Shown here: one piece after another, positions 1 to 64,000 of the stretch
How positions within the stretch are numbered: position 1 is the stretch's first letter
How the letters are laid out: each line of letters begins with the position of its first letter
Assembly (NCBI GenBank): GCA_027592755.1
Contig: JAQCLE010000001.1
Coordinates: forward strand, 1-64,000
Direction: 5' to 3'
Length of the DNA: 64,000 nt
Source: Bacteroidota bacterium
GTDB lineage: Bacteria > Bacteroidota > Bacteroidia > Cytophagales > Cyclobacteriaceae
Translations under genes and position numbers: made by a program
The notes under the pieces: generated by a model
Databases searched by the model: none
Seen by the model: the letters and a program-made list of their open reading frames with translations, nothing else
What the model was told of the DNA's origin: nothing

Positions 1-48
1 TACCCATGGCTTAAAACGGCTTATTTAAAGCCATATTTGTTCTATTGA

Positions 49-606
49 GGGGGTTGCGCAACGGTTACCCTTGTTAACCTACACCCACGTCCAACCAACC
101 ATGTCAAGATCTATGGTGGAGGGTTTTCCACATGGGGCACTGGGGCACTTGAAGATCAGATCGAACGATTCTGGCGAGACCTCCTGGGCGGTTCAGCCAG
201 TGTCCGGTTTCACCGGCCTGCTCCTGATGAGGGAGAAGCCATTACCTACTACCGGAGTGGAAGTATCAAAGCCGCGAGGATATTGGAAAATCAGATTAAG
301 TTTTGGGAGATTGTCCCCCACATGGAGCTGCTTCACAACCGTGAACCATATGAAGCCTACCTTGCTGCCAATCCGGGGAGTAAATATGCCCTGTATTTCC
401 CTTATGGGGGATCTGTTGGGCTCGATTTATCCTTAACTCTAGGGCTTTTCGAAATTACATGGATCAGTATTTCGGAAGGTATGACCACAAGGTCAACATC
501 CGCTAAGGTTTATAAACGTACAGATACAACAATTGAAGGAGGAAGTATTGTGACTTTATCCGCTCCCTACAAAGGCGGTTGGATAGCTGCAATTGTGAAA
601 AAATAA
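49..606 (+). pseudogene. C-terminal remnant of a glycoside-hydrolase-like protein (collagen-binding-type C-terminal domain)
   Basis: The frame is open from just after a TGA at 46-48 to the TAA at 604-606, but all three forward frames are closed within the first 48 bases and no usable start lies before the conserved part. Visible motifs are GGGFSTWGTGALEDQ, FRFHRP-like SVRFHRPAPDEG, PHMELL and YFPYGGSVGLDLS, ending in a hydrophobic GWIAAIVKK. From memory, this pattern matches the C-terminus of secreted glycosidase-like proteins carrying a putative collagen-binding domain (the PF12904 type). The catalytic part is absent, so I read it as a decayed, 5'-truncated gene. If the missing part continued before base 1, the stops still make it non-functional. 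Confidence 0.6.
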
Positions 607-1041
607 AAGATCCAACAATGCATAAACGCAATCTGAACTTTTTGAGAAACTTAAACCTGCACTAGCCACGCAACTTGGACATCACCTCATCATCAGAAGC
701 AATATCTGAACGATCAAACATCTTTCATGAGAATAGACAATCCCACATCTTCCATATCTTTATCACTCAGAACTTTGGCATCTACACCTAACTTCTTAAA
801 CAATTTGGACAGGATCTGGAATTCCTTCTGAACTTTGGGACTTACGACAATAGAACTCATCTTGTAAAGATAAAATATGGGCCGATGGAAACTAACATCG
901 TTTAAAGGACAGCTGCTTACTCACTTCATTGACAAATTCACTAATTGTAAAGACTACCGATCTTTCAATGATGATTAATCCTTTGTAGTTTGTAAAAAGG
1001 CACCAAGATTAAATCATCAGAGCACGTTACCTTAGTATACA
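607..1041. other. Gene-poor spacer with a decayed antitoxin-like gene
   Basis: This 435-base gap between the glycosidase remnant and the sulfatase contains no intact gene. Its only recognisable content is the frameshifted minus-strand antitoxin-like gene at 662-860. Between 861 and 1041 I see no convincing promoter, terminator or RNA gene. The whole stretch looks like eroding accessory DNA. Confidence 0.6.
662..860 (-). pseudogene. Small antitoxin-like gene broken by a one-base frameshift
   Basis: Reading from the ATG at 860 gives a 48-residue peptide starting MSSIVVSPKVQKEFQILSK and reaching DMEDVGLSILMKDV before a TGA at 714-716. The next frame continues at once with DRSDIASDDEVMSKLRG and stops at 662-664. 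Removing one T from the TTT run restores a single ~65-residue protein. Its layout (IVV.PK start, a helix ending KKLG, a MEDxGLS segment and a basic tail ending MxKLxG) resembles the small antitoxins that precede RelE/Txe-type toxins in Bacteroidota. No toxin gene follows: only about 55 bases separate it from the glycosidase remnant. The similarity is recalled, not computed. Confidence 0.6.
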
Positions 1042-2595
1042 ATGGATAACTATCGTCAATTGAAATATTTTGTATTAATCAGAATAGTTATAGGATCACT
1101 TGCTTGTTCTGAGCACGATTCTCAAAAGCCCAACATTGTATTGATAATGGCAGACGATATCGGATTTTCGGATGTAGGATGCTATGGAAGTGAAATCGAG
1201 ACGCCAAACATTGATCTACTGGCATATGAGGGGCTGCGGTTTACCACTTTTTATAATATGGCGAAATGTAACCCAACACGTTCATCGATGCTTACCGGAC
1301 TTTACAACGGAGGAAACGGCGCTGTTCATATTGCTCATCTCACAAAAGAAGCGGGATACAATAACATCATGAGTGGAAAGGAGCATTTCGACAGTTGGGT
1401 GCCTGATTATTGCAAGGCAGAAAAGGTCTTTGATCATTCATTTTACTTCTGGGCAACAACAGAATATTTTCGTCCACCTTCGGGAGAATTTGAAAAGCCA
1501 TTTTACCTCGAAGGACGTGAATTAAAAGCTGAAGAGATTGAGTATGAAAAATCGCCTATGTACAAAACCGATTTTATCACTGATTATGCTTTGAAATGGT
1601 TGGATGAGGCATTTGGAAAAGATGATCCTTTCTTCCTTTATCTGCCATTCCATTCAGCACATTATCCACTTCAGGCCCGGCCGGAAGATATTGCTAAATA
1701 CAGGGGAAAATATTTAAAGGGTTGGGATGCTCTCAGGCAGCAAAGATTTGAAAAGATGTCAGGATTAGGTGTTCTTCCTGAAAATGCTCAGTTAAGTCCA
1801 CCGGAAGGAAACTTAAATAAATTCAGGGGACCCTTGGTGCCGGGTTATACAGATTATTATCCCTGGGATGGTTTATCGGATGATCAAAAGGATTCCCTGG
1901 ATCTTGAGATGGCAGTGTATGCAGCAATGGTGGATCGAATGGATCAAAACATTGGCCGGGTTTTAAGCAAACTTGAGGAAAACGGGAAATTGGAAAATAC
2001 CCTGATAATGTTTTTGGTAGACAATGGCGCATGCCCGTTTTATACCAACAAAATAAAAGATGTTCCGCCTGGTCCGGACAACTCCTACTGGAGTTTACGA
2101 GCTTCATGGGCTAATTTGGGAAATACCCCCTATCGACAATACAAGCAAAGTGGTCATGAGGGTGGAAGTCATACACCTTTTATTGCTTACTGGCCTGGTG
2201 TAATTGAACCCGGGACAATAACCGATCAACCGGGTCATGTGGTGGATTTGTCACCAACATTCCTGGATGTATTGAAACTGCAATATCCAGATTCGATCAA
2301 TGGACATCCTACATTATCTCTTGATGGCAGTTCCTTACTCCCTATCTTTAAGGGAGAGGATCGTGAGGAACCGGATTATTTTATTTCAGGGCTTGATAAA
2401 TTCAGAATGTTCCGCTCGGGCGATTATAAAATCGTACGGCTCAATGGGGGTGATTGGGAATTGTATAATATCAAAGAAGACCCATCGGAGTTGCACAACC
2501 TTGCCTCGATTTTACCTGAGAAACTCAATGAACTATCAAATTATTATAAGCGCCTGGAGCCTGGATTAAAGCTAAAAGGCCCAATCGTCAGGTAA
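1042..2595 (+). CDS. Sulfatase (arylsulfatase family), probable lipoprotein
   Basis: This predicted sulfate-ester hydrolase is probably outer-membrane or periplasmic. The N-terminus ends in SLAC, a lipobox with Cys22. PNIVLIMADDIG supplies metal ligands Asp38 and Asp39. CNPTR at 76-80 is the C-x-P-x-R signature whose Cys is matured to formylglycine. SGKEH (Lys113, His115), HSAHYP (about 204-209), DNG (327-329) and SGHEGG complete the active-site set. The family usually has GKWH where this has GKEH, and the TGLY-to-GKEH segment is short (about 25 residues). Length (517 aa) is normal. It follows a decayed glycosidase remnant, hinting at a former polysaccharide-use locus. No sulfatase-maturing enzyme is in the window, and the substrate cannot be inferred. 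Confidence 0.88.
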   Translation: MDNYRQLKYFVLIRIVIGSLACSEHDSQKPNIVLIMADDIGFSDVGCYGSEIETPNIDLLAYEGLRFTTFYNMAKCNPTRSSMLTGLYNGGNGAVHIAHLTKEAGYNNIMSGKEHFDSWVPDYCKAEKVFDHSFYFWATTEYFRPPSGEFEKPFYLEGRELKAEEIEYEKSPMYKTDFITDYALKWLDEAFGKDDPFFLYLPFHSAHYPLQARPEDIAKYRGKYLKGWDALRQQRFEKMSGLGVLPENAQLSPPEGNLNKFRGPLVPGYTDYYPWDGLSDDQKDSLDLEMAVYAAMVDRMDQNIGRVLSKLEENGKLENTLIMFLVDNGACPFYTNKIKDVPPGPDNSYWSLRASWANLGNTPYRQYKQSGHEGGSHTPFIAYWPGVIEPGTITDQPGHVVDLSPTFLDVLKLQYPDSINGHPTLSLDGSSLLPIFKGEDREEPDYFISGLDKFRMFRSGDYKIVRLNGGDWELYNIKEDPSELHNLASILPEKLNELSNYYKRLEPGLKLKGPIVR

Positions 2596-2602
2596 TCAAT
2601 AT

Positions 2603-3484
2603 TCAAATAGGCACATTCACATGCCTCTCCGCATGATATGACGAACGCACCAGGGGGCCAGACTCTACATACTTAAGTCCTCGTTTCAAACCTTCTTCTT
2701 TATAGGCGGCAAATTGATCCGGATGTATAAATTCTGCCACCTCAAGGTGCATTTTTGTGGGTTGCAGGTATTGCCCAAGGGTAAGAATATGCAAACCATG
2801 GGCTACAAGGTCATCCATGGCTTTATGCACCTCATCCTGAGTCTCTCCAATTCCAAGCATTATTCCTGATTTGGTTCGTTTCCCGGCATCATTCGTGCGT
2901 TGAGTTTGTTCAAGGCTTCGTTCATATTTGGCCTGAGGCCTTACACGCCGGTAAAGGCGCTCTACCGTTTCCATGTTATGAGACACCACTTCCTGTCCAG
3001 CATCAATTATCCGATACAGGGCATCCCACTTGTTTTTAACATCCGGAATTAAAGTTTCAATAGTTGTTTCGGGAGAAATCTTTTTCACTTCAGTAACTGT
3101 CTGGTACCAAATTTCGGATCCACGGTCTTTAAGTTCGTCTCTATTGACTGAGGTAATTACCGCATGTTTCACGCCCATCAGTTGGATCGCTTCAGCGACT
3201 CTTTTAGGTTCTTCTTCGTCATATTCTGGTGGACGGCCTGTTGCAACGGCACAGAAAGTACAGCTTCGGGTGCAAACATTTCCGAGGATCATAAAAGTAG
3301 CCGTTCCTTCACCCCAGCACTCACCCATATTGGGGCAATTCCCGCTTTCACAAATTGTATGGAGCTTGTATTGGTCTACCAATTGGCGAACCCTCTTAAA
3401 GTTCTCGCCAACGGGAAGTTTTACCCTCAGCCAGTCAGGCTTAGTCCTTTTAGGTTTTACTGAAACAACCGGAAGCTCAATCAT
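2603..3484 (-). CDS. lipA: Lipoyl synthase
   Basis: This radical-SAM enzyme inserts two sulfur atoms into octanoyl groups on the E2 and GcvH proteins, producing lipoyl cofactor. I start at [10 protein letters not shown] (293 aa); an upstream in-frame extension of 17 residues looks unrelated to the family. The auxiliary cluster is [12 protein letters not shown] (Cys45, 50, 56) and the radical-SAM cluster is CTRSCTFC (Cys71, 75, 78). [11 protein letters not shown] near the C-terminus contains the conserved RSS motif that holds the auxiliary cluster. It converges on the sulfatase with only a few bases between stops. The fused E1 2-oxoacid dehydrogenase about 3 kb away on the same strand belongs to a lipoate-dependent complex. 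Confidence 0.96.
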
Positions 3485-3543
3485 AAAAAAAATCTTTAAC
3501 ACGAATTTGTCATCCGATGCTTCGGATCGAGACATTATTGGAA

Positions 3544-3551
3544 CAAAGATA
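3544..3551 (-). promoter_or_regulatory. Candidate -7 promoter element for lipA
   Basis: The minus strand reads TATCTTTG, an exact match to the Bacteroidota -7 consensus TAnnTTTG, about 60 bases upstream of the lipA start. No clear TTTG lies at the usual -33 spacing, so this is a half-match. Confidence 0.45.
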
Positions 3552-3692
3552 ATAGACTTTTGACTTGACCTTTATTTAAGCTATTTTGAAACTTAGGTAC
3601 GGGTTTGTCTCTCAACAGTTGCACATCCCTGGTCTTAAATCTATTATCTTTTTTTCGGCTCTAAAACTTTTGTCTTAGACCACAATCTGAGA

Positions 3693-4418
3693 TTATCTCC
3701 TTGTGCCGTAGTAAAGTGTGAGAAAAGCTGAAGTGAAGAACTTATGGTTCTTTTCAGCCGGTATTAGACAAATAAGGTACGTATAAGCTTCAGCGTTTAA
3801 GCCAACTTCGAAGCCTGTAACATTGCTCTTGAATGTACCAAATTCGAAGTTCATTGAGGCTTTTGCATTTACCCCTGGAATTATTGTGGACTTTCCCAAT
3901 CCCTGGAATAATCTACCGGATCCAACAATATTCCGTGCAGTATGCTGTGGATTTTCAGGATCATATTGCTGCCTTAAAACACCATCTCCATTGTTAAAAA
4001 CTACTTCTACAAAATAGGGCGCAAGTATTCCAATGGTTGGGCCTCCCGAAAAACCATAAGTTATTTGAACTCCCTGCTGTGGGGCTTTTTTAAATAATAT
4101 CTTATCAAAACCTGTTTGCAGTCGAATGGCGTAGAGATAATTACTCTTTCCAAAGATGTAGCTGTTTCCGGAATTGGGGGAGGTCCTTCTATCCTCTTTT
4201 GGATGTTTAACATTCATTATCTCAGCTCCAAAAGTGCGAAAAGTGGTGCTGTTTATTGCCCGGCTCTTTTTGACCATAAAACCGCCAATTAAACCCCCAT
4301 TCGTATTTTTGTTTATACCCCAAACGAACTCCCTGGTGTACTCGTAGTTGCCATCGTCTTGCCCAAAGGCAAAAACAAATTTCATGCAGATAACAAGAAG
4401 AAGTAATATCCTTTTCAA
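3693..4418 (-). CDS. Secreted, probable outer-membrane beta-barrel protein of unknown function
   Basis: This 241-residue protein begins with a clear signal peptide (MKRILLLLVICMKFVFAFGQ, cut after FGQ). The rest alternates short hydrophobic and polar strands rich in Gly, Tyr and Phe and ends TLYYGTRR, a typical barrel-like C-terminus. I do not recognise a named domain. Motifs that could help a search are EFVWGINKNTNGG, GFMVKKSR and GFSGGPTIGILAPYF. It sits alone between lipA and ytxJ with about 170-base gaps on both sides, so it is probably transcribed by itself. A small outer-membrane or surface-associated role is inference only. Confidence 0.7.
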   Translation of the reverse strand: MKRILLLLVICMKFVFAFGQDDGNYEYTREFVWGINKNTNGGLIGGFMVKKSRAINSTTFRTFGAEIMNVKHPKEDRRTSPNSGNSYIFGKSNYLYAIRLQTGFDKILFKKAPQQGVQITYGFSGGPTIGILAPYFVEVVFNNGDGVLRQQYDPENPQHTARNIVGSGRLFQGLGKSTIIPGVNAKASMNFEFGTFKSNVTGFEVGLNAEAYTYLICLIPAEKNHKFFTSAFLTLYYGTRR

Positions 4419-4447
4419 GATGTTTTTTCCTGTTTTTATTGAACTTT

Positions 4448-4455
4448 CAAAAGTA
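4448..4455 (-). promoter_or_regulatory. Candidate -7 promoter element for the gene ending at 3693
   Basis: The minus strand reads TACTTTTG, an exact TAnnTTTG match, 29 bases upstream of the start codon at 4418. No -33 TTTG was found at the expected spacing. Confidence 0.4.
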
Positions 4456-4592
4456 AGTATGTTTTAACGAATTTCTTCTTGGTAGAGGGGTTTTACAGCA
4501 GCACTCAATTTAATACTATCTGGCCTTTACCTACGGTCAATTAACAAGATAATAAATATTACCCCTACCAAAGTCGGGTAGCTACGCTTAGT

Positions 4593-4988
4593 TTATGCGA
4601 CCTCAATTCTACCCAGATTTTTAGAAAGGCCTTCAAATGAAATGCTGAAATGAGACGCCTCATAGACGCATTTGCCATTTATAACAACGATTATCTGAGG
4701 AGACTGGTGCCATACATTGAGTACCTCTGCTATTTTTTTGGAGACCTCTCTGAAAACAATCAGGTCAAGAAAATAGAGATTCATTTCAGGCAATTCCGAA
4801 TGATTCCAATTTCGTTGAAGCCGATCAAGTACCATTGCACTGGTTCCACACCTGATGCTGTGTTTAAAAATTAGAACGGGGCGGTCGTTTGACTGATCAA
4901 TTATTTGGTCAATTTGTCCAAGCGAGGTCAAATTTATCCAGTCCATAGGAGATTTGTTTTCAGTAGTTGATTGCTTAAATAAGCCCAT
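4593..4988 (-). CDS. ytxJ: YtxJ-like thioredoxin-fold protein (monothiol bacilliredoxin-type)
   Basis: This 131-residue cytosolic protein has the short thioredoxin-like core of the YtxJ family (DUF2847), associated with bacillithiol redox control. The active-site region is FKHSIRCGTS with a single Cys47, followed by YFLDLIVFREVSKKIAE and the cis-Pro-type segment WHQSPQIIVVINGKCVYEASH. YtxJ proteins are proposed to reduce bacillithiol-mixed disulfides, and Bacteroidota commonly carry the bacillithiol pathway. No bshA/B/C gene is in the window. It lies six bases downstream of the repeat protein that starts at 6656, so the two may be co-transcribed. Confidence 0.85.
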   Translation of the reverse strand: MGLFKQSTTENKSPMDWINLTSLGQIDQIIDQSNDRPVLIFKHSIRCGTSAMVLDRLQRNWNHSELPEMNLYFLDLIVFREVSKKIAEVLNVWHQSPQIIVVINGKCVYEASHFSISFEGLSKNLGRIEVA

Positions 4989-4994
4989 TTCGAT

Positions 4995-6656
4995 TCAATA
5001 TGTCCAAATATCACGTTCTTCCTTGTCGTATTTAGTCTTAACCTTGACCTGAGAGCCCTCTGAGGTTTCTTTGCCCGGATTCACCCTTACCCATAGAATA
5101 TTCATTTTCCTCCATCTTTCTTTCCACTGATGATTAGTAAATCTCTTTCCGCTTATATACGCGATCGACGGATGTGGATCTCCACCTTTGTGCTTCTTCA
5201 CCTTTTCTATTCCTTCAAAATCTGCAGTGATAATTGCCTTACCCCTTAAAAAGGCTTTTTTCCCGAGCTCATTTAGTCCAACCGTTCTTCCTTTGTAGCT
5301 ATAATATTCCCAATCTTTAATCTTTTTATAAATTCCAGCGATAAATGGCGCTTTGGCTATCATTAACCCCTCGTCTTGTGCAATATCGTTAGATCTGGTC
5401 TTGAAATAGTATGGCTTACCCCACTTATTCCATCCGACATCGTGGCCTTTATAGCTGCTTCTTTCCCACTGACCAATCCGCTTTTGAATAGCAGCGAGAA
5501 TGGGCACTTTTACCTTTGTATTCCCTCTATAGTCTGATCCAAGCCCGTGAATAGGTTTAAACTGGTCAGCCAACCGACGGTTCATATTATAATCCATACC
5601 GCCGGAAATAGAAAAGTTTTTACGGTCAAATTTTGGGATTAGGGATAATCTGCTTTTTCCATATCTATTGGTCACTTCAAGTTTACTCGGCCTGGCATTA
5701 TCTCTAATTTTAATGTTATGGTCTCCCTGATATACGGTCGTAAATCCTTGCAAAGGTTTCAATTGATCTCTGAATCTGACGTATTTATTATACTCAATTC
5801 CTGCATCAAACTCCATCCCCTTGGAGATCGAAAACCTCCTCCTTGTGACATAAGGAGTCACAAGAGTGAACTTTGGTTTACCAAATAAAAATGAAGCATC
5901 GGGTGTAGGGGGTAGCCTTCGTTTGTTCTTAAGTTGTTCTGCAATTCTCCGTGTAATAAAGTTCTCCTTTACACTTTCTGAATTCCTGGGTTTACCAAAT
6001 TTCCTCTCTCCTTTAAAATTCGGGATCAGCGAGAATTTACCTTTACCATATGAAGGACCTGAAGTCGGAAGAGGAGGATATCGGTTATTATTTCTCTGCT
6101 GTTCGGCGATTCGGCCACTAATAAAATTCTCTCTAACTGGTTTGGAAAAACGAGGTTTAACCTTGTCCTGATTTCCAATATTCGGGATCAGCGAGAATTT
6201 ACCTTTACCATATGAAGGACCTGAAGTTGGAAGGGGCAGATTTCGATTATTACTTCGTAGTTGCTCAGCTATTTTTCGGCTTATAAAATTTTCTTTAACC
6301 GGTGATGAGAAACGAGGAACTACTTTTTTTCCACTGGGGTAACTTACTGGTGCAGAGGTTCGTACAGCCACTTTGTTCTCTTTACTTTTATACTCCACCG
6401 GAAGAGAATATTTTACGTTCACACCCTCTCGTTTGGTGCTTCGTTGATCAATTGTTTTACTCAGCATTACTTTCTTCTGAAAGAATAGAAAGCCTCGTGA
6501 CTCAGTTTTAATGGTATTGAGTTTCCCCCTATCCTCAAGAAGTTGTGCATCTACCTCGCCAATAACATATCCACCAAAGAAGATGATGAAGCAAATGGTT
6601 TTATTAAATGATATGCCCTGTAAATAAGAAAACACCTGTTTTTGTAAAAAATTCAA
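4995..6656 (-). CDS. Secreted basic protein built from three classes of internal repeats, function unknown
   Basis: I do not recognise this 553-residue protein. A membrane-spanning signal sequence ends near VDAQ (residue 38). Residues ~115-250 hold 54-residue repeats, each with F-SxPVxENFIS, R-IAEQ, PLPTSGPSYG and GKFSLIPN. Residues ~275-317 and 348-384 form a second pair (FSISxGM...QFKP...G). Residues ~385-421 and 437-473 form a third pair (SYKGxxVGxNxxGK). The composition is strongly basic and rich in Arg, Lys, Tyr and Pro, with no catalytic motif or sorting domain seen. At DNA level the first repeat is nearly identical at 6022 and 6184, 162 bases apart, suggesting recent duplication. It could be a cell-wall or nucleic-acid binding surface protein, but that is a guess. 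Confidence 0.75.
   Translation of the reverse strand: MNFLQKQVFSYLQGISFNKTICFIIFFGGYVIGEVDAQLLEDRGKLNTIKTESRGFLFFQKKVMLSKTIDQRSTKREGVNVKYSLPVEYKSKENKVAVRTSAPVSYPSGKKVVPRFSSPVKENFISRKIAEQLRSNNRNLPLPTSGPSYGKGKFSLIPNIGNQDKVKPRFSKPVRENFISGRIAEQQRNNNRYPPLPTSGPSYGKGKFSLIPNFKGERKFGKPRNSESVKENFITRRIAEQLKNKRRLPPTPDASFLFGKPKFTLVTPYVTRRRFSISKGMEFDAGIEYNKYVRFRDQLKPLQGFTTVYQGDHNIKIRDNARPSKLEVTNRYGKSRLSLIPKFDRKNFSISGGMDYNMNRRLADQFKPIHGLGSDYRGNTKVKVPILAAIQKRIGQWERSSYKGHDVGWNKWGKPYYFKTRSNDIAQDEGLMIAKAPFIAGIYKKIKDWEYYSYKGRTVGLNELGKKAFLRGKAIITADFEGIEKVKKHKGGDPHPSIAYISGKRFTNHQWKERWRKMNILWVRVNPGKETSEGSQVKVKTKYDKEERDIWTY
6022..6238 (-). repeat. In-frame tandem duplication, 162-base period, inside the repeat protein
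   Basis: The block beginning GGGATCAGCGAGAATTTACC at 6022 recurs at 6184 with only a few substitutions over roughly 55 bases. The offset is 162 bases, exactly 54 codons. A third, more diverged copy is visible only at protein level. The repeat is coding, so it is not a mobile or CRISPR-type element. Confidence 0.85.
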
Positions 6657-6737
6657 TTACCAAGGTAATAAAAAATAAAGCAGCCTGAGTTGATTCCTTA
6701 ACGAAATAAGTCTAGTAGAATTTTATTTAGAGTCTAA

Positions 6738-8735
6738 TTAATAAGCCATGATAGTGTTTATTGCGGCCACTAAGCGCTTTTCTGGTAAGTAGTTCTCTTC
6801 CAAGGATTTGGCAAATGGAACTGGAGTATCAAGTGCTGCAACCCTCATTATTGGTGCATCCAGCGAACCAAAACAATTTTCTGCTATCCACGCAGCAATT
6901 TCTCCACCAATGCCCCCTATAAGGTTATCTTCATGAAGAATAATAACACGACTGCATTTGGAAACAGATTTTCTTACAGTCTCAACATCCCATGGTGCAA
7001 GTGTTCGCAAATCAACGATATCAGCAGAAACGCCATTTTTCTCGAGGATGTTTTTAGCCCATTTGACTCCCATCCCATAAGTAATGATAGATAAATCATT
7101 CCCAGTTGTAACAAGTTTCGCTTTCCCTATTTCGATTGTATAATATTCATCAGGGACATCATCTGTAATTGACCGGTACAGGGCTTTATGTTCAAAAAAC
7201 AAGTATGGATTTGGGTCTTCTAATGCGGCACATAAGAGGCCTTTTGCGTCAATCGGATTTGAGGGATAAACGATCCTTAACCCTGGGGTATGGAAAAACC
7301 AGGCTTCATTACTTTGAGAGTGAAACGGTCCGGCTTGAACTCCGGCCCCTGTCGGCATTCTTATCACCACATCGGCATTTTGGCCCCATCGATAATGAAT
7401 TTTAGCCAGGTTGTTTATGATTTGGTTAAAACCACAAGCTGCGAAATCTGCAAACTGCATTTCAACCATCGATTTAATTCCACTTATCGATAAGCCCAAT
7501 GCAATACCAATAATTGCCGACTCGCATAGTGGGGTATTCCTTACCCGGTCTTTCCCGAAATCCGAAACGAAACCTTCAGTCACTTTGAATACGCCCCCAT
7601 ATTCCGCAATGTCCTGGCCCATCAATACGAGTTCAGGAAACTTTTCCATTGATTGTCGAAGTCCATCACTGATAGCATCAACGAATCTCTTCGAACTCAC
7701 AGGCGGTGTTGGCGGTTGGATTTTTGGGACGTATGGATAAAATAAATCGGCAGCCTCCCGGTCTGTGTCTGCATCAATGGGAGATTCGTTAAATGCAAAT
7801 TTTAAACCAGCTTCAATTTCCTTTTTTATTTTCTCCCGGGTCAATTCAATATTTTGATTGTCAATAACCCCAACAGACAAAAGGTATTTCTCGTAGTTTT
7901 TAATAGGGTCTCTTTTTGACCAGAATCTCATCAGTTCATCAGGAACATATTTGGTCCCTGAAGCCTCCTCGTGACCACGCATTCTGAAGGTCATTGCTTC
8001 AACCAATACAGGTTTTTGTTGCTTTCTTACCTTCTCTGCTATATGTTGTATTTGATGGAAAACTTCAAGGACATTATTACCTTCTATGCGGATTGCCTCT
8101 ATTCCATAACCTGCCCCTTTTTGTGTAAAGCTTCCAATCTTAAATTGTTCAACACTTGGGGTTGAAAGGCCATATCCATTATTTTCAATTACAAAAACGA
8201 CAGGTAAATCCCAGACGGCTGCCACGTTAAGGGCTTCATGGAAGTCTCCCTCACTGGTGCCACCATCGCCGGAAAAAACAAGAGTTGCTTTATTTTCTTT
8301 CTTAAGCTTTGCTGCAAGTGCAATTCCATCTGCCAGGGCTAATTGAGGACCCAAGAGCGAGATCATCCCGACAATCTTTTTCTCTTTTATTCCAAAGTGG
8401 AAGGACCTGTCCCTGCCATTTGTAAACCCTGATCTCTTGCCTTGAAATTGAGCAAATAATCGTCCGAAGTCAACATCACGAACTGTAAAAACGCCCAGGT
8501 TTCGGTGCACAGGCAAAATGTATTCATCCGAATGCATTGCCAGTGCCGCACCGACGGAAACTGCTTCCTGCCCGACACCTGAAAACCATTTACTGATTTT
8601 TCCCTGTCTGAGTAGCACAAGCATCTTTTCTTCAATCAACCTTGGCTTCAGAAGGGCAGTATAAATTTCTTTTAGTTCTTTATCGGAGAGTTTCCTTCGT
8701 TGGTAATCAAAAATGGGCTTTTCGGTGATTGTCAT
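6738..8735 (-). CDS. Fused alpha/beta E1 component of a 2-oxoacid dehydrogenase complex
   Basis: A single 665-residue chain joins both E1 subunits that use thiamine diphosphate to decarboxylate a 2-oxoacid and pass the acyl group to lipoyl-E2. Residues 1-~330 are E1-alpha: VGQEAVSVG near 54-62 and the cofactor motif from GDGGTSEGD (156-164) to ENNGYGLS (184-191). Residues ~345-665 are E1-beta: GQDIAEYGGVFKVTEG, FADFAACGFNQIINNLAKI, and a C-terminal transketolase domain with TYGMGVKWAK and LHEDNLIGGIG. Such fusions are usual in Cytophagales. The family assignment favours a branched-chain or pyruvate enzyme, and sequence reading alone does not settle which. E2 and E3 are not in the window. Confidence 0.9.
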   Translation of the reverse strand: MTITEKPIFDYQRRKLSDKELKEIYTALLKPRLIEEKMLVLLRQGKISKWFSGVGQEAVSVGAALAMHSDEYILPVHRNLGVFTVRDVDFGRLFAQFQGKRSGFTNGRDRSFHFGIKEKKIVGMISLLGPQLALADGIALAAKLKKENKATLVFSGDGGTSEGDFHEALNVAAVWDLPVVFVIENNGYGLSTPSVEQFKIGSFTQKGAGYGIEAIRIEGNNVLEVFHQIQHIAEKVRKQQKPVLVEAMTFRMRGHEEASGTKYVPDELMRFWSKRDPIKNYEKYLLSVGVIDNQNIELTREKIKKEIEAGLKFAFNESPIDADTDREAADLFYPYVPKIQPPTPPVSSKRFVDAISDGLRQSMEKFPELVLMGQDIAEYGGVFKVTEGFVSDFGKDRVRNTPLCESAIIGIALGLSISGIKSMVEMQFADFAACGFNQIINNLAKIHYRWGQNADVVIRMPTGAGVQAGPFHSQSNEAWFFHTPGLRIVYPSNPIDAKGLLCAALEDPNPYLFFEHKALYRSITDDVPDEYYTIEIGKAKLVTTGNDLSIITYGMGVKWAKNILEKNGVSADIVDLRTLAPWDVETVRKSVSKCSRVIILHEDNLIGGIGGEIAAWIAENCFGSLDAPIMRVAALDTPVPFAKSLEENYLPEKRLVAAINTIMAY

Positions 8736-8882
8736 TTGGTAATGTCCTTATTTTCAGGAATCTCCTTTGATTCAAATTTTTGATGGTTCCTTTTTGAATA
8801 AATTATTTAATCAAAGCTAAGTCGACGATATATCCTGAAAAAGGAAGGGCTTAATTTTTATTTTTACCAATCAATAAACAAT

Positions 8883-10127
8883 ATGATCAATTATAGCCAA
8901 TTTGAATTAGCCAACGGACTCAAGGTAATTGTCCACCAAGACAAGTCGACAAGTCTGGCGGCAATGAATCTCCTTTACAATGTTGGTTCAAGGGATGAAG
9001 ATCAGGATAAAACAGGATTTGCCCACTTATTTGAACACCTCATGTTCGGCGGATCAAAGAATATTGACAATTATGATGAACCATTGCAAAAGGTAGGTGG
9101 TGAGAATAACGCTTTTACAACCCCGGATATTACTAATTACTACCTTACAGTTCCCTCCATCAATCTTGAAACTGGTTTTTGGCTCGAATCCGATAGGATG
9201 CTAAGCCTCTCTTTTAGTCCTACCGTCCTGGAAGTTCAACGGAAAGTGGTAATCGAGGAGTTTAAACAACGGTATTTGAATCAACCTTATGGTGACACTT
9301 GGTTGAAACTCAGGCCTCTTGCCTATAAAACGCATCCTTATCAATGGGCAACAATAGGAAAAGAAATCAGTCATATAGAAAATGCTTCAATAGATGATGT
9401 GAGGGAATTCTTTTTCAAATTCTATCGGCCAAATAATGCCATTCTTGTTGTTGCGGGAAATGTTGATACCGATGATGTCAAACGGCTTTGTGCAAAATAT
9501 TTTGAACCAATACCAATAGGTGAAAAATATGTAAGGAATCTCTCAAAGGAGTTAATGCAAAAGGATGAAAGGTACATGGAAATAGTTGCAGATGTGCCAT
9601 TGAACGCCTTCAATAAAGTATTTCATATGCCCGCCCGAAATCATCCAGATTACCACGCTATCGATTTATTGTGTGATCTTTTGGGTCATGGAAACTCCTC
9701 GAGGTTATATGATCAGTTGGTGAAGAAAAGGAAGTTGTTCAATTCAATCGGCAGCTTCGTCACGGGATCCCTGGATCCGGGCTTGTTCGGGATAAGTGGA
9801 AAATTAAATGAGGGTGTTTCTTTTGATGATGCTAATTCAGCATTTTGGGAAGTAGTTGAAGCCTTGAAGGGGGATGAGGTAGCGCTAGAGGAGTTGAGAA
9901 AAGTTAAAAATCAAGCTCAAACATCTGCTGAATTTGGTGAGGTAGAACTACTCAATCGTGCAATGAATCTTGCAACTGCTACCGTGAGGGGTAATCCTGA
10001 ACTTGTTAACCTTGAAAAGAAGAGCATTGATAAGGTTACCACTACGGAGATTCAAGAAGTTGCGAATCAAATATTAACAAAGTCGAATTGCTCAACGCTT
10101 TACTACAAATCAAAATCAGCAGCATGA
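8883..10127 (+). CDS. M16-family zinc peptidase (processing-peptidase-like)
   Basis: This 414-residue protein carries the inverted zinc motif HLFEH (48-52) followed by LMFGG, with the downstream glutamate in VVIEEFKQR. The N-terminal M16 domain is followed by the inactive-type C-terminal half (FYRPNNAILVVAGNVD, then HGNSSRLYDQLV). There is no signal peptide, so a cytosolic role in peptide turnover is likely. Its length is that of a single-chain member such as PqqL/YmxG-like halves. It ends in an ATGA overlap with ispF at 10124, so the two are translationally coupled. The function in that pairing is unclear. Confidence 0.9.
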   Translation: MINYSQFELANGLKVIVHQDKSTSLAAMNLLYNVGSRDEDQDKTGFAHLFEHLMFGGSKNIDNYDEPLQKVGGENNAFTTPDITNYYLTVPSINLETGFWLESDRMLSLSFSPTVLEVQRKVVIEEFKQRYLNQPYGDTWLKLRPLAYKTHPYQWATIGKEISHIENASIDDVREFFFKFYRPNNAILVVAGNVDTDDVKRLCAKYFEPIPIGEKYVRNLSKELMQKDERYMEIVADVPLNAFNKVFHMPARNHPDYHAIDLLCDLLGHGNSSRLYDQLVKKRKLFNSIGSFVTGSLDPGLFGISGKLNEGVSFDDANSAFWEVVEALKGDEVALEELRKVKNQAQTSAEFGEVELLNRAMNLATATVRGNPELVNLEKKSIDKVTTTEIQEVANQILTKSNCSTLYYKSKSAA

Positions 10128-10600
10128 AAATAAGGGTAGGCACGGGATTTGATGTTCACCAATTGGAAGAAGGCTATGATTTATGGCTTGGGGGAATTAA
10201 AGTGCCACATACCAAAGGTGCGGTTGGACACTCCGATGCAGACGTTTTAATTCATGTCATCTGCGATGCTTTGTTGGGAGCTGCAAATTTGCGTGATATT
10301 GGATATCACTTTTCTGATACAGACCCTCAATACAAAGGAATTGATAGTAAAAAATTATTACACAAGGTCTGTGAACTTATCAAGAAAAAAGGCTTTAAAA
10401 TCGGAAATATTGACACTGTAATTTGCCTGCAAAAACCAAAGATAGGGCATCTGATTCCCGAGATGCAAAAATGTTTGGCAGAGGTAATGGGAATTGATAT
10501 TGATGATATTTCCATTAAGGCTACAACTACAGAAAAGTTAGGCTTCGTAGGAAAAGAGGAGGGTATTTCAGCTTATGCAACAGTCCTAATTCAAGGATAA
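10124..10600 (+). CDS. ispF: 2-C-methyl-D-erythritol 2,4-cyclodiphosphate synthase
   Basis: This enzyme cyclises CDP-methylerythritol 2-phosphate in the MEP pathway to isoprenoids. I start at the ATG that overlaps the M16 peptidase stop (158 aa), because MKIRVGTGFDVHQL is the conserved N-terminus. Zinc ligands come from DVH (Asp9, His11) and GHSDADVLIH. DIGYHFSDTDPQYKG is the substrate loop and TTTEKLGFVGKEEGI is the C-terminal signature. Together with ispE at 56 kb it shows that the organism uses the MEP route, which feeds uppS (34.7 kb) and the UbiA enzyme (17.7 kb). Confidence 0.97.
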   Translation: MKIRVGTGFDVHQLEEGYDLWLGGIKVPHTKGAVGHSDADVLIHVICDALLGAANLRDIGYHFSDTDPQYKGIDSKKLLHKVCELIKKKGFKIGNIDTVICLQKPKIGHLIPEMQKCLAEVMGIDIDDISIKATTTEKLGFVGKEEGISAYATVLIQG

Positions 10601-10615
10601 TCCTGACTTTTCGGA

Positions 10616-11833
10616 TTAAAACAAAGCCTCCTTAAAGAAAAGTTCTGCCACTATAAAGGAAATAACTGAAATGACGAATCCGAACATGAAAATGGTATAA
10701 GACAACCGAAGGAATTTGTATTTCTTACCCAGAACTTTCCCAAGAAAGTAGATGTCTTTAATCAGGCTGTTATAGAGATATTGGCCGTCTTTCATCAGTT
10801 CATTCATCGCCCAGGTGTATTCACTCAGTTCCATGCCATGGAAGTTTCCAAAAAAAAGAAGATTGGTTTTTTTATTATTGATATCGTCTTTTGTGAATTT
10901 ACCCCGCGATACATTCGGTCTTGTCGCCAGAATTGCAAATACGATCGTAATCAGGCACACCACAGTAAGGATTACTGCCGGTATTACCATGTAGGGATAC
11001 TCCTCAAGTTTGCGATAAAGAACCGTGATCAGGATTGATAATATGATTGAGTTGATGGAAATCATAATATTAGCCTTGTTGTCGGCCATAGCACTTAATT
11101 CAAGATGGTTTTTCGAGGTGATCCGAAACATCGTTTGCATTCCCCGTTCGGGATTTTCCTCTTTGGCTTTTTTATTTTTGGCCTCTAGTTTTTCTATCTG
11201 TTTCTGGAGTTTTTGAATTTGATCCTGATCATCCATCATGGCTAGCTTTTTATTAATTTTCATCAAATTTTCCTGTTTCCCTTCTTCAAAATTCTTCCGG
11301 GCATAGTCTGTAAAATAGTGATGGTTCTCAATGAATTTTTTATTCAACTTTAACCACTCTCTCTTGCCATACTTGTCACCCTGAGTTTGCTCCCATTCTA
11401 GCTTGAGGAGTTCTGCCTTTTTAAAATATTCAATTGTTGAAATGTGGTAAAGATCTGCGTCACAAATAATCTTTTCCAGTTTGCTCTTTGGGTTCTGTGG
11501 CATTACAGTAGCCCTGATGCAGCTCTCAACTAACTTTGCTTTTACACTACTATAGCCGAATTTTTTAAAAAACTCATGAGCTAACTTAATGCTATTGGCT
11601 TCATGGTTTTTTAGATCTACTGTGTAACCCAAGTCGTGAAACCAACCTGCCAATTGCACAATTTCAAGCTCATCACGGCTTAGGTTTTCGTTCGCACCGA
11701 TAACCGAAACAGCCCCGACTACGTCATATGTATGTTCAAGGGTGTGATAAGTGAGCGTATTGGGTAGCTTCTTGGAGAGTAATTCCTCCGCGTACTTTTT
11801 TGCCTCTACTATTATTTCCTTTTCTTTATTCAT
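10616..11833 (-). CDS. HD-domain phosphohydrolase fused to a Pycsar-effector-type (PycTM) membrane domain
   Basis: The start is the ATG at 11833 (405 aa). Residues ~1-180 form an HD domain with the full metal set: HTLEH (His30, His34), FHDLG (His66-Asp67) and CDADLYH (Asp125, Asp127). A charged coiled-coil linker spans about 188-232. Then comes SKNHLELSAMADNKANIMI, two membrane helices (~256-273 and ~281-303), ATRPNVSRGKFTKDDI, LLFFGNFHGM and a third helix (~376-398). That second half matches what I know of the Pfam PycTM (Pycsar effector) family. Pycsar effectors respond to cCMP/cUMP, but no nucleotide cyclase lies nearby. Housekeeping genes flank it, and the HD-PycTM fusion recurs in Bacteroidota, so a role other than phage defence is likely. 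The HD substrate is unknown. Confidence 0.85.
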   Translation of the reverse strand: MNKEKEIIVEAKKYAEELLSKKLPNTLTYHTLEHTYDVVGAVSVIGANENLSRDELEIVQLAGWFHDLGYTVDLKNHEANSIKLAHEFFKKFGYSSVKAKLVESCIRATVMPQNPKSKLEKIICDADLYHISTIEYFKKAELLKLEWEQTQGDKYGKREWLKLNKKFIENHHYFTDYARKNFEEGKQENLMKINKKLAMMDDQDQIQKLQKQIEKLEAKNKKAKEENPERGMQTMFRITSKNHLELSAMADNKANIMISINSIILSILITVLYRKLEEYPYMVIPAVILTVVCLITIVFAILATRPNVSRGKFTKDDINNKKTNLLFFGNFHGMELSEYTWAMNELMKDGQYLYNSLIKDIYFLGKVLGKKYKFLRLSYTIFMFGFVISVISFIVAELFFKEALF

Positions 11834-11950
11834 CAGATTATTTCCGATCAAGTGAAATTAAGTAAATAATAATGTATTTTGTATCTAACTGCTTCTAATC
11901 AAGCATTATTACCTTTCAACAATTATAGATTGAAATCTTCAAGTAAACTT

Positions 11951-12865
11951 TTGAAATCTAATCTTATCACCGGTCTCCTGTTAATTTTTACACAGGTTCT
12001 CATTTCCTCTTGTGCAAAACAAAAACAGTCAGCAGCCGATGAGCTTTATCTTGTTACTGAAGGCACAAGAACTAAGTACGATCTATTAAACCCGAGTAAA
12101 AAGTTCCTCCTTCCGTATGTTCTTGAAGAGGTCTCAGGTTTGTCATTTTATAAAAATGATATCATCGCTTGTATTCAGGATGAAAGCGGAAAAATTTTCT
12201 TTTATGATATCAATGAAGAAAAAATAACCCATACGATATTATTCGAGTATAGTGGTGACTATGAGGGTATTGAGATCATTAACAACTCAGTCTTTGTCGT
12301 CAAGAGCAATGGGGATCTCTTCAACCTTAATATAGATTTTGATGTTGAGAAGAGTCAAGCCAGTAAAATAGAAACAGCATTTGACTCGAAAAACAACATT
12401 GAAGGTTTGGGCTTTGATGCGACAAAAGGAAAATTGATTTTGGTTACAAAAGATCAGGCTGGATTAGATGATAAAAAAGACAAAGACTCGAGGGGAGTTT
12501 ATTCCTTCGATTTGGACAAGATGAAATTGGATGCTAAACCACTTTTTGTTGTCACAATGGAAGAACGAAGGGATTTCTATAAAAAGAATAATCCTGAAAA
12601 TTCTTATGATGACAAACGGCTTCTTTTTAAACCTTCAGGCATTGCTGTCCACCCAATCGATGGTAATTATTATATTCTTGCTTCTGTTGGTAAAATCTTG
12701 TTGGTGGTTTCATCCGCTGGAGATATTATTGAATCGTACACTATCAAACCAGGAATATTGACGCAGCCAGAAGGAATTTGTTTTGCACCTGATGGCACCA
12801 TGTACATAGCAAGTGAAGGCGATGGAGACAGGGGGTTCATGCTGAGGTTTGATATGTTGAAATGA
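11951..12865 (+). CDS. SdiA-regulated-like beta-propeller lipoprotein
   Basis: No ATG precedes the conserved part, and the TTG at 11951 gives a good lipoprotein signal (MKSNLITGLL... then LISSC, Cys21). The frame is open further up to a TTG at 11879. The mature 280-odd residues contain EVSGLSFYKNDIIACIQDE, YEGIEIINNSVFVVKSNG, NIEGLGFD and PEGICFAPDGTMYIASEG. These are the propeller blades of the SdiA-regulated family (PF06977), which is often linked to esterase-like or phytase-like propellers. It overlaps the phosphatase at 12862 by ATGA, so the pair is probably one operon acting in the envelope on phosphorylated compounds. That role is inference. Confidence 0.75.
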   Translation: MKSNLITGLLLIFTQVLISSCAKQKQSAADELYLVTEGTRTKYDLLNPSKKFLLPYVLEEVSGLSFYKNDIIACIQDESGKIFFYDINEEKITHTILFEYSGDYEGIEIINNSVFVVKSNGDLFNLNIDFDVEKSQASKIETAFDSKNNIEGLGFDATKGKLILVTKDQAGLDDKKDKDSRGVYSFDLDKMKLDAKPLFVVTMEERRDFYKKNNPENSYDDKRLLFKPSGIAVHPIDGNYYILASVGKILLVVSSAGDIIESYTIKPGILTQPEGICFAPDGTMYIASEGDGDRGFMLRFDMLK

Positions 12866-13980
12866 AAAAGAGTCTTATTGCTTTTTTTATACTGCTGTTT
12901 GCTGATGAAGTATCTGGACAACAGCCAGATGGCTCCCACCTAACTTATTCCGTTTTTCTCATCGGCGATGCCGGAGAATATAAGTCAGCCAGAGATGATG
13001 TATTGAAACTGGCTGCGGAGCAGGTCAGGATTGCCGGAGAGAAGTCAACAATTATTTTTCTCGGCGACAACATCTATCAAAAAGGGCTTCCTCCGGAAGG
13101 TGATCCAGACCGGAAGTACCTGGAAGGAAAGTTGACACCACAATTGGATGTAATCATCAATTCTCCAGGCAGTGGTTACATTATCCCAGGAAATCACGAT
13201 TGGTATAAATCAAAAGAAAAGGGATTAGCTGCTATTAAAGAACAAGGAAAGTTCGCCAGGGATTTTACGGGAGATAGCGAGGTATTCCTACCTAAAGATG
13301 GCTGTCCTGGACCAATTGATGTAAAATTGACAGAGGATATAATTCTGGTAGTAATTGATTCTCAATGGCCACTTCATAAATATAACAAACCTGGCATCGG
13401 TTCGAATTGCCGTTATCAGACATTGGAAGAAATGCAGAAGGGCATCGACGACATTATTAAAGAAAACCAGACAAAAAAGTTGATCGTAGCTGCCCATCAT
13501 CCCATCTATACTTATGGAAATCATGCAGGCATATTTTCATTTAAAACGCATGTTTTCCCTCTGACTGATCCCTTTGGAGCACTTTTCATCCCCCTTCCAA
13601 TTGTTGGTTCTATTTATCCGATTTATCGAAAAGTTATCGGTAACGATCAGGATATTACAGGTAAACTGAACAGGGCGGTAATGAATCCCATACGAAAAAG
13701 CCTTGAAACGCATCCGATGGCTATTCATGTTTCAGGCCATGAACATGCCTTGGAGCATATAGTTTCGAACAACGTTAACTATATTGTCAGTGGATCGGGT
13801 TCTAAAACGGAATATGTCAGGAAGAAAAAACTGGCCAAATATGCCAGGTCAGAGAATGGTTTCAGCAGGATTAATTTCTATACCAGTGGAGAAGCCTGGG
13901 TTGAATTTTGGGTAGTTGACAAAGTGAAACCTAAAGGTTATTTGGATTATGAAGCGATACTTTTTCAATCTCAAAACTGA
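12862..13980 (+). CDS. Secreted calcineurin-like metallophosphoesterase
   Basis: This 372-residue exported protein (signal peptide cut near VSGQ) has all metallophosphoesterase motifs: IGDAGE, FLGDNIYQKG, PGNHDW, AAHHPIYTYG and SGHEHALEH. These bind a dinuclear metal centre for phosphomonoester or diester hydrolysis in the periplasm. The layout resembles purple-acid-phosphatase-like proteins of Bacteroidota. Its start overlaps the stop of the upstream propeller lipoprotein, which supports a shared job. The actual substrate cannot be read from sequence. Confidence 0.88.
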   Translation: MKKSLIAFFILLFADEVSGQQPDGSHLTYSVFLIGDAGEYKSARDDVLKLAAEQVRIAGEKSTIIFLGDNIYQKGLPPEGDPDRKYLEGKLTPQLDVIINSPGSGYIIPGNHDWYKSKEKGLAAIKEQGKFARDFTGDSEVFLPKDGCPGPIDVKLTEDIILVVIDSQWPLHKYNKPGIGSNCRYQTLEEMQKGIDDIIKENQTKKLIVAAHHPIYTYGNHAGIFSFKTHVFPLTDPFGALFIPLPIVGSIYPIYRKVIGNDQDITGKLNRAVMNPIRKSLETHPMAIHVSGHEHALEHIVSNNVNYIVSGSGSKTEYVRKKKLAKYARSENGFSRINFYTSGEAWVEFWVVDKVKPKGYLDYEAILFQSQN

Positions 13981-14012
13981 CATTCTTTTTTACAATACTT
14001 CTTCTTGAAAAA

Positions 14013-14330
14013 ATGATTGACTATATCATCGTACCGTCTGTAATATTGGTGGTTGGTCTTGCGCTCACCTTCTTTCCTCCTAAAAATAAGATGAGCAGAT
14101 ATGGTTACCGTACTGAAGCAGCCATGAAAAGTCAGGAAACCTGGGATTTAGCACAAATTTTGGCGGGGAGGCACTTTATTTATTCGGGATTGCTATCAAC
14201 TATTTCATTCTTAATTGTGTTTACTTATTCCCCATCAAATGCATCACGTCTCATGGCAATCGTGATACCCGTCCTGATGGTTTTTACTTCAATATTTTTT
14301 ATTGAGCGCATTTTGAAGAAGCTGGAATGA
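14013..14330 (+). CDS. SdpI/YhfL-family small membrane protein
   Basis: This 105-residue protein has one membrane helix at the N-terminus and two more after residue 50. Between them lies the family hallmark RYGYRTEAAMKSQETWDLAQ, with the usual GYRT and W. SdpI of Bacillus is an immunity protein against the SdpC toxin, but stand-alone homologues in other phyla have no assigned role and no sdpC-like gene is present here. It sits 30 bases after the phosphatase and ends head-to-head against the thioesterase. Confidence 0.85.
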   Translation: MIDYIIVPSVILVVGLALTFFPPKNKMSRYGYRTEAAMKSQETWDLAQILAGRHFIYSGLLSTISFLIVFTYSPSNASRLMAIVIPVLMVFTSIFFIERILKKLE

Positions 14331-14846
14331 TCATTTGAAAATATTTTGAATTTTATTTTTGCTACTATCAAATACTCTGATAGCAATTACTTCGGCTTCA
14401 ACAGTTTTAATTCCCTCACAATAGAAATCACAATGTAAGGTCGTTTTCCGATCCTTGACTTCTATCACCTGAGCTCTTAACTCTACAGGTTTGTCATTGG
14501 CTGTGGGTTCAAGGTATTTTATGTTAAGGGAGCCTGTTGCATACCTGTATTCTGGTTCGGAATCCAATGGACGACCTTCGGACTTGTAGGCGTGCGCCAT
14601 GGCGGATCCCATACAATGACAATCAATTAAAGTAGCTATGATGCCACCATTCATCAGCTTCGGCCATCCGTGATATTTCTCCTTTGATTGCCAGGCGCAA
14701 ACGGCTTCTTCACCTTCCCAAAAGCTCTTAATCTGAAGCCCATCCCTATTATGAATGCCACATCCAAAACAGACATTTCCGGGCATATGGTTCTGGAAAT
14801 ATTCTTTGTTCTTCAAAGTTTTCAGGTTTGTAGTTTGAACAACCAA
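14331..14846 (-). CDS. Hotdog-fold thioesterase (PaaI-like)
   Basis: This 171-residue acyl-CoA thioesterase-like protein begins with a cysteine-bearing segment (MPGNVCFGCGIHNRDGLQIK) typical of one PaaI-related branch. The hotdog core follows: WPKLMNGGIIATLIDCHCMG on the central helix, then SLNIKYLEPT and AQVIEVKDRKTTLHCDFYCEG. The NGGIIATLID segment carries the expected catalytic Asp. The start at 14846 is a TTG; homologous residues precede the first ATG, so an upstream start is preferred but uncertain. Its stop directly abuts that of the SdpI gene. Confidence 0.85.
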   Translation of the reverse strand: MVVQTTNLKTLKNKEYFQNHMPGNVCFGCGIHNRDGLQIKSFWEGEEAVCAWQSKEKYHGWPKLMNGGIIATLIDCHCMGSAMAHAYKSEGRPLDSEPEYRYATGSLNIKYLEPTANDKPVELRAQVIEVKDRKTTLHCDFYCEGIKTVEAEVIAIRVFDSSKNKIQNIFK

Positions 14847-14903
14847 GATAATATTTGAAAAACAAATTCATGATTCTTGTAACTTAGTTATGACATTTTA
14901 AGA

Positions 14904-15797
14904 ATGGTAAATATCATAGACCTCCATTTTCAAGGATATTCCAAAGCGATAGCTGCTTTTCTGGTTGAATCTGGTGATGGGCCAGTGTTGATCGAAACCG
15001 GGCCATATTCTACATTCCATACCTTGGAAAAAGGGATTCAGAATCTGGGATATAGGGTGAGGGACATACGCCATGTTTTGCTTACACATATTCATTTTGA
15101 CCATGCGGGAGCCGCATGGGCCCTTGCAAAACAAGGAGCGAAAATTTATCTCCATCCCTTTGGCGCAAAACACATGGAGGAACCTTCCAGGCTATATGAG
15201 TCTGCCCGAAGGATATATAAAGACAAAATGGATTCACTTTGGGGCAAAATGGAACCGATTAAAAAGGATCACCTGTTTCAAATGCCAAACAAGGAATCAT
15301 TAAAAATTGGTGGCCTGAAACTCGTTGCTCATCACACACCAGGACATGCAACACATCACATCGCCTGGCAGGTGGAGGATATACTTTTTACCGGTGATGT
15401 TGCAGGGATAAGGATTCAGGATGGACCGATTATGCCACCCTGCCCTCCTCCTGATATTAATTTAGAAGACTGGAAGAAATCAATAGATGTGATTAGGGGC
15501 TTGAAACTCCGACACATTTATCTTACTCACTATGCTGAATTTACTGATATCAGTGATCATTTGGACCAATTGGAAAAATGCCTGGATGATTGGGCCCAAT
15601 GGATTAGAATCGCATGGGAAAAGGGCAGAACTCATGAAGAAATTACACCAGATTTTCAGAGCTATGTAGCTCATCAATTAAGAGATGCGGGATTATCCGA
15701 CGGGAATATCGCAAAGTACGAAGCCGCTAATCCTTCCTGGATGAGTGTTGCAGGTCTAATCCGATACTGGACCAAAAAACAAGAGCTTGATAGTTAA
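14904..15797 (+). CDS. MBL-fold metallo-hydrolase
   Basis: This 297-residue cytosolic protein has the full metallo-beta-lactamase-fold set: THIHFDHAGA (about residues 55-64), TPGHATHHI, LFTGDVAGI and YLTHYAEF. It should bind two metal ions and hydrolyse a thioester, phosphodiester or similar bond. The C-terminal ~80 residues are helical and contain YVAHQLRDAGLSD. The closest type I can name is the general hydroxyacylglutathione-hydrolase-like group; bacillithiol adducts are possible substrates in this phylum, but nothing here proves it. It overlaps the SDR gene by four bases, tail to tail. Confidence 0.88.
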   Translation: MVNIIDLHFQGYSKAIAAFLVESGDGPVLIETGPYSTFHTLEKGIQNLGYRVRDIRHVLLTHIHFDHAGAAWALAKQGAKIYLHPFGAKHMEEPSRLYESARRIYKDKMDSLWGKMEPIKKDHLFQMPNKESLKIGGLKLVAHHTPGHATHHIAWQVEDILFTGDVAGIRIQDGPIMPPCPPPDINLEDWKKSIDVIRGLKLRHIYLTHYAEFTDISDHLDQLEKCLDDWAQWIRIAWEKGRTHEEITPDFQSYVAHQLRDAGLSDGNIAKYEAANPSWMSVAGLIRYWTKKQELDS

Positions 15798-16681
15798 AGT
15801 TGTTTTGCCAAGATTGCCAGTCCCTCTGTAAAGGTGCTAGGTACATAGCCTAAATCAAGACGAGCTTTCTCTATAATGAAACCTGTTTTAGCGGGCCTTT
15901 TGGCTGGCTGAGTGAATGTCGTTGAATCCACTTTTTCAATCAATGACTTGTCCAGCTGAAAAAATTCTGCCGTTTTAATCGCCAATTCATATGGGGTAAG
16001 CATATCACTCCCAGAGATATTAAAAATTCCCCTGGCATCTTTTTGTGCGATTAGGTAACATCCAAGAGCTAAATCTTCAGCCAGTGTAGGTGTCCGCCAT
16101 TGATCATCCACTATTTTCAAATGCTTTCCCTGCTCTAAGCTATTCTTTACCCATAGAACGATATTAGAACGGATTATCTTATTTACAATCCCATAGACCA
16201 ATACCGTCCTGGCAATCGCCCAATTTAGATTACTTGCTTCTACTATTTTCTCTCCTGCCAATTTGCTTTCACCATAGTAACTCAAAGGGTTAGGTATTGC
16301 CTGTTCATCATAAGGGCCATTTTCACCGTCAAAAATGAAATCGGTGCTAATATGGATCAATTTGATGCTATGTTCCTGACATATCGTCACAAGGTGAGAT
16401 ACGGCTTCAACATTTAGTGCCCAGCATTCTTTTTTATCAGTCTCGCACTGATCAACATTTGTCATCGCTGCAGTATTAATAATCACATCGGGTTGATGTT
16501 TTGATGCAATTTCAGATACCTGATTTTTGCAAGTAATGTCCAGTTCGGAATAGATATAATTTGCGCAAATATTCCTGTCAGGGCCTTTAGAAGTCGCGAT
16601 GACTTTATCGTTGTTCTTCAAAGCTAGTTGAATCAGCTTTTGGCCTAAAAGCCCATTTGCACCGGTTATTAATACTTTCAC
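15794..16681 (-). CDS. SDR reductase related to dTDP-4-dehydrorhamnose reductase (RfbD-like)
   Basis: This 295-residue NAD(P)H-dependent reductase opens with a Rossmann motif (MKVLITGANGLLGQKL) and has DVIINTAAMTNVDQCE, HISTDFIFDG and the catalytic YGESK (Tyr136, Lys140). These match RfbD, the last enzyme of dTDP-L-rhamnose synthesis. The other rfb genes are absent here, and stand-alone members of this family are common in Bacteroidota, so nucleotide-sugar reduction is likely but rhamnose is not proven. It lies six bases downstream of the cyclophilin gene, probably in one transcript. Confidence 0.85.
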   Translation of the reverse strand: MKVLITGANGLLGQKLIQLALKNNDKVIATSKGPDRNICANYIYSELDITCKNQVSEIASKHQPDVIINTAAMTNVDQCETDKKECWALNVEAVSHLVTICQEHSIKLIHISTDFIFDGENGPYDEQAIPNPLSYYGESKLAGEKIVEASNLNWAIARTVLVYGIVNKIIRSNIVLWVKNSLEQGKHLKIVDDQWRTPTLAEDLALGCYLIAQKDARGIFNISGSDMLTPYELAIKTAEFFQLDKSLIEKVDSTTFTQPAKRPAKTGFIIEKARLDLGYVPSTFTEGLAILAKQL

Positions 16682-16687
16682 AAATCT

Positions 16688-17551
16688 TTAGTTGGATTCA
16701 AGGGCATATTGATATCCATATTTTTCTGTGATTTCCTTTTTTGGGACTTCTTCAAGATTTATTTCCATAATAATATCCTGAAGCGGCCTATCCCTGCTAT
16801 CGGTACTTTGAGAAGCAATTTTGTCAATTATTTCAAGGCCTTCAACGACCTTCCCAAAGACTGTATAGCCGTCATCAAGATGCGGGACACCCCCGGTCGT
16901 GGTGTAGACCTCAACTCGATCGGCCGAGAAATCTCTCGAAAAAGTAGTGCCCAAGGCTGTTTCCATAGTTGGTTTTAGGCTCATCAGTTTTTCAAGGTAA
17001 GCATCCTGGTTAGTTTGGTATAGGTTGATCAGTTCATTCCTTAAAATGGTATCACCTGTAGATTCCAGGTAGTTCCCAATAGATGATGCCAGTTTATTGA
17101 GATCTGTTGTGAGTTCAGCGTTAGTATATTTCTTACCCTGGACGATATAAAATTGGCTACCACTGGATTCTTTTTGAGGGTTTTGGTTATCTCCCATTCT
17201 GGCAGCAGATAATGCACCTTTTTTATGGATCAGACTGCGGTTAAATTCGGCTGGAATTGTATACCCCGGACCACCAGATCCAAGGGGCTGCCCAGGTTTG
17301 GCATTTCTAGAATCAGGATCACCACCCTGGATCATGAACCCTTCTATTACCCGATGAAAAATCAGGCTGTCATAAAATCCGGACTTCACAAGCTTAATAA
17401 AGTTTTCTTTGTGTTTTGGTGTCTGGTCATGAAGTACAGCCTTCATTTCGCCAAAGCTTGTCTTGATTATTATCAGCGTATCTTTGTCTCCTCCTCCGTT
17501 ACATGATGTTAGGAATATCAGATAAATCGAAATCAATTGAATAATGCGCAT
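16688..17551 (-). CDS. Cyclophilin-type peptidyl-prolyl isomerase, lipoprotein
   Basis: This 287-residue protein has a lipobox (FLTSC, Cys17), which places it in the periplasm or on a membrane. The cyclophilin domain includes FHRVIEGFMIQGGDP, GPGYTIPAEFN, SSGSQFYIVQGKKYT and DDGYTVFGKVVEGLE. An insertion of about 65 residues after the FYIVQGK strand (roughly 145-205, containing two helical stretches) separates the halves, as in many Bacteroidota cyclophilin lipoproteins. The active-site Arg and the QFYI pocket are present. It probably assists folding of exported proteins. Confidence 0.92.
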   Translation of the reverse strand: MRIIQLISIYLIFLTSCNGGGDKDTLIIIKTSFGEMKAVLHDQTPKHKENFIKLVKSGFYDSLIFHRVIEGFMIQGGDPDSRNAKPGQPLGSGGPGYTIPAEFNRSLIHKKGALSAARMGDNQNPQKESSGSQFYIVQGKKYTNAELTTDLNKLASSIGNYLESTGDTILRNELINLYQTNQDAYLEKLMSLKPTMETALGTTFSRDFSADRVEVYTTTGGVPHLDDGYTVFGKVVEGLEIIDKIASQSTDSRDRPLQDIIMEINLEEVPKKEITEKYGYQYALESN

Positions 17552-17714
17552 GGGTAAATTTGGTTTGAGGTTTAAAATTAACTACCCATTACATTAAATC
17601 CTTCTACTGAGCAGACACAATTAACTTTAAGCTTATATATTATTATTTTTCAATCAGGAAGTAGATGGATAGTGTTCCGCATCCTGCTTGATTTAAGTTA
17701 GAATCAAAAATAGT

Positions 17715-18587
17715 ATGCAAACAGGTGGATTCTCTTTGATCGCCCCCCTTTTGGGGCTTCTCCGTTTGAGCAGGATCCCTAATCTTATAATAATCACCTT
17801 AACTCAGTATTTGACCGCGGTGTTTTTATTTCATTTGGGAGATCATGTGATGGACGTTTTAACAGATCATCGATTTTTTCTTTTGAGTTTAAGCACGGTT
17901 ATGATTGCCGCTGCAGGTTACATGATTAATGATTATTACGATACGAAAATCGATTATGTAAATAGACCGAAAAAGGTGATTGTAGGAAGGATCTTGGACC
18001 GGAGATTAGTCTTAATGCTTTATAATTTATTTAACAGCTTCGGTGTACTGATTGGCCTTTATTTGTCATGGCAAATCGCCGCTGTGCATATTTTTTCATC
18101 CTTTTTATTATGGTTACATTCTAATCAACTAAAGAGAATGCCACTTTTGGGGAATCTTGTAATTGGAGTGCTTGCGGGTTTTTCACTTTTGATTGTTAAT
18201 ATTTATTATCTGGAATTCAATCTATTGGTCGTGACTTATTCCTTTTTTGCTTTTTTTATTAATGTAGCCAGGGAAATCTTGAAAGATCTGGAGGCCATTA
18301 AGGGTGAGGAAAAATTTGGCTCTCAGGCATTACCTATCGTTTTGGGCATGCGCAAGACAAAAAAATTCGTTTACTTTCTTATTACAATATCCGCTATTGG
18401 TCTGACCGCTTTTTTATGGAGGGTTAATAATCATACTCTTATTGCATATTTTATCTTGTTAATACCATTTTTTGGTTATTTCACGATTCTATTGATTAAA
18501 GCTGACACACAGCAGAAATTTGCGTTCCTTAGCGACCTGATTAATTTCATAATGATTACCGGAATTCTTAGTATGTTATTTTTCTAA
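17715..18587 (+). CDS. UbiA-family prenyltransferase (membrane)
   Basis: This 290-residue protein with about eight or nine membrane helices has the first prenyl-diphosphate motif NDYYDTKIDYVNRP and a second loop REILKDLEAIKGEEKFGSQ. UbiA enzymes attach polyprenyl chains to aromatic or glycerol-phosphate acceptors. The closest Bacteroidota type I know is annotated as geranylgeranylglycerol-phosphate geranylgeranyltransferase-like, but a quinone-pathway role is equally possible from sequence. It runs into purN 15 bases later. Polyprenyl donors come from the MEP pathway, two genes of which are in this window. Confidence 0.85.
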   Translation: MQTGGFSLIAPLLGLLRLSRIPNLIIITLTQYLTAVFLFHLGDHVMDVLTDHRFFLLSLSTVMIAAAGYMINDYYDTKIDYVNRPKKVIVGRILDRRLVLMLYNLFNSFGVLIGLYLSWQIAAVHIFSSFLLWLHSNQLKRMPLLGNLVIGVLAGFSLLIVNIYYLEFNLLVVTYSFFAFFINVAREILKDLEAIKGEEKFGSQALPIVLGMRKTKKFVYFLITISAIGLTAFLWRVNNHTLIAYFILLIPFFGYFTILLIKADTQQKFAFLSDLINFIMITGILSMLFF

Positions 18588-18602
18588 TCCATCCATCAAT
18601 CA

Positions 18603-19184
18603 ATGAATCGAGTCGCAGTTTTCGCTTCCGGGAATGGAACAAATGCTGAAGAAATTTTCAAATATTTTGAAGGACATCAATCAATTGAAATTGAAGTATT
18701 ACTTTGTAATAACCCTAAAGCCGGGGTAATTCAAAGAGCAGAGAATTGGAAAGTTCCAGTAGTAATATTCAGCAGGGATGACCTGGTCAATTCATCAAAG
18801 ATCCTGGAAGAATTGAAAAGCCACGAGGTTGATTGGATAGCTTTAGCAGGCTTTCTCTGGCTTTTGCCACCAACTTTGGTTCATGAATTTCCAGGAAGAA
18901 TAATCAATATTCACCCTTCTTTATTACCAAAGTACGGAGGAAAAGGTATGTATGGAAGTAGGGTTCATGAGGCGGCAATTGCCTCAGGCGACAAGGAATC
19001 CGGAATTACAATCCACATGGTAGATGAAGAATACGACAAGGGCAAAATCATTTTTCAAGCACATTGTAATATTGCCCCTCAAGATTCTGCGGATACCCTA
19101 GCACAAAAAATCCATAAACTTGAGTATAACCATTATCCTGAAGTGATTGAAAAGTACATTTTGCATGGATGTGAACCAGCTTGA
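18603..19184 (+). CDS. purN: Phosphoribosylglycinamide formyltransferase
   Basis: This enzyme transfers a formyl group from 10-formyltetrahydrofolate to GAR, the third step of purine synthesis. The 193 residues include the phosphate-binding start VFASGNGTNAEE, the catalytic NIHPSLLPKYGGKGMYG (Asn, His) and HMVDEEYDKGKI with the catalytic Asp. Length is normal. It lies upstream of purH on the same strand, about 40 bases away, but purH has a good promoter of its own in that gap. Confidence 0.96.
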   Translation: MNRVAVFASGNGTNAEEIFKYFEGHQSIEIEVLLCNNPKAGVIQRAENWKVPVVIFSRDDLVNSSKILEELKSHEVDWIALAGFLWLLPPTLVHEFPGRIINIHPSLLPKYGGKGMYGSRVHEAAIASGDKESGITIHMVDEEYDKGKIIFQAHCNIAPQDSADTLAQKIHKLEYNHYPEVIEKYILHGCEPA

Positions 19185-19210
19185 TCTAGCCAGTAAATGA
19201 GGTAATTTTG
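19181..19210 (+). promoter_or_regulatory. Candidate Bacteroidota promoter for purH
   Basis: TTG at 19181-19183 (the -33 type) is followed after 19 bases by TAATTTTG at 19203-19210, an exact TAnnTTTG -7 element. The purH ATG is 18 bases further on. The -33 half overlaps the end of purN. Confidence 0.6.
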
Positions 19211-19227
19211 CACCTTATTTTCTCATC

Positions 19228-20751
19228 ATGATTAGAAAAATAAAGACGGCTTTAATTTCTGTTTATTACAAGGATGGGTTGGATACAATTGTTCAAAAAC
19301 TCCACAATGAGGGTGTTAAAATTTATTCGACAGGTGGAACGCTGAAATTCATTAATGATCTTGGTATTGAAGCTGAATCGGTTGAAGATTTGACAGGTTA
19401 TCCGTCAATTCTAGGAGGAAGGGTGAAAACGCTCCATCCCAAGGTTTTTGGAGGAATTCTGCAAAGAAGTGATAATCTTAAGGATCAAGAGGAAATCGCC
19501 AGTTTTGATATTCCACCAATGGATTTGGTAATAGTTGATTTATATCCATTTGAAGAGACTTTAGCCTCTGGTGCTGATGATGAAGCAATTATCGAGAAAA
19601 TTGATATAGGCGGGATTTCCCTTATTCGGGCTGCAGCTAAAAATCATAAGGATGTTGTGATCGTCTCATCCAAGGAGCAATATCCGGAACTGTTGGAAAT
19701 ACTTGAACGGGATAATTGCTCAACAGATTTGAGCATTAGAAAGCATTTTGCGACTCTTGCTTTTGATATTTCCTCGCATTACGATTCTGCCATTTTCAGG
19801 TATTTCAATAATGATGAAAGCTTTGATAAACTTAAGATAAGTGAGCAAAGTGCGTTGCCCTTGCGTTACGGCGAAAATCCACATCAAAAGGGTGCTTTCT
19901 TCGGAGCCATTGATCTGATTTTTGACCAACTTCATGGGAAAACAGTATCTTATAATAATGTGCTTGATATTGATGCCGCTGTTTCGCTTCTAGAAGAATT
20001 TGAAAGTGAACATATTTTTGTCATCATAAAACACACGAATGCCTGCGGCGTTGCCACTGGAGAGAATGTTTTAAAAGCTTATACACGGGGGCTTGCAGGG
20101 GATCCGGTTTCAGCATTTGGTGGGATATTGGCTACTAACATGCCTATTGATTTACAAGTTGCAGAAGAGATAAATAAGCTATTTTTTGAAGCGCTGATTG
20201 CTCCCGGTTTTGACGAGGAGGCTCTTAAATTATTGAAAAGCAAGAAAAACAGGATGCTCCTGGTTCAAAAATCGAAACTCCGGGGAGGGTTACAAATAAG
20301 GAGTATGCTCAACGGATTTCTGTCGCAGGAAAAGGACTTAAAGGTTGAGAAGTCTGCTGATTTTAAATACGTCTCCAGAAAAAGACCGTCTCCAGAAGAA
20401 GAAAGAGACTTGTTATTTGCTAATAAAATTGTAAAACATTCAAAATCGAACGCTATTGTTTTAGCAAGAGACGGTCAACTGATCAGTAGTGGGGTTGGCC
20501 AGACATCCAGGGTTGATGCTTTGAAGCAGGCGATTGATAAGGCAAAAAGATTTGGATTTGAATTAGAAGGAACGGCTATGGCGTCTGACGCTTTTTTCCC
20601 TTTTCCAGATTGTGTTGAAATTGCCCATAAAGAGGGAATAACTTCAGTAATTCAACCTGGTGGGTCGGTCAAGGACCAGGAATCTATTGATTATTGTGAT
20701 GCCAATAATCTTTCAATGGTTTTTACTGGATATAGGCATTTTAAACATTAA
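19228..20751 (+). CDS. purH: Bifunctional AICAR formyltransferase / IMP cyclohydrolase
   Basis: This 507-residue protein catalyses the last two steps of IMP synthesis. The N-terminal cyclohydrolase domain shows KIYSTGGTLKFIND, GGRVKTLHPKVFGGIL and KIDIGGISLIRAAAKNH. The C-terminal formyltransferase domain shows LRYGENPHQKGAFF, IKHTNACGVATG, DPVSAFGGILATN and a terminal ASDAFFPFPDCVEIAHKEG. Both active sites look complete. Length is slightly under the E. coli enzyme (529). With purN upstream it forms a purine pair just before the cell-shape operon. Confidence 0.97.
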   Translation: MIRKIKTALISVYYKDGLDTIVQKLHNEGVKIYSTGGTLKFINDLGIEAESVEDLTGYPSILGGRVKTLHPKVFGGILQRSDNLKDQEEIASFDIPPMDLVIVDLYPFEETLASGADDEAIIEKIDIGGISLIRAAAKNHKDVVIVSSKEQYPELLEILERDNCSTDLSIRKHFATLAFDISSHYDSAIFRYFNNDESFDKLKISEQSALPLRYGENPHQKGAFFGAIDLIFDQLHGKTVSYNNVLDIDAAVSLLEEFESEHIFVIIKHTNACGVATGENVLKAYTRGLAGDPVSAFGGILATNMPIDLQVAEEINKLFFEALIAPGFDEEALKLLKSKKNRMLLVQKSKLRGGLQIRSMLNGFLSQEKDLKVEKSADFKYVSRKRPSPEEERDLLFANKIVKHSKSNAIVLARDGQLISSGVGQTSRVDALKQAIDKAKRFGFELEGTAMASDAFFPFPDCVEIAHKEGITSVIQPGGSVKDQESIDYCDANNLSMVFTGYRHFKH

Positions 20752-20794
20752 TGTTTTAATTTAAAGGAAGACACCACCGCTGGGCTATTAGTAT

Positions 20795-20802
20795 TAATTT
20801 TG
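20795..20802 (+). promoter_or_regulatory. Candidate -7 element for the mreB operon
   Basis: TAATTTTG matches TAnnTTTG exactly and ends 25 bases before the mreB ATG at 20828. No TTTG is visible 19-21 bases upstream, so the call is moderate. Confidence 0.5.
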
Positions 20803-20827
20803 TAGCTCATTTTTTGAAGTTTTTTAA

Positions 20828-21856
20828 ATGGGATTATTCGATTTCTTTTCAAGCGACATTGCAATTGATTTAGGAACTGCCAACACACTGATTATCAGTA
20901 AGGATAAAATTGTTGTTGATGAACCCTCAATCATTGCCATTGATAAAACTACTAACAAGATTTTGGCCATTGGTCGACAGGCCATGCAAATGCATGAAAA
21001 AACACATGAAAATATAAAGACCATCAGACCTCTTAAAGATGGAGTAATCGCAGATTTTCATGCCGCAGAGCATATGATTCGTGGTATGATAAAGATGATT
21101 GATAATGGCTCCAGAAGGTTTATGCCATCGTCTCACCGTATGGTTATTTGCATTCCCTCAGGTATCACCGAGGTTGAGAAAAGAGCGGTTAGGGACTCAG
21201 CAGAACACGCCGGGGCCAAGGAAGTATATATGATTCATGAACCTATCGCTGCGTCAATTGGCATTGGTGTGGATATTGAACAACCCAATGGTGCAATGGT
21301 CGTCGATATAGGTGGCGGGACAACTGAAATCGCCGTTATAGCCTTATCGGGGATCGTTTGTGATCAATCAATCCGGGTAGCGGGCGATACTTTCAATAAA
21401 GACATCCTGGACTATATGAGACGCCAGCACAATCTGTTAATCGGTGAGCGATCCGCAGAAAAAGTAAAGATAGAAGTTGGCTCCGCCCTCACGGAGTTGG
21501 ACAATCCACCAGATGATTATGATATACGCGGTCGTGATCTAATGACAGGTATTCCCAAGGTCATCAAAATATCCTATGCAGAGATTGCTTTCGCCATAGA
21601 CAAATCGGTATCTAAGATTGAAGAAGCAGTTTTAAAAGCATTGGAAATTTGTCCGCCAGAATTGTCCGCCGATATCTTTGATAATGGCATTAATTTAACA
21701 GGAGGCGGAGCACTTTTGCGGGGACTTGATAAAAGACTTGCACTAAAAACAAGATTAATTGTTCACATCGCCGAAGATCCACTTAGGGCTGTGGTCCGCG
21801 GAACCGGTATAGCGCTGAAAAATTTAAATCACTATAAAGCTGTACTAATGCAATAA
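20828..21856 (+). CDS. mreB: Rod-shape determining actin homologue MreB
   Basis: MreB polymerises under the inner membrane and guides lateral wall synthesis. The 342 residues begin with the amphipathic MGLFDFFSSDIAIDLGTANT, which includes the phosphate-1 loop. The adenosine and phosphate-2 regions are HEPIAASIG and VDIGGGTTEIAVI, and LTGGGALLRGLD lies near the end. Length is normal. It is the first gene of an uninterrupted mreB-mreC-mreD-mrdA-rodA run, with mreC starting five bases after its stop. Confidence 0.98.
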   Translation: MGLFDFFSSDIAIDLGTANTLIISKDKIVVDEPSIIAIDKTTNKILAIGRQAMQMHEKTHENIKTIRPLKDGVIADFHAAEHMIRGMIKMIDNGSRRFMPSSHRMVICIPSGITEVEKRAVRDSAEHAGAKEVYMIHEPIAASIGIGVDIEQPNGAMVVDIGGGTTEIAVIALSGIVCDQSIRVAGDTFNKDILDYMRRQHNLLIGERSAEKVKIEVGSALTELDNPPDDYDIRGRDLMTGIPKVIKISYAEIAFAIDKSVSKIEEAVLKALEICPPELSADIFDNGINLTGGGALLRGLDKRLALKTRLIVHIAEDPLRAVVRGTGIALKNLNHYKAVLMQ

Positions 21857-21861
21857 CATAA

Positions 21862-22692
21862 ATGCGCCAATTATTTCTCTTCATTTATAAGTACAGGTCA
21901 TTTTTTGTTTTTTTGGTGTTTGAGGGGTTGAGTGGGTTTTTGGTAATTCAAAATCATAATTATCAGCAGGTAGCGTTTTTAAACTCCTCCAATGTACTTG
22001 TTGGGAATGTAGTTTCTACTACAACTGATATTACGGATTACTTTGGTCTTAGAGATCAAAATAATGAACTATCAGAGCAAGTTGCCAGGTTACATGAACA
22101 AATCAGTTTTTTACAAAGCCATCTTGAGTTGTATGGCCTTGACTCCACCACCCATCAGTCATCACAATACAGCATTATTCCTGCTAAGGTTGTAAATAAT
22201 AGCTATCGGTATAATAATAATTACATTACTCTAAACAAGGGGTGGGAAGATGGCATCGCAAAAGATCAGGGAGTCATTGGGCCCAGAGGTATTGTTGGAA
22301 AAATCAGGTCAACGTCCAGGAAATTTGCGATTGTTGTTTCGTTACTTCACACGGATTTGATGGTCTCATCGCTCTTAAAACGTTCTGGTGATTTATGTAC
22401 AACCAACTGGGATGGTCGCGATCCTGGAAAGGCAAATTTACTCTATGTATCAAGGCATGTTTATCTTACCAAAGGTGATAGCGTAGTGACATCAGGGTAC
22501 AATTCAGTATTTCCGGATGGCCAATTGGTAGGTATCGTGGATGAAGTTTTAACTGGTCAGAATGCCACTTTTCACGATATAACTATTCGCTTAGCGACTG
22601 ACTTTCCAAGTCTTAATTATGTGTCGGTAGTACTCAACAAATCTGCTCCCGAAAAAGATTCCCTTGAAATGAACAGAGAGATATTGAATTGA
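21862..22692 (+). CDS. mreC: Rod-shape determining protein MreC
   Basis: MreC is the bitopic periplasmic partner linking MreB to the wall synthases. The 276 residues contain an N-terminal membrane helix (about 10-30), a coiled coil (EQVARLHEQISFLQSHLEL, ~72-90) and the double-barrel region with GIAKDQGVIGPRGIVGKI, SLLKRSGDLCTTNWDGRDPG and GDSVVTSGYNSVFPDGQLVG. It has the family's usual form. Its stop TGA overlaps the mreD start as TTGA. Confidence 0.95.
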   Translation: MRQLFLFIYKYRSFFVFLVFEGLSGFLVIQNHNYQQVAFLNSSNVLVGNVVSTTTDITDYFGLRDQNNELSEQVARLHEQISFLQSHLELYGLDSTTHQSSQYSIIPAKVVNNSYRYNNNYITLNKGWEDGIAKDQGVIGPRGIVGKIRSTSRKFAIVVSLLHTDLMVSSLLKRSGDLCTTNWDGRDPGKANLLYVSRHVYLTKGDSVVTSGYNSVFPDGQLVGIVDEVLTGQNATFHDITIRLATDFPSLNYVSVVLNKSAPEKDSLEMNREILN

Positions 22693-23204
22693 CTTCAGGC
22701 TTATCAACCCATATCATCCGTTTTATTGCATATCTGCTTATGCAAGTGCTTTTATTGAAAGATTTTGTACTTTTTGATAGAGCGTTTCTTTTTGTTTATA
22801 TAATGGCCCTCATTTTATTACCCGTGGAAATAAGCCCATTGCTGTTAATAGTAATTGGTTTTTTTACAGGATTAACAGTAGATATATTTTATAATACACA
22901 GGGTATTCAAGCTTTAGCATGCGTTCTTATCATGTTCTTAAGACCATACTTTTTTCAACTTGTTTCAAGCAGTAGATATGAGCCGGGTACCAATCTAAAT
23001 ATCAGGGAGATGGGGATAGCATGGTTTTTAACTTTTTGTTTCCCCTTGATTTTTATTCACCATCTCACTATTTTTTTTACTGAAGCTGCCAGCACAGCAT
23101 TCTTTATGTTTACCCTTAGTAAGGTGTTTTTTAGTTCAATATTTACATTTGTAGTGGCCCTTTTAATTCAATATATGTTCATCAAATCCCGGAGGCGGTC
23201 ATGA
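22689..23204 (+). CDS. mreD: Rod-shape determining protein MreD
   Basis: This is the polytopic inner-membrane subunit of the elongasome (171 aa, about five helices), recognised by position and by the family features LLPVEISPLLLIVIGFFTGL and VDIFYNTQGIQALACVL. The start is a TTG overlapping the mreC stop, and the stop overlaps the mrdA start as ATGA. Both overlaps indicate translational coupling. Sequence conservation of MreD is weak in general, so the call leans on the operon. Confidence 0.9.
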   Translation: MTSGLSTHIIRFIAYLLMQVLLLKDFVLFDRAFLFVYIMALILLPVEISPLLLIVIGFFTGLTVDIFYNTQGIQALACVLIMFLRPYFFQLVSSSRYEPGTNLNIREMGIAWFLTFCFPLIFIHHLTIFFTEAASTAFFMFTLSKVFFSSIFTFVVALLIQYMFIKSRRRS

Positions 23205-25003
23205 ATGAGGAAAGAAAACTATTTATCCAGGGTGGTGTTATTCTGATTGCTGGAATTTTTGCTGTAAAATTGTTTTCAATCCAGGTTTTAGATACCAATT
23301 ACAAACTTGCGGCCGAAAACAATATTGTTCAAAAAATCATTGAATACCCATTTCGCGGATTGCTTTACGATCGTAATGGAAAACTAGTAGTACATAACAC
23401 TCCTATTTATGACCTAATGGTAATCCCTAAAGAGGTGCAAATAAAGGATACACTTGAATTTTGTGTGATTTTGGGAATTGAGCTATCTGAATTTGAAGCC
23501 CGAATGGCATCGGCAAGAAAATATTCAGTTATCCATCCATCCAAATTTGAAGGGCAATTAACAAACGAACAATTTGCCCGGATTCAAGACAGATTAGTCG
23601 AATTTCCAGGGTTTAACATTAGGGCAAGGACGGTCCGGCAGTACCAGTATAAGGGCCTTGCAAATGCACTTGGTTATTTAGGAGAAATTAGCAGAAGACA
23701 ATTGCAAAATGATACAACCAATGTTTATCGTCAGGGTGATTTTATTGGCATAAGCGGGCTGGAGGCCTCGTATGAACAAGAGCTTAGGGGAAAGGCAGGT
23801 GTGAGCTATAAAATGGTTAATGTCAGGGGTATTGAACAAGGAAGCTTTAAAAACGGTGAATATGATACACTTTCAGTTTCTGGAAGGGACCTGGAGCTAA
23901 CGGTAGACATTGATTTACAATCTTATGCAGAAAGGTTAATGGAGGGTAAGGTGGGGAGCGTTGTTGCCCTGGAGCCAAAAACCGGCGAAATACTTGCTTT
24001 TGTATCGGCACCATCATATGACCCTAATATCCTTACTGGTAAACATTTTAGTCAAAGCTATTTGTCTTTGGAAAATGACACCTTAAAGCCCCTTTTCAAT
24101 AGACCTTTAATGGCAATGTATCCTCCCGGCTCCATCTTTAAAACAATCCAGGGTTTAATAGCTCTTCAGGAGGGAGTTGTTAGCCCTACCGAGGAAATAT
24201 ATTGTGACGGGACTTTAATTGGAGACCATGCCTCTGCGGGTTATTACAATATGCATGAAGGTATAAAACGTTCTTCCAATAACTTCTTTTACCAGGTCTT
24301 TAGAAGAATTATCCGTCAGGGCGTTTCTGATAATCCATTTACCGATGCCCGATTGGGTGTTGACAAATGGAAAGAATATGTCCAAAGGTTCGGGCTGGGA
24401 ATCCCATTAGGAATTGATCTTCCAAATGAGACACCTGGCAATGTCCCGGGATCAAGTTATTACAATCGTTTGTATGGCAATGGTAGATGGGGGTTTTCAA
24501 ATATTTATTCATTATGCATTGGACAAGGTGAAATTCTTATGAATCCTATTCAGATGGCAAATCTGTCCGCAATTATTGCGAACAAAGGTTTTTATTATCC
24601 ACCGCACATGGTTAAGAATTATGACCTGTCCGATAAATTCAAAAAACCGATTCAAACGGGGATTAATCAAGAATACTACGATCTTGTAATCGACGCAATG
24701 TCTGAGGCCTTAATGGGAACGGCCACGAGGGCGATAATCAAAGACATTGAGATTTGTGGTAAAACAGGTACTGCTCAAAATCCACATGGCTACGACCACT
24801 CAGTATTTATGGCCTTTGCACCAAGAGAGAATCCCCAAATAGCAATTTCAGTTTATGTGGAAAATGCAGGGTGGGGTGGTGGAGCGGCAGCTTCTATCGC
24901 AAGCCTCCTGATCGAAAATTATCTGAAGGGAAAAATTACACGCTATTGGATTGAAGATTATGTGTTGAAAGGAGAGTTTGCGAAAGGAGAGATTTTAGAT
25001 TGA
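23201..25003 (+). CDS. mrdA: Penicillin-binding protein 2 (elongation transpeptidase)
   Basis: This class B PBP cross-links peptidoglycan during side-wall growth. The 600 residues hold an N-terminal membrane helix, the dimerisation domain (RGLLYDRNGKLVVHN, about 50-66; ISGLEASYEQELRGKAG) and the transpeptidase domain. Its motifs are SIFK (Ser311-Lys314, in PPGSIFKT), SSN (358-360) and KTG (521-523, CGKTGTAQNPHG). GQGEILMNPIQMAN is also typical. It works with RodA, encoded directly downstream with a four-base overlap. Confidence 0.97.
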   Translation: MNEERKLFIQGGVILIAGIFAVKLFSIQVLDTNYKLAAENNIVQKIIEYPFRGLLYDRNGKLVVHNTPIYDLMVIPKEVQIKDTLEFCVILGIELSEFEARMASARKYSVIHPSKFEGQLTNEQFARIQDRLVEFPGFNIRARTVRQYQYKGLANALGYLGEISRRQLQNDTTNVYRQGDFIGISGLEASYEQELRGKAGVSYKMVNVRGIEQGSFKNGEYDTLSVSGRDLELTVDIDLQSYAERLMEGKVGSVVALEPKTGEILAFVSAPSYDPNILTGKHFSQSYLSLENDTLKPLFNRPLMAMYPPGSIFKTIQGLIALQEGVVSPTEEIYCDGTLIGDHASAGYYNMHEGIKRSSNNFFYQVFRRIIRQGVSDNPFTDARLGVDKWKEYVQRFGLGIPLGIDLPNETPGNVPGSSYYNRLYGNGRWGFSNIYSLCIGQGEILMNPIQMANLSAIIANKGFYYPPHMVKNYDLSDKFKKPIQTGINQEYYDLVIDAMSEALMGTATRAIIKDIEICGKTGTAQNPHGYDHSVFMAFAPRENPQIAISVYVENAGWGGGAAASIASLLIENYLKGKITRYWIEDYVLKGEFAKGEILD

Positions 25004-26268
25004 AATTACAGCGACAAGGCCAGGACCTCGATTGGATCACAATTCTACTCTACTTATCCTTAATTTTTTTAGGCTGGCTCAACATTTATGCCGCTGTTTA
25101 TTCGGAGGATGTCCTTCATGGGATTTTTGATCTAAGCACAGATTCCGGGAAACAGCTTGTTTTTATTGGAGTATCGTTTTTGATAATCATCGGAATCTTA
25201 ACGCTTGATTTCAAATTCTATGACTCTTTTGCTTATCTGATTTATGGTTTATTCATAGGCTTTTTAATCGCAGTTCTTGTTTTTGGTAAGGAAATAGCCG
25301 GTTCAAAATCCTGGTTTCAAATTGCAGGCTTTGGTTTTCAGCCTTCAGAGTTTGCAAAATTTGCAACCGTTCTTGCGTTGGCAAAGTTTTTAGGCGAAGG
25401 AAATCGGAAATTGAATGATTTAAAAAATCAGATCAGGGCTTTTGTATTGTTTCTTGTTCCAATGGTATTAACAATGTTTCAGGGTGATTGGGGAACTGCT
25501 ACTGTTTATTGTGTGCTGATCATAGTTCTTTATCGTGAAGGTATTTCCCCCTTATATATACTGATTGGCTTGCTTGGTATAGCAATTGTCGTTATGACAT
25601 TATTGATTAACCAAACGTTCCTGATAATCTCAATAATTGTCATAATTCTTCTTCTAATATCCATTAATCCCAAAAATATGAAGAGAGCTGCAGTAATAGT
25701 CTTAGCCGGTCTGGTAGGTTTGGGTGTTGTACGGAGTGTTGATTTTATTATGACGGAGGTTTTGAAACCACATCAGCAGAACCGAATTATGTCAATGGTG
25801 AATCCTAACATTGATCCACTTGGCATTGGATGGAACGTGACCCAATCGAAAATTGCAATTGGATCAGGAGGTATATTTGGCAAGGGCTTTCTTGAAGGGA
25901 CTCAAACTAAATTTGATTTTGTTCCTGCCCAAAGCACTGATTTTATTTTTTGTACAGTAGGAGAAGAGCAAGGTTGGTTGGGAAGCATAATTCTGATCAT
26001 ACTTTTCTCGTCACTCATTCTTAGAGTTATTTCAGTTGCAGAGAGACAAAAATCCAGATTTGCCAGATCCTATGGGTATGGTGCTGCCTCGATAATATTT
26101 TTTCACTTTATGGTCAATATTGGGATGACTATTGGTCTTTTTCCTGTAATAGGAATTCCCTTGCCTTTTTTTAGTTATGGTGGATCTTCGTTGATTTCCT
26201 TTACACTTTTACTTTTCACTTTACTCAAGCTTGATTCGCACCGAACGCAGGTGCTTGAACGGCTTTAG
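25000..26268 (+). CDS. rodA: SEDS peptidoglycan glycosyltransferase RodA
   Basis: RodA polymerises glycan strands from lipid II alongside PBP2. The 422 residues form about ten membrane helices and contain the SEDS motifs GSKSWFQIAGFGFQPSEFAK, MFQGDWGTATVY, FVPAQSTDFIFCTVGEEQG and PLPFFSYGGSSL. The start is TTG, overlapping the mrdA stop as TTGA. It is somewhat longer than E. coli RodA (370), with extra hydrophobic sequence in the middle, as in other Bacteroidota. It is the last gene of the mre operon, and a convergent gene follows. Confidence 0.96.
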   Translation: MKLQRQGQDLDWITILLYLSLIFLGWLNIYAAVYSEDVLHGIFDLSTDSGKQLVFIGVSFLIIIGILTLDFKFYDSFAYLIYGLFIGFLIAVLVFGKEIAGSKSWFQIAGFGFQPSEFAKFATVLALAKFLGEGNRKLNDLKNQIRAFVLFLVPMVLTMFQGDWGTATVYCVLIIVLYREGISPLYILIGLLGIAIVVMTLLINQTFLIISIIVIILLLISINPKNMKRAAVIVLAGLVGLGVVRSVDFIMTEVLKPHQQNRIMSMVNPNIDPLGIGWNVTQSKIAIGSGGIFGKGFLEGTQTKFDFVPAQSTDFIFCTVGEEQGWLGSIILIILFSSLILRVISVAERQKSRFARSYGYGAASIIFFHFMVNIGMTIGLFPVIGIPLPFFSYGGSSLISFTLLLFTLLKLDSHRTQVLERL

Positions 26269-26289
26269 TAGGATAGCAAAGTGGATTAA

Positions 26290-27408
26290 TTAGTTTTTAA
26301 ACTTTTTGATGATCACCCTCAGTAATTCTTTTACTTCAGAGGATTGCATTTCCCACCCGTAGTATTTTGCATGATGCTGAACCAGGTAACCAACGGCATC
26401 TTCGAACGACTTACATTGCTCTACTTCTTCAATTGCATTTTCAAATGAATGTGTTTCACCATTAAAGAGCTCCTTCACGAACATATATTTGTTGTTCAAA
26501 GAGACACTTTTTAAGATACTATCAATCTTTTTAGTTGCATGAGACGTCGCGATGTCTACTGTTTCAGTTGCCAGTTTTTCGTTCAAGGTTTTTTGTCCCT
26601 TCACAAAGCGGTCATTTAATTGTTGTTTCGACTTTTCAATCGCAATTTCATCCATCTCCTCAAATTCTTGAAACAATTTTTTTTGCAACTGGCTTATTTC
26701 TTCCTCATCCTGGGCCGTGAGGGGGTGATCTTCTATAAAAAAGGTTTCTACTTTAATCGGATGAATTTGGCCAAACTGTTCAATATAGGATTCAATATCT
26801 TCTGGGGCTTCATTTGTGCTTTTCAAAATACTATCCAATTTGGAAATAATGTCTTCCTTTTCAATTTTGTCACTGTTCATATCGGATTCCAATGCATCCA
26901 AAAGGATCATATAGAGGTGTTTGTTGATTCTCACATACTTCGCCTGACTTTGTAGATATTTCAGACTCAGTGAAGGGCTTTTATTGAAATTCTGATGATA
27001 ATAGTCGTAGGGAGATAATATGATCAATAAAGTTTCTGAAATGGCCTCTTCCAACAACGGACGAAAATCATCTTCGTCTATCAAGATGTTTTGGGAGAGT
27101 GCATTCATGAGAGACTTGACAGCTTTCTTTACCGTTTCATTCTTGTAGTCAAAATAAGGACTTTCCAGCCTTTGTGTTTCTTCCTGCCAACGGGTGAACA
27201 GGTTTTTCAAAATAAAAAAGTTGACCTGCTTTACAGGGCATATACCGAGGACTTCTTGGCCGGTGATAATCTTCTTTGTTTGGAAAAAATTAGATAGAAT
27301 CTTATCGGCGACATTTCTGCTATAAGCTTCAATTGATTCCTGATTTAGTTTACTCTCCACTATTAGAAAATTTTTATTTGTAAAGTTATAAAATATGCCA
27401 GAGAACAT
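26290..27408 (-). CDS. Conserved-looking cytosolic protein of unknown function
   Basis: I do not recognise this 372-residue protein. It has no signal peptide or membrane helix and is predicted mainly helical and acidic. Segments that stand out are LESPYFDYKNETVKKAVKSL, LLEEAISETLLIILSPYDYY, IHPIKVETFFIEDHPLTAQD and a C-terminal HHAKYYGWEMQSSEVKELLR. Its place between rodA and the type IX protein porZ, transcribed away from porZ, is the only context. The true start could be somewhat downstream of the first ATG, since the first ~20 residues look unlike the rest. Confidence 0.75.
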   Translation of the reverse strand: MFSGIFYNFTNKNFLIVESKLNQESIEAYSRNVADKILSNFFQTKKIITGQEVLGICPVKQVNFFILKNLFTRWQEETQRLESPYFDYKNETVKKAVKSLMNALSQNILIDEDDFRPLLEEAISETLLIILSPYDYYHQNFNKSPSLSLKYLQSQAKYVRINKHLYMILLDALESDMNSDKIEKEDIISKLDSILKSTNEAPEDIESYIEQFGQIHPIKVETFFIEDHPLTAQDEEEISQLQKKLFQEFEEMDEIAIEKSKQQLNDRFVKGQKTLNEKLATETVDIATSHATKKIDSILKSVSLNNKYMFVKELFNGETHSFENAIEEVEQCKSFEDAVGYLVQHHAKYYGWEMQSSEVKELLRVIIKKFKN

Positions 27409-27488
27409 TATATCGAAGTATTTTAATGGAACGTTAGTCCTGCGATATATGATCTGTTAACTTGGCATTTTTTACAACTTTATTAACA

Positions 27489-29729
27489 ATGACTCGCGCT
27501 AAGAAGCTACTTATTATGACCTTTTTTGTGGCCAATAATACTTTGTCTCAGGATTTGATTTCGATTGGTACCTGGCGGAGTCATTTTAATTATTCAGAAG
27601 CCACTCATGTTCTTGCATCTGGAAATAATATCTATTACACTACGCCAAATGGTTTGGTATTTTTTGATAGGGAAGACAATAGCCTTACCCGTACAACCAA
27701 AGTCAATGGACTAAATGATGTTGGTATATCTGCTATTGTTTATAATGAACTCACTGAAAAGCTAATAATTGGTTATGATAACGGCAACATAGATGTCATT
27801 GATGATAGTGGAACGGTGAATTTCGATCTTATTATAAAAGCAGAAATCACAGGTTCGCGACGAATCAATGCCATATGTTCTGTTGGGCCTCTGGTTTATT
27901 TGGCGACAGCTTTTGGGGTTGTTGTCCTTGACGTTGATGATATTGAGGTAAAAGAAACTTATCAGAACCTCGGACCAGTTGGACAGAAAGCGGAAATCAA
28001 TGATTGTGTAATTTTTGATGGCGCTTTGCATCTTGCGACTCAATATGGCGTGATCTCCGGGGATATCACAGGTTTAGTTAATCTTCTCAATTTTCAGAAC
28101 TGGGAGCGCTATTCGTCCGAACTATCCGTTGCCTCAGAAAAGACGGATTTGATCGTCGGGACCAATAATGGATTAATTGCTACTAATGAAAACGGCATAT
28201 TCTTACTGGAGAGTGAAGAATGGAGACAACTTGATTTCACACCATCGGCCGATATTAAATCAATGGTGAATTACGGCGCTGAACTTTTCCTTGTCATTGA
28301 AAATGAGGTAATTAATTATTCAATAAATGATGGAATCGCATCTGTTATTAATTATACAGATTCCCCGATGGCCGCATCGGTTACGGTAAGTGGAGATGGA
28401 ATTATTTGGATTGCCGACATAAAACAGGGCTTCTATAAAGGGATTATAGGGGATTTTGAAAATTTGATTTTAGAAGGGCCATTATCAAACATTGGTTTTA
28501 AGTTGTTTTATAATAATGGATCAATGATTGTACTACCAGGTGGTTTTACAAGGGATGGTATCCCACTAAATAATGAAAGAGGGTATTCATTATTCGAAGA
28601 CGGAAGATGGGAGACCCTCAATTTAGCTTCTTCCAATTTCGGAAATCTTGCAGCAATAGCAGCGAATCCCCAATCTGGGAAGCTTACCATAGGTTCTTTT
28701 GGAGATGGCATTTTTGATGTAAGTAGTCAAGTTGTTATTTCAGGGTCACCCTTTCAGGCATCCGCCCTTGATCCTGAGGCGATTCAGATTTCTGGGCTTG
28801 ATTATGATAGCCAGGGCAACTTATGGGTTGCAAATCACAACAGCACTGAACCGCTACACAAGTTAGATCCTGTCGGAAATTGGCACTCTTTTAGCTTCCA
28901 GAGCCAGCCATCTCAGTTTCCACTTTCATTGACCATTAATGATTTGGATGACATCTGGATGATTTTAAATCCTGCGGAGGGGGGTGGAATACTGGTTTAC
29001 AACGCGGTTATTGAACAGCAAAGATTTCTTTCCACTCAAGAAGGATTTGGGAATTTGCCAAATCTGAGTGTGACAGATATTGAGTTTGATCGAGAGGGAC
29101 AAGCTTGGATAGGGACAGAGCAGGGGATCGCCTTTATGCCAAATCCGTTCAATATTTTCGATGATGTTAATTATGATTTTATAAGGCCTGTTTTTGAAAA
29201 CCGGATTCTATTAGAAAATGAACGGATTACAGCAATTGGGATAGACGGCGGGAATAGAAAATGGATCGGAACAAATAACGGGCTTTGGCTATTTGAAGAA
29301 TTTGGGGAGAAGGTAGTTCTCAATTTTAATGTACTTAACTCTCCTTTACCATCAAATCAAATTATTGACATTGCCATAAACCCTCGAAATGGAGAGGTAT
29401 GGATATCTACGTCGAAGGGGGTCATGTCTTATAGAGGAACAGCTACCGAGCCGTCCCTGAACCATAAATCGGTCAAGATTTTTCCAAATCCCATAAGACC
29501 AAATTATGCCGGAGTTGTTGGAATATCTGGACTAGTAGAGGATGCGAATATCAAAATTACGGACATTGCGGGTCATATTGTTTTTGAAACTGAAGCTTCA
29601 GGTGGCACAGCGGTGTGGAATGCAAGGGATTTTCATGGGAACAGGGCGTCCTCTGGGGTATATCTTGTTTTTAGTTCGTCCAAAAATGGTGAGGATACTT
29701 TCGTTGGTAAAATTGCTATCATTCGCTAA
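27489..29729 (+). CDS. porZ: PorZ-like type IX secretion propeller protein with C-terminal sorting domain
   Basis: PorZ is a surface component of the type IX secretion attachment complex and helps add anionic LPS to cargo. I start at the ATG giving MTRAKKLLIMTFFVANN and a signal peptide (746 aa); a TTG nine codons upstream is the alternative. The protein consists of two seven-bladed propellers with repeated motifs such as GLVFFDREDNSLT, GTNNGLIATN, IGTEQGIAFM and IGTNNGLWLFEE. It ends with a ~80-residue sorting domain: KIFPNPIRP, DIAGHIVFE, WNARDFHGNRASSGVYLV, KIAIIR. It is followed directly by recO through a TAATG overlap, as in other Bacteroidota. Confidence 0.9.
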   Translation: MTRAKKLLIMTFFVANNTLSQDLISIGTWRSHFNYSEATHVLASGNNIYYTTPNGLVFFDREDNSLTRTTKVNGLNDVGISAIVYNELTEKLIIGYDNGNIDVIDDSGTVNFDLIIKAEITGSRRINAICSVGPLVYLATAFGVVVLDVDDIEVKETYQNLGPVGQKAEINDCVIFDGALHLATQYGVISGDITGLVNLLNFQNWERYSSELSVASEKTDLIVGTNNGLIATNENGIFLLESEEWRQLDFTPSADIKSMVNYGAELFLVIENEVINYSINDGIASVINYTDSPMAASVTVSGDGIIWIADIKQGFYKGIIGDFENLILEGPLSNIGFKLFYNNGSMIVLPGGFTRDGIPLNNERGYSLFEDGRWETLNLASSNFGNLAAIAANPQSGKLTIGSFGDGIFDVSSQVVISGSPFQASALDPEAIQISGLDYDSQGNLWVANHNSTEPLHKLDPVGNWHSFSFQSQPSQFPLSLTINDLDDIWMILNPAEGGGILVYNAVIEQQRFLSTQEGFGNLPNLSVTDIEFDREGQAWIGTEQGIAFMPNPFNIFDDVNYDFIRPVFENRILLENERITAIGIDGGNRKWIGTNNGLWLFEEFGEKVVLNFNVLNSPLPSNQIIDIAINPRNGEVWISTSKGVMSYRGTATEPSLNHKSVKIFPNPIRPNYAGVVGISGLVEDANIKITDIAGHIVFETEASGGTAVWNARDFHGNRASSGVYLVFSSSKNGEDTFVGKIAIIR

Positions 29730-30406
29730 TGCTTCACAAAATAAAGGGCATAGTACTGAATTACATTAGATACAAAGAGACCTCTATCATTGTTAAAATA
29801 TTTACCAATGATTTTGGATTACAATCCTATATCGTTAATGGCGTTCGTTCGAATCGTGGGGCTGGAAAAATCGCCTTATTTCAACCGATGACAATTCTTG
29901 ACTTGGTTGTATATAAAAACGATCAGAAATCCATTCAAAGAATATCCGAATCAAGGTGCGATATTATCTATCATAGTATACCCTTCGATATCAAGAAATC
30001 GTCTGTTGCGATATTTTGGTCTGAAATCTTAAATAAGACCCTAACATCAGAGGGGTTGGAAGATAGCAGGAAGTTTGAATTCGTAAGGGAGCAACTCATT
30101 AAATTGGATGAAGCCACAGATGGAATTGAGAACTATCCGATTACATTTACTTATCAACTCGCTGAATTTTTAGGATTTGCAATTTCATGCAGTCGAGATT
30201 TAGTAAGAACCTACTCCGACGTCATTAACTCAACTCAAGAAGAATTGATCAAATATTTTGAATCGATCTTTACCGCTGTACCCCTTGAAAATAATATAAG
30301 CCAGCGTCAATTGGCACTCAATTGCTTAATTAACTATTACCAGCATCACTTTGATGGGTTTGGGTCATTGAGATCAACTGGGGTTCTAAGGCAGGTGTTT
30401 TCTTAA
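29729..30406 (+). CDS. recO: DNA repair protein RecO
   Basis: RecO works with RecR and RecF to load RecA on gapped DNA. The 225 residues have the OB-fold N-terminus (GIVLNYIRYKETSIIVKIFT, GLQSYIVNGVRSNR) and a helical C-terminal half. The zinc-binding cysteines found in many RecO proteins are not evident, as is usual in this phylum. It starts within the porZ stop (TAATG), so its expression is coupled to porZ. Confidence 0.93.
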   Translation: MLHKIKGIVLNYIRYKETSIIVKIFTNDFGLQSYIVNGVRSNRGAGKIALFQPMTILDLVVYKNDQKSIQRISESRCDIIYHSIPFDIKKSSVAIFWSEILNKTLTSEGLEDSRKFEFVREQLIKLDEATDGIENYPITFTYQLAEFLGFAISCSRDLVRTYSDVINSTQEELIKYFESIFTAVPLENNISQRQLALNCLINYYQHHFDGFGSLRSTGVLRQVFS

Positions 30407-30476
30407 AAAGTGACAGTGTCATAGTATTTTGTCTCATTTGAACTAATTTTCATGTTCACTAATTTTCATCCTACTA

Positions 30477-30932
30477 ATGAGAGACCTTTTATTGAGTATT
30501 ACCACGCTTTTAATAATATTTTTAACTTCATGCGGACCTGGTCAGAACAATAGTTCTGAATCAAGTGAACAAACTGTTCAGGAGGAAACCGCTCCGACTG
30601 TTTCAAGGGTTTTCTTCGAAAGTCCCGCTGATGGAGCAACAGTTAATACAACATTTCCTGTTAGAATGGGAGTAGAAGGAATGCGAATTGAACCTGCAGG
30701 TCAGGTAAAAGAGGGATTCGGGCATCATCATATTTTGATTAACCAGACGTCATGGCCGGAAGGGGAAATCATCCCACCAAGTGATTCAACGATTCATTTT
30801 GGTAAAGGACAAACGGAAACGGAACTAACACTGGAGCCGGGCAATTATGTAATATCCCTCCAATTTGCCGACGGGGTACACACTTCTTATGGGGCATCAA
30901 TGGCTACCAGTATTAAAATTATTGTTGAATAA
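30477..30932 (+). CDS. DUF4399-domain lipoprotein
   Basis: This 151-residue lipoprotein (lipobox LTSC, Cys19) has a Ser/Glu-rich linker and then one DUF4399 domain. Typical features are VFFESPADGATVNTTFPVRMG, GFGHHHILINQ, STIHFGKGQTETELTLEPG and LQFADGVHTSYG. The HHH cluster and H-T-SYG resemble a metal or small-ligand site, but no function is established for the family. The bidirectional hairpin after it isolates it from the ompH genes. Confidence 0.88.
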   Translation: MRDLLLSITTLLIIFLTSCGPGQNNSSESSEQTVQEETAPTVSRVFFESPADGATVNTTFPVRMGVEGMRIEPAGQVKEGFGHHHILINQTSWPEGEIIPPSDSTIHFGKGQTETELTLEPGNYVISLQFADGVHTSYGASMATSIKIIVE

Positions 30933-30940
30933 TAGTAGCT

Positions 30941-30998
30941 CGGAACTTATAATATAAAAACCCACCAGTGTTCGGTGGGTTTTTATATTATAAGTCCG
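30941..30998. terminator. Strong bidirectional terminator between the DUF4399 gene and ompH
   Basis: The left arm (30941-30966) and right arm (30974-30998) pair over 25 bases with a single bulged A. The loop is AGTGTTC. The GC-rich core CCCACC/GGTGGG is flanked by A-runs on one side and T-runs on the other, so it can end transcripts from both strands. The neighbouring genes converge on it. Confidence 0.92.
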
Positions 30999-31001
30999 TG
31001 A

Positions 31002-31535
31002 TTAGTTAGTGCTAGGTGGAGTAATTCCCAACTTTGCCAGAATCAGATTAGAGATATTATCTTCTTCCCTGGCCCAAAGCAAAACAAATCCACCTCCGGA
31101 ATCTGTGCTGAACACATGAGTGAAACCGTTTTCTGTTGCAACCTCTTCAATTGTATTTTGAATTTTATCATAAGCAGGTTGCAATAATTCTCCTCGCTTT
31201 TCCACAAGAGAATTTGAAGCCTGCTGTTGAAAAGCTTGTATGGAATTCTGCAGATTGACAATTTCTGTTTCCTTGTCTTTTCTTATTACTTCACTCGTTG
31301 TAGCAGGCAAGTTTTGATATTCTTCACCCTTGATTTGATATTCCTTGATTTTTGCCTGAAGCTGATTATCCAATTGTTTTTCATATGAGTCTAGTTCAGC
31401 CTGTATTTGTTTGGCTTCCGGCATCAGGCTCAATACGTAATCAATGTTGGTATAACCAATTTTTAAATTCTGTGCAAAAGTGCTACCAGTTAGAATAAAT
31501 GCTACTAAGAGAGCAGCTAGCGTTTTAATTTTCAT
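31002..31535 (-). CDS. OmpH/Skp-family periplasmic chaperone (second copy)
   Basis: This 177-residue protein has a signal peptide ending TFAQ and the Skp layout: an edge strand IGYTNIDYVLSLMPEA, a long coiled coil (about residues 35-115, rich in Gln, Glu and Lys) and a returning strand THVFSTDSGG.VLLWA. Skp-type trimers hold unfolded outer-membrane proteins for BamA. It lies downstream of another ompH gene and bamA on the same strand, a normal arrangement in Bacteroidota. Confidence 0.92.
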   Translation of the reverse strand: MKIKTLAALLVAFILTGSTFAQNLKIGYTNIDYVLSLMPEAKQIQAELDSYEKQLDNQLQAKIKEYQIKGEEYQNLPATTSEVIRKDKETEIVNLQNSIQAFQQQASNSLVEKRGELLQPAYDKIQNTIEEVATENGFTHVFSTDSGGGFVLLWAREEDNISNLILAKLGITPPSTN

Positions 31536-31554
31536 GAGTACAAATTTAATCTTC

Positions 31555-32088
31555 TTATTTAATTACATCATTTTCATCACCTAATTCAAGTTCTTCCAGA
31601 ACATAGTCAGTATAGTCGTGGATTGGATCGGTGTAAATCATTATTAAGTCTCCCGATTTATCAAATACGATTTGTAATCGGTAAGTTTTGGCAACTCTTT
31701 CAACACCATCAAAAACGCGATCCTGCACAGGTTTTATCAATTCAATTTTCTTTAAGAAGAAAAGCCCCTCAAAGCCAAATACTTGCTTTTGATATTCTTT
31801 TACTTCATCCCATTTCTTATTGATCTCCAACCTTCGTTCATCTCTCATTTCTTTGGTCAGAAGCACTTCTTCTGCCTGTAGCTCAGCTTCCTTTGCCTGA
31901 AGCTCTTTGTACATCTTTTTGATTTCTTCCTCCCATCCCTTCGAAAGCGTCTCAATTTCAGCCTGAGCTTCCTGATATTCCGGCATTTGGTTTAGAATAT
32001 AATCAGTATCCACATAACCAAATTTTTGCGCAAAACTACTATTAAAAAACAAACAATAAACAAAAAGGATGCCGAAGACTTTTTTCAT
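31555..32088 (-). CDS. OmpH/Skp-family periplasmic chaperone (first copy)
   Basis: Also 177 residues, with a signal peptide ending SSFAQ, then KFGYVDTDYILNQMPEYQEA, a coiled coil through about residue 115 and a closing LQIVFDKSGDLIMIY. The acidic tail (LEELELGDENDV) is an addition. It starts six bases after bamA and is followed 19 bases later by its paralogue. The two differ widely in sequence, so this is an old duplication that may form distinct or mixed trimers. Confidence 0.92.
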   Translation of the reverse strand: MKKVFGILFVYCLFFNSSFAQKFGYVDTDYILNQMPEYQEAQAEIETLSKGWEEEIKKMYKELQAKEAELQAEEVLLTKEMRDERRLEINKKWDEVKEYQKQVFGFEGLFFLKKIELIKPVQDRVFDGVERVAKTYRLQIVFDKSGDLIMIYTDPIHDYTDYVLEELELGDENDVIK

Positions 32089-32094
32089 GTTTTA

Positions 32095-34749
32095 TTATCT
32101 TAAAAGCTGCCCTATTGAGAAGTGCAATTGACCACCTGAAGGCCCCGTTGTACCAGGGAGTTCGTCAAAACCATATCCCCAGTCGATTCCCAATAACCCA
32201 AATGCTGGCATAAAAATTCTGGCGCCAAATCCAGCAGATTTATTAATTCTAAAGGGATTAAATAGATTAATATCACTCCAATTATTGCCACCTTCAGCAA
32301 AACCTAGGACGTAAATAGTAGCTGTGGGATTCAATGAAACTGGATACCTCAACTCGAATACAAATTTATTATAAACTGTTCCACCACGTATACCAGTCTC
32401 TGCATCTGTTGGTACGAGGGAATTATTTTCATATCCACGCAGGCCAATGACATCATTTCCTATAAGGAAGTTTTGACCGGAAATTCCGTCGCCTCCAAGC
32501 CAGAACCTTTCAAATGGCCCTACACCAGCTTTTTTGGAATAACTTCCTATGAATCCCATATGTGCCCGTGACTGGAGAACCAGGTTCCCGAACAGCGATA
32601 TATGATACCTGGCATCAAACATCCACTTATGGTACTCTACTAACTTAAATTTCTCAGCGTTCTCAGCGGATTCATAATCAATATTATTGAACAATGAGTA
32701 AGGAGGAGTTAATGAAGCACTGAGTGTTATGGACGAACCAGACCGTGGAAACATCGGACTGTCAATGCTATTTCGTGAGATTGTTGTATTGAATGTTATG
32801 TTATTTGCCGTACCATCTGAAAATCCAAGAGATGTTCCAAAATTAAACAGCCGGTATTGGAGAAATGATACTGAATTTGAGATAGTAAAGAAATCATCCG
32901 GCCATTTAAGCCTTCTTCCCAAACTTAATGTGATGTTCGCAACTTTTAGTGAGCCATTTGTCTGATTGGAGAAAAAGTCTATAATTCTTTGTACTGAATA
33001 GCTATAGCTAATACCGAAGGAATTGGGTTTGCTGCCGCCAAGCCAAGGCTCAACAAAAGATGCTGAATAACTTTGAAAACGTGGGCCATTTGCCTGCATT
33101 CTTACAGAAAGCTTTTGTCCATCGCCCATGGGAAGTGGTTTCCATTTGTTGAAACGGGGAATGTTCTTTACAGAAAAATTATTGAATACAAGACCAAGAG
33201 TACCAATGAAGCCCAACTGTCCTCCAAATCCACCGGACAATTCAATTTGGTCACTTGGTCGCTCTTCCAATGCCCATTCAATATCGACGGTTTCATCTAT
33301 CGGGTTGGGTAATGGGGTAGGCACCACCTTTTCCGGGTCAAAATAACCCAACTGAGAAAGCTCTCTTTGTGTTCTGATGATGTTGGCCCTGCTAAATTTT
33401 TCTCCTGGAACTGTCCGAAGTTCCCTCAAAATAACATGGTCGCTTGTACGGGTATTACCTGAGATTATGATTTTATTAATGGTCGCTTGTGCCCCTTCAA
33501 ATATCCTCATCTCTACATCTATTGAATCTTCACTCACTTCTACCTCAACTGGCCGAACTGAGAAGAACAGGTACCCAAAATCCATATAAAGTGAACTGAC
33601 ATCTGATCCTGATGGATTGTAATTCAACTTTTTATTGATCAGCTCTAAATCGTAAACATCCCCTTTCTTGACGCCTAAAACACGGTCAAGTTGATCGTTG
33701 GTGTAAATGTAGTTGCCCGACCAAATAACATTTCGGAAGTAATATTTCTGACCCTCGTTTATCGTCAAACTCACATTCATTTTTTTATCATTGAATCTGT
33801 AGACGCTGTCTGATATAATTTCAACATCCCGATATCCTTTTGACTTATAAAAATCAATTAGAAGATCTTTGTCTTCTTTGTATTTATCGTCAACGAATTT
33901 AGCAGTTTTGAAAAAGTTGAGTTTTATCTGACCACTCAAAAACTCCTTAAGATCTTCTTTGGTATAAACGACAGATGAATCAAGGAAATTACGAATCTTT
34001 TTTGGCCTAAAAATGTTCAAGGCCTCGTAGAATATTGTTCTCGGTAACCTGAACCGAATATGCTCATTGGTCGACTTGAGCTTTTTCTTCAACCTATTAT
34101 CACTAAAAGCGTCATTCCCTTCAATATAAATCTTTTCAATCTTGGTCTTGAATCCTTTATCAATAGATATATCGAGATAAATACTATTACGAAGTACGGT
34201 ATCGGCCCTTTGTGAAATTGCAACCGTTGTTCCCAAATAACCTTTTTCGTAGAGGTATTTTTTTATCGTTAATTCAGCGTTTTTGACAATGGCATCAGTT
34301 ACCACCCGGCCTCGAATCAGGTCAATTTTCTCAAGAATTTCTTTTTCATGGGTTTGATTAAGGCCACTAATCTCGAATTTAGTTAGTCTCGGACGTTCTA
34401 TCAGAAGTAAGGTCAAGTAGACTTTCCCATTTTCAACTTTAGTAACTTCAACTGATACATTTCCGATAATGCCTTGTCTCCAAAGGTTTTTTACTGCATT
34501 CGTAATGGGTTCACCTGGAATCTTGATTTTATCGCCAATGCTTAATCCGGATAAAGAAATCAGAGCGTTCTTATCGAGGAACTCAACGCCTTCTACCTGG
34601 ATATCGGCAATTTCATATTCCTTAGGACTTGAATAATTGATTTGTAGTTCATTGGTTTTTTCCTCGACACGAGGAAATCTTATTTGTGCGAAAGTGACAA
34701 AGTTTGAGAAAATAAATAAGCTGAGAAAAAAGCTTCGTCTTAATCTCAT
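32095..34749 (-). CDS. bamA: Outer-membrane protein assembly factor BamA
   Basis: BamA folds and inserts beta-barrels in the outer membrane. The 884 residues have a signal peptide (to FAQ, ~22), about five POTRA domains (YEIADIQVEGVEFLDKNALI; GFKTKIEKIYIEGNDAFSD; ATINKIIISGNTRTSDHVIL) and a 16-strand barrel. The conserved lid-loop region is present as GLRGYENNSLVP, and the end is GGQLHFSIGQLLR. The length is typical of Bacteroidota. Its start overlaps the uppS stop by four bases, giving a compact uppS-bamA-ompH-ompH operon. Confidence 0.97.
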   Translation of the reverse strand: MRLRRSFFLSLFIFSNFVTFAQIRFPRVEEKTNELQINYSSPKEYEIADIQVEGVEFLDKNALISLSGLSIGDKIKIPGEPITNAVKNLWRQGIIGNVSVEVTKVENGKVYLTLLLIERPRLTKFEISGLNQTHEKEILEKIDLIRGRVVTDAIVKNAELTIKKYLYEKGYLGTTVAISQRADTVLRNSIYLDISIDKGFKTKIEKIYIEGNDAFSDNRLKKKLKSTNEHIRFRLPRTIFYEALNIFRPKKIRNFLDSSVVYTKEDLKEFLSGQIKLNFFKTAKFVDDKYKEDKDLLIDFYKSKGYRDVEIISDSVYRFNDKKMNVSLTINEGQKYYFRNVIWSGNYIYTNDQLDRVLGVKKGDVYDLELINKKLNYNPSGSDVSSLYMDFGYLFFSVRPVEVEVSEDSIDVEMRIFEGAQATINKIIISGNTRTSDHVILRELRTVPGEKFSRANIIRTQRELSQLGYFDPEKVVPTPLPNPIDETVDIEWALEERPSDQIELSGGFGGQLGFIGTLGLVFNNFSVKNIPRFNKWKPLPMGDGQKLSVRMQANGPRFQSYSASFVEPWLGGSKPNSFGISYSYSVQRIIDFFSNQTNGSLKVANITLSLGRRLKWPDDFFTISNSVSFLQYRLFNFGTSLGFSDGTANNITFNTTISRNSIDSPMFPRSGSSITLSASLTPPYSLFNNIDYESAENAEKFKLVEYHKWMFDARYHISLFGNLVLQSRAHMGFIGSYSKKAGVGPFERFWLGGDGISGQNFLIGNDVIGLRGYENNSLVPTDAETGIRGGTVYNKFVFELRYPVSLNPTATIYVLGFAEGGNNWSDINLFNPFRINKSAGFGARIFMPAFGLLGIDWGYGFDELPGTTGPSGGQLHFSIGQLLR

Positions 34750-35489
34750 AGTCCACTTTTCACTTGTTCACTTATTCGTCCGAACCTGCGGTCGCGTTTT
34801 TGAAATGAAGCGATTGCTTCAATTAAGTGTTTTTTTCGGAAATCTGGCCAAAGTTCATCTGAGATATAGAGCTCAGTATAAGCCAGCTGCCACAAAAGAA
34901 AATTGCTGATACGCAACTCTCCACTCGTTCTGATAAGAAGCTCTGGGTCAGGCATATTTTTCGTGCTCAAACTTTGGCTAATCATTGCTTCATCAATATC
35001 ATCGACAGTAAGTTCGTTTTTGGCAACTCGTGTTACCAATGACTTGAGTGCCTCTTTAATGTCCCAGCGGCCACTATAATTAAGCGCTAAATTCAGGGTC
35101 AGTCCACTATGGTTTTTGGTAGCCTCAATTGCAGAATGAAGTTCAATTTGACAATCAACTGGTAGTAAAGTAATATCTCCGATCGACTGCAGCTTCACAT
35201 TATTTTCGGTTAAAGTTTTCAGTTCTTGTCTAATTGTTGATACCAGTAAAGACATAAGACCTTCTACTTCTGGTTTTGGCCTATACCAGTTTTCAGTTGA
35301 AAAAGCATAAAGTGTCAAATATTCAACACCAAGTTCCGCACAGGTTTCTGTTGTTTCACGTACTGCCTTTACAGCATTTCGATGACCAAAAATCCGAGAT
35401 GCCCCCTTCTTTTTTGCCCACCTGCCATTTCCATCCATTATGATAGCAATGTGCTTCGGTAAGTTCGCTAAATCAAGCTGTTGATTCAT
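34746..35489 (-). CDS. uppS: Isoprenyl transferase (undecaprenyl diphosphate synthase)
   Basis: This cis-prenyltransferase makes the C55 lipid carrier for peptidoglycan and LPS. The 247 residues include IAIIMDGNGRWAKKKG with catalytic Asp19, GHRNAVKAVRE, LTLYAFSTENWYRP and the C-terminal signature PDPELLIRTSGELRISNFLL. YTELYISDELWPDF is also conserved. It leads the bamA operon. A near-consensus -7 element (CAACTTTG on the minus strand, 35519-35526) lies 30 bases upstream. Confidence 0.97.
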   Translation of the reverse strand: MNQQLDLANLPKHIAIIMDGNGRWAKKKGASRIFGHRNAVKAVRETTETCAELGVEYLTLYAFSTENWYRPKPEVEGLMSLLVSTIRQELKTLTENNVKLQSIGDITLLPVDCQIELHSAIEATKNHSGLTLNLALNYSGRWDIKEALKSLVTRVAKNELTVDDIDEAMISQSLSTKNMPDPELLIRTSGELRISNFLLWQLAYTELYISDELWPDFRKKHLIEAIASFQKRDRRFGRISEQVKSGL

Positions 35490-35610
35490 TGCAAATTGAT
35501 CAGGCTATTTTTTGAACTTGCAAAGTTGCTACTTTTTTAGGCATTATAAAAAGAGACAAACAAATCCCTTATTCAATCTTATCAAATGCTCAATATGCCG
35601 AATTGGTTGG

Positions 35611-36345
35611 TTAGTAGGGACGGATTTTACTCTTCATCATTGATTCATTGGGAATATAGGGGAACGGGCAGGGTATATTATAAAAGATGTAGCTGATTGA
35701 AAATCCAAAAAAATAATACCAATCATTTTCTCCAGGATGCCCAAATTGAAAATTCTTATTGGTTACGCTTGTATCCGAAACACCATCCAACAAATCAAAA
35801 AAAGTTTTTCTCGCACCAAATTCAAAACCAAGGGAGTATTTTTTCCCAAGGAGGTGCTTAAAACCGATCCCAAAAGGGACTACTGGTTGCATTTTATTAA
35901 ACTTCTCCTCCGTTTGCACCCCAGTTATTCTCGCCATGCCAAATCCTGCAAAGAAGTATGGAGACCATTTGATAGGAGACTTGTCATGTTTAAAATTAAG
36001 GAAATTATACTCTAGTGTTGCCGCTGACTCCAAAATATTAGCACTAAATGAAGCATCTCTTAAATTAGCAGCTGGGTCGAGAGGTTTACTGTCATCACCG
36101 TGAATGCCACCATATGTTAGTGATAACCTTATACTCGTGACATCGCTAAAGTTGAATTTATAAAAACCGAAGAGACCTGGCTTGATATTCGAAACCCTGT
36201 ACCCCCTGATCATGTCGCCTGCATAGTTGAAGCCTCCTAAGCCTCCACCGACTTCAATGGCTTGTCCAAAAATTTCTGTAGTAAAAACACTGAGTGAAAG
36301 AATAATCAGGATCTTTCTTCCATCAACTATTAAGATTGAATTCAC
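35611..36345 (-). CDS. DUF6089-type outer-membrane beta-barrel protein (intact copy)
   Basis: This 244-residue exported protein (signal peptide to about EIFGQ) has the DUF6089 barrel pattern: EVGGGLGGFNYAGDM, NIKPGLFGFYKFNF, LEYNFLNF, WSPYFFAGFGMARI, VPFGIGFKHLLG and GFEFGARKTFFDLLDGVSD. Members sit beside uppS/bamA in many Bacteroidota and are presumed envelope proteins without a defined role. The start is a GTG. It follows the broken paralogue at 36362-37411 by 16 bases, so the two were probably one operon. Confidence 0.85.
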   Translation of the reverse strand: MNSILIVDGRKILIILSLSVFTTEIFGQAIEVGGGLGGFNYAGDMIRGYRVSNIKPGLFGFYKFNFSDVTSIRLSLTYGGIHGDDSKPLDPAANLRDASFSANILESAATLEYNFLNFKHDKSPIKWSPYFFAGFGMARITGVQTEEKFNKMQPVVPFGIGFKHLLGKKYSLGFEFGARKTFFDLLDGVSDTSVTNKNFQFGHPGENDWYYFFGFSISYIFYNIPCPFPYIPNESMMKSKIRPY

Positions 36346-36361
36346 AAAGAGGGGGTGATCA

Positions 36362-37411
36362 TTACCTGAATTTTGCTCTTCGAACGTTCTTACCCGAAAG
36401 ATAGTATACGATCCTTAATTGAGATACGAGGTAAAAGTCGTTGTCCTTAGGACTGCCTCTAACTTCCCCAACCGTATAGTTTGCGCCTACGGAATATGTC
36501 ATACCATCTTGAGCTTTGTAGCCTGAAACTGTAAAATATTGAGGATCTCTGGTTTTGCCGGTTACTACATCTGTAGTTTCAGCGCCTCTTTCTGCCATGG
36601 CCCTCGCGAGTTCACTATCAAGGAGGCTCAATTCAATATTATCCTTACTGACGTCATCAATATAATCAAAGAATAATTGTCTAAGACCAAACTCAAGTTG
36701 GGCATCTAAGTTTTGTATTAGTCTGACTTTAACACCAAGGCCTACTGGAATAGCCATCTGAATCTTACTATATTTTTTCCCCTCCGTCTCCAGGTCTCTT
36801 AAGCTAACAAACTTGCCTGCTTCAGCCAGTGGATTGCCAAGTAAGTCAGTATCCGGGGCTTTAGCTTTGGGATTATGAGAGAAAATAGCCAGCCCTATGA
36901 AAACATAGGGATTAACTGGGAACCGAGATCCAATTCCACCATAATTAGGGAAAAGATCAAATTCCAGACCCAATGATAATTCCTTGATGGCATTCTCAAA
37001 ACTTAAATTCCTCTGGTATCTTCCAAACCCACTTGATCTTTCAGTGGGTTTTGCCGTTTCAAAATCACTGGCTTGAATTTTTCCATAATTAAAAGCAATT
37101 CTGCCTGCAGCTTAAGGGTGGAACTTTTTCCCTCCTACTATTCCAAACCCTGATTTCGTGAAACCGATATCAGTACTAAGTTTTTTAGGCGCCGGGGAAA
37201 TGTCTCCGAAGTAATTCATAGCATTTATACTCACTCCAACGAACCAGTTTTTTGCCTCTGATCTTAGATCGTGAACACTTCCACCACGATAATTGGACGT
37301 TACTGAAGAGCCTTTGGGCCTCTTGTACCTCCTATTTTGTGCTATTGCAAGATCGCAAAAAGCAACACTTATAATAACGGTTGTAACAAAGAGAAAAACT
37401 AACCTTTTCAT
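36362..37411 (-). pseudogene. DUF6089-type outer-membrane protein interrupted by one in-frame TAA
   Basis: The reading frame is continuous over 349 sense codons except for a TAA at 37112-37114 (codon 100). Before it lies a signal peptide (to AIAQ) and NWFVGVSINAMNYFGDIS, ending GGKKFHP. After it, in the same frame, come AAGRIAFNYGKIQ, RYQRNLSFENAIKELSLGLE, FDLFPNYG, YVFIGLAIFSHNPKAK and LGVKVRLIQNLDAQLEFG. That is the expected order of a full DUF6089 protein. No frameshift or deletion is present and the rest is unscarred. A recent nonsense mutation or a sequence error explains it equally well. If translation reinitiates, a TTG at 36973 would give a 203-residue piece without a signal peptide. 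Confidence 0.85.
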
Positions 37412-37492
37412 GCGTTCAGGCTTGATATTTTAATTATTTGCTTAAGTTGTTCTGGTTTGAATCTACAAATAAGATGAATTTATGAGAAAAAT

Positions 37493-38368
37493 TCAATTTC
37501 TTATATCAAAACCCCAATTTAATTTATTCCGCAGTGTATCCAAAAATGAATAACCTTTCATTTTGATCAGATTAGCAGTGAATGACTCCTTGAGCACTTT
37601 CATTTTGACCGACGCACCCACAGTTGCTGAACGACTGTCCAGTGATGTCAGAAATTTGGTTTCCCTACTATCCACTTCTATTTTTATAATACTCGAATCA
37701 GAAACAACCATAGGTGTAACGTTCAAATTGTGCGGATTGATAGGTGTAATGAGGAAATTTTGAGAGGATGGCAACACAACTGGCCCGCCACAACTCAAGG
37801 AATATCCTGTAGATCCAGTTGGGGTAGAAATCATTAAACCATCAGCCCAGTAAGTATTTAGCAATCTGTCATTAATATGACATATTACCCTAATCATCGA
37901 AGACGTGTCATTCTTTACGACAGTCATCTCATTTAAGGCAAAGTTGAGGTCCTTAAAGATATTCTGTTCCGTCTCAAGGCGAATGAGAGTTCTTTTATCA
38001 AGACTGAAGTCATTTTTAAAAAGTGAATCCAGTGCTACTGCAATGTCAGTTTTGGCTGTAGTTGCCAGAAATCCAAGCCTTCCGGTATTGATGCCCAAAA
38101 TGGGAATACCAAGGGAGCCTACATGGGTGACAGTCTCCAGCAGCGTTCCATCACCACCAATTGAAAAAATAAAATCAATTGGTTTTTCCATTTTCAATTT
38201 TGAAAAAGTCTGAAGCCTCTCAACTTTTAACGAAGAACCTGAGATTATTTTTCCAAAAGATGGAGAAAAAAGCATATCAACGCCATGGGATGATAATATA
38301 TTTATGATCTCCTGAACGTATTGAGTGGATTCTTCAATGAATTGTTTGCCGTGGAGGGCTATTCGCAT
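37493..38368 (-). CDS. nadK: NAD kinase
   Basis: NAD kinase phosphorylates NAD to NADP and is the only route to NADP in most bacteria. The 291 residues have the signature GGDGTLLETV (Asp73 of GGDG), GINTGRLGFLATT, the NE/D segment (ALNEMTVVK) and TPTGSTGYSLSCGGPVV. The C-terminal ITPINPHNLN is also conserved. It follows the CBS-domain gene by 11 bases on the same strand and is probably co-transcribed with it and the upstream hydrolase. Confidence 0.96.
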   Translation of the reverse strand: MRIALHGKQFIEESTQYVQEIINILSSHGVDMLFSPSFGKIISGSSLKVERLQTFSKLKMEKPIDFIFSIGGDGTLLETVTHVGSLGIPILGINTGRLGFLATTAKTDIAVALDSLFKNDFSLDKRTLIRLETEQNIFKDLNFALNEMTVVKNDTSSMIRVICHINDRLLNTYWADGLMISTPTGSTGYSLSCGGPVVLPSSQNFLITPINPHNLNVTPMVVSDSSIIKIEVDSRETKFLTSLDSRSATVGASVKMKVLKESFTANLIKMKGYSFLDTLRNKLNWGFDIRN

Positions 38369-38379
38369 CAGATACCGTT

Positions 38380-39045
38380 TTAACTTAAATTGAGGTATTT
38401 CATCAACATATCCAGCCTTTCTTTATCATTTCCATCCTTAGGTTTATTGCTGAATTGGTCTTCCACTTTGTATCCGAATCTAATGAAGGTTGCATCAATA
38501 GGACCTAAATCCTCCTTATTAAGTTTTAGAGTAAGTCTAATGATTGCTGAATCCGCCAAATCTGTCATAACATAACTGCTAAGAATTTTATAACCCTCAG
38601 ACTCAACAAGACGGCTGATTTCCGAAAGGGAATAATCGATTTGTTTCAGTGAGATGACAATTATACCTCCTGGCAGATTAACTGACGCAGTTTTAGCATA
38701 TGCCTCAATTACGTCCTGAACAGAGATAACACCTTTATACTCATTCTCACTAATAACCGCGACCAGACTGCTGTGATTCTCATAGGCCAACCGGACTACA
38801 TCATAGTAATGTTGATTCTCCTGTACAATACACGAAACAGCGCTTAGTTCGTAATCCTGGATTTTTTCGTAAGCCTTATCAAGATTGAATATTGTCTCTT
38901 CAGATAAAAACCCAACAAAGATACCTTCACTCAATACTGGCAATTGCGGAACTCTTAATTCCTCCATCCATTTCATGCATTTAGAGATATCGTCTTCCAG
39001 ACGAAGGGGAGGGATCATATAATTTATCAAATCCTTCGCTCTCAT
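38380..39045 (-). CDS. CBS-domain-pair protein
   Basis: This 221-residue cytosolic protein starts with two CBS motifs (LRLEDDISKCMKWMEELRVP, about 14-33; LAYENHSSLVAVISENEYKG, about 86-105), which usually bind adenylates. The second half (~120-220) has IVISLKQIDYSLSEISRLVE and LTLKLNKEDL, an ACT-like pattern, so the protein may be a small ligand sensor. Its start overlaps the alpha/beta hydrolase stop by four bases. Its link to nadK downstream suggests a nicotinamide or adenylate cue, but this is inference. Confidence 0.85.
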   Translation of the reverse strand: MRAKDLINYMIPPLRLEDDISKCMKWMEELRVPQLPVLSEGIFVGFLSEETIFNLDKAYEKIQDYELSAVSCIVQENQHYYDVVRLAYENHSSLVAVISENEYKGVISVQDVIEAYAKTASVNLPGGIIVISLKQIDYSLSEISRLVESEGYKILSSYVMTDLADSAIIRLTLKLNKEDLGPIDATFIRFGYKVEDQFSNKPKDGNDKERLDMLMKYLNLS

Positions 39046-39806
39046 ACGGCAGTAATTGGGGATTTAAGAAATTCTTCAAGTAATGCGTTAAACTTTACTG
39101 GCTGTTCCATCATCGGGGCATGGCAGCATTTATCAATGAACCGTAACTTAGATTTGATGATTAACCTATTGAAATCATGGGCTACCATTGGTGGTGTAAT
39201 TGTATCATTTAATCCCCAGATTAACAATGTGGGCACTTTTATTTTCACGATTTCTGTGGCCATGTTGTTCCGTTGAGCGGACTTCGCAATGGCCACGATA
39301 CGCATGCATTTGGATATACTATTCGTCGTTTCGAAAATTTCCTGAATATATTCCTCACCTATAACTTTTGGGTTGTAGAATGTGTACTGAACCCTTTCCT
39401 TTATATAATCATAATTTCCTCTTTTCGGGAAAGAACCGCCCATCGAATTTTCAAAAAGCCCGGAACTACCGGTAAGGACTAGACGGATTACGTTTTCAGG
39501 CTCATCCAGGGCATAGATAAGGGCCAAATGTCCACCAAGAGAATTTCCCATAAGCGTAACATTTTGCAAATCCTTGAGTTTGACAAAACCTTTAATGTGA
39601 GCGACCAGACCTTCAAGCCCAGCTTCCCTGATTGGCATTTCGTAAATTGGTAATAATGGAATGATGACTCGATAGTTTTTAGAGAACTGGTCAACAATTG
39701 CTTCCCAGTTGCTCAGAGTCCCGAAAAGGCCATGCAATAGGAGTAGCACCTCGCCTTGACCTTCATCAATGTATTCATAGCCCTGTTCCTCCCTAATCTG
39801 AAGCAT
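39042..39806 (-). CDS. Alpha/beta-fold hydrolase
   Basis: This 254-residue serine hydrolase has the oxyanion segment LLLHGLFGTLSNWE, the nucleophile elbow GNSLGGH, the acid segment LIWGLNDTITPP and the histidine in DKCCHAPMMEQP. All three members of the triad are therefore present. There is no signal peptide, so it should act in the cytosol on a small ester or similar substrate. It is the first gene of a run with the CBS protein and nadK and is coupled to the former by overlap. Confidence 0.88.
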   Translation of the reverse strand: MLQIREEQGYEYIDEGQGEVLLLLHGLFGTLSNWEAIVDQFSKNYRVIIPLLPIYEMPIREAGLEGLVAHIKGFVKLKDLQNVTLMGNSLGGHLALIYALDEPENVIRLVLTGSSGLFENSMGGSFPKRGNYDYIKERVQYTFYNPKVIGEEYIQEIFETTNSISKCMRIVAIAKSAQRNNMATEIVKIKVPTLLIWGLNDTITPPMVAHDFNRLIIKSKLRFIDKCCHAPMMEQPVKFNALLEEFLKSPITAV

Positions 39807-39889
39807 TGTTTAATTGATTTTATCCCATGTAATTATAATAACAAAAAAATAGAGATAAGAAAATTTGCAAACGTTGAATTCGCGGTTGT

Positions 39890-40414
39890 TCACGTTTGTG
39901 GAAAATCAGGTTTGTTTTTTATTAGTTCTTGAAAAACGGGTAGCCAGCCTGAAAACACGTCCAATAGAAATGGGGCGAAAGATGCAATAATTGGATATAA
40001 AACAGAACCTTCACCAAATTGGCCTAAGGGGAAGGGAGCAAATGTTTCCACCACCCAAGTCATCAAACTAAGAAACAGAGCCCATTTAAGCACCCCTGCG
40101 ATTGCTCCAACTATATTATCAAATGAGCCTAAGAGCGTCATATCCAGTAAGCTTTTCAGCGCTTTCCCAGTAAGGTTAATTACTACTACTATGAAAATGA
40201 AAATGACAAAAAAAGCAATGAAAGGAAGAATATTTTCATAACCATGGATAAATTCAGACAACATGTCAGCGCCCCAATACATCAGATGAAATCCCCCAAT
40301 GATGGACAGAAAAAACCCAATGATTCCCAGTAATTGCATGAGCAGGCCTGTTTTGAAGCCCTGATAAGCTCCGAAGCCTAATAATATTAAGATTCCAATG
40401 TCAATACCAGTCAC
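39890..40414 (-). CDS. cvpA: CvpA-family inner-membrane protein
   Basis: The 174 residues form four membrane helices with the family start GIDIGILILLGFGAYQGFKTG and later TLLGSFDNIVGAIAGVLKWA. CvpA is named for its part in colicin V production but is widespread and probably has a general envelope role. It follows yqeY by three bases. An imperfect dyad (CAAACGTTGAA / TTCACGTTTG, about 39868-39899) overlaps the stop codon and might serve as a weak terminator. Confidence 0.9.
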   Translation of the reverse strand: MTGIDIGILILLGFGAYQGFKTGLLMQLLGIIGFFLSIIGGFHLMYWGADMLSEFIHGYENILPFIAFFVIFIFIVVVINLTGKALKSLLDMTLLGSFDNIVGAIAGVLKWALFLSLMTWVVETFAPFPLGQFGEGSVLYPIIASFAPFLLDVFSGWLPVFQELIKNKPDFPQT

Positions 40415-40417
40415 TGA

Positions 40418-40870
40418 TCAGGGAGTCAAAAGCTCTTTAACTATTTGTGATATGACTTTTCCATCAGCTTTTCCGGCTAATGATTTTGTTGCAGCACCCA
40501 TTACTTTTCCCATATCCTGAGGGCCAGTGGCGCCTAATTCATCCACAATTCTTTTTAATTCACTTTTAAGCTCATCTTCTGATAATTGCTCTGGTAAGTA
40601 TCTGTTGATAATCTCCAGTTCTGCAGCCTCCTTGGAGGCCAAATCATCACGTCCCTGCTCATTAAAAAGGTCGAATGACTCCTTTCGTTGCTTTGCCGCT
40701 TTTGTCAATAGCTTCATTTCAATGTCAGGAGTCAGCTCATTTGATGCACCCTTTTCTGTTTCAGCTATGAGGATCAATGATTTTATTGATCGCAGGGCTG
40801 TGAGTCTTCCCTGGTCTTTGGCTTTCATTGCCTCTTTGATGTCCTGGTCTATTGTATTTTTTAAACTCAT
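40418..40870 (-). CDS. GatB/YqeY-domain protein
   Basis: This 150-residue protein is a stand-alone YqeY domain, related to the C-terminal tRNA-binding part of GatB. Typical segments are DIKEAMKAKDQGRLTALRSI, EIINRYLPEQLSEDEL and DMGKVMGAATKSLAGKADG near the end. Length is normal. A role in amidated aminoacyl-tRNA handling is plausible from the family but not shown. It heads a two-gene transcript with cvpA. Confidence 0.93.
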   Translation of the reverse strand: MSLKNTIDQDIKEAMKAKDQGRLTALRSIKSLILIAETEKGASNELTPDIEMKLLTKAAKQRKESFDLFNEQGRDDLASKEAAELEIINRYLPEQLSEDELKSELKRIVDELGATGPQDMGKVMGAATKSLAGKADGKVISQIVKELLTP

Positions 40871-40912
40871 TGTTCCGGCATCGATTTATGTTGTAGATTC
40901 TTTAATTTCAAG

Positions 40913-40920
40913 CAAATTTA
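40913..40920 (-). promoter_or_regulatory. Candidate -7 element for yqeY-cvpA
   Basis: The minus strand reads TAAATTTG, an exact TAnnTTTG match, 43 bases upstream of the yqeY start. The -33 half is not evident. Confidence 0.4.
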
Positions 40921-40938
40921 AGGAGAAGCGACCATTAA

Positions 40939-41667
40939 ATGACCAGACTTAGCGTCAATGTAAATAAAATAGCCACCCTCAGAAACGCGAGGGGAGGTAA
41001 CAACCCGAATATTGTTGAAGTGGGCATTGATTGTGAACGGTTTGGAGCCCAGGGAATCACTGTACACCCACGGCCAGATGAGCGTCATATTCGATATTCT
41101 GACGTCTTGCTATTAAAGGATGTTATTATAACCGAGTTCAATATTGAAGGGTATCCTGACAGGAGATATCTCGATTTGGTAAAGAAAGTAAAACCTGCCC
41201 AGGCAACGCTTGTGCCCGATGCGGTGGACGTAGTTACCTCCAATGCGGGTTGGGATACGATTACGAATGCAGCTCTTTTAACAGATATATGCCAGGAGAT
41301 AAAGGGTGAGGGCATCAGAATTTCAATTTTTGTTGACCCGAATCCGAAAATGGTGGAAGGCGCCTTGAAAGTTGGCGCAGATAGAGTAGAGCTTTATACA
41401 GAGCCCTATGCCTCCAATTACCATAATAATAAACACAAAGCCGTAAAGGATTATATCGAATCAGCAGGCATAGCCAGAGACATTGGTCTTGAGGTCAATG
41501 CCGGGCATGACCTGGATCTGCATAACCTTCGTTTTCTCAAGGAATCTATTCCTTATCTTGCCGAAGTTTCAATTGGACATGCTTTGATATGTGATGCCCT
41601 GTATTATGGATTGGAAAATACTATTGGGATGTACCTGAGGCAACTGAAAGATAAAGGACACGAATGA
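40939..41667 (+). CDS. pdxJ: Pyridoxine 5'-phosphate synthase
   Basis: PdxJ condenses 1-deoxyxylulose 5-phosphate with 3-amino-2-oxopropyl phosphate to make vitamin B6. The 242-residue TIM barrel has [70 protein letters not shown] and the catalytic [14 protein letters not shown] with EVSIGHALI at the end. All phosphate and active-site residues I know are present. It overlaps the downstream hydrolase by four bases and diverges from yqeY. Confidence 0.97.
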
Positions 41668-42428
41668 ATCAACTATTCTTTCGGGAATTCGGTCAGGGTG
41701 AACCATTGATCATTCTTCACGGCTTACTTGGCGCATCTGATAATTGGGTAACTCTGGGGAAGCAATATGGCCAGCACTTTCATGTTATTGTTCCCGACCA
41801 GCGGAATCATGGTCAATCATTCCACAGTGATGAATTTGATTACTCAATAATGGCTCAAGACTTGCAAGCGTTGGTTGACGAAAAGGGCTTTAATGCTTTC
41901 AATCTAATGGGGCATTCTATGGGAGGTAAGGTTGTCATGCAATATGCACTTCATCATCCAGGAAGAGTAAACAAGCTTATCGTGGCAGATATGGCTCCCA
42001 AAGCCTATAAAATGGACTATAATCTCATTTTTGAAGCTTTAAGGTCGATTGATATAGATGGCCTGGGGTCAAGAAATGAAGCGGAAATAGTTCTTGCACA
42101 ACGAATTGAAAACTTCGCTATGCGACAATTCCTATTGAAAAATCTGACAAGAAATACAGATGGTTTTGAGTGGCGGCCCAACTTGGCCGTTATCGAATCA
42201 AACATCAACAAGCTTGGTCAGTGGATGTTAAGTGACTCTGTTTTTGAAGAGCCCACTCTATTTATCAGTGGCATCAAGTCAGGTTATGTTACCAAAGATG
42301 ACAGGGAATCAATAAAGAAGCATTTCCCAAATTCACAATTTGCCGAACTTGATGCAGGTCACTGGCTTCACGCTGAACTGCCAAATGATTTTTTGGAAAC
42401 AACTTTGAGATTTTTAGAATCCAAGTAA
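41664..42428 (+). CDS. Alpha/beta-fold hydrolase (YbfF-like esterase)
   Basis: This 254-residue protein resembles the YbfF/ABHD11 type of acyl esterase. It has [24 protein letters not shown], the nucleophile elbow MGHSMGGKV and the histidine [10 protein letters not shown] near the C-terminus. It is cytosolic and overlaps pdxJ by ATGA. It is a different branch from the hydrolase at 39 kb: the oxyanion motif and the PDQRNHG segment set it apart. Confidence 0.9.
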
Positions 42429-42437
42429 AGATTATTC

Positions 42438-42614
42438 TTACTTGATTTTATTGATCAGATAAAAAACCAAAGTAAGCAGAAGGCTTAATAAAATGCTGGT
42501 CACTATTGGAAAATAAAATGTAAAATTCTCTTTTCTAATGACTATGTCGCCCGGTAACCTTCCAATACCTGGAAACTTATTGCTTAAAGTCAGGATCAAG
42601 CCCAACACGATCAA
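42438..42614 (-). CDS. DUF2905-family small membrane protein (58 aa)
   Basis: This gene is easy to miss because it has no ATG. From a TTG at 42614 the frame encodes 58 residues with the full DUF2905 signature: GLILTLSNKFPGIGRLPGD, IVIRKENFTFYFPIVTSI and a second hydrophobic helix ending INKIK. The frame is open five codons further (L-F-G-I-V) before a TAA, and these match the family's N-terminal helix, so a non-standard start or the TTG must be used. It encodes two membrane helices joined by a basic loop. It diverges from the methyltransferase gene. The family function is unknown. Confidence 0.8.
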   Translation of the reverse strand: MIVLGLILTLSNKFPGIGRLPGDIVIRKENFTFYFPIVTSILLSLLLTLVFYLINKIK

Positions 42615-42657
42615 GACTATACCAAATAATTAATAATGTTCTTCCTATCATTGAACT

Positions 42658-43365
42658 GTGAAAGCGCCTGGCAAACTTTATCTGATCCCATCAATTCTTG
42701 CGCCCGGAAGTACAAATGTAATTCCAGAGCAGACAAGGTTAGTGATCGCTGGTCTGGATTATTTTTTGGTAGAAAATGCACGTTCAGCAAGAAGGTTTAT
42801 AAGTGCCTTGAACCTGGGTATTCAAATCGATCAATTGCAATTTGAACTGGTTGATAAGAAAACTTCTTTTGAGGAATCAATGGAATTGTTGGAGCCAATA
42901 AGACAAGGAAAGAACGGAGGCATCCTTTCTGAAGCAGGGTGCCCCGGTGTGGCCGATCCTGGAGCGCTCACGGTAAGTTCAGCCCATCAGCTAGGCATAA
43001 TGGTTGTTCCTCTTAGCGGTCCATCATCTGTTCTCTTAGCATTAATGGCCTCTGGATTTAATGGTCAATCATTTGTATTTCATGGTTACCTGCCAATTGA
43101 TAAAGATGAACGAAAGAATAAAATAAGGGAATTAGAAAGGGCAGCATTGAGATCGGGTCAGACTCAAATTTTCATGGAAACTCCTTACAGGAATGAGCAG
43201 ATTTTTCAAACCTTAATCCAGGTCTGCAATAACAACACCAGGCTTTGCATTGCTTCAAATATCACAGCAGAAAACGAAACAATTAAGACATACTCCATTG
43301 AACGGTGGAAGAAATCACGTCCTGACATTTATAAAATCCCTACTATTTTTATAATTGGGCAATAA
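42658..43365 (+). CDS. RsmI-like SAM-dependent methyltransferase (tetrapyrrole-methylase fold)
   Basis: This 235-residue protein starts at a GTG and has the fold of RsmI, which methylates C1402 of 16S rRNA. It shows GKLYLIPSILAPGST, YFLVENARSARRFI, GGILSEAGCPGVADPG and VVPLSGPSSVLLALMASGF. Compared with classic RsmI it lacks the standard PIGNLxD start and has a shortened C-terminus. Many Bacteroidota carry this diverged paralogue in addition to a true RsmI. The target of the paralogue is unproven. No partner gene is close on the same strand. Confidence 0.85.
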   Translation: MKAPGKLYLIPSILAPGSTNVIPEQTRLVIAGLDYFLVENARSARRFISALNLGIQIDQLQFELVDKKTSFEESMELLEPIRQGKNGGILSEAGCPGVADPGALTVSSAHQLGIMVVPLSGPSSVLLALMASGFNGQSFVFHGYLPIDKDERKNKIRELERAALRSGQTQIFMETPYRNEQIFQTLIQVCNNNTRLCIASNITAENETIKTYSIERWKKSRPDIYKIPTIFIIGQ

Positions 43366-43451
43366 CATTTGACCATTAATTCTTGCGACAATAGATAGGG
43401 TAATTCTTGATAGAAGTTGTTTATGTTCTATATAGTTTACGGTTGGTTGAT

Positions 43452-43481
43452 AAAAAAGAGGGCACGAGCGCCCTCTTTTTT
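43452..43481. terminator. Bidirectional terminator downstream of the RsmI-like gene
   Basis: AAAAAAGAGGGC (43452-43463) pairs perfectly with GCCCTCTTTTTT (43470-43481) around a six-base loop. The A and T runs on the two sides allow use from either strand. It lies between convergent genes. Confidence 0.9.
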
Positions 43482-43530
43482 AGTTTCTGAACCCGACTAA
43501 TTCCATCGATAAAACATTGACTTTAGTTAT

Positions 43531-43562
43531 AAAAAACCCCAGCATCTCTGTTGGGGTTTTAA
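43531..43562. terminator. Second hairpin terminator, next to nrdA
   Basis: AAAACCCCA (43533-43541) pairs with TGGGGTTTT (43552-43560) across a ten-base loop. It sits 20 bases beyond the nrdA stop and ends minus-strand transcription from nrdA. With the hairpin at 43452 it gives a double stop between the converging transcripts. Confidence 0.85.
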
Positions 43563-43580
43563 ATTTTCCATTAGTGAATT

Positions 43581-45968
43581 TTAACTTCCACACATTTCGC
43601 AATCATCCGGATTATCAATGGAACAAGCAACTGCAGCCAGGCTCTCAACCTTTTGTTCCTCCAGTGTCTTCTGAGTCTCCTTTTTGGGTTGTTTTAAAGC
43701 TTCCTTATTCACAGTAAACTTGATTGCATCAGCAGCGGCCTTTGTTCTCAAGTAATACATGCCGGTTTTGAGACCCAACTTCCAGGCGTGGAAGTGCATG
43801 GAAGTGATCTTTCCAAAGTTTGGCTCCTGTATGTGGATGTTCATACTCTGGCTCTGGTCAATGTATGCTCCTCGATCGGCGGCCATTTCAATGATTGACT
43901 TCTGAGAAATCTCCCAAACTGTGCGATAGAGTTCTTTGATATTATCTGGAATTTCAGAGATATTTTGAATAGAACCATTTTCAGACATAAGCCGGTTCTT
44001 CAGGCCTTCATTCCATAATCCAAGTTCAATCAAATCTTTAAGCAAGTGTTTATTCACAACAATAAATTCACCTGATAAAGTTCTTCTTGTATAAATATTT
44101 GAGGTATAGGGTTCGAAGCACTCATTGTTACCTAAAATCTGTGAAGTGGAAGCTGTCGGCATCGGTGCAAGAAGCAATGAATTTCTCACACCATTCTTTT
44201 TCACCTCTTTTTTAAGAGCATCCCAGTCCCAACGTCCAGAATCAGGAGTAATACCCCACATGTCAAATTGGAAGATTCCTTTGGAAACAGGCGAACCTTT
44301 GAAAGTTTGATAAGTACCATCAACAGTGGCAAGTTCCATAGATGCTTCCATGGCACCGTGATAGATGGTCTCATGGATTTCCTTGTTTAACTTTCTTGCA
44401 CCTGGAGAATCAAAAGAAAGTCTCATAAGTAGGAATGCATCAGCCAGTCCCTGGACACCTATGCCAATTGGCCGATGTCGCATATTAGAGTTTCTGGCTT
44501 CCTCAACCGGATAGTAATTGATGTCAATTACTTTGTTGAGATTCTTAGTAACTACTTTGGTGATGTCATGCAATTCCTGGTGATCAAATTCACCATTTTC
44601 AGTTATGAATTTTGGCAGTGCAATTGAAGCAAGGTTACAAACTGCAACTTCATCAGGGGCTGTATATTCTACAATTTCAGTACAGAGGTTACTTGACTTG
44701 ATGGTACCAAGATTCTTCTGATTAGATTTCTTATTACAGGCATCTTTATAAAGCATATAAGGTGTACCTGTTTCAATTTGGGATTCAACTATTTCAAACC
44801 AAAGATCCTGGGCTTTTATGGTTTGTCTAGCCTTCCCCTCCTTTTCGTATTTTTCATAAAGTTTCTCAAATTCTTCACCATAACAATCAGGTAAACCGGG
44901 GGCCTCATTGGGGCAGAAAAGTGACCATTCACCATTTTCCTCAACCCGTTTCATGAAGAGGTCGGGAATCCACATGGCATAAAACAGATCGCGAGCCCGA
45001 AGTTCTTCCTTACCGTGATTTTTCTTAAGTTCCAGGAATTGGAAAATATCTGCATGCCAGGGCTCGAGATAAATCGCAAAACTGCCTTTCCTTTTTCCAC
45101 CACCCTGATCGACATACCTTGCGGTCATGTCAAAATTGCGCAGCATGGGTACGATGCCATTGGAAGTGCCATTGGTCCCTTTAATGTATGAGCCGGTTGC
45201 CCTTACGTTATGGATGCTTAGCCCAATTCCACCAGCTGACTGTGAAATTTTTGCACATTGTTTTAATGTATCATAAATACCATCAATGCTATCATCTCTA
45301 ACCTGAAGAAGGAAGCATGAAGATAGTTGAGGTTTAGGAGTGCCTGCATTAAAAAGGGTTGGTGTAGCATGGGTAAACCACTTCTGAGAAAGAAGATGAT
45401 AAGTTTCAACAGCAGCCTCAATATCGCCCATATGTATACCGATGGCTACTCGCATTAACATGTGCTGTGGACGTTCCACGACATTGTCATCGATTCTCAT
45501 CAAATAGGATCTTTCGAGGGTTTTGAATCCGAAATAATCATAACTGTAGTCGCGATCGTAGATGATGGTTGAATCAAGCAAGGCAGCATTCTTTTTTACG
45601 ATTCCGTACACCTCCTTCGAAATAAGTGAAGCATTTTGACCTGTCTTTGGATCGACATAGGTATAGAGACGCTTCATGGTGTTGGAAAATGACTTGCTTG
45701 TGACCTTATGAAGATTTGAGATGGCTATTCTGGCCGCAAGAATGGCGTAGTCCGGGTGTTTTATGGTCAGTGATGCTGCTGTTTCGGCGGCCAGGTTATC
45801 CAGCTCTATTGTGGTCACTCCATCATATATCCCATTAATCACCTTCTTGGCAATCTCAATGGGTTCTACATAGAGAGTATTCAAACCATAACATAGCTTA
45901 TCGATCCGAGCAGTTATTTTATCAAATTTTACTGATTCCCGGCGACCATCTCTTTTTACTACTAACAT
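43581..45968 (-). CDS. nrdA: Class I ribonucleotide reductase large subunit
   Basis: The large subunit reduces ribonucleoside diphosphates to their deoxy forms. The 795 residues begin with an ATP-cone ([18 protein letters not shown]), which allows allosteric control of activity by ATP and dATP. The core has [44 protein letters not shown] and [20 protein letters not shown]. The C-terminal redox pair is CEMC (Cys790, Cys793), which passes electrons from thioredoxin or glutaredoxin. It follows nrdB by about 50 bases on the same strand. Confidence 0.97.
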
Positions 45969-46021
45969 TTACTGAATTAATTTTAGGTTGTGCTTATGAT
46001 TATAAATTTACTTTCAAATAG

Positions 46022-47017
46022 TTAGAATTCCTCGTTCAAAGAGAACTTAGAGGACACATTTTCATTGTCATCTTTTATCACACCGGCTTTTTGATATTCT
46101 GCTACTCTTTTCTCAAAGAAATTAGTTTTCCCTTGAAGTGAGATCATGTCCATGAAATCGAACGGGTTAGATGAATTATAAATTTTGGGGCATCCCAATT
46201 CCATCAAAAGCCTGTCTGCAACAAATTCAATGTACTGGCACATTAGCTTATCATTCATCCCAATCAGATTGACAGGCAATGCATCAGTCACAAACTCCTG
46301 TTCGATTGAAACCGCATCCCTAATAATTTCCTGAACTGTTTCAATAGGCAACTTGTTTTTTAAATGATCATTATAAAGTAAGCAGGCAAAATCACAGTGC
46401 AAGCCTTCATCCCTGGAGATCAATTCATTTGAAAAAGTCAGGCCAGGCATCAGACCCCTTTTCTTTAACCAAAAAATCGAACAGAAACTTCCGGAAAAGA
46501 AGATGCCTTCAACGGCAGCAAAAGCAATTAGTCTTTCCTGGAAATTACCTTCATCAATCCACTTAAGTGCCCAGTGTGCTTTTTTGGTCACACAATCCAT
46601 CGTATCGATGGCGTTGAGCAATTTGTCCTTTTCTTTAGGGTTTTTAACGTAAGTATCAATCAATAGTGAGTACGTCTCTGAATGGATGTTTTCAATAGCA
46701 ATTTGAAAACCATAGAAAAATTTGGCCTCGGTATATTGAACTTCAGATACGAAATGCTCAGCCAGGTTCTCATTTACGATACCATCGCTTGCAGCAAAAA
46801 ATGCAAGTACGTGAGAAATAAAATGTCGCTCACCATCATTCAAGTTTGCCCAGTCTTTTAAGTCCTGACTCAGGTCAATCTCTTCGGCGGTCCAAAAACT
46901 GGCTTCGGCTTGTTTATAGAATTTCCAGATATCGTGATGTTCAATCGGAAAAAGGACGAAGCGATTTTTGTTTTCCTGTAAGATTGGTTCATGTAAATCC
47001 TGAATTGCAGTACTCAT
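46022..47017 (-). CDS. nrdB: Class Ia ribonucleotide reductase small subunit
   Basis: This 331-residue subunit houses the diiron-tyrosyl radical. Metal ligands appear in [10 protein letters not shown] and in [15 protein letters not shown], which also carries the radical tyrosine (Tyr116) three residues after the His. Further ligands lie in [15 protein letters not shown] and [12 protein letters not shown]. The motif is of the eukaryote-like R2 type, with tyrosine retained. It is upstream of nrdA. A long leader (about 185 bases) is likely if the -7 element at 47202 is used. Confidence 0.96.
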
Positions 47018-47201
47018 ATGTTAATTAATAATCTCCTGTTTTGATTAAATGATATGCATTGATGTTAAAATAATACGAGAAGCTTGGCTCCTCATTACTG
47101 TTTGAATATTTAAATTTTAATTTGTAGTCCGGTTGAGTAATCCGGCGAACAGCGACCCCCCAATTGAGCCATACAAATATGTTGAATCAAGGCCAAAAAA
47201 T

Positions 47202-47209
47202 CAAAGTTA
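47202..47209 (-). promoter_or_regulatory. Possible -7 element for nrdB-nrdA
   Basis: The minus strand reads TAACTTTG, matching TAnnTTTG, about 185 bases before the nrdB start. No -33 TTTG stands at the standard spacing, so this is tentative. Confidence 0.3.
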
Positions 47210-47378
47210 AGGAACTGTCAATTGTGAGAAATCATTAGGTAATATAAGTGCTTATAACCTCTTATTTTTGAGTTCATTAAGAGTTCATTTCGCAATGAAA
47301 ACTTCACTCTATTTTCAATGTATAAGGGGGTAAAAATTTTTTAAAAAATTTATGAAAGATGACAAGATCACACAATCA

Positions 47379-47409
47379 TTTGTTAGTTATTCCATTCATT
47401 ATATCTTTG
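47379..47409 (+). promoter_or_regulatory. Bacteroidota-type promoter of rplU-rpmA
   Basis: TTTG at 47379-47382 and TATCTTTG at 47402-47409 match the -33 and -7 consensus exactly with a 19-base spacer. The rplU ATG is 30 bases beyond. This is the clearest promoter in the window and fits a strongly expressed ribosomal-protein operon. Confidence 0.8.
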
Positions 47410-47439
47410 CACTCCATTTTTTCGAAACACATTTAAGAG

Positions 47440-47748
47440 ATGTACGCAATTGTAGACATAGCAGGGAAGCAATTTAAAGTTGAAAAAGACAAATCAATTT
47501 TTGCTCCCAGACTGGAAGGAGAGGAAGGCTCTTCTATAGATTTCAACGATGTGCTGTTGTTGGATGAAAATGGCAAGGTGAAAATTGGCGATCCAAAAGT
47601 AAAAGGCGCAAAAGTTTCAGGAAAAATTCTTAAACATGTAAAAGGAGATAAAGTAATCGTCTTCAAAAAGAAAAGAAGAAAAGGCTATAAAAAGAAAAAT
47701 GGTCACCGTCAACAATTCACGAAAGTATTAATAGAAGGAATTGCTTAA
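47440..47748 (+). CDS. rplU: Large-subunit ribosomal protein bL21
   Basis: The 102-residue protein opens with MYAIVDIAGKQFKVEKDKSI, the bL21 signature, and includes NDVLLLDENGKVKIGDP and the 23S-binding basic tail KKKRRKGYKKKNGHRQ. Length is standard. It is followed 11 bases later by rpmA, the usual partner, and the pair is closed by a hairpin terminator. Confidence 0.98.
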   Translation: MYAIVDIAGKQFKVEKDKSIFAPRLEGEEGSSIDFNDVLLLDENGKVKIGDPKVKGAKVSGKILKHVKGDKVIVFKKKRRKGYKKKNGHRQQFTKVLIEGIA

Positions 47749-47759
47749 TTATTTAAATC

Positions 47760-48020
47760 ATGGCGCATAAAAAAGGTGCAGGTAGTACGCGAAACGGTAG
47801 AGAATCGGAAAGCAAACGGTTAGGGGTTAAGAAGTATGGTGGACAGCAGGTAATTGCCGGTAATATAATAATACGTCAGCGTGGCACAAAGCATCATCCC
47901 GGCACGAACGTTGGATTAGGTAAGGATCATACATTATTTGCCCTGGCTGATGGCACGGTTGAATTCAAAAAAAGCAGGCAAAATAGATCCTTTGTTTCTG
48001 TTGTTGTACCGACAGAATAA
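47760..48020 (+). CDS. rpmA: Large-subunit ribosomal protein bL27
   Basis: The 86-residue protein begins [20 protein letters not shown], whose N-terminal tail reaches the peptidyl-transferase centre, and continues with [19 protein letters not shown] and [16 protein letters not shown]. It lacks the N-terminal extension that some Firmicutes cleave off. It is co-transcribed with rplU. Confidence 0.98.
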
Positions 48021-48041
48021 TTATAAACACATATAAAATAT

Positions 48042-48076
48042 AAAGGGTGCACTCCGCAAGGAATGCACCCTTTTTT
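48042..48076. terminator. Terminator after rplU-rpmA
   Basis: A 14-base arm (48042-48055, AAAGGGTGCACTCC) pairs with GGAATGCACCCTTT with one mismatch around a GCAA tetraloop and is followed by a T-run. The A-run on the left may let it serve the converging gene at 48098 too. Confidence 0.9.
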
Positions 48077-48097
48077 GTTTATAGAATCTCAACTTTC

Positions 48098-48913
48098 CTA
48101 TTTACCGATTTGAGGCATTTCGAGTTTCTTTCTTTGATACCCATTAGGAGTGCTGAATTTGTCAGCTGCTATTTCTCGTTTGAGTATTTCCATTACCTGA
48201 TTCTCACCACTCAATTTACCATCCACAAAACTTAATGATTTTACAGGTATGCCTTCGCGGAAAGCTGGGTTATCATCGAGATTGGCAGCCATTCCTTGTA
48301 CCGAGGGCCCCATGGGTAACACCCCTACAAATTCCATTATGGTCTGGCTGAAAACCTCACTCATGACCTCGAAGCTTTTAAAATCTTCTCTTGAGACGCC
48401 CATATCTTTATGGGATGCCAAATACATTTCACCCACCTTAGTTTCGTTTTGAATGGCATTGTATTTATCAGTTGACCAGCTCATTACTTTGACTCCAGAG
48501 GATGCTTTCGAAAATGTGGTTTCTGGTTGACTCCCAGCATCTAAATATTTTCCAAGGGATTTTTTAATAAGCTCTTGTTGTTCAGGGGGCATGTTATTTA
48601 AAAATGCCTTGGTCATCTGGAGCATCTGTCTGATTTGAGCAACAAAATTTTTGAGCTCTGATTCGGTGACCTGGTAATATTCTTTTTTTTGGTGATCAAT
48701 AAAAATGAACTCCTTTTTTACGGAATCGAAAATCAAGGAATTATCATCACTCATAAATTTATTTTCAATCAATAGCTTCTCACCCTTAAAATAAAAATTG
48801 GTTTGACCAGCATCATTTTTGTCCTTGTCAAAATTCTTGCTAATCAGGGTTATATCTCCCGCTTGTAAACTGACTGATTGAAGGACTGCTACTAATAATA
48901 TTAATACTCTCAT
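48098..48913 (-). CDS. Exported DUF4412-like protein
   Basis: This 271-residue protein has a signal peptide ending SLQAG. The body runs from an N-terminal strand region (TNFYFKGEKLLIEN, FIDHQKKEYYQVTESELK) through a helical Met/Gln-rich middle (MLQMTKAFLNNMPPEQQELI) to a second strand region. The order resembles DUF4412 proteins, periplasmic relatives of the outer-membrane lipoprotein-sorting fold. The assignment rests on recall of pattern and is moderate. No catalytic residues are apparent. Confidence 0.6.
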   Translation of the reverse strand: MRVLILLVAVLQSVSLQAGDITLISKNFDKDKNDAGQTNFYFKGEKLLIENKFMSDDNSLIFDSVKKEFIFIDHQKKEYYQVTESELKNFVAQIRQMLQMTKAFLNNMPPEQQELIKKSLGKYLDAGSQPETTFSKASSGVKVMSWSTDKYNAIQNETKVGEMYLASHKDMGVSREDFKSFEVMSEVFSQTIMEFVGVLPMGPSVQGMAANLDDNPAFREGIPVKSLSFVDGKLSGENQVMEILKREIAADKFSTPNGYQRKKLEMPQIGK

Positions 48914-48963
48914 TGTTGTTCGTTATTTGTTTAACCCACCGAAGTATACCAAAATCGTTCCAA

Positions 48964-49758
48964 TTATATTCCGACAGGTGAAAAGTCATTAAAAAATGTT
49001 TCGGGGAAGCTATCATGTCGTTGAATCTCGGTTATTTCTCGTTCACCCCGATTTCCGGAAAGCATTACGCCATTAAAATCTTTATATTCCCTCCAGGGCA
49101 TAATAAAATTTGGATCGTCCTGGGTCTCTTGCTTATAATATGCCCATTGTGAGATAAGTTTTGTTTCGGCATCTACCCAGATTTCATAATAGTTTTCTGG
49201 AGTGAATCCAACATCCTTAAACCTCAATGACAGGAGATATGCCTCTCGGCCATCCTGGGTAGTGTCTGAATCGATAAATTGAAGTGTAACGCCTGAGTCC
49301 TTCAGTTTGAAGGGCATACATAGCCAGTATGAATCATTTATCCAGGCCCCTTTAGCCTGCCTCAGGTACTTATTGAGGGAGTCTGGTTGTGTTATTTCTT
49401 CTCCTTTCAACATCACCCGACCTTGATCTGTATTAATATTAATTATTGCTTCCCGGTCTTCTTTTAAATATTTAATACGGACATCACCGGTCCATTTATC
49501 CCAAAAAAGCTTTCTGTTGCCAAAGAAATTCCAACTTATCCCCCGGAGGTTGTCCCAATTTTTTCTTCCACCCATGGCATTCATTACATCATCTGCAATT
49601 TTGATTGCCTCAGGACTTGAATTGGCAACGTCGAAACCTTCGGCCGGGAGATTTTCAACGATTTCAGTGTCTTCCGAGCCTTTTGTTGATTCAGTATTTG
49701 AACTACAGCCTGAAACAGCCACGACAAGTGGCAACATTAGAATAAATAGATTTTTCAT
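48964..49758 (-). CDS. DUF6503-like lipoprotein
   Basis: This 264-residue lipoprotein has lipobox VSGC (Cys18) followed by a Ser/Thr/Glu-rich linker. The domain begins AIKIADDVMNAMGGRKNWDN, which is characteristic of a Bacteroidota family of lipid-binding, LolA-like folds often called DUF6503. Later parts are WLCMPFKLKDSGVTLQF and YYEIWVDAETKLISQWAYY. It probably binds a lipid or cofactor in the periplasm. It is separated from msrP by about 40 bases on the same strand, so they may be co-expressed. Confidence 0.7.
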   Translation of the reverse strand: MKNLFILMLPLVVAVSGCSSNTESTKGSEDTEIVENLPAEGFDVANSSPEAIKIADDVMNAMGGRKNWDNLRGISWNFFGNRKLFWDKWTGDVRIKYLKEDREAIININTDQGRVMLKGEEITQPDSLNKYLRQAKGAWINDSYWLCMPFKLKDSGVTLQFIDSDTTQDGREAYLLSLRFKDVGFTPENYYEIWVDAETKLISQWAYYKQETQDDPNFIMPWREYKDFNGVMLSGNRGEREITEIQRHDSFPETFFNDFSPVGI

Positions 49759-49797
49759 GTTTTTAGAGCGTTTGAATTCGGTAAAGATATTTGATCT

Positions 49798-50775
49798 TTA
49801 TGAATAAAGCTTCCCTACGAATTCGCCATATCCATTGAATTTCAATGTAGGTCTTGGCTCGCCGTCCGGAATCATCCTTTCAATTTTTTGAGACCACCTC
49901 GGATGGGGAACATCAGGATCAATGTTTGATAAGAATGGATATTCATTTGGCGACAGGGTATTCCAGAAGGTTTTAGGCTTTTTATTGGTAAACTCCAATT
50001 TGACAATAGACTTAGTGTTTTTGTAACCATATTTCCAGGGAACAATGAGCCGCATTGGGGCTCCATTTTGTTTGGGGAGTGGTTTTCCATAAATGCCTGT
50101 AGCGATAAATGCGAGCTCATTCATGGCTTCATCAATTCTCAAACCTTCATGATATGGCCAAGGGTACCAGTCCTGGTTTTCAACACCAATCATCTGAGAT
50201 TTATCAACAAAACTTGTCATGCTGATATATTTGGCATTATTCATTGGTCCAAAGAAGTCTATCAGTTTTTTCAATGGAAAGCCAGTCCAGGGAACGGCCA
50301 TCGACCAGCGCTCAACACATCTAAAACGACAAGTCCTTTCTTCCAAACCGAATTCCTTGATCATTTCTTCAAGAAAGTAAATCCCGGTTTTATTTGCCAA
50401 TCCTGAAACTTCAAATCTCCATCCTCTGGTATCAAAAGGGTCGACATATTTGTAGGCGTTGTAGATATTCCTGTCTTTCGGGCTGATGAACTCATAGAAA
50501 TTATTATAATGAGTTGCATCATATTCTTCTGTCATAGGCCGGTCAAGGACATATTTCTCATTTCTAATAGCCGGATAGAACTTATCCATTCCTTGAAATG
50601 TGAAGTTATTATCTTGATTCTTGTTTTTTGAGAAACCTATCATCGGCGATGCCAGCAATGCACCAGTTGCCAATCCTATTTGTTTTAATATGGTACGTCT
50701 GTTATAATAGATTGATTCTTCAGTTGCTTTAACCTGTGTGCCGTTCCACAGATTCTGTTTAATAATGTTTGCCAT
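49798..50775 (-). CDS. msrP: MsrP-type molybdopterin methionine-sulfoxide reductase catalytic subunit
   Basis: MsrP reduces oxidised methionines in periplasmic proteins with a Mo-molybdopterin centre. I start at MANIIKQNLWNG (325 aa); the frame upstream is open but unrelated. A Tat-type sequence appears as RRTILKQIGLATGALLASPM. The cofactor domain shows NNFYEF and CRFRCVERWSMAVPWTGFPL, whose second Cys ligates Mo. GAPMRLIVPWKYGYKNTKSI is the family signature. The usual haem membrane partner msrQ is not adjacent, which is an oddity. Confidence 0.9.
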   Translation of the reverse strand: MANIIKQNLWNGTQVKATEESIYYNRRTILKQIGLATGALLASPMIGFSKNKNQDNNFTFQGMDKFYPAIRNEKYVLDRPMTEEYDATHYNNFYEFISPKDRNIYNAYKYVDPFDTRGWRFEVSGLANKTGIYFLEEMIKEFGLEERTCRFRCVERWSMAVPWTGFPLKKLIDFFGPMNNAKYISMTSFVDKSQMIGVENQDWYPWPYHEGLRIDEAMNELAFIATGIYGKPLPKQNGAPMRLIVPWKYGYKNTKSIVKLEFTNKKPKTFWNTLSPNEYPFLSNIDPDVPHPRWSQKIERMIPDGEPRPTLKFNGYGEFVGKLYS

Positions 50776-50856
50776 TTGAAGGTATTTAAGGTAGAAACTT
50801 AATATTTTATTCCCAGATGTAGTAACTCTAAAACTCCTTAGATGGAGAAATAGTTG

Positions 50857-50891
50857 CTTTGCCAATCATTTGGCACAAATGATTGGCAAAG
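50857..50891. repeat. Perfect 16-bp inverted repeat between msrP and the VTT gene
   Basis: CTTTGCCAATCATTTG (50857-50872) and CAAATGATTGGCAAAG (50876-50891) are perfect complements around a GCA loop. The hairpin has no T-run, so it is not a classic terminator. Its position in the divergent gap suggests an operator or an mRNA hairpin. Confidence 0.9.
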
Positions 50892-50975
50892 ACAACACGC
50901 TGATTTTTAGTGAATGGTAAATCCATTATTTTCGCCGATGGTAAGAGTAATCATTTAGCATCCCATGTTTTGAAA

Positions 50976-51560
50976 ATGGATAAAACGGAACCCTCGAAAG
51001 GTCGTACCAAATTTCTGGTTAGAAATCTATTAAAGGGATTCTTATGGTTGGTCGCCTTAATCGTCTTGTTTGTTTGGGTTAGAAACGAATTGGGAACTGA
51101 TTATTTCACATGGCTAGAACCTGTATATGAAAATTCCTTTGCCATTTACTCCATCTTCTTAGCTTCCGAAGTGCTTATCGGGATTATCCCCCCCGAGCTT
51201 TTCATGATTTGGGCATCCAGGAATGGCGTGATAGTCGATTATATTGGAAATATTATCTTATTGGCTTCTATTTCCTATGCCGCTGGTCTTATTGGCCACT
51301 GGATTGGTAATTATCTAAATACCAGTAAATTCTATAGGCTATTAAAGAGAAATTTTCTTGGTAAGTATGAAAAATACATCAATGATTTTGGAGGATTTAT
51401 AATTGTAGTTGCTGCTCTCACGCCAGTTCCTTTTTCAGGAATAGCAATGCTTATGGGGTCGTTGCACTATCCAGTAAAACGATATCTACTTTTTGCTCTT
51501 TTTCGTTTTTTGAGATTCGGAGTATATGCGGCGATAATCTGGGAAGCCAATTTGTTATGA
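50976..51560 (+). CDS. VTT-domain (DedA/SNARE-associated) membrane protein
   Basis: This inner-membrane protein is related to the DedA/VTT superfamily of lipid scramblase-like proteins. I start at MDKTEPSKGR (194 aa); an ATG at 50910 would add 22 unrelated residues. The VTT core is visible as IGIIPPELFMIWASRNG, YAAGLIGHWIGNYL, LKRNFLGKYEKYINDFGG and AALTPVPFSGIAMLMGSL. The conserved prolines and glycines of the re-entrant loops are present. It ends six bases into the stop of the convergent TAXI-type gene. Confidence 0.82.
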   Translation: MDKTEPSKGRTKFLVRNLLKGFLWLVALIVLFVWVRNELGTDYFTWLEPVYENSFAIYSIFLASEVLIGIIPPELFMIWASRNGVIVDYIGNIILLASISYAAGLIGHWIGNYLNTSKFYRLLKRNFLGKYEKYINDFGGFIIVVAALTPVPFSGIAMLMGSLHYPVKRYLLFALFRFLRFGVYAAIIWEANLL

Positions 51561-52811
51561 CTTTGATTCGGCTAATTGGAGTGCTTTCATTTTCAATTTA
51601 ACTTCAGTCATTGTTTCCTTATTTAATTCCATGTAAATACGGAAGCTCTCATTAGCCGCCAATTCTTCATTGATAAGCATTTCGAATGCCTTATTTTGTT
51701 CATCTTTAATCGATCGGATCATTTTTCGACCATCATCAATACATTTTATAGGAGTATTTTTGATGTCCATCAATCCTTTGTAGAATACATCAACACGGTC
51801 TTTTTTGCGCTGTTGACGCCATTTGGAAAAACTTATTCCACCACCAATAAGTGCGATGAGCATTGAAAATGCCACACCGGCCAATTCAGCATATCGTTCT
51901 AAAAAGCCTGGTTCTTCTCTATCGAGGTAAGCTCTTGAACCTTCATGGAGCGGATAACTTAACCCGGATCTGTCAAAGGATTCTTTAAGGCCGATAAACA
52001 GAACCGGATCAATGGAAACAAATGATTGCTTATTTCTAAGGATTGTCTTTATAAGGTCGTTTACGGTTACCACGGGGAGATCCTGACGGGCAAGCATTAC
52101 CATATCAACCTCCAGGGTAACAATAGGAGTCCTGGTAAACTCGCCATAGGAGCCCTCCGGTATTATGTAAGGGCGCATGCGATGAAACCTCAAGGAAATG
52201 CCCTCAGTTTTGGAACCTTTACCCAGCATGGCTGCATTATCGAATGAGAATAATTTGAATTCGCTGAGATCCTCAAGGGCTTCCTGCATGATCAGTGAGC
52301 TCAAATGGATGACTACATCGCTTTCAGTCATGTCTGATACCAATTCATATTGACCCTCAATAGAATAAAAACTTGCAAGATCCTGAAGGATGAGATTTTC
52401 GACAGAATTGGCATGCTCCAAATAAATTCTCCTATTGCTGATTAAAGTTTTAAAATCAAGGATTTCAGCATCGTCTTCATTGCGATAGAAAATATGCAAG
52501 AATTTAGGATAAGCTATGAAGGCAGTTGACACGTTGCCCTGTGCATATGGTGCGTAATTCTCATGAAGCAGAAAGTCGATTTCCTTTGCTGCCAGTCTTT
52601 CAAGGTTTTCATGTGGCCTTTCTACTTCCAATAGAACAATTTCCACATTGAATTCTTTTTCAAGAATTCCCTTCATAGTATGCATAATTTGCTTATTGGG
52701 ACCTTCATCCTGGTAGGCAAACCTGAATGTTTCCTTGGTTAGATTACATGATGAGAGTAAGCAAATGCATGCTGCAATTGCTAAAATCGAACGAATAAAT
52801 GCATGTCCCAT
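51555..52811 (-). CDS. TAXI-family solute-binding-like protein with membrane anchor and cytosolic tail
   Basis: I start at MGHAFIRSIL (418 aa), where a lipobox (LLSSC, Cys22) appears; upstream in-frame sequence overlaps the neighbouring gene. Residues ~25-300 form a periplasmic binding fold of the TAXI TRAP type (FRFAYQDEGPNKQIMHTM; IDFLLHENYAPYAQGNVSTA; SYGEFTRTPIVTLEVDMVM). A membrane helix follows (~313-333, AFSMLIALIGGGISF) and then a basic ~85-residue cytosolic helix (KWRQQRKKDRVD onward). No DctQ/DctM permease gene is near. A sensor or scaffold role is a guess from that shape. Confidence 0.75.
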   Translation of the reverse strand: MGHAFIRSILAIAACICLLSSCNLTKETFRFAYQDEGPNKQIMHTMKGILEKEFNVEIVLLEVERPHENLERLAAKEIDFLLHENYAPYAQGNVSTAFIAYPKFLHIFYRNEDDAEILDFKTLISNRRIYLEHANSVENLILQDLASFYSIEGQYELVSDMTESDVVIHLSSLIMQEALEDLSEFKLFSFDNAAMLGKGSKTEGISLRFHRMRPYIIPEGSYGEFTRTPIVTLEVDMVMLARQDLPVVTVNDLIKTILRNKQSFVSIDPVLFIGLKESFDRSGLSYPLHEGSRAYLDREEPGFLERYAELAGVAFSMLIALIGGGISFSKWRQQRKKDRVDVFYKGLMDIKNTPIKCIDDGRKMIRSIKDEQNKAFEMLINEELAANESFRIYMELNKETMTEVKLKMKALQLAESKS

Positions 52812-52833
52812 CTCCCAAATTACGATAGTTGGA

Positions 52834-53430
52834 TTAACTCGTTGCCCAGGCTTTTCCACCCAAGTCCTCAAGTGGCACACAACCGTCATAATTACCCGGT
52901 ATGTCAAGGAATTGTAATTCTTGAGTGGCACCTATTTCGGAGGTACAATAACCTGTTATCGTTAGTTCTTTAGCCATTCTGAAGAACGATGGCTTACCGT
53001 TGGCAATCGAATTATTTTCATTCTCAACAGCTTCTTCAGTAGCTTTGGTATTCAGGGGATTGAGTAGCTCATATTGTTGTTCCTCAGTTAATTTTGTAAA
53101 AGACTTTTTAAATTTTTCCTGGCTAGATTGTTCTAAGTCATTTAAACCTGCCATGAATATATCTCTCGCATCAGCCTTATAGACCATTTTTACCATGCTT
53201 TCAATAAATTGGGGAACTCCTACTGCTTTTGCACCCGGAGTTTCTGTGGTTGGAATTATCCGTTCACAGACATCCTCAATCATCATCGCCTGTCCAGGGC
53301 TAAACAAAGTAGGTTGCCATTCAAGTGATCGACTTGGAGTACACCCCTTCATTATCACCGCCAATGTTGGGGCCGATATCATCCCACCCAATGCCAGGCT
53401 TGTTCTTCTTATCGCTTCTCTTCGATCCAT
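52834..53430 (-). CDS. Gluconate 2-dehydrogenase subunit-3-like protein
   Basis: This 198-residue partner of GMC oxidoreductases has a Tat-type leader (MDRREAIRRTSLALGG) and a Cys at 29 (IMKGC), so it may be a Tat lipoprotein. The domain includes MMIEDVCERIIPTTETPGA, VPQFIESMV and FRMAKELTITGYCTSEIG. It is thought to be needed for export or stability of the flavin subunit. It lies six bases after the GMC gene on the same strand. Confidence 0.9.
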   Translation of the reverse strand: MDRREAIRRTSLALGGMISAPTLAVIMKGCTPSRSLEWQPTLFSPGQAMMIEDVCERIIPTTETPGAKAVGVPQFIESMVKMVYKADARDIFMAGLNDLEQSSQEKFKKSFTKLTEEQQYELLNPLNTKATEEAVENENNSIANGKPSFFRMAKELTITGYCTSEIGATQELQFLDIPGNYDGCVPLEDLGGKAWATS

Positions 53431-53436
53431 TTCTAT

Positions 53437-55140
53437 TTAATTAAGGTTACCACGATTAATTTCTTTAACTGCATGATCTGCTGCCCTGGCTGTAAAAGCC
53501 ATATAACCTAAAGAGGGGTTCTGACAAGCTGAAGATGCCATGAACGCACCATCCGTTACGAAAACATTCTTAACAGCATGAATTTGGTTATTCCCATTCA
53601 AAACTGAAGTTTTTGGATCTCTTCCCATTCGTGCTGTACCCATTTCATGGATACCAATTCCGGGATGGGAACCGCGATCATACATGGTGACATTTTTCAA
53701 TCCGGCGGCATCCAACATTTCCGCTGCTGCAATTTGCATGTCCTTACGCATTGCCAATTCGTTTTCCTTCAGTTCAGCATCAAAGGTCAATGTTGGTAAG
53801 CCGTATTTGTCCCTTATTTGAGTATTTAAGGTTACTCTATTATCAGGGTTTGGAAGTGTTTCACCGAATCCACCAATACCAAAACGCCAAATACCTGGAT
53901 GAGCCATCAGTTCTTTCAGTTCTTTTCCAATGCTAAATTCCTTGATAGCCCTGGTCCAATCATCACGACTTCCCCTGCCTTGATAACCGTATCCACGGAT
54001 AAAATCCTTTCTCTTTTCTTTCATATTCCTGAAACGGGGAATATATATGCCATTAGGTCTTCTTCCAGAATAATATTGATCATCAAACATATCAGAATCT
54101 CCAGTGGCACCTGCTCCAAGGTGATGATCCATGATATTCCTGCCCAGCTGATCACTATCGTTACCCATTCCAGTTGGAAAGCGATCTGAGAGCGATTGCA
54201 TCAATATTTGGGTTGAGGCCATCGAAGAGGCACAGAGAAAGACAACCTTGCTCGTGAATTCGATCGTTTCATTTGTTTCAGAGTCTAAAATTCTCACGCC
54301 AGAAGCTCTTTTTGCATCAGCATCGTATATGACTTCAGTAACAATAGAATTCGGCCTTAGCGTCATATTACCAGTGGCTTCGGCTGCAGGTAATGTTGAA
54401 GAATTACTACTGAAATAACCGCCAAAAGGGCACCCTCTGATGCATTTATTCCTGAATTGGCATTTGCCCCGACCATTATGGGGTTGTGTTAAATTCGCTG
54501 AGCGCCCTATGGTCATTATTCGATCATTGAAATTCTCTTCTATTTTTTGCTTGACATGTTTTTCGATGCAATTAAACTCCATTGGAGGAAGAAACTTACC
54601 ATCTGGTAGCTGGGGCAATCCTTCTGCTCTTCCATTAACACCAATGAATGATTCTACATAATCATACCAGGGGGCAATATCCTTATACCTAAGTGGCCAG
54701 TCTGCCCCTGTTCCATCTTTGGCATTCGCTTCCAAATCTATTTCACTCAAACGATAGCTTTGCCTTCCCCACGTTAGAGATCTACCCCCCACATGATATC
54801 CTCTCATCCAATCAAAACGCTTTGTTTCAGAGTAGGGATGTTCGGTGTCTTTTACCCACCAATGTTTGGTGGACTCTCTTACCGTATAACCGGTTCGATT
54901 CTGTTTTTCATAATCTTTGATTTCATCTGCCGGGAGATGGTCATTATTGGGTAATTCCCAGGGCTTCTTATGCATTGTTGGGTAATCAACCACATGCTTT
55001 ACATCACGCCCCCTTTCCAAGACTAAAGTGTTTAACCCTTTCTCACAGAGTTCTTTGGCTGCCCAACCTCCACTGATGCCAGTTCCCACAACTATTGCAT
55101 CGTAGGTATTTTGCTTTTTTGCTTTCAAATTCAGATTCAT
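53437..55140 (-). CDS. GMC-family FAD oxidoreductase
   Basis: The 567-residue flavoprotein oxidises an alcohol or sugar. An FAD motif opens it (YDAIVVGTGISGGWAAKELC). GGRSLTWGRQSYRLS binds flavin, and CQFRNKCIRGCPFGGYF carries a cluster of cysteines usual in the gluconate-dehydrogenase-like group. Catalytic histidine and asparagine lie in GIHEMGTARMG and SACQNPSLGYMAF. It lacks its own leader, consistent with piggy-back export on the Tat-type small subunit downstream. The substrate is unknown. A cytochrome subunit is not present in the window. Confidence 0.92.
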   Translation of the reverse strand: MNLNLKAKKQNTYDAIVVGTGISGGWAAKELCEKGLNTLVLERGRDVKHVVDYPTMHKKPWELPNNDHLPADEIKDYEKQNRTGYTVRESTKHWWVKDTEHPYSETKRFDWMRGYHVGGRSLTWGRQSYRLSEIDLEANAKDGTGADWPLRYKDIAPWYDYVESFIGVNGRAEGLPQLPDGKFLPPMEFNCIEKHVKQKIEENFNDRIMTIGRSANLTQPHNGRGKCQFRNKCIRGCPFGGYFSSNSSTLPAAEATGNMTLRPNSIVTEVIYDADAKRASGVRILDSETNETIEFTSKVVFLCASSMASTQILMQSLSDRFPTGMGNDSDQLGRNIMDHHLGAGATGDSDMFDDQYYSGRRPNGIYIPRFRNMKEKRKDFIRGYGYQGRGSRDDWTRAIKEFSIGKELKELMAHPGIWRFGIGGFGETLPNPDNRVTLNTQIRDKYGLPTLTFDAELKENELAMRKDMQIAAAEMLDAAGLKNVTMYDRGSHPGIGIHEMGTARMGRDPKTSVLNGNNQIHAVKNVFVTDGAFMASSACQNPSLGYMAFTARAADHAVKEINRGNLN

Positions 55141-55229
55141 CGCACGCGACTGGTTATTTGAATGATAGTTCTCAAACGAATTTGAAATTTAAGTCATAAA
55201 CTGTTTATATCAAGAACATTTATGTTGGA

Positions 55230-56111
55230 ATGATTAAATTGAAATTTGAATTATTACCTGGCAGCGTTATGAAGTGGAGTGTTATAATGATCTTATTACT
55301 GACCATGATAACAATTATGGTGGCGCAACCGCCAAGTGATATCTATTTATTTGATATAGACATCGACAAGGGTAAAATTTCTAATCCCATAAACGTCACT
55401 AAAAGGAAAAATGGATATGATAATCAACCTTATTTGAGTCGCGATGGGCAAAGATTGTATTTCACAAGATCTTTAAGCGGCCAGACTGATATTTATTATT
55501 ATGATTTAAAAATCGAGGTAATTCGGGAGTTTAGTTTTTCCCCCATAAGTGAATATTACGCAAAAGAAACTCGAGATGGGAAATTTATCTCTTTTGTTCT
55601 TGTTGGAGAGGCCTCTCAGGAATTATGGAAGATGCCACGAGAAGGAGGTGAACCAATAGCCATTGATGGCATCTCAAAAGTTGAGAATTATTCCTGGATT
55701 GATGATAATCAAATAGCAGTAATTGAAGTTGGTGAGCCTAACTTATTGAAAGTTGTGAACTTCTTGATGGGCAACTCCAAGACTATCTCTTCGAATGTTG
55801 GGAGAGGGCTACAAACATCAGGTGGTTTCCTATTTTTCGTTCAAAAGGAATCAGGAAGCGCATGGTGGATAAAGAGATATGATCCGATCACGGGCTATTC
55901 GATTAATGTTTTACCGGCTATTGAGAATCGGGAGGACTTCTTTGTCACCGCTTCAGGTATGATTCTGATGACTGATGGTCGTACTATATTTTATGAGAGG
56001 AAAGGGAAATGGAGAAATCTTGTTGAGATTGAAATGTCGGATTTTTATGATTTTGATCGAATTTTGTTGTCAGAGGATGAAAAGAAATTGGTAATAGCCA
56101 CAAAGAATTAG
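55230..56111 (+). CDS. Exported TolB-like beta-propeller protein
   Basis: This 293-residue protein has an N-terminal hydrophobic helix (from about residue 14, MKWSVIMILLLTMITI) acting as a signal or anchor. WD40/PD40-like repeats follow: YDNQPYLSRDGQRLYFTRS, YYAKETRDGKFISFVLV, WKMPREGGEPIAIDG. The start could be the second Met (residue 14, at 55269), which gives a cleaner signal peptide. The role is unknown. It converges on ispE, with five bases between stops. Confidence 0.7.
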   Translation: MIKLKFELLPGSVMKWSVIMILLLTMITIMVAQPPSDIYLFDIDIDKGKISNPINVTKRKNGYDNQPYLSRDGQRLYFTRSLSGQTDIYYYDLKIEVIREFSFSPISEYYAKETRDGKFISFVLVGEASQELWKMPREGGEPIAIDGISKVENYSWIDDNQIAVIEVGEPNLLKVVNFLMGNSKTISSNVGRGLQTSGGFLFFVQKESGSAWWIKRYDPITGYSINVLPAIENREDFFVTASGMILMTDGRTIFYERKGKWRNLVEIEMSDFYDFDRILLSEDEKKLVIATKN

Positions 56112-56116
56112 TCAAA

Positions 56117-56926
56117 TCACATTTTACTCACAAAAACACTATTTGATCCGGTAATGGCCGTAATATCAGGTTCTGACTCAAAAATTCCATAAACTATGGA
56201 CCCTGATCCTGTCATTGAAGCATAAATAGCACCCTCGTTATAAAGTTTCATTTTTACTCTTTCGATTTCCGGATGGTTCTTAAAAACAGAGGATTCAAAA
56301 TTGTTCTTAAGAAGATCTCTCCATTCCGATGGTGGTCTTTGGGATAGAGTTTCTTTCAAATCAAATCCAGGTTGACTGTAAGTTACTGATTCATACCCAT
56401 CAGCAGTAGAAATATGGATGTTAGGATGTATGAGTGCGACGTAATAATTGGACAAGTTTAGTTCAAGGGCCTCTAATTTAGTGCCTGTGCCTGTTGCTAT
56501 CGCGGGTTGACTCTTAACAAAAAAAGGACAATCACTGCCAAGCTTTGCGGCATAACTCTCAAGGTTATTGTTGGTCAACCCAAGTTGAAAGAATTCATTG
56601 AGCATGTTAAGCGTGAAAGCGCCATTCGATGATCCTCCTCCCAAACCAGAACCAATAGGGATTACTTTATGGAGGTGTATATGAACCGGGGGAATGTCAA
56701 ACTTGCCTGATAGAAGATCATAAGCTTTCTTACATAGGTTGTTGTTTGCGTCACCTGGTATATCAGTCCCGGATATTGAGAGCTTGAAAGATTTGGATTC
56801 AATTATTTCAAGAGCGTCGCACCAGGCAATCGGGTAAAAGCAGCTGATTAGATCATGATAACCATCGTTCCGTTTTCCGGTAACAAATAACCCAAGATTT
56901 ATCTTGCCATTTGGGAATGTTATCAT
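56117..56926 (-). CDS. ispE: 4-diphosphocytidyl-2-C-methyl-D-erythritol kinase
   Basis: This GHMP kinase acts one step before IspF in the MEP pathway. The 269 residues start ITFPNGKINLGLFVTGKRND with the substrate Lys-Asn pair, and have the ATP loop PIGSGLGGGSSNGAFTLNML and the C-terminal SMTGSGSIVYGIF. Length is normal. It is 13 bases after fabI on the same strand. Confidence 0.96.
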   Translation of the reverse strand: MITFPNGKINLGLFVTGKRNDGYHDLISCFYPIAWCDALEIIESKSFKLSISGTDIPGDANNNLCKKAYDLLSGKFDIPPVHIHLHKVIPIGSGLGGGSSNGAFTLNMLNEFFQLGLTNNNLESYAAKLGSDCPFFVKSQPAIATGTGTKLEALELNLSNYYVALIHPNIHISTADGYESVTYSQPGFDLKETLSQRPPSEWRDLLKNNFESSVFKNHPEIERVKMKLYNEGAIYASMTGSGSIVYGIFESEPDITAITGSNSVFVSKM

Positions 56927-56939
56927 TTTAGCAAAGGCA

Positions 56940-57752
56940 TTACTTACTCATTTGTTCGATAATTTCTTCGGTAATCCCGGACGTTGAAAACCCGCCATCA
57001 TGCATTAGATTTTGCATAGTCACCTTTCTGGTGAGATCAGAAAACATAACCACGCAATAGTTAGCACAATCCTCAGCAGAAGCGTTACCCAACGGTGACA
57101 TTTTATCAGCATAGTTGAAAAAAGCATCAAATCCTGAAATTCCGATGCCCGCGGTTGTCATTGTTGGCGATTGAGAGATTGTATTCACTCGAACGTTTTT
57201 CAATCTTCCATAACGTTGGCCGTAGCTTCTGGCTATTGACTCCAGGGCGGCTTTGGCCTGGGCCATATCAGAATAATCGGGAAAAGTGCGTTGGGAAGCA
57301 ATATACGTAAGGGCCAAAATGGAGCCCCATTCATTCATTGCGTCAAGTTTTTCCGCAGTTTGCATCACCTTGTGAAATGAAAGAGCTGAGATATCGAGTG
57401 ATTTTAAGAACCATTCATAGTTGAGGTCGCCATATTCTTTTTTCTTTCTGACGTTTGGGCTCATACCGATGGAGTGCAAAACAAAGTCAATTTTGCCTCC
57501 GAGTATTTCCATTGACTTTATAAATAGTTGCTCCAGTTCCTCAGGGGACGTTGCATCTGCAGGGATTACCTGAGAACCAGTATTTTCTGCCAACGTGTTA
57601 ATAGCGCCCATTCGCAGTGCAATTGGAGCATTGGATAGCGTAAATTTTCCGCCTTGCTCGTGAACCTTCAAGGCTACTTTCCAGGCAATGGAATTCTCAT
57701 CAAGGGCGCCAAAAATGATTCCTTTTTTATTGGCTAACAGGTTATTTGACAT
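56940..57752 (-). CDS. fabI: Enoyl-[acyl-carrier-protein] reductase (NADH)
   Basis: FabI finishes each elongation round of fatty-acid synthesis. The 270 residues have the altered Rossmann start KKGIIFGALDENSIAWKVA, DFVLHSIGMSPN, and the active site YSDMAQAKAALES (Tyr-x6-Lys). GISGFDAFFNYADKMSPLGN and MHDGGFSTSG complete the family set. No fabK-like substitute is present. It sits upstream of ispE and downstream of the DUF1232 gene. Confidence 0.95.
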   Translation of the reverse strand: MSNNLLANKKGIIFGALDENSIAWKVALKVHEQGGKFTLSNAPIALRMGAINTLAENTGSQVIPADATSPEELEQLFIKSMEILGGKIDFVLHSIGMSPNVRKKKEYGDLNYEWFLKSLDISALSFHKVMQTAEKLDAMNEWGSILALTYIASQRTFPDYSDMAQAKAALESIARSYGQRYGRLKNVRVNTISQSPTMTTAGIGISGFDAFFNYADKMSPLGNASAEDCANYCVVMFSDLTRKVTMQNLMHDGGFSTSGITEEIIEQMSK

Positions 57753-57777
57753 GGTTAGAATTAAGTGTGGGATGAAT

Positions 57778-58194
57778 TTAGTTTGAAGGAGCCATTTGGC
57801 TTGACTGCCAATCTTTGTAAGCTGATATGTCTTTTTGAACGCTCTTATAAATCCAGAGAAGTATTGTTAAGTCATCAACGTATCCTGTTATCGGTATGAA
57901 ATCAGGAATCGCATCAATGGGAATTAGAAAATATATTAGGCCGAATAGGATTAGGAGTAATGTCCTTTTTGGGATATCCCTGTACTCACCTGAGATGTGA
58001 CTTTTGATCATATTGATAAACAATTTTACAGATTCAAACAACTCCTTTAGTTTCTCATTGCTTGACAATTCCTCAATCTTCAATTTGACCTGGTCAACAA
58101 AGTTTCGCAAGGCACCGGGATCTTCAGCCAGTCGTCTTGCCTTTTCTTTTATTTCATCTGAAAGTTTACGTTTCATCATAAAGACTTTAAGCAT
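57778..58194 (-). CDS. DUF1232 (YkvA-like) membrane protein
   Basis: This 138-residue protein has a helical, charged N-terminal part and a DUF1232 hairpin near the C-terminus: LIYFLIPIDAIPDFIPITGY, then VDDLTILLWIYKSVQ. The family has no assigned role. Its start forms a TAATG overlap with the gene upstream, so they are made together. The membrane hairpin is the only hydrophobic part. Confidence 0.88.
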   Translation of the reverse strand: MLKVFMMKRKLSDEIKEKARRLAEDPGALRNFVDQVKLKIEELSSNEKLKELFESVKLFINMIKSHISGEYRDIPKRTLLLILFGLIYFLIPIDAIPDFIPITGYVDDLTILLWIYKSVQKDISAYKDWQSSQMAPSN

Positions 58195-58715
58195 TAATAG
58201 AATTGCCGGATTTCATCTTTCAAAAATGTTAAGGCATTGGCTATTGGATCATTTTCCTTGTAGAGCATCTTTTCGAATATCTTTTTGGCCAGATCGATTC
58301 CACTCGCATCGTCTACCATTTCCGAAGCTGATGTATTAATAGTTGAAACTATTTCTTCCATGGCCTTTTTTGCCAGGTTCCAGGCTTCGTCTGACATATA
58401 GAGTTGCTGTGATAAATTATGGTTGAACTCTTCTCTAATTTCATGCAGCAAAACAGCTTGCAGTTCTTTGGCGGTTATTTTTCCCTGATTTAGTCGCATT
58501 ATCAGGTTGTTTGGGCTTGTCCTCTCTAAGAAAAGGCAAATGCGCTCGTAGGCTTGTAATCTTAGCGGTAATACGGTTTCCTGCATTTGCAGACGACCTT
58601 CCACAAGTTTTTTCTCATAGTCACGGTGTATGAAAAGTCGAATAGCAATATACATTCCATACAGCACCGCTGCCGCAGGAATTGTCAATTTCAGGAATTC
58701 AACGAAGACATCCAT
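58194..58715 (-). CDS. Small membrane-anchored protein of unknown function
   Basis: I do not recognise a named domain in these 173 residues. One N-terminal helix (LTIPAAAVLYGMYIAIRLFI, ~10-29) anchors it, followed by a helical cytosolic region with LPLRLQAYERICLFLERTSP, LLHEIREEFNHNLSQQLYMS and AWNLAKKAMEEIVSTI. The pattern looks like a conserved Bacteroidota protein without a function. It is coupled by TAATG to the DUF1232 gene, so a shared membrane role is likely. Confidence 0.7.
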   Translation of the reverse strand: MDVFVEFLKLTIPAAAVLYGMYIAIRLFIHRDYEKKLVEGRLQMQETVLPLRLQAYERICLFLERTSPNNLIMRLNQGKITAKELQAVLLHEIREEFNHNLSQQLYMSDEAWNLAKKAMEEIVSTINTSASEMVDDASGIDLAKKIFEKMLYKENDPIANALTFLKDEIRQFY

Positions 58716-58776
58716 CCTTGTTTATTTTTGAACTGTGAAGTTAATATACTTTATCCTAAGTGATTTATGATGATTA

Positions 58777-59439
58777 TCAACCGGGTAATTCAGCAATTCT
58801 GGTCATACCAGCTTGCGTCTTATCACCCAAATTCACACATATGGTGGCATCTGTTGGTAATAATATATCCACTCGGGAGCCAAATTTGATAAATCCGAAC
58901 TCAGCACCCTGAACCACAACATCTCCCTCCTTTATATAACATTTAATCCTCCTTGCAACTGCCCCGGCTATCTGTCGGAACAGCACTTCAAGGTTATCAC
59001 TCATTTTTACGACTACTGTAGTACGCTCATTCTGAGTACTGGATTTTGGATGCCAGGCAACGAGGTATTTGCCCGGATGGTATTTGAAATAACTTACAAT
59101 ACCCGAAACCGGATTCCTATTAACATGTACATTGACAGGTGACATGAATATTGAAACTTGCGTTCGTTTATTATTAAAATATTCAACTTCTTCCACTTCT
59201 TCAATAACAACCACTTTCCCATCTGCTGGAGCCAAAACAAATTTTGAATCAATTAAAGGCGTGATTTTCGGATTTCTGAAAAATTGGAGTACCAGGAGGA
59301 ACAGCATAACGCTACACCCCAGGAAACTGTTAAAAACAATCGCAGCCACCGCGAATATTTCAATAAGCAAATAATTGATGCCGAAAAGCAGTAATAGAAG
59401 AATAACAAGAATTTTTCTCCCTTCTTTGTGTATAGTCAC
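58777..59439 (-). CDS. psd: Phosphatidylserine decarboxylase-family protein
   Basis: This pyruvoyl enzyme should make phosphatidylethanolamine. The 220 residues contain two N-terminal membrane helices, LAPADGKVVVIEEVEEVEYF, IFMSPVNVHVNRNPVSG and the cleavage site FIKFGSRVDILLP, where the Ser of GS becomes the pyruvoyl group. It is the short, archaeal-like Psd type usual in Bacteroidota. It begins two bases after gdhA ends. cdsA, which makes its pathway's CDP-diacylglycerol, is 1.3 kb away on the same strand; pssA is not in the window. Confidence 0.94.
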   Translation of the reverse strand: MTIHKEGRKILVILLLLLFGINYLLIEIFAVAAIVFNSFLGCSVMLFLLVLQFFRNPKITPLIDSKFVLAPADGKVVVIEEVEEVEYFNNKRTQVSIFMSPVNVHVNRNPVSGIVSYFKYHPGKYLVAWHPKSSTQNERTTVVVKMSDNLEVLFRQIAGAVARRIKCYIKEGDVVVQGAEFGFIKFGSRVDILLPTDATICVNLGDKTQAGMTRIAELPG

Positions 59440-59441
59440 CG

Positions 59442-60716
59442 TTAATATCCTCCTCTGAATTTATATATTTTGGCGACTTTATCGATTGCCACAATATATG
59501 CTGCGATTCTTAAAGAAACGTTGTGTAAAATGGCTGTATTGTACACATTGTTGAAAGCATCTTTCAGTATCCTGTCACTTCTGCGGTTTACCCTTTCACT
59601 TGTCCATTTATAGCCTAATCTGTTTTGGATCCATTCAAAGTATGAGACCGTAACACCACCGGCGTTGGCCAGGATATCAGGAACTGCCATTATTCCTTTG
59701 TCAACCAAAATATTATCTGCTTTGGCGGAAGTTGGTCCATTTGCTCCCTCCACGATCAACTTTGCTTTGATGCCGTCGGCATTTTTTTTGGTGATTACAT
59801 CTTCGAGAGCAGCGGGCACCAAAACGTCGACATCCAATAGTAAAAGCTCATCGTTTTCAATTCTTTCGCCTCCATTAAAGCCCTCGAGTGTTCCTTTATT
59901 TCCATTTCGGTATTCGATCGCCTTTTTTATGTCCACTCCCTTATCATTGTAATAAGCCCCGGATATGTCGCTGATTGCACAAATAGTGAGACCCCTTTCT
60001 TCGAGGAGTTCTGAGGCCCAGGAGCCGACATTACCAAAACCCTGTATAGCACATCTTGCCTGGAATGGATTAATTCGAAGTTTCTCCATAGCGGAAAGTG
60101 TAGAGATCATCACTCCCCGACCGGTAGCCTCTGCACGTCCTAAAGAGCCGCCAAGGACCAGAGGTTTTCCGGTAACTGCAGCGTTCACGGTCATACCAAC
60201 TGCTCGTGAATACTCATCCATCACCCAGGCCATTTCTTGTTGTCCTGTGCCCATATCAGGGGCTGGGATATCGGAATCTGGGCCCAGAACCGAATGCAAT
60301 GCTTGTGTGTAGGCTCGGGTCAGTCTCTCAAGCTCACCCTGGCTCATTTCACGGGGGTTGCATTTTATACCACCTTTGGCACCACCAAAAGGAATGTCAA
60401 TGACCGCACATTTCCATGTCATCCAGGCTGCCAGAGCCTTAATTTCATCAATATTTACATTTGGATCATATCGGATCCCACCTTTGGATGGCCCAAGGAT
60501 ATTCGAATGAATGATCCGATGACCTTCAAAAACTTCCACTCTTCCGCTATCAAGAGTTACTGGCAGGTTAACGATGATTTGCTTTACTGGTGATTTTAAA
60601 ACATTATAGGTTTGGTCATCCAGTCCGAGGATTTCAGCTGCAATGTTAAACCTCGACATCATCGATTCAAAAGGATTTTCTTTATCCTTTATCGGGGCGG
60701 GTTCAATATATCCCAT
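59442..60716 (-). CDS. gdhA: Glu/Leu/Phe/Val dehydrogenase (glutamate dehydrogenase type)
   Basis: This 424-residue NAD(P)-dependent amino-acid dehydrogenase has KGGIRYDPNVNIDEIKALA, TWKCAVIDIPFGGAKGG with the catalytic Lys, DIPAPDMGTGQQEMAW and a Rossmann domain (AIQGFGNVGSWASELL). NAGGVTVSYFEWIQN is the C-terminal signature. The length fits the ~420-residue hexameric glutamate dehydrogenases. Leucine dehydrogenases are shorter (~365), so glutamate is favoured. Confidence 0.93.
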   Translation of the reverse strand: MGYIEPAPIKDKENPFESMMSRFNIAAEILGLDDQTYNVLKSPVKQIIVNLPVTLDSGRVEVFEGHRIIHSNILGPSKGGIRYDPNVNIDEIKALAAWMTWKCAVIDIPFGGAKGGIKCNPREMSQGELERLTRAYTQALHSVLGPDSDIPAPDMGTGQQEMAWVMDEYSRAVGMTVNAAVTGKPLVLGGSLGRAEATGRGVMISTLSAMEKLRINPFQARCAIQGFGNVGSWASELLEERGLTICAISDISGAYYNDKGVDIKKAIEYRNGNKGTLEGFNGGERIENDELLLLDVDVLVPAALEDVITKKNADGIKAKLIVEGANGPTSAKADNILVDKGIMAVPDILANAGGVTVSYFEWIQNRLGYKWTSERVNRRSDRILKDAFNNVYNTAILHNVSLRIAAYIVAIDKVAKIYKFRGGY

Positions 60717-60757
60717 AACAATAAATGACTTGAAAATTTAAATTAATGTTGTCACTA

Positions 60758-60765
60758 CAAAGCTA
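60758..60765 (-). promoter_or_regulatory. Candidate -7 element for gdhA-psd
   Basis: The minus strand reads TAGCTTTG, an exact TAnnTTTG match, 42 bases upstream of the gdhA ATG. The -33 element is not clear. Confidence 0.45.
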
Positions 60766-60786
60766 CTATTCTTTGTTGCACAAGTG

Positions 60787-61611
60787 CTATAGAATCTTTA
60801 AAAACATGAGAATAAAAGGCACTGACAACAATAATCCATCGAATCGGTCAAGGAAACCTCCATGCCCAATAATCACTTTTCCGGAGTCTTTTATTTCCAT
60901 ACTCCTTTTGAAAAGTGACTCTACAAGATCACCGTAAGTACCGGCAATGATGATGATGCCAGATATGGCGAACCATTCGATCAGGCTGAATTCTATGAAG
61001 TATAGTGAGAACCCATACGCAAAAGCAAAAGAAAGCGCTGCACCCCCCAAACTTCCCTCCCACGATTTCTTTGGTGAAACTCTTTCAAAAAGTTTAGTCT
61101 TCCCAAATTTAGTCCCGGCGAAATATGCTCCGGTATCACTTGCCCAAAGGAGGAACAGCATCCCGACAAGCGCCTCATGGTTATAGGGACCTTTGATGAA
61201 TGCTATAATGTTGATCAGCGCAAAGGGAACGGCTACGTAAATGATACCCAAAAAAGTAAAGGCAATATTTGTAAAGGGTCGTGTTTCGTTTTTCTTATAA
61301 AGTTTGATGAAATAGATTGTCGAGACAACAGGGAAAATTGCAAAGTACCAGTTTTGATGAAGTATTTGTTGCTCGATCAGAAATGTAAGGGTAAATATCA
61401 AGGCACCTCCCAGGGTACCCAAATACCTAAGTGGTACTATCCCATGGATTTTGATCAGTTTGTAAAATTCAAGTTGGGAAGAGACGGTGATGAACAGAAA
61501 TACAATAAAGTAACTCCAGGGGCCCCAAATGATGGAGCTAATTACTACAAAAGATCCGAAGAGCCCCGTAATTATCCTTTGCGTGAGGTTGTTGTATTTA
61601 CTTAAAATCAA
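60787..61611 (-). CDS. cdsA: Phosphatidate cytidylyltransferase
   Basis: CdsA makes CDP-diacylglycerol from CTP and phosphatidate. The 274 residues form about eight membrane helices with the conserved block ASDTGAYFAGTKFGKTKLF, SPKKSWEGSLGG and the signature GDLVESLFKRSMEIKDSG with GHGGFLDRFDGL. Length is normal. It overlaps the DUF2007 gene by 14 bases, and both follow the CPBP protease gene. Confidence 0.96.
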   Translation of the reverse strand: MILSKYNNLTQRIITGLFGSFVVISSIIWGPWSYFIVFLFITVSSQLEFYKLIKIHGIVPLRYLGTLGGALIFTLTFLIEQQILHQNWYFAIFPVVSTIYFIKLYKKNETRPFTNIAFTFLGIIYVAVPFALINIIAFIKGPYNHEALVGMLFLLWASDTGAYFAGTKFGKTKLFERVSPKKSWEGSLGGAALSFAFAYGFSLYFIEFSLIEWFAISGIIIIAGTYGDLVESLFKRSMEIKDSGKVIIGHGGFLDRFDGLLLSVPFILMFLKIL

Positions 61612-61804
61612 TTTCCTCTTCGATTATTTTAAGTGCCTTTATTACGTTGTCAGGGGCAACATGTACTTCATAAAGTCCGATTTGGTAACTCGAGTCCTTT
61701 TTATTAACAATTACCGGATCGAGGTAGTTTTCATCTAAAATAGCTTTGACAATAGCCACCTTATGTTCAACATTACTCTGATATACTTTTTGCCAGTCAG
61801 CCAT
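61598..61804 (-). CDS. DUF2007-family small protein
   Basis: I start at the ATG of MADWQKVYQSN (68 aa); a GTG three codons upstream is the alternative. The DUF2007 (putative signal-transducing) pattern is VEHKVAIVKAILDENYLDPV, NKKDSSYQIGLYEVHVAPDN and KALKIIEEEI. It is an alpha/beta ferredoxin-like domain, predicted to bind a small molecule or protein. It overlaps the CPBP gene upstream and cdsA downstream, so translation is coupled. The family has no proven role. Confidence 0.88.
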   Translation of the reverse strand: MADWQKVYQSNVEHKVAIVKAILDENYLDPVIVNKKDSSYQIGLYEVHVAPDNVIKALKIIEEEIDFK

Positions 61805-62726
61805 GAGTTTCACGGTGTTTTACGAGTTTGAAGAAATAGTAAAACATTAGACCAAATAATACCCCGGACATTAGCACAGTGCTTAGGGGTATTTCACTGG
61901 TTCCGTCAATGTTGAATTTAATTATGTCCTGTTGATAAAGGTAAACCATTATCAAAGTAAACCCATTGGTCAGAAAATGTGCCAATATTGCCAATAGCAG
62001 ACTTCCGGACCACCAATAAAGATAACCAAAAAGGACACCCAAAAACATCCGGGGAATCATACCATAAAACTGAAAGTGGATCACTCCGAACAACAATCCG
62101 GTTAACCAGATAGCAGCATGAGCATTTTTAGTGACACCATAAAATTTTTGCTGGATCAAACCTCTGAATATAAGCTCTTCCCCAATTCCCGGTATAATGG
62201 CAATAATAATCAGACCAAGTAGAAGCTGTCCAATGTTTTCAAACGATGTTAGGAATTCCGTAATATCTTTTAGTTCATCTTCCAGTCCCCGAGCAAATGC
62301 TTCGAAGAAATCGGGGAAATCTATGTTCATGTTCCATTCGATGATGGGTGTGTTTAAGAACATAAAAGAAAACCAAACCGCAACGGTAAGGAGCAATGCA
62401 ATGCCAAGAGGTTCTGGAATTGTAGCAAATTGTCCAAGTCCTTTTTTCTCAAATATTCTCAGATAGAGAATAGGTGCAATAATGAAAGTAAATAATCCTG
62501 ATACCCCTTGAACGAGCAACAATGGAACGCGACCTGAAGCATCGCTCATAGGATCTGCCAGGAAAGCCATGGTCTGAGCAATACTGAAATCAAAAAAAGG
62601 AAGGATGACAATAAGCCCTACAAAATTGCCAACAAACATTCCGGCAATTGCAAACAAGATTATAAAAACTATAGCGAGAAATGGATTACGTTGATGTGAG
62701 GAAACCTCCGAGTGTGTGTTCTCCAT
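61797..62726 (-). CDS. CPBP-family intramembrane metalloprotease
   Basis: This 309-residue membrane protein has about eight helices and the CAAX-protease (Abi/CPBP) motifs: EELIFRGLIQQKF with the paired catalytic glutamates, GVIHFQFYGMIPRMFLG with His, and LAILAHFLTNGF with the last His. Targets of such proteases in bacteria are mostly unknown. It heads the CPBP-DUF2007-cdsA operon and diverges from dusB. Confidence 0.9.
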   Translation of the reverse strand: MENTHSEVSSHQRNPFLAIVFIILFAIAGMFVGNFVGLIVILPFFDFSIAQTMAFLADPMSDASGRVPLLLVQGVSGLFTFIIAPILYLRIFEKKGLGQFATIPEPLGIALLLTVAVWFSFMFLNTPIIEWNMNIDFPDFFEAFARGLEDELKDITEFLTSFENIGQLLLGLIIIAIIPGIGEELIFRGLIQQKFYGVTKNAHAAIWLTGLLFGVIHFQFYGMIPRMFLGVLFGYLYWWSGSLLLAILAHFLTNGFTLIMVYLYQQDIIKFNIDGTSEIPLSTVLMSGVLFGLMFYYFFKLVKHRETHG

Positions 62727-62765
62727 ATTTGATCATAAATTTACGGCAAAATTCCTGATTGCAAA

Positions 62766-63761
62766 TTGGTAAAAATCGCAGATATAGCGCTTGGTGAATT
62801 TCCCCTGTTACTAGCTCCTATGGAGGATGTGAGCGATCCTCCCTTCCGTGCAGTGTGTAAAGATCAGGGCGTTGATTTGATGTATACGGAATTCATTTCC
62901 TCAGAGGGTTTGATTCGCGATGCCAGAAAGAGTGTTCAAAAGCTGGATATCTATGATTATGAACGCCCGATTGGGATCCAGATTTTCGGTGACAAAATCG
63001 AAACGATGAGAGAGGCCGCAGCAATTGCAGAGACTGCAGACCCTGAACTTATTGATATCAACTATGGCTGTCCGGTGAAAAAAGTGGCCTGTAAAGGTGC
63101 TGGAGCCGGCATACTCCTTGACCTTCCCAAAATGCAGCGAATGACTGCTGAAATTGTAAAGCAGGTGGATAAACCTGTGACTGTCAAGACGAGATTGGGA
63201 TGGGATGATGACTCAATCAAAATTGTTGAGGTAGCCAAAAGGTTACAGGATGTTGGGATAAAGGCATTAACGATCCATGGACGTACCAGGAAGCAGATGT
63301 ACAAAGGTGAAGCCAATTGGGATTTTATCGCTGAAGTAAAAAATGACCCTGAAATCGAAATCCCAATTTTTGGTAATGGGGACGTTGATTCACCTGAAAA
63401 AGCAATGGAATACAGGAATAAATATGGCGTTGATGGGATCATGATCGGACGGGCATCCATTGGCAATCCATGGATATTCAAAGAGATTAAGCACTTTCTA
63501 AAAACTGGTGAAAATCTTCCTGAGCCCGACCTTGCCGAAAGAGTAAAGGTGGTGTTGAAGCACCTTGCCTTTTCTATCGAGTGGAAAGGGGAGAAAATAG
63601 GCATTAATGAGATGAAAAGGCATTATTCCAATTATTTCCGAGGCATTCAGAATTTCAAAATCTATCGCACCAGGTTGGTTACTTCCAATAACTATTCTGA
63701 AGTTATGGACATTCTAAATGAGGTGGCCAACACTTATCAGGGTGATTTGATACCGGTTTAA
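62766..63761 (+). CDS. dusB: tRNA-dihydrouridine synthase (DusB type)
   Basis: This flavoenzyme reduces uridine in tRNA D-loops. The 331 residues start at a TTG, and PLLLAPMEDVSDPPFRAVCK is the usual opening. The catalytic Cys lies in NYGCPVKKVACKGAGAG, followed by VTVKTRLGWD, LTIHGRTRKQMYKG and GNGDVDSPEKAM with IGRASIGNPWIF. Its stop TAA overlaps the next gene's ATG (TAATG). Confidence 0.95.
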   Translation: MVKIADIALGEFPLLLAPMEDVSDPPFRAVCKDQGVDLMYTEFISSEGLIRDARKSVQKLDIYDYERPIGIQIFGDKIETMREAAAIAETADPELIDINYGCPVKKVACKGAGAGILLDLPKMQRMTAEIVKQVDKPVTVKTRLGWDDDSIKIVEVAKRLQDVGIKALTIHGRTRKQMYKGEANWDFIAEVKNDPEIEIPIFGNGDVDSPEKAMEYRNKYGVDGIMIGRASIGNPWIFKEIKHFLKTGENLPEPDLAERVKVVLKHLAFSIEWKGEKIGINEMKRHYSNYFRGIQNFKIYRTRLVTSNNYSEVMDILNEVANTYQGDLIPV

Positions 63762-64000
63762 TGGGAGGACAATTTGATTCAAAACCCGATTTAAAGGCCT
63801 GGTTACTATTGATTTTTCTTTCCTTAATATGGGGAACCTCGTTCATTCTTATTAAAAGGGGGCTTGTTGTTTTCAACGCAGGAGAAGTAGGCGCTTTGAG
63901 AATTGCAATGGCAGGGGTGCTCCTATCTCCAATTGCTGTTTTTAATCTCAATCAAATCTCAAAAAAGGATTGGCTCAAACTACTGTTGATTGGTATGGTT
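63761..64000 (+). CDS. EamA/DMT-family transporter, 5' part only
   Basis: The first 80 residues are in the window and the gene runs off its right edge. After a short polar start, LLLIFLSLIWGTSFILIKRG forms the first membrane helix with the family's W-G-x-x-F/P signature. A second helix contains VGALRIAMAGVLLSPIAVF, including the typical R-x-x-x-A pattern. It begins inside the dusB stop codon, so it is co-translated. The substrate cannot be inferred. Confidence 0.85.
   Translation, partial: MGGQFDSKPDLKAWLLLIFLSLIWGTSFILIKRGLVVFNAGEVGALRIAMAGVLLSPIAVFNLNQISKKDWLKLLLIGMV

Follow-up and report, generated by a model that had tools for sequence, protein, structure and literature searches.

The exported-type basic repeat protein encoded on the minus strand at positions 4995..6656 of the window (the whole stretch of 64,000 nucleotides that we analyzed), hereafter RPT, belongs to an undescribed and essentially single-copy family that occurs only within its order, probably Cytophagales. 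The family layout consists of an export signal, a basic low-complexity middle and a conserved tail of ~75 residues (HPS...KYDKKExxIW), and a search of the open-access full-text literature found no description of the protein or of its locus. RPT probably has a role in the cell envelope. Tentatively, we read it as an envelope-resident, disordered polycation that may be held by its tail, with repeats that turn over and a charge that is kept.

The open reading frame of RPT has 553 residues, stop included, and its translation start is uncertain between a TTG at 6656, located immediately 3' of a stop codon, and a GTG at codon 8 (6635). The signal peptide region, which was assigned by eye and not by a signal-peptide program, covers residues 1-38 (6543..6656, minus strand as for all features below) and ends with ...GEVDAQ/LLEDRGK. 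A similar Q[LI][LI] junction is present at the signal end in all ten named relatives, and D..KLKT follows the junction in most of them. RPT has a pI of 10.3 and the top net charge per residue among 59 mechanically chosen, non-overlapping ORFs of at least 150 aa in the window, while Cys is scarce in the family (0-3 in the frames listed). The exported-type start, the pI and repeats above chance agree with the sequence-only reading of this DNA, which had described a secreted, basic and repeat-rich protein. We also considered a recently acquired foreign gene, which we rejected on the synteny described below and the normal composition of the gene, in that its GC content is 39.6% (39.5% for the window) and its GC3 lies inside the middle half of the ORFs.

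The same reading had recognized no domain in the protein and had proposed a search for known families, and none was found above the curated cut-offs of Pfam and NCBIfam in RPT and ten orthologues. RPT has no match over cut-off in either collection and no PDB sequence match; its Pfam matches to Tudor_5 (18.2 of 31 bits) and Pab87_oct (13.5 of 27) are under the curated cut-off and were rejected. The ten orthologues have no match in Pfam, and two of them have NCBIfam matches far under the cut-off; EutJ and ribosomal S8, matched by orthologues at this level, were rejected as well. The family is therefore without a Pfam or NCBIfam entry in the 11 members tested, probably because the middle changes too fast for clustering. 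Pfam and NCBIfam both include models of the type IX C-terminal sorting domain, and these gave no match in the window protein or the ten orthologues. Substrates of type IX secretion have a conserved C-terminal domain, as stated in a published report (PMC12618676).

The family is found by its conserved C-terminal tail, which comprises residues 480-553 of RPT (HPS...KYDKEERDIWTY; 4998..5219) and fits the pattern HPS...[KR][YF]D.KE..[IL]W. In a tail alignment of 29 rows, D, E and W are invariant and HPS is missing from some rows. RPT is single-copy in its own genome, in which there is one further, weak match, located within the RPT gene on the opposite strand. Of 59 genomes searched first, nine matched, namely its own genome, seven with matches starting at residue 413 or later, and G018, whose match (E 0.009) was rejected because the frame looked by eye like that of a sensor histidine kinase. 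With a profile of the last 75 residues of RPT (A1), the tail was found in 102 of the 148 genomes of the window's family, with one match each except in G127, which has two. Across the order, a broader profile (A2) matched 76 of 341 genomes once each; these span 14 families, and some of the matches are weak. In the phylum it matched four of 296 genomes, all four in the window's own family. These counts are lower bounds, since A1 missed one locus (L049 in G010) that a later profile recovered. The named relatives with the locus (10 loci) are Imperialibacter, Ekhidna, Marinoscillum (including the cultivable M. furvescens DSM 4134) and several MAGs labeled Cyclobacteriaceae, Cytophagaceae, Flammeovirgaceae or Bacteroidia. 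The only congeneric genome searched (G001; 91% complete, 740 contigs) gave no match for RPT, YtxJ or the neighboring barrel; the block may truly have been lost there, or the assembly may have a gap at this place.

Self-comparison of RPT gave a best score of 205, compared with a maximum of 50 over 20 shuffles, so the repeats stand well above chance. ENFIS/T motifs occur at residues 122, 176 and 231 (spacing 54 and 55), FSISxGM at residues 275 and 348, and SYKGxxVG at residues 401 and 453. The first motif marks two 54-residue units, unit 1 (PRFSSPVKENFIS...PSYGKGKFSLIPN; 6156..6317) and unit 2 (PRFSKPVRENFIS...PSYGKGKFSLIPN; 5994..6155), and a degenerate third unit (ENFITRR...FGKPKFTLV; 5847..5990). 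The FSIS module is present at residues 258-317 (5706..5885) and 332-384 (5505..5663), and the SYKG module at residues 383-430 (5367..5510) and 435-482 (5211..5354). The motifs and spacings of the three repeat classes proposed from the sequence are thus real, but the distinctness of the classes was overstated; the ENFIS units and the FSIS pair have YGKxKFSLI-type motifs in common, the FSIS and SYKG pairs have a Y-x-G motif in common, and RPT is for this reason better described as one mosaic than as three independent families.

At the DNA level only the two 54-codon copies are alike, the third ENFI copy being degenerate. These copies had been called near-identical and taken as a sign of recent repeat expansion, and neither description fits the data. 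Tandem Repeats Finder reports 1.9 copies of the 162-bp unit. A separate comparison of the copies shows 80% identity over 141 bp, and across their full length 120 of 162 bases (74%) and 39 of 54 residues are identical. Between the copies, dS is 0.83 and dN 0.21, rough values that rest on only 38.5 synonymous sites; on this dS we rejected a recent tandem expansion.

Among relatives, the middle region varies strongly in length and repeat type. Full-length orthologues were available from 73 of the 78 loci, the other five touching an end, and their open frames, counted from stop to stop and possibly shortened by contig ends, range from 185 to 1077 aa with a median of 561. In all 73 the middle is net positive, from +0.02 to +0.30 per residue (median +0.16; +0.12 in the window protein). 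In 300 random pairs drawn from 46 loci, the median identity of the middle was 27%, compared with 25% for a shuffled partner, and it reached 34% in the tail, 45% in YtxJ and 47% in the barrel. The arrays found under the tail include PRYS units, GGGSxSG-WNN units, Y-x-G units and the ENFIS/FSIS units of the window. An excess of [FYW]-x-G motifs is present in 49 of the 73 orthologues and not in the window protein (5 motifs, p 0.34). Crude repeat classes leave 45 of the 73 unclassed, the window protein included, and the class labels need nine changes on the barrel tree, on which 21 of 56 inner branches are open.

Across genera, repeat number and sequence are not identical in all relatives, and repeat types differ; within genera, open-frame lengths often differ as well, e.g., 500/503/546 and 798/846/880. 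The two genomes probably of Imperialibacter (G028 and G121), the closest pair of relatives, have equal open frames (592/592) and equal numbers of PRYS-type motifs (13/13; L066 and L117). In the barrel tree the window groups with this pair (95/89), its nearest sampled kin, which has PRYS-type repeats where the window has ENFIS/FSIS units. The window protein and its Imperialibacter relatives have PRFS remnants and an N-terminal LLEDxxKLxT in common, and two PRFS motifs are retained inside the different 54-residue unit of the window protein. Because the repeat type differs between the window and Imperialibacter while the counts within the pair are equal, turnover of sequence is more striking than change in copy number. 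The AlphaFold2 model of RPT is mostly not helical, with a mean pLDDT of 40.3 and a pTM of 0.18, which would fit a disordered chain but is weak in that the alignment had 11 sequences only; such low pLDDT can reflect a poor alignment and not disorder. The only block averaging a pLDDT of 76 consists of ten residues (471-480 in the numbering of the model) in the tail.

The gene usually lies in a block of the order fused dehydrogenase E1, RPT, YtxJ, (OsmC), small outer-membrane barrel and lipoyl synthase, where YtxJ, E1 and lipoyl synthase were named from Pfam and NCBIfam and OsmC from Pfam. In the window, the upstream gene is a fused E1 alpha/beta 2-oxoacid dehydrogenase in one ORF (6738..8735), which falls under the pyruvate-specific NCBIfam cut-offs. 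The proximity to ytxJ that had been noticed from the sequence holds, as the ORF of YtxJ, a monothiol bacilliredoxin BrxC (4593..4988; PF11009 E 9.7e-34, TIGR04019 over cut-off), starts 6 bases downstream of the RPT stop. It is followed by the small outer-membrane beta-barrel (3693..4418; pI 9.6) and lipoyl synthase LipA (2603..3535). The barrel has no Pfam, NCBIfam or PDB sequence match and its model is a beta barrel (pLDDT 83.9, pTM 0.76). By net charge, RPT and the barrel are the two most basic of the 59 window ORFs. The barrel family is present in 306 of 341 genomes of the order, and of 20 regions fetched around the barrel, 17 have it next to lipA.

We fetched 80 regions, 79 around YtxJ (from 134 genomes with a match) and one (L069) around the RPT gene; four of them (L117-L120) were taken since a congener carried the RPT gene. 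Together with the window, the 54 regions that have the gene make up 55 family loci. YtxJ is directly downstream in 53 of these, L042 failing the rule though both genes are there, and this synteny is favored by the sampling because all regions but one were taken around YtxJ. E1 is directly upstream in 36 and lipoyl synthase is present in 42, some regions ending early. In 50 of the 55 loci the barrel is encoded on the same strand at a distance of up to 2.5 kb, and 25 have OsmC in the region, on the opposite strand. Among the 26 regions that lack the RPT gene, the barrel is near YtxJ in two and near E1 in one, and four of their genomes match elsewhere (G005, G011, G033 and, weakly, G127). No RPT gene was seen in 16 regions around the barrel from genomes without a tail match.

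Other places and families provided 23 further loci, i.e., the regions that reached E 1e-4 among 24, with L193 dropped. Here 14 loci have E1 immediately upstream, 10 have YtxJ immediately downstream and 12 have the barrel downstream, and no barrel was found in the fetched part of the other 11. Six of these barrel-less loci lie near YtxJ or E1 (L183, L189, L191, L197-L199), one has E1 2.1 kb away (L182), and the fetched part of the remaining four (L188, L190, L192, L194) showed no block gene. RPT is the next same-strand neighbor of the barrel in several loci whose fetched part does not include YtxJ, namely L181, L184-L187, L195 and L200 (26-416 bp), and likewise in L069 and L175; in L186, OsmC lies between the two on the other strand. 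The block may simply represent conserved gene order.

We also observed other small ORFs close to the repeat gene. Two short, basic, exported-type ORFs occupy the E1-ytxJ slot in three loci of another family (L155, L156 and L157; f13); by eye, one is lipoprotein-like, with a Cys after the hydrophobic start and then GxIPCP, and the other has a signal peptide. In L164 (f5) and L199 (f22), the repeat gene is immediately preceded by a small lipoprotein-like ORF that contains Cys, and the 81 bases upstream of the window RPT gene are too short for such an ORF.

As RPT has a signal peptide and no type IX sorting domain or lipobox that we could find, we infer that it would be retained in the envelope, most likely in the periplasm or on the outer membrane at its inner face. 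The failure to find a type IX sorting domain speaks against a site on the surface, although the protein may get there by an unknown route. The middle would be mostly disordered and would work through its bulk properties as a flexible polycation, in which Tyr/Phe and Lys/Arg would be the stickers that bind anionic polymers of the envelope (peptidoglycan, lipopolysaccharide or exopolysaccharide). The tail, with predicted short helices around RKxNIxWxR and KKExxIW, may dock RPT to a specific partner, and the first candidate for this partner is the basic barrel encoded nearby. In this reading, the repeats are replaceable spacer and charge units, from which fast turnover with constant charge would follow.

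The main rival to an envelope-resident polycation is a surface or matrix adhesin, exported to the surface or the medium, whose basic aromatic repeats would glue cells to surfaces or to an anionic matrix and would diversify in response to ecological pressure or to phages. Consistent with such a protein are the basic repeats, which contain Tyr, Gly and Ser, the turnover of repeat types, the open frames from 185 to 1077 aa in the 73 orthologues and the signal peptide assigned by eye. We nevertheless consider an adhesin rather unlikely, as RPT is a single-copy gene mostly placed in a housekeeping block and not in a variable island, no adhesin domain was found in it, and the type IX C-terminal domain is missing from the Pfam and NCBIfam matches of the window protein and ten orthologues. 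Another possible role is that of an accessory protein in gliding or type IX secretion. Gliders are common in the order, but no type IX domain was found, and the one gliding marker used, GldJ (TIGR03524), matched all of the 148 genomes below its cut-off and had no power to discriminate; we regard this role as highly improbable.

The neighbors offer two more readings. RPT could be a dedicated partner of the adjacent outer-membrane barrel, with the tail plugging, folding or gating the barrel and the disordered middle linking it to peptidoglycan. Their proximity (up to 2.5 kb, same strand) in 50 of the 55 family loci, the presence of the barrel in 12 of the 23 others, the position of RPT as the nearest same-strand neighbor where YtxJ is missing, the shared basicity of both proteins and the resemblance of the barrel model to OmpA, OmpX, Ail and NspA point in this direction. 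However, the barrel is present in many genomes without an RPT match, 11 of the 23 further loci have no barrel in the fetched stretch, and adjacency may reflect the conserved block that also holds lipA and E1, so that a dedicated partnership of this kind seems quite unlikely. The barrel does not need RPT, because it is far more widespread (306 compared with 76 of 341 genomes, the latter a lower bound); for the same reason, and with no barrel found in the fetched stretch of those 11 loci, the case for the barrel as the best partner candidate is only moderate. An accessory role in redox or envelope-stress functions, linked to YtxJ and OsmC, would fit the finding that YtxJ is immediately downstream in 53 of the 55 loci (at 6 bases in the window) and that 25 of the 55 have OsmC on the opposite strand. 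Bacilliredoxins act on cytosolic thiols. The proteins of the RPT family have few Cys (0-3 in the frames listed), the count of 53 is inflated by sampling around YtxJ, and RPT occurs without YtxJ in the fetched stretch of L181, L184-L187, L195, L200 and L069, which makes this reading improbable.

The disordered, tail-held polycation that we prefer has likenesses among known proteins, and an exported low-complexity repeat protein is not new as a kind. RPT resembles type IX cargo and gliding adhesins of the SprB and RemA type in being exported, repeat-rich and length-variable in the same phylum, and differs from them in that it is strongly basic, is mostly encoded in a housekeeping block and has no C-terminal sorting domain that we could find. 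Its short degenerate repeats rich in Tyr, Lys/Arg, Gly and Pro, which are likely disordered, recall cationic Tyr/Lys-rich adhesives and matrix polycations such as mussel foot proteins; RPT is bacterial with a conserved tail and synteny, and we take the likeness as an analogy. By similar analogy, Lpp and TolA, which span the envelope or bind peptidoglycan as spacers, combine a conserved end with periplasmic parts that are elongated or of low complexity, but RPT shows by eye neither a lipobox nor any membrane anchor other than its signal peptide, its model is mostly not helical, and it has no Pfam match to them. For the barrel model, OmpX, OmpA, Ail and NspA are the top Foldseek matches (E 7.5e-5 to 6.6e-4), at ~10% identity and a TM-score of at most 0.59 by target length (12 hits, E <= 0.001) and with no Pfam family, and no role of these proteins is transferable to it.

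What is unusual in the RPT family is the combination of order-wide single-copy occurrence, a mostly fixed locus, a fixed tail and replaceable basic repeats. The neighboring barrel family is also without a Pfam or NCBIfam match, though it is present in 306 of 341 genomes of the order. It is possible, though doubtful, that RPT is a core, vertically inherited envelope component of the Cytophagales in which bulk charge and length matter and not sequence, with a docking tail, swapped arrays and an undescribed barrel partner. If selection acts on charge only, dozens of natural arrays under one tail would show what selection sees, and the length, the charge or the stickers of a disordered envelope protein would become separable properties. 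If RPT is indeed a core component, its family would represent a natural library of interchangeable periplasmic polycation linkers.
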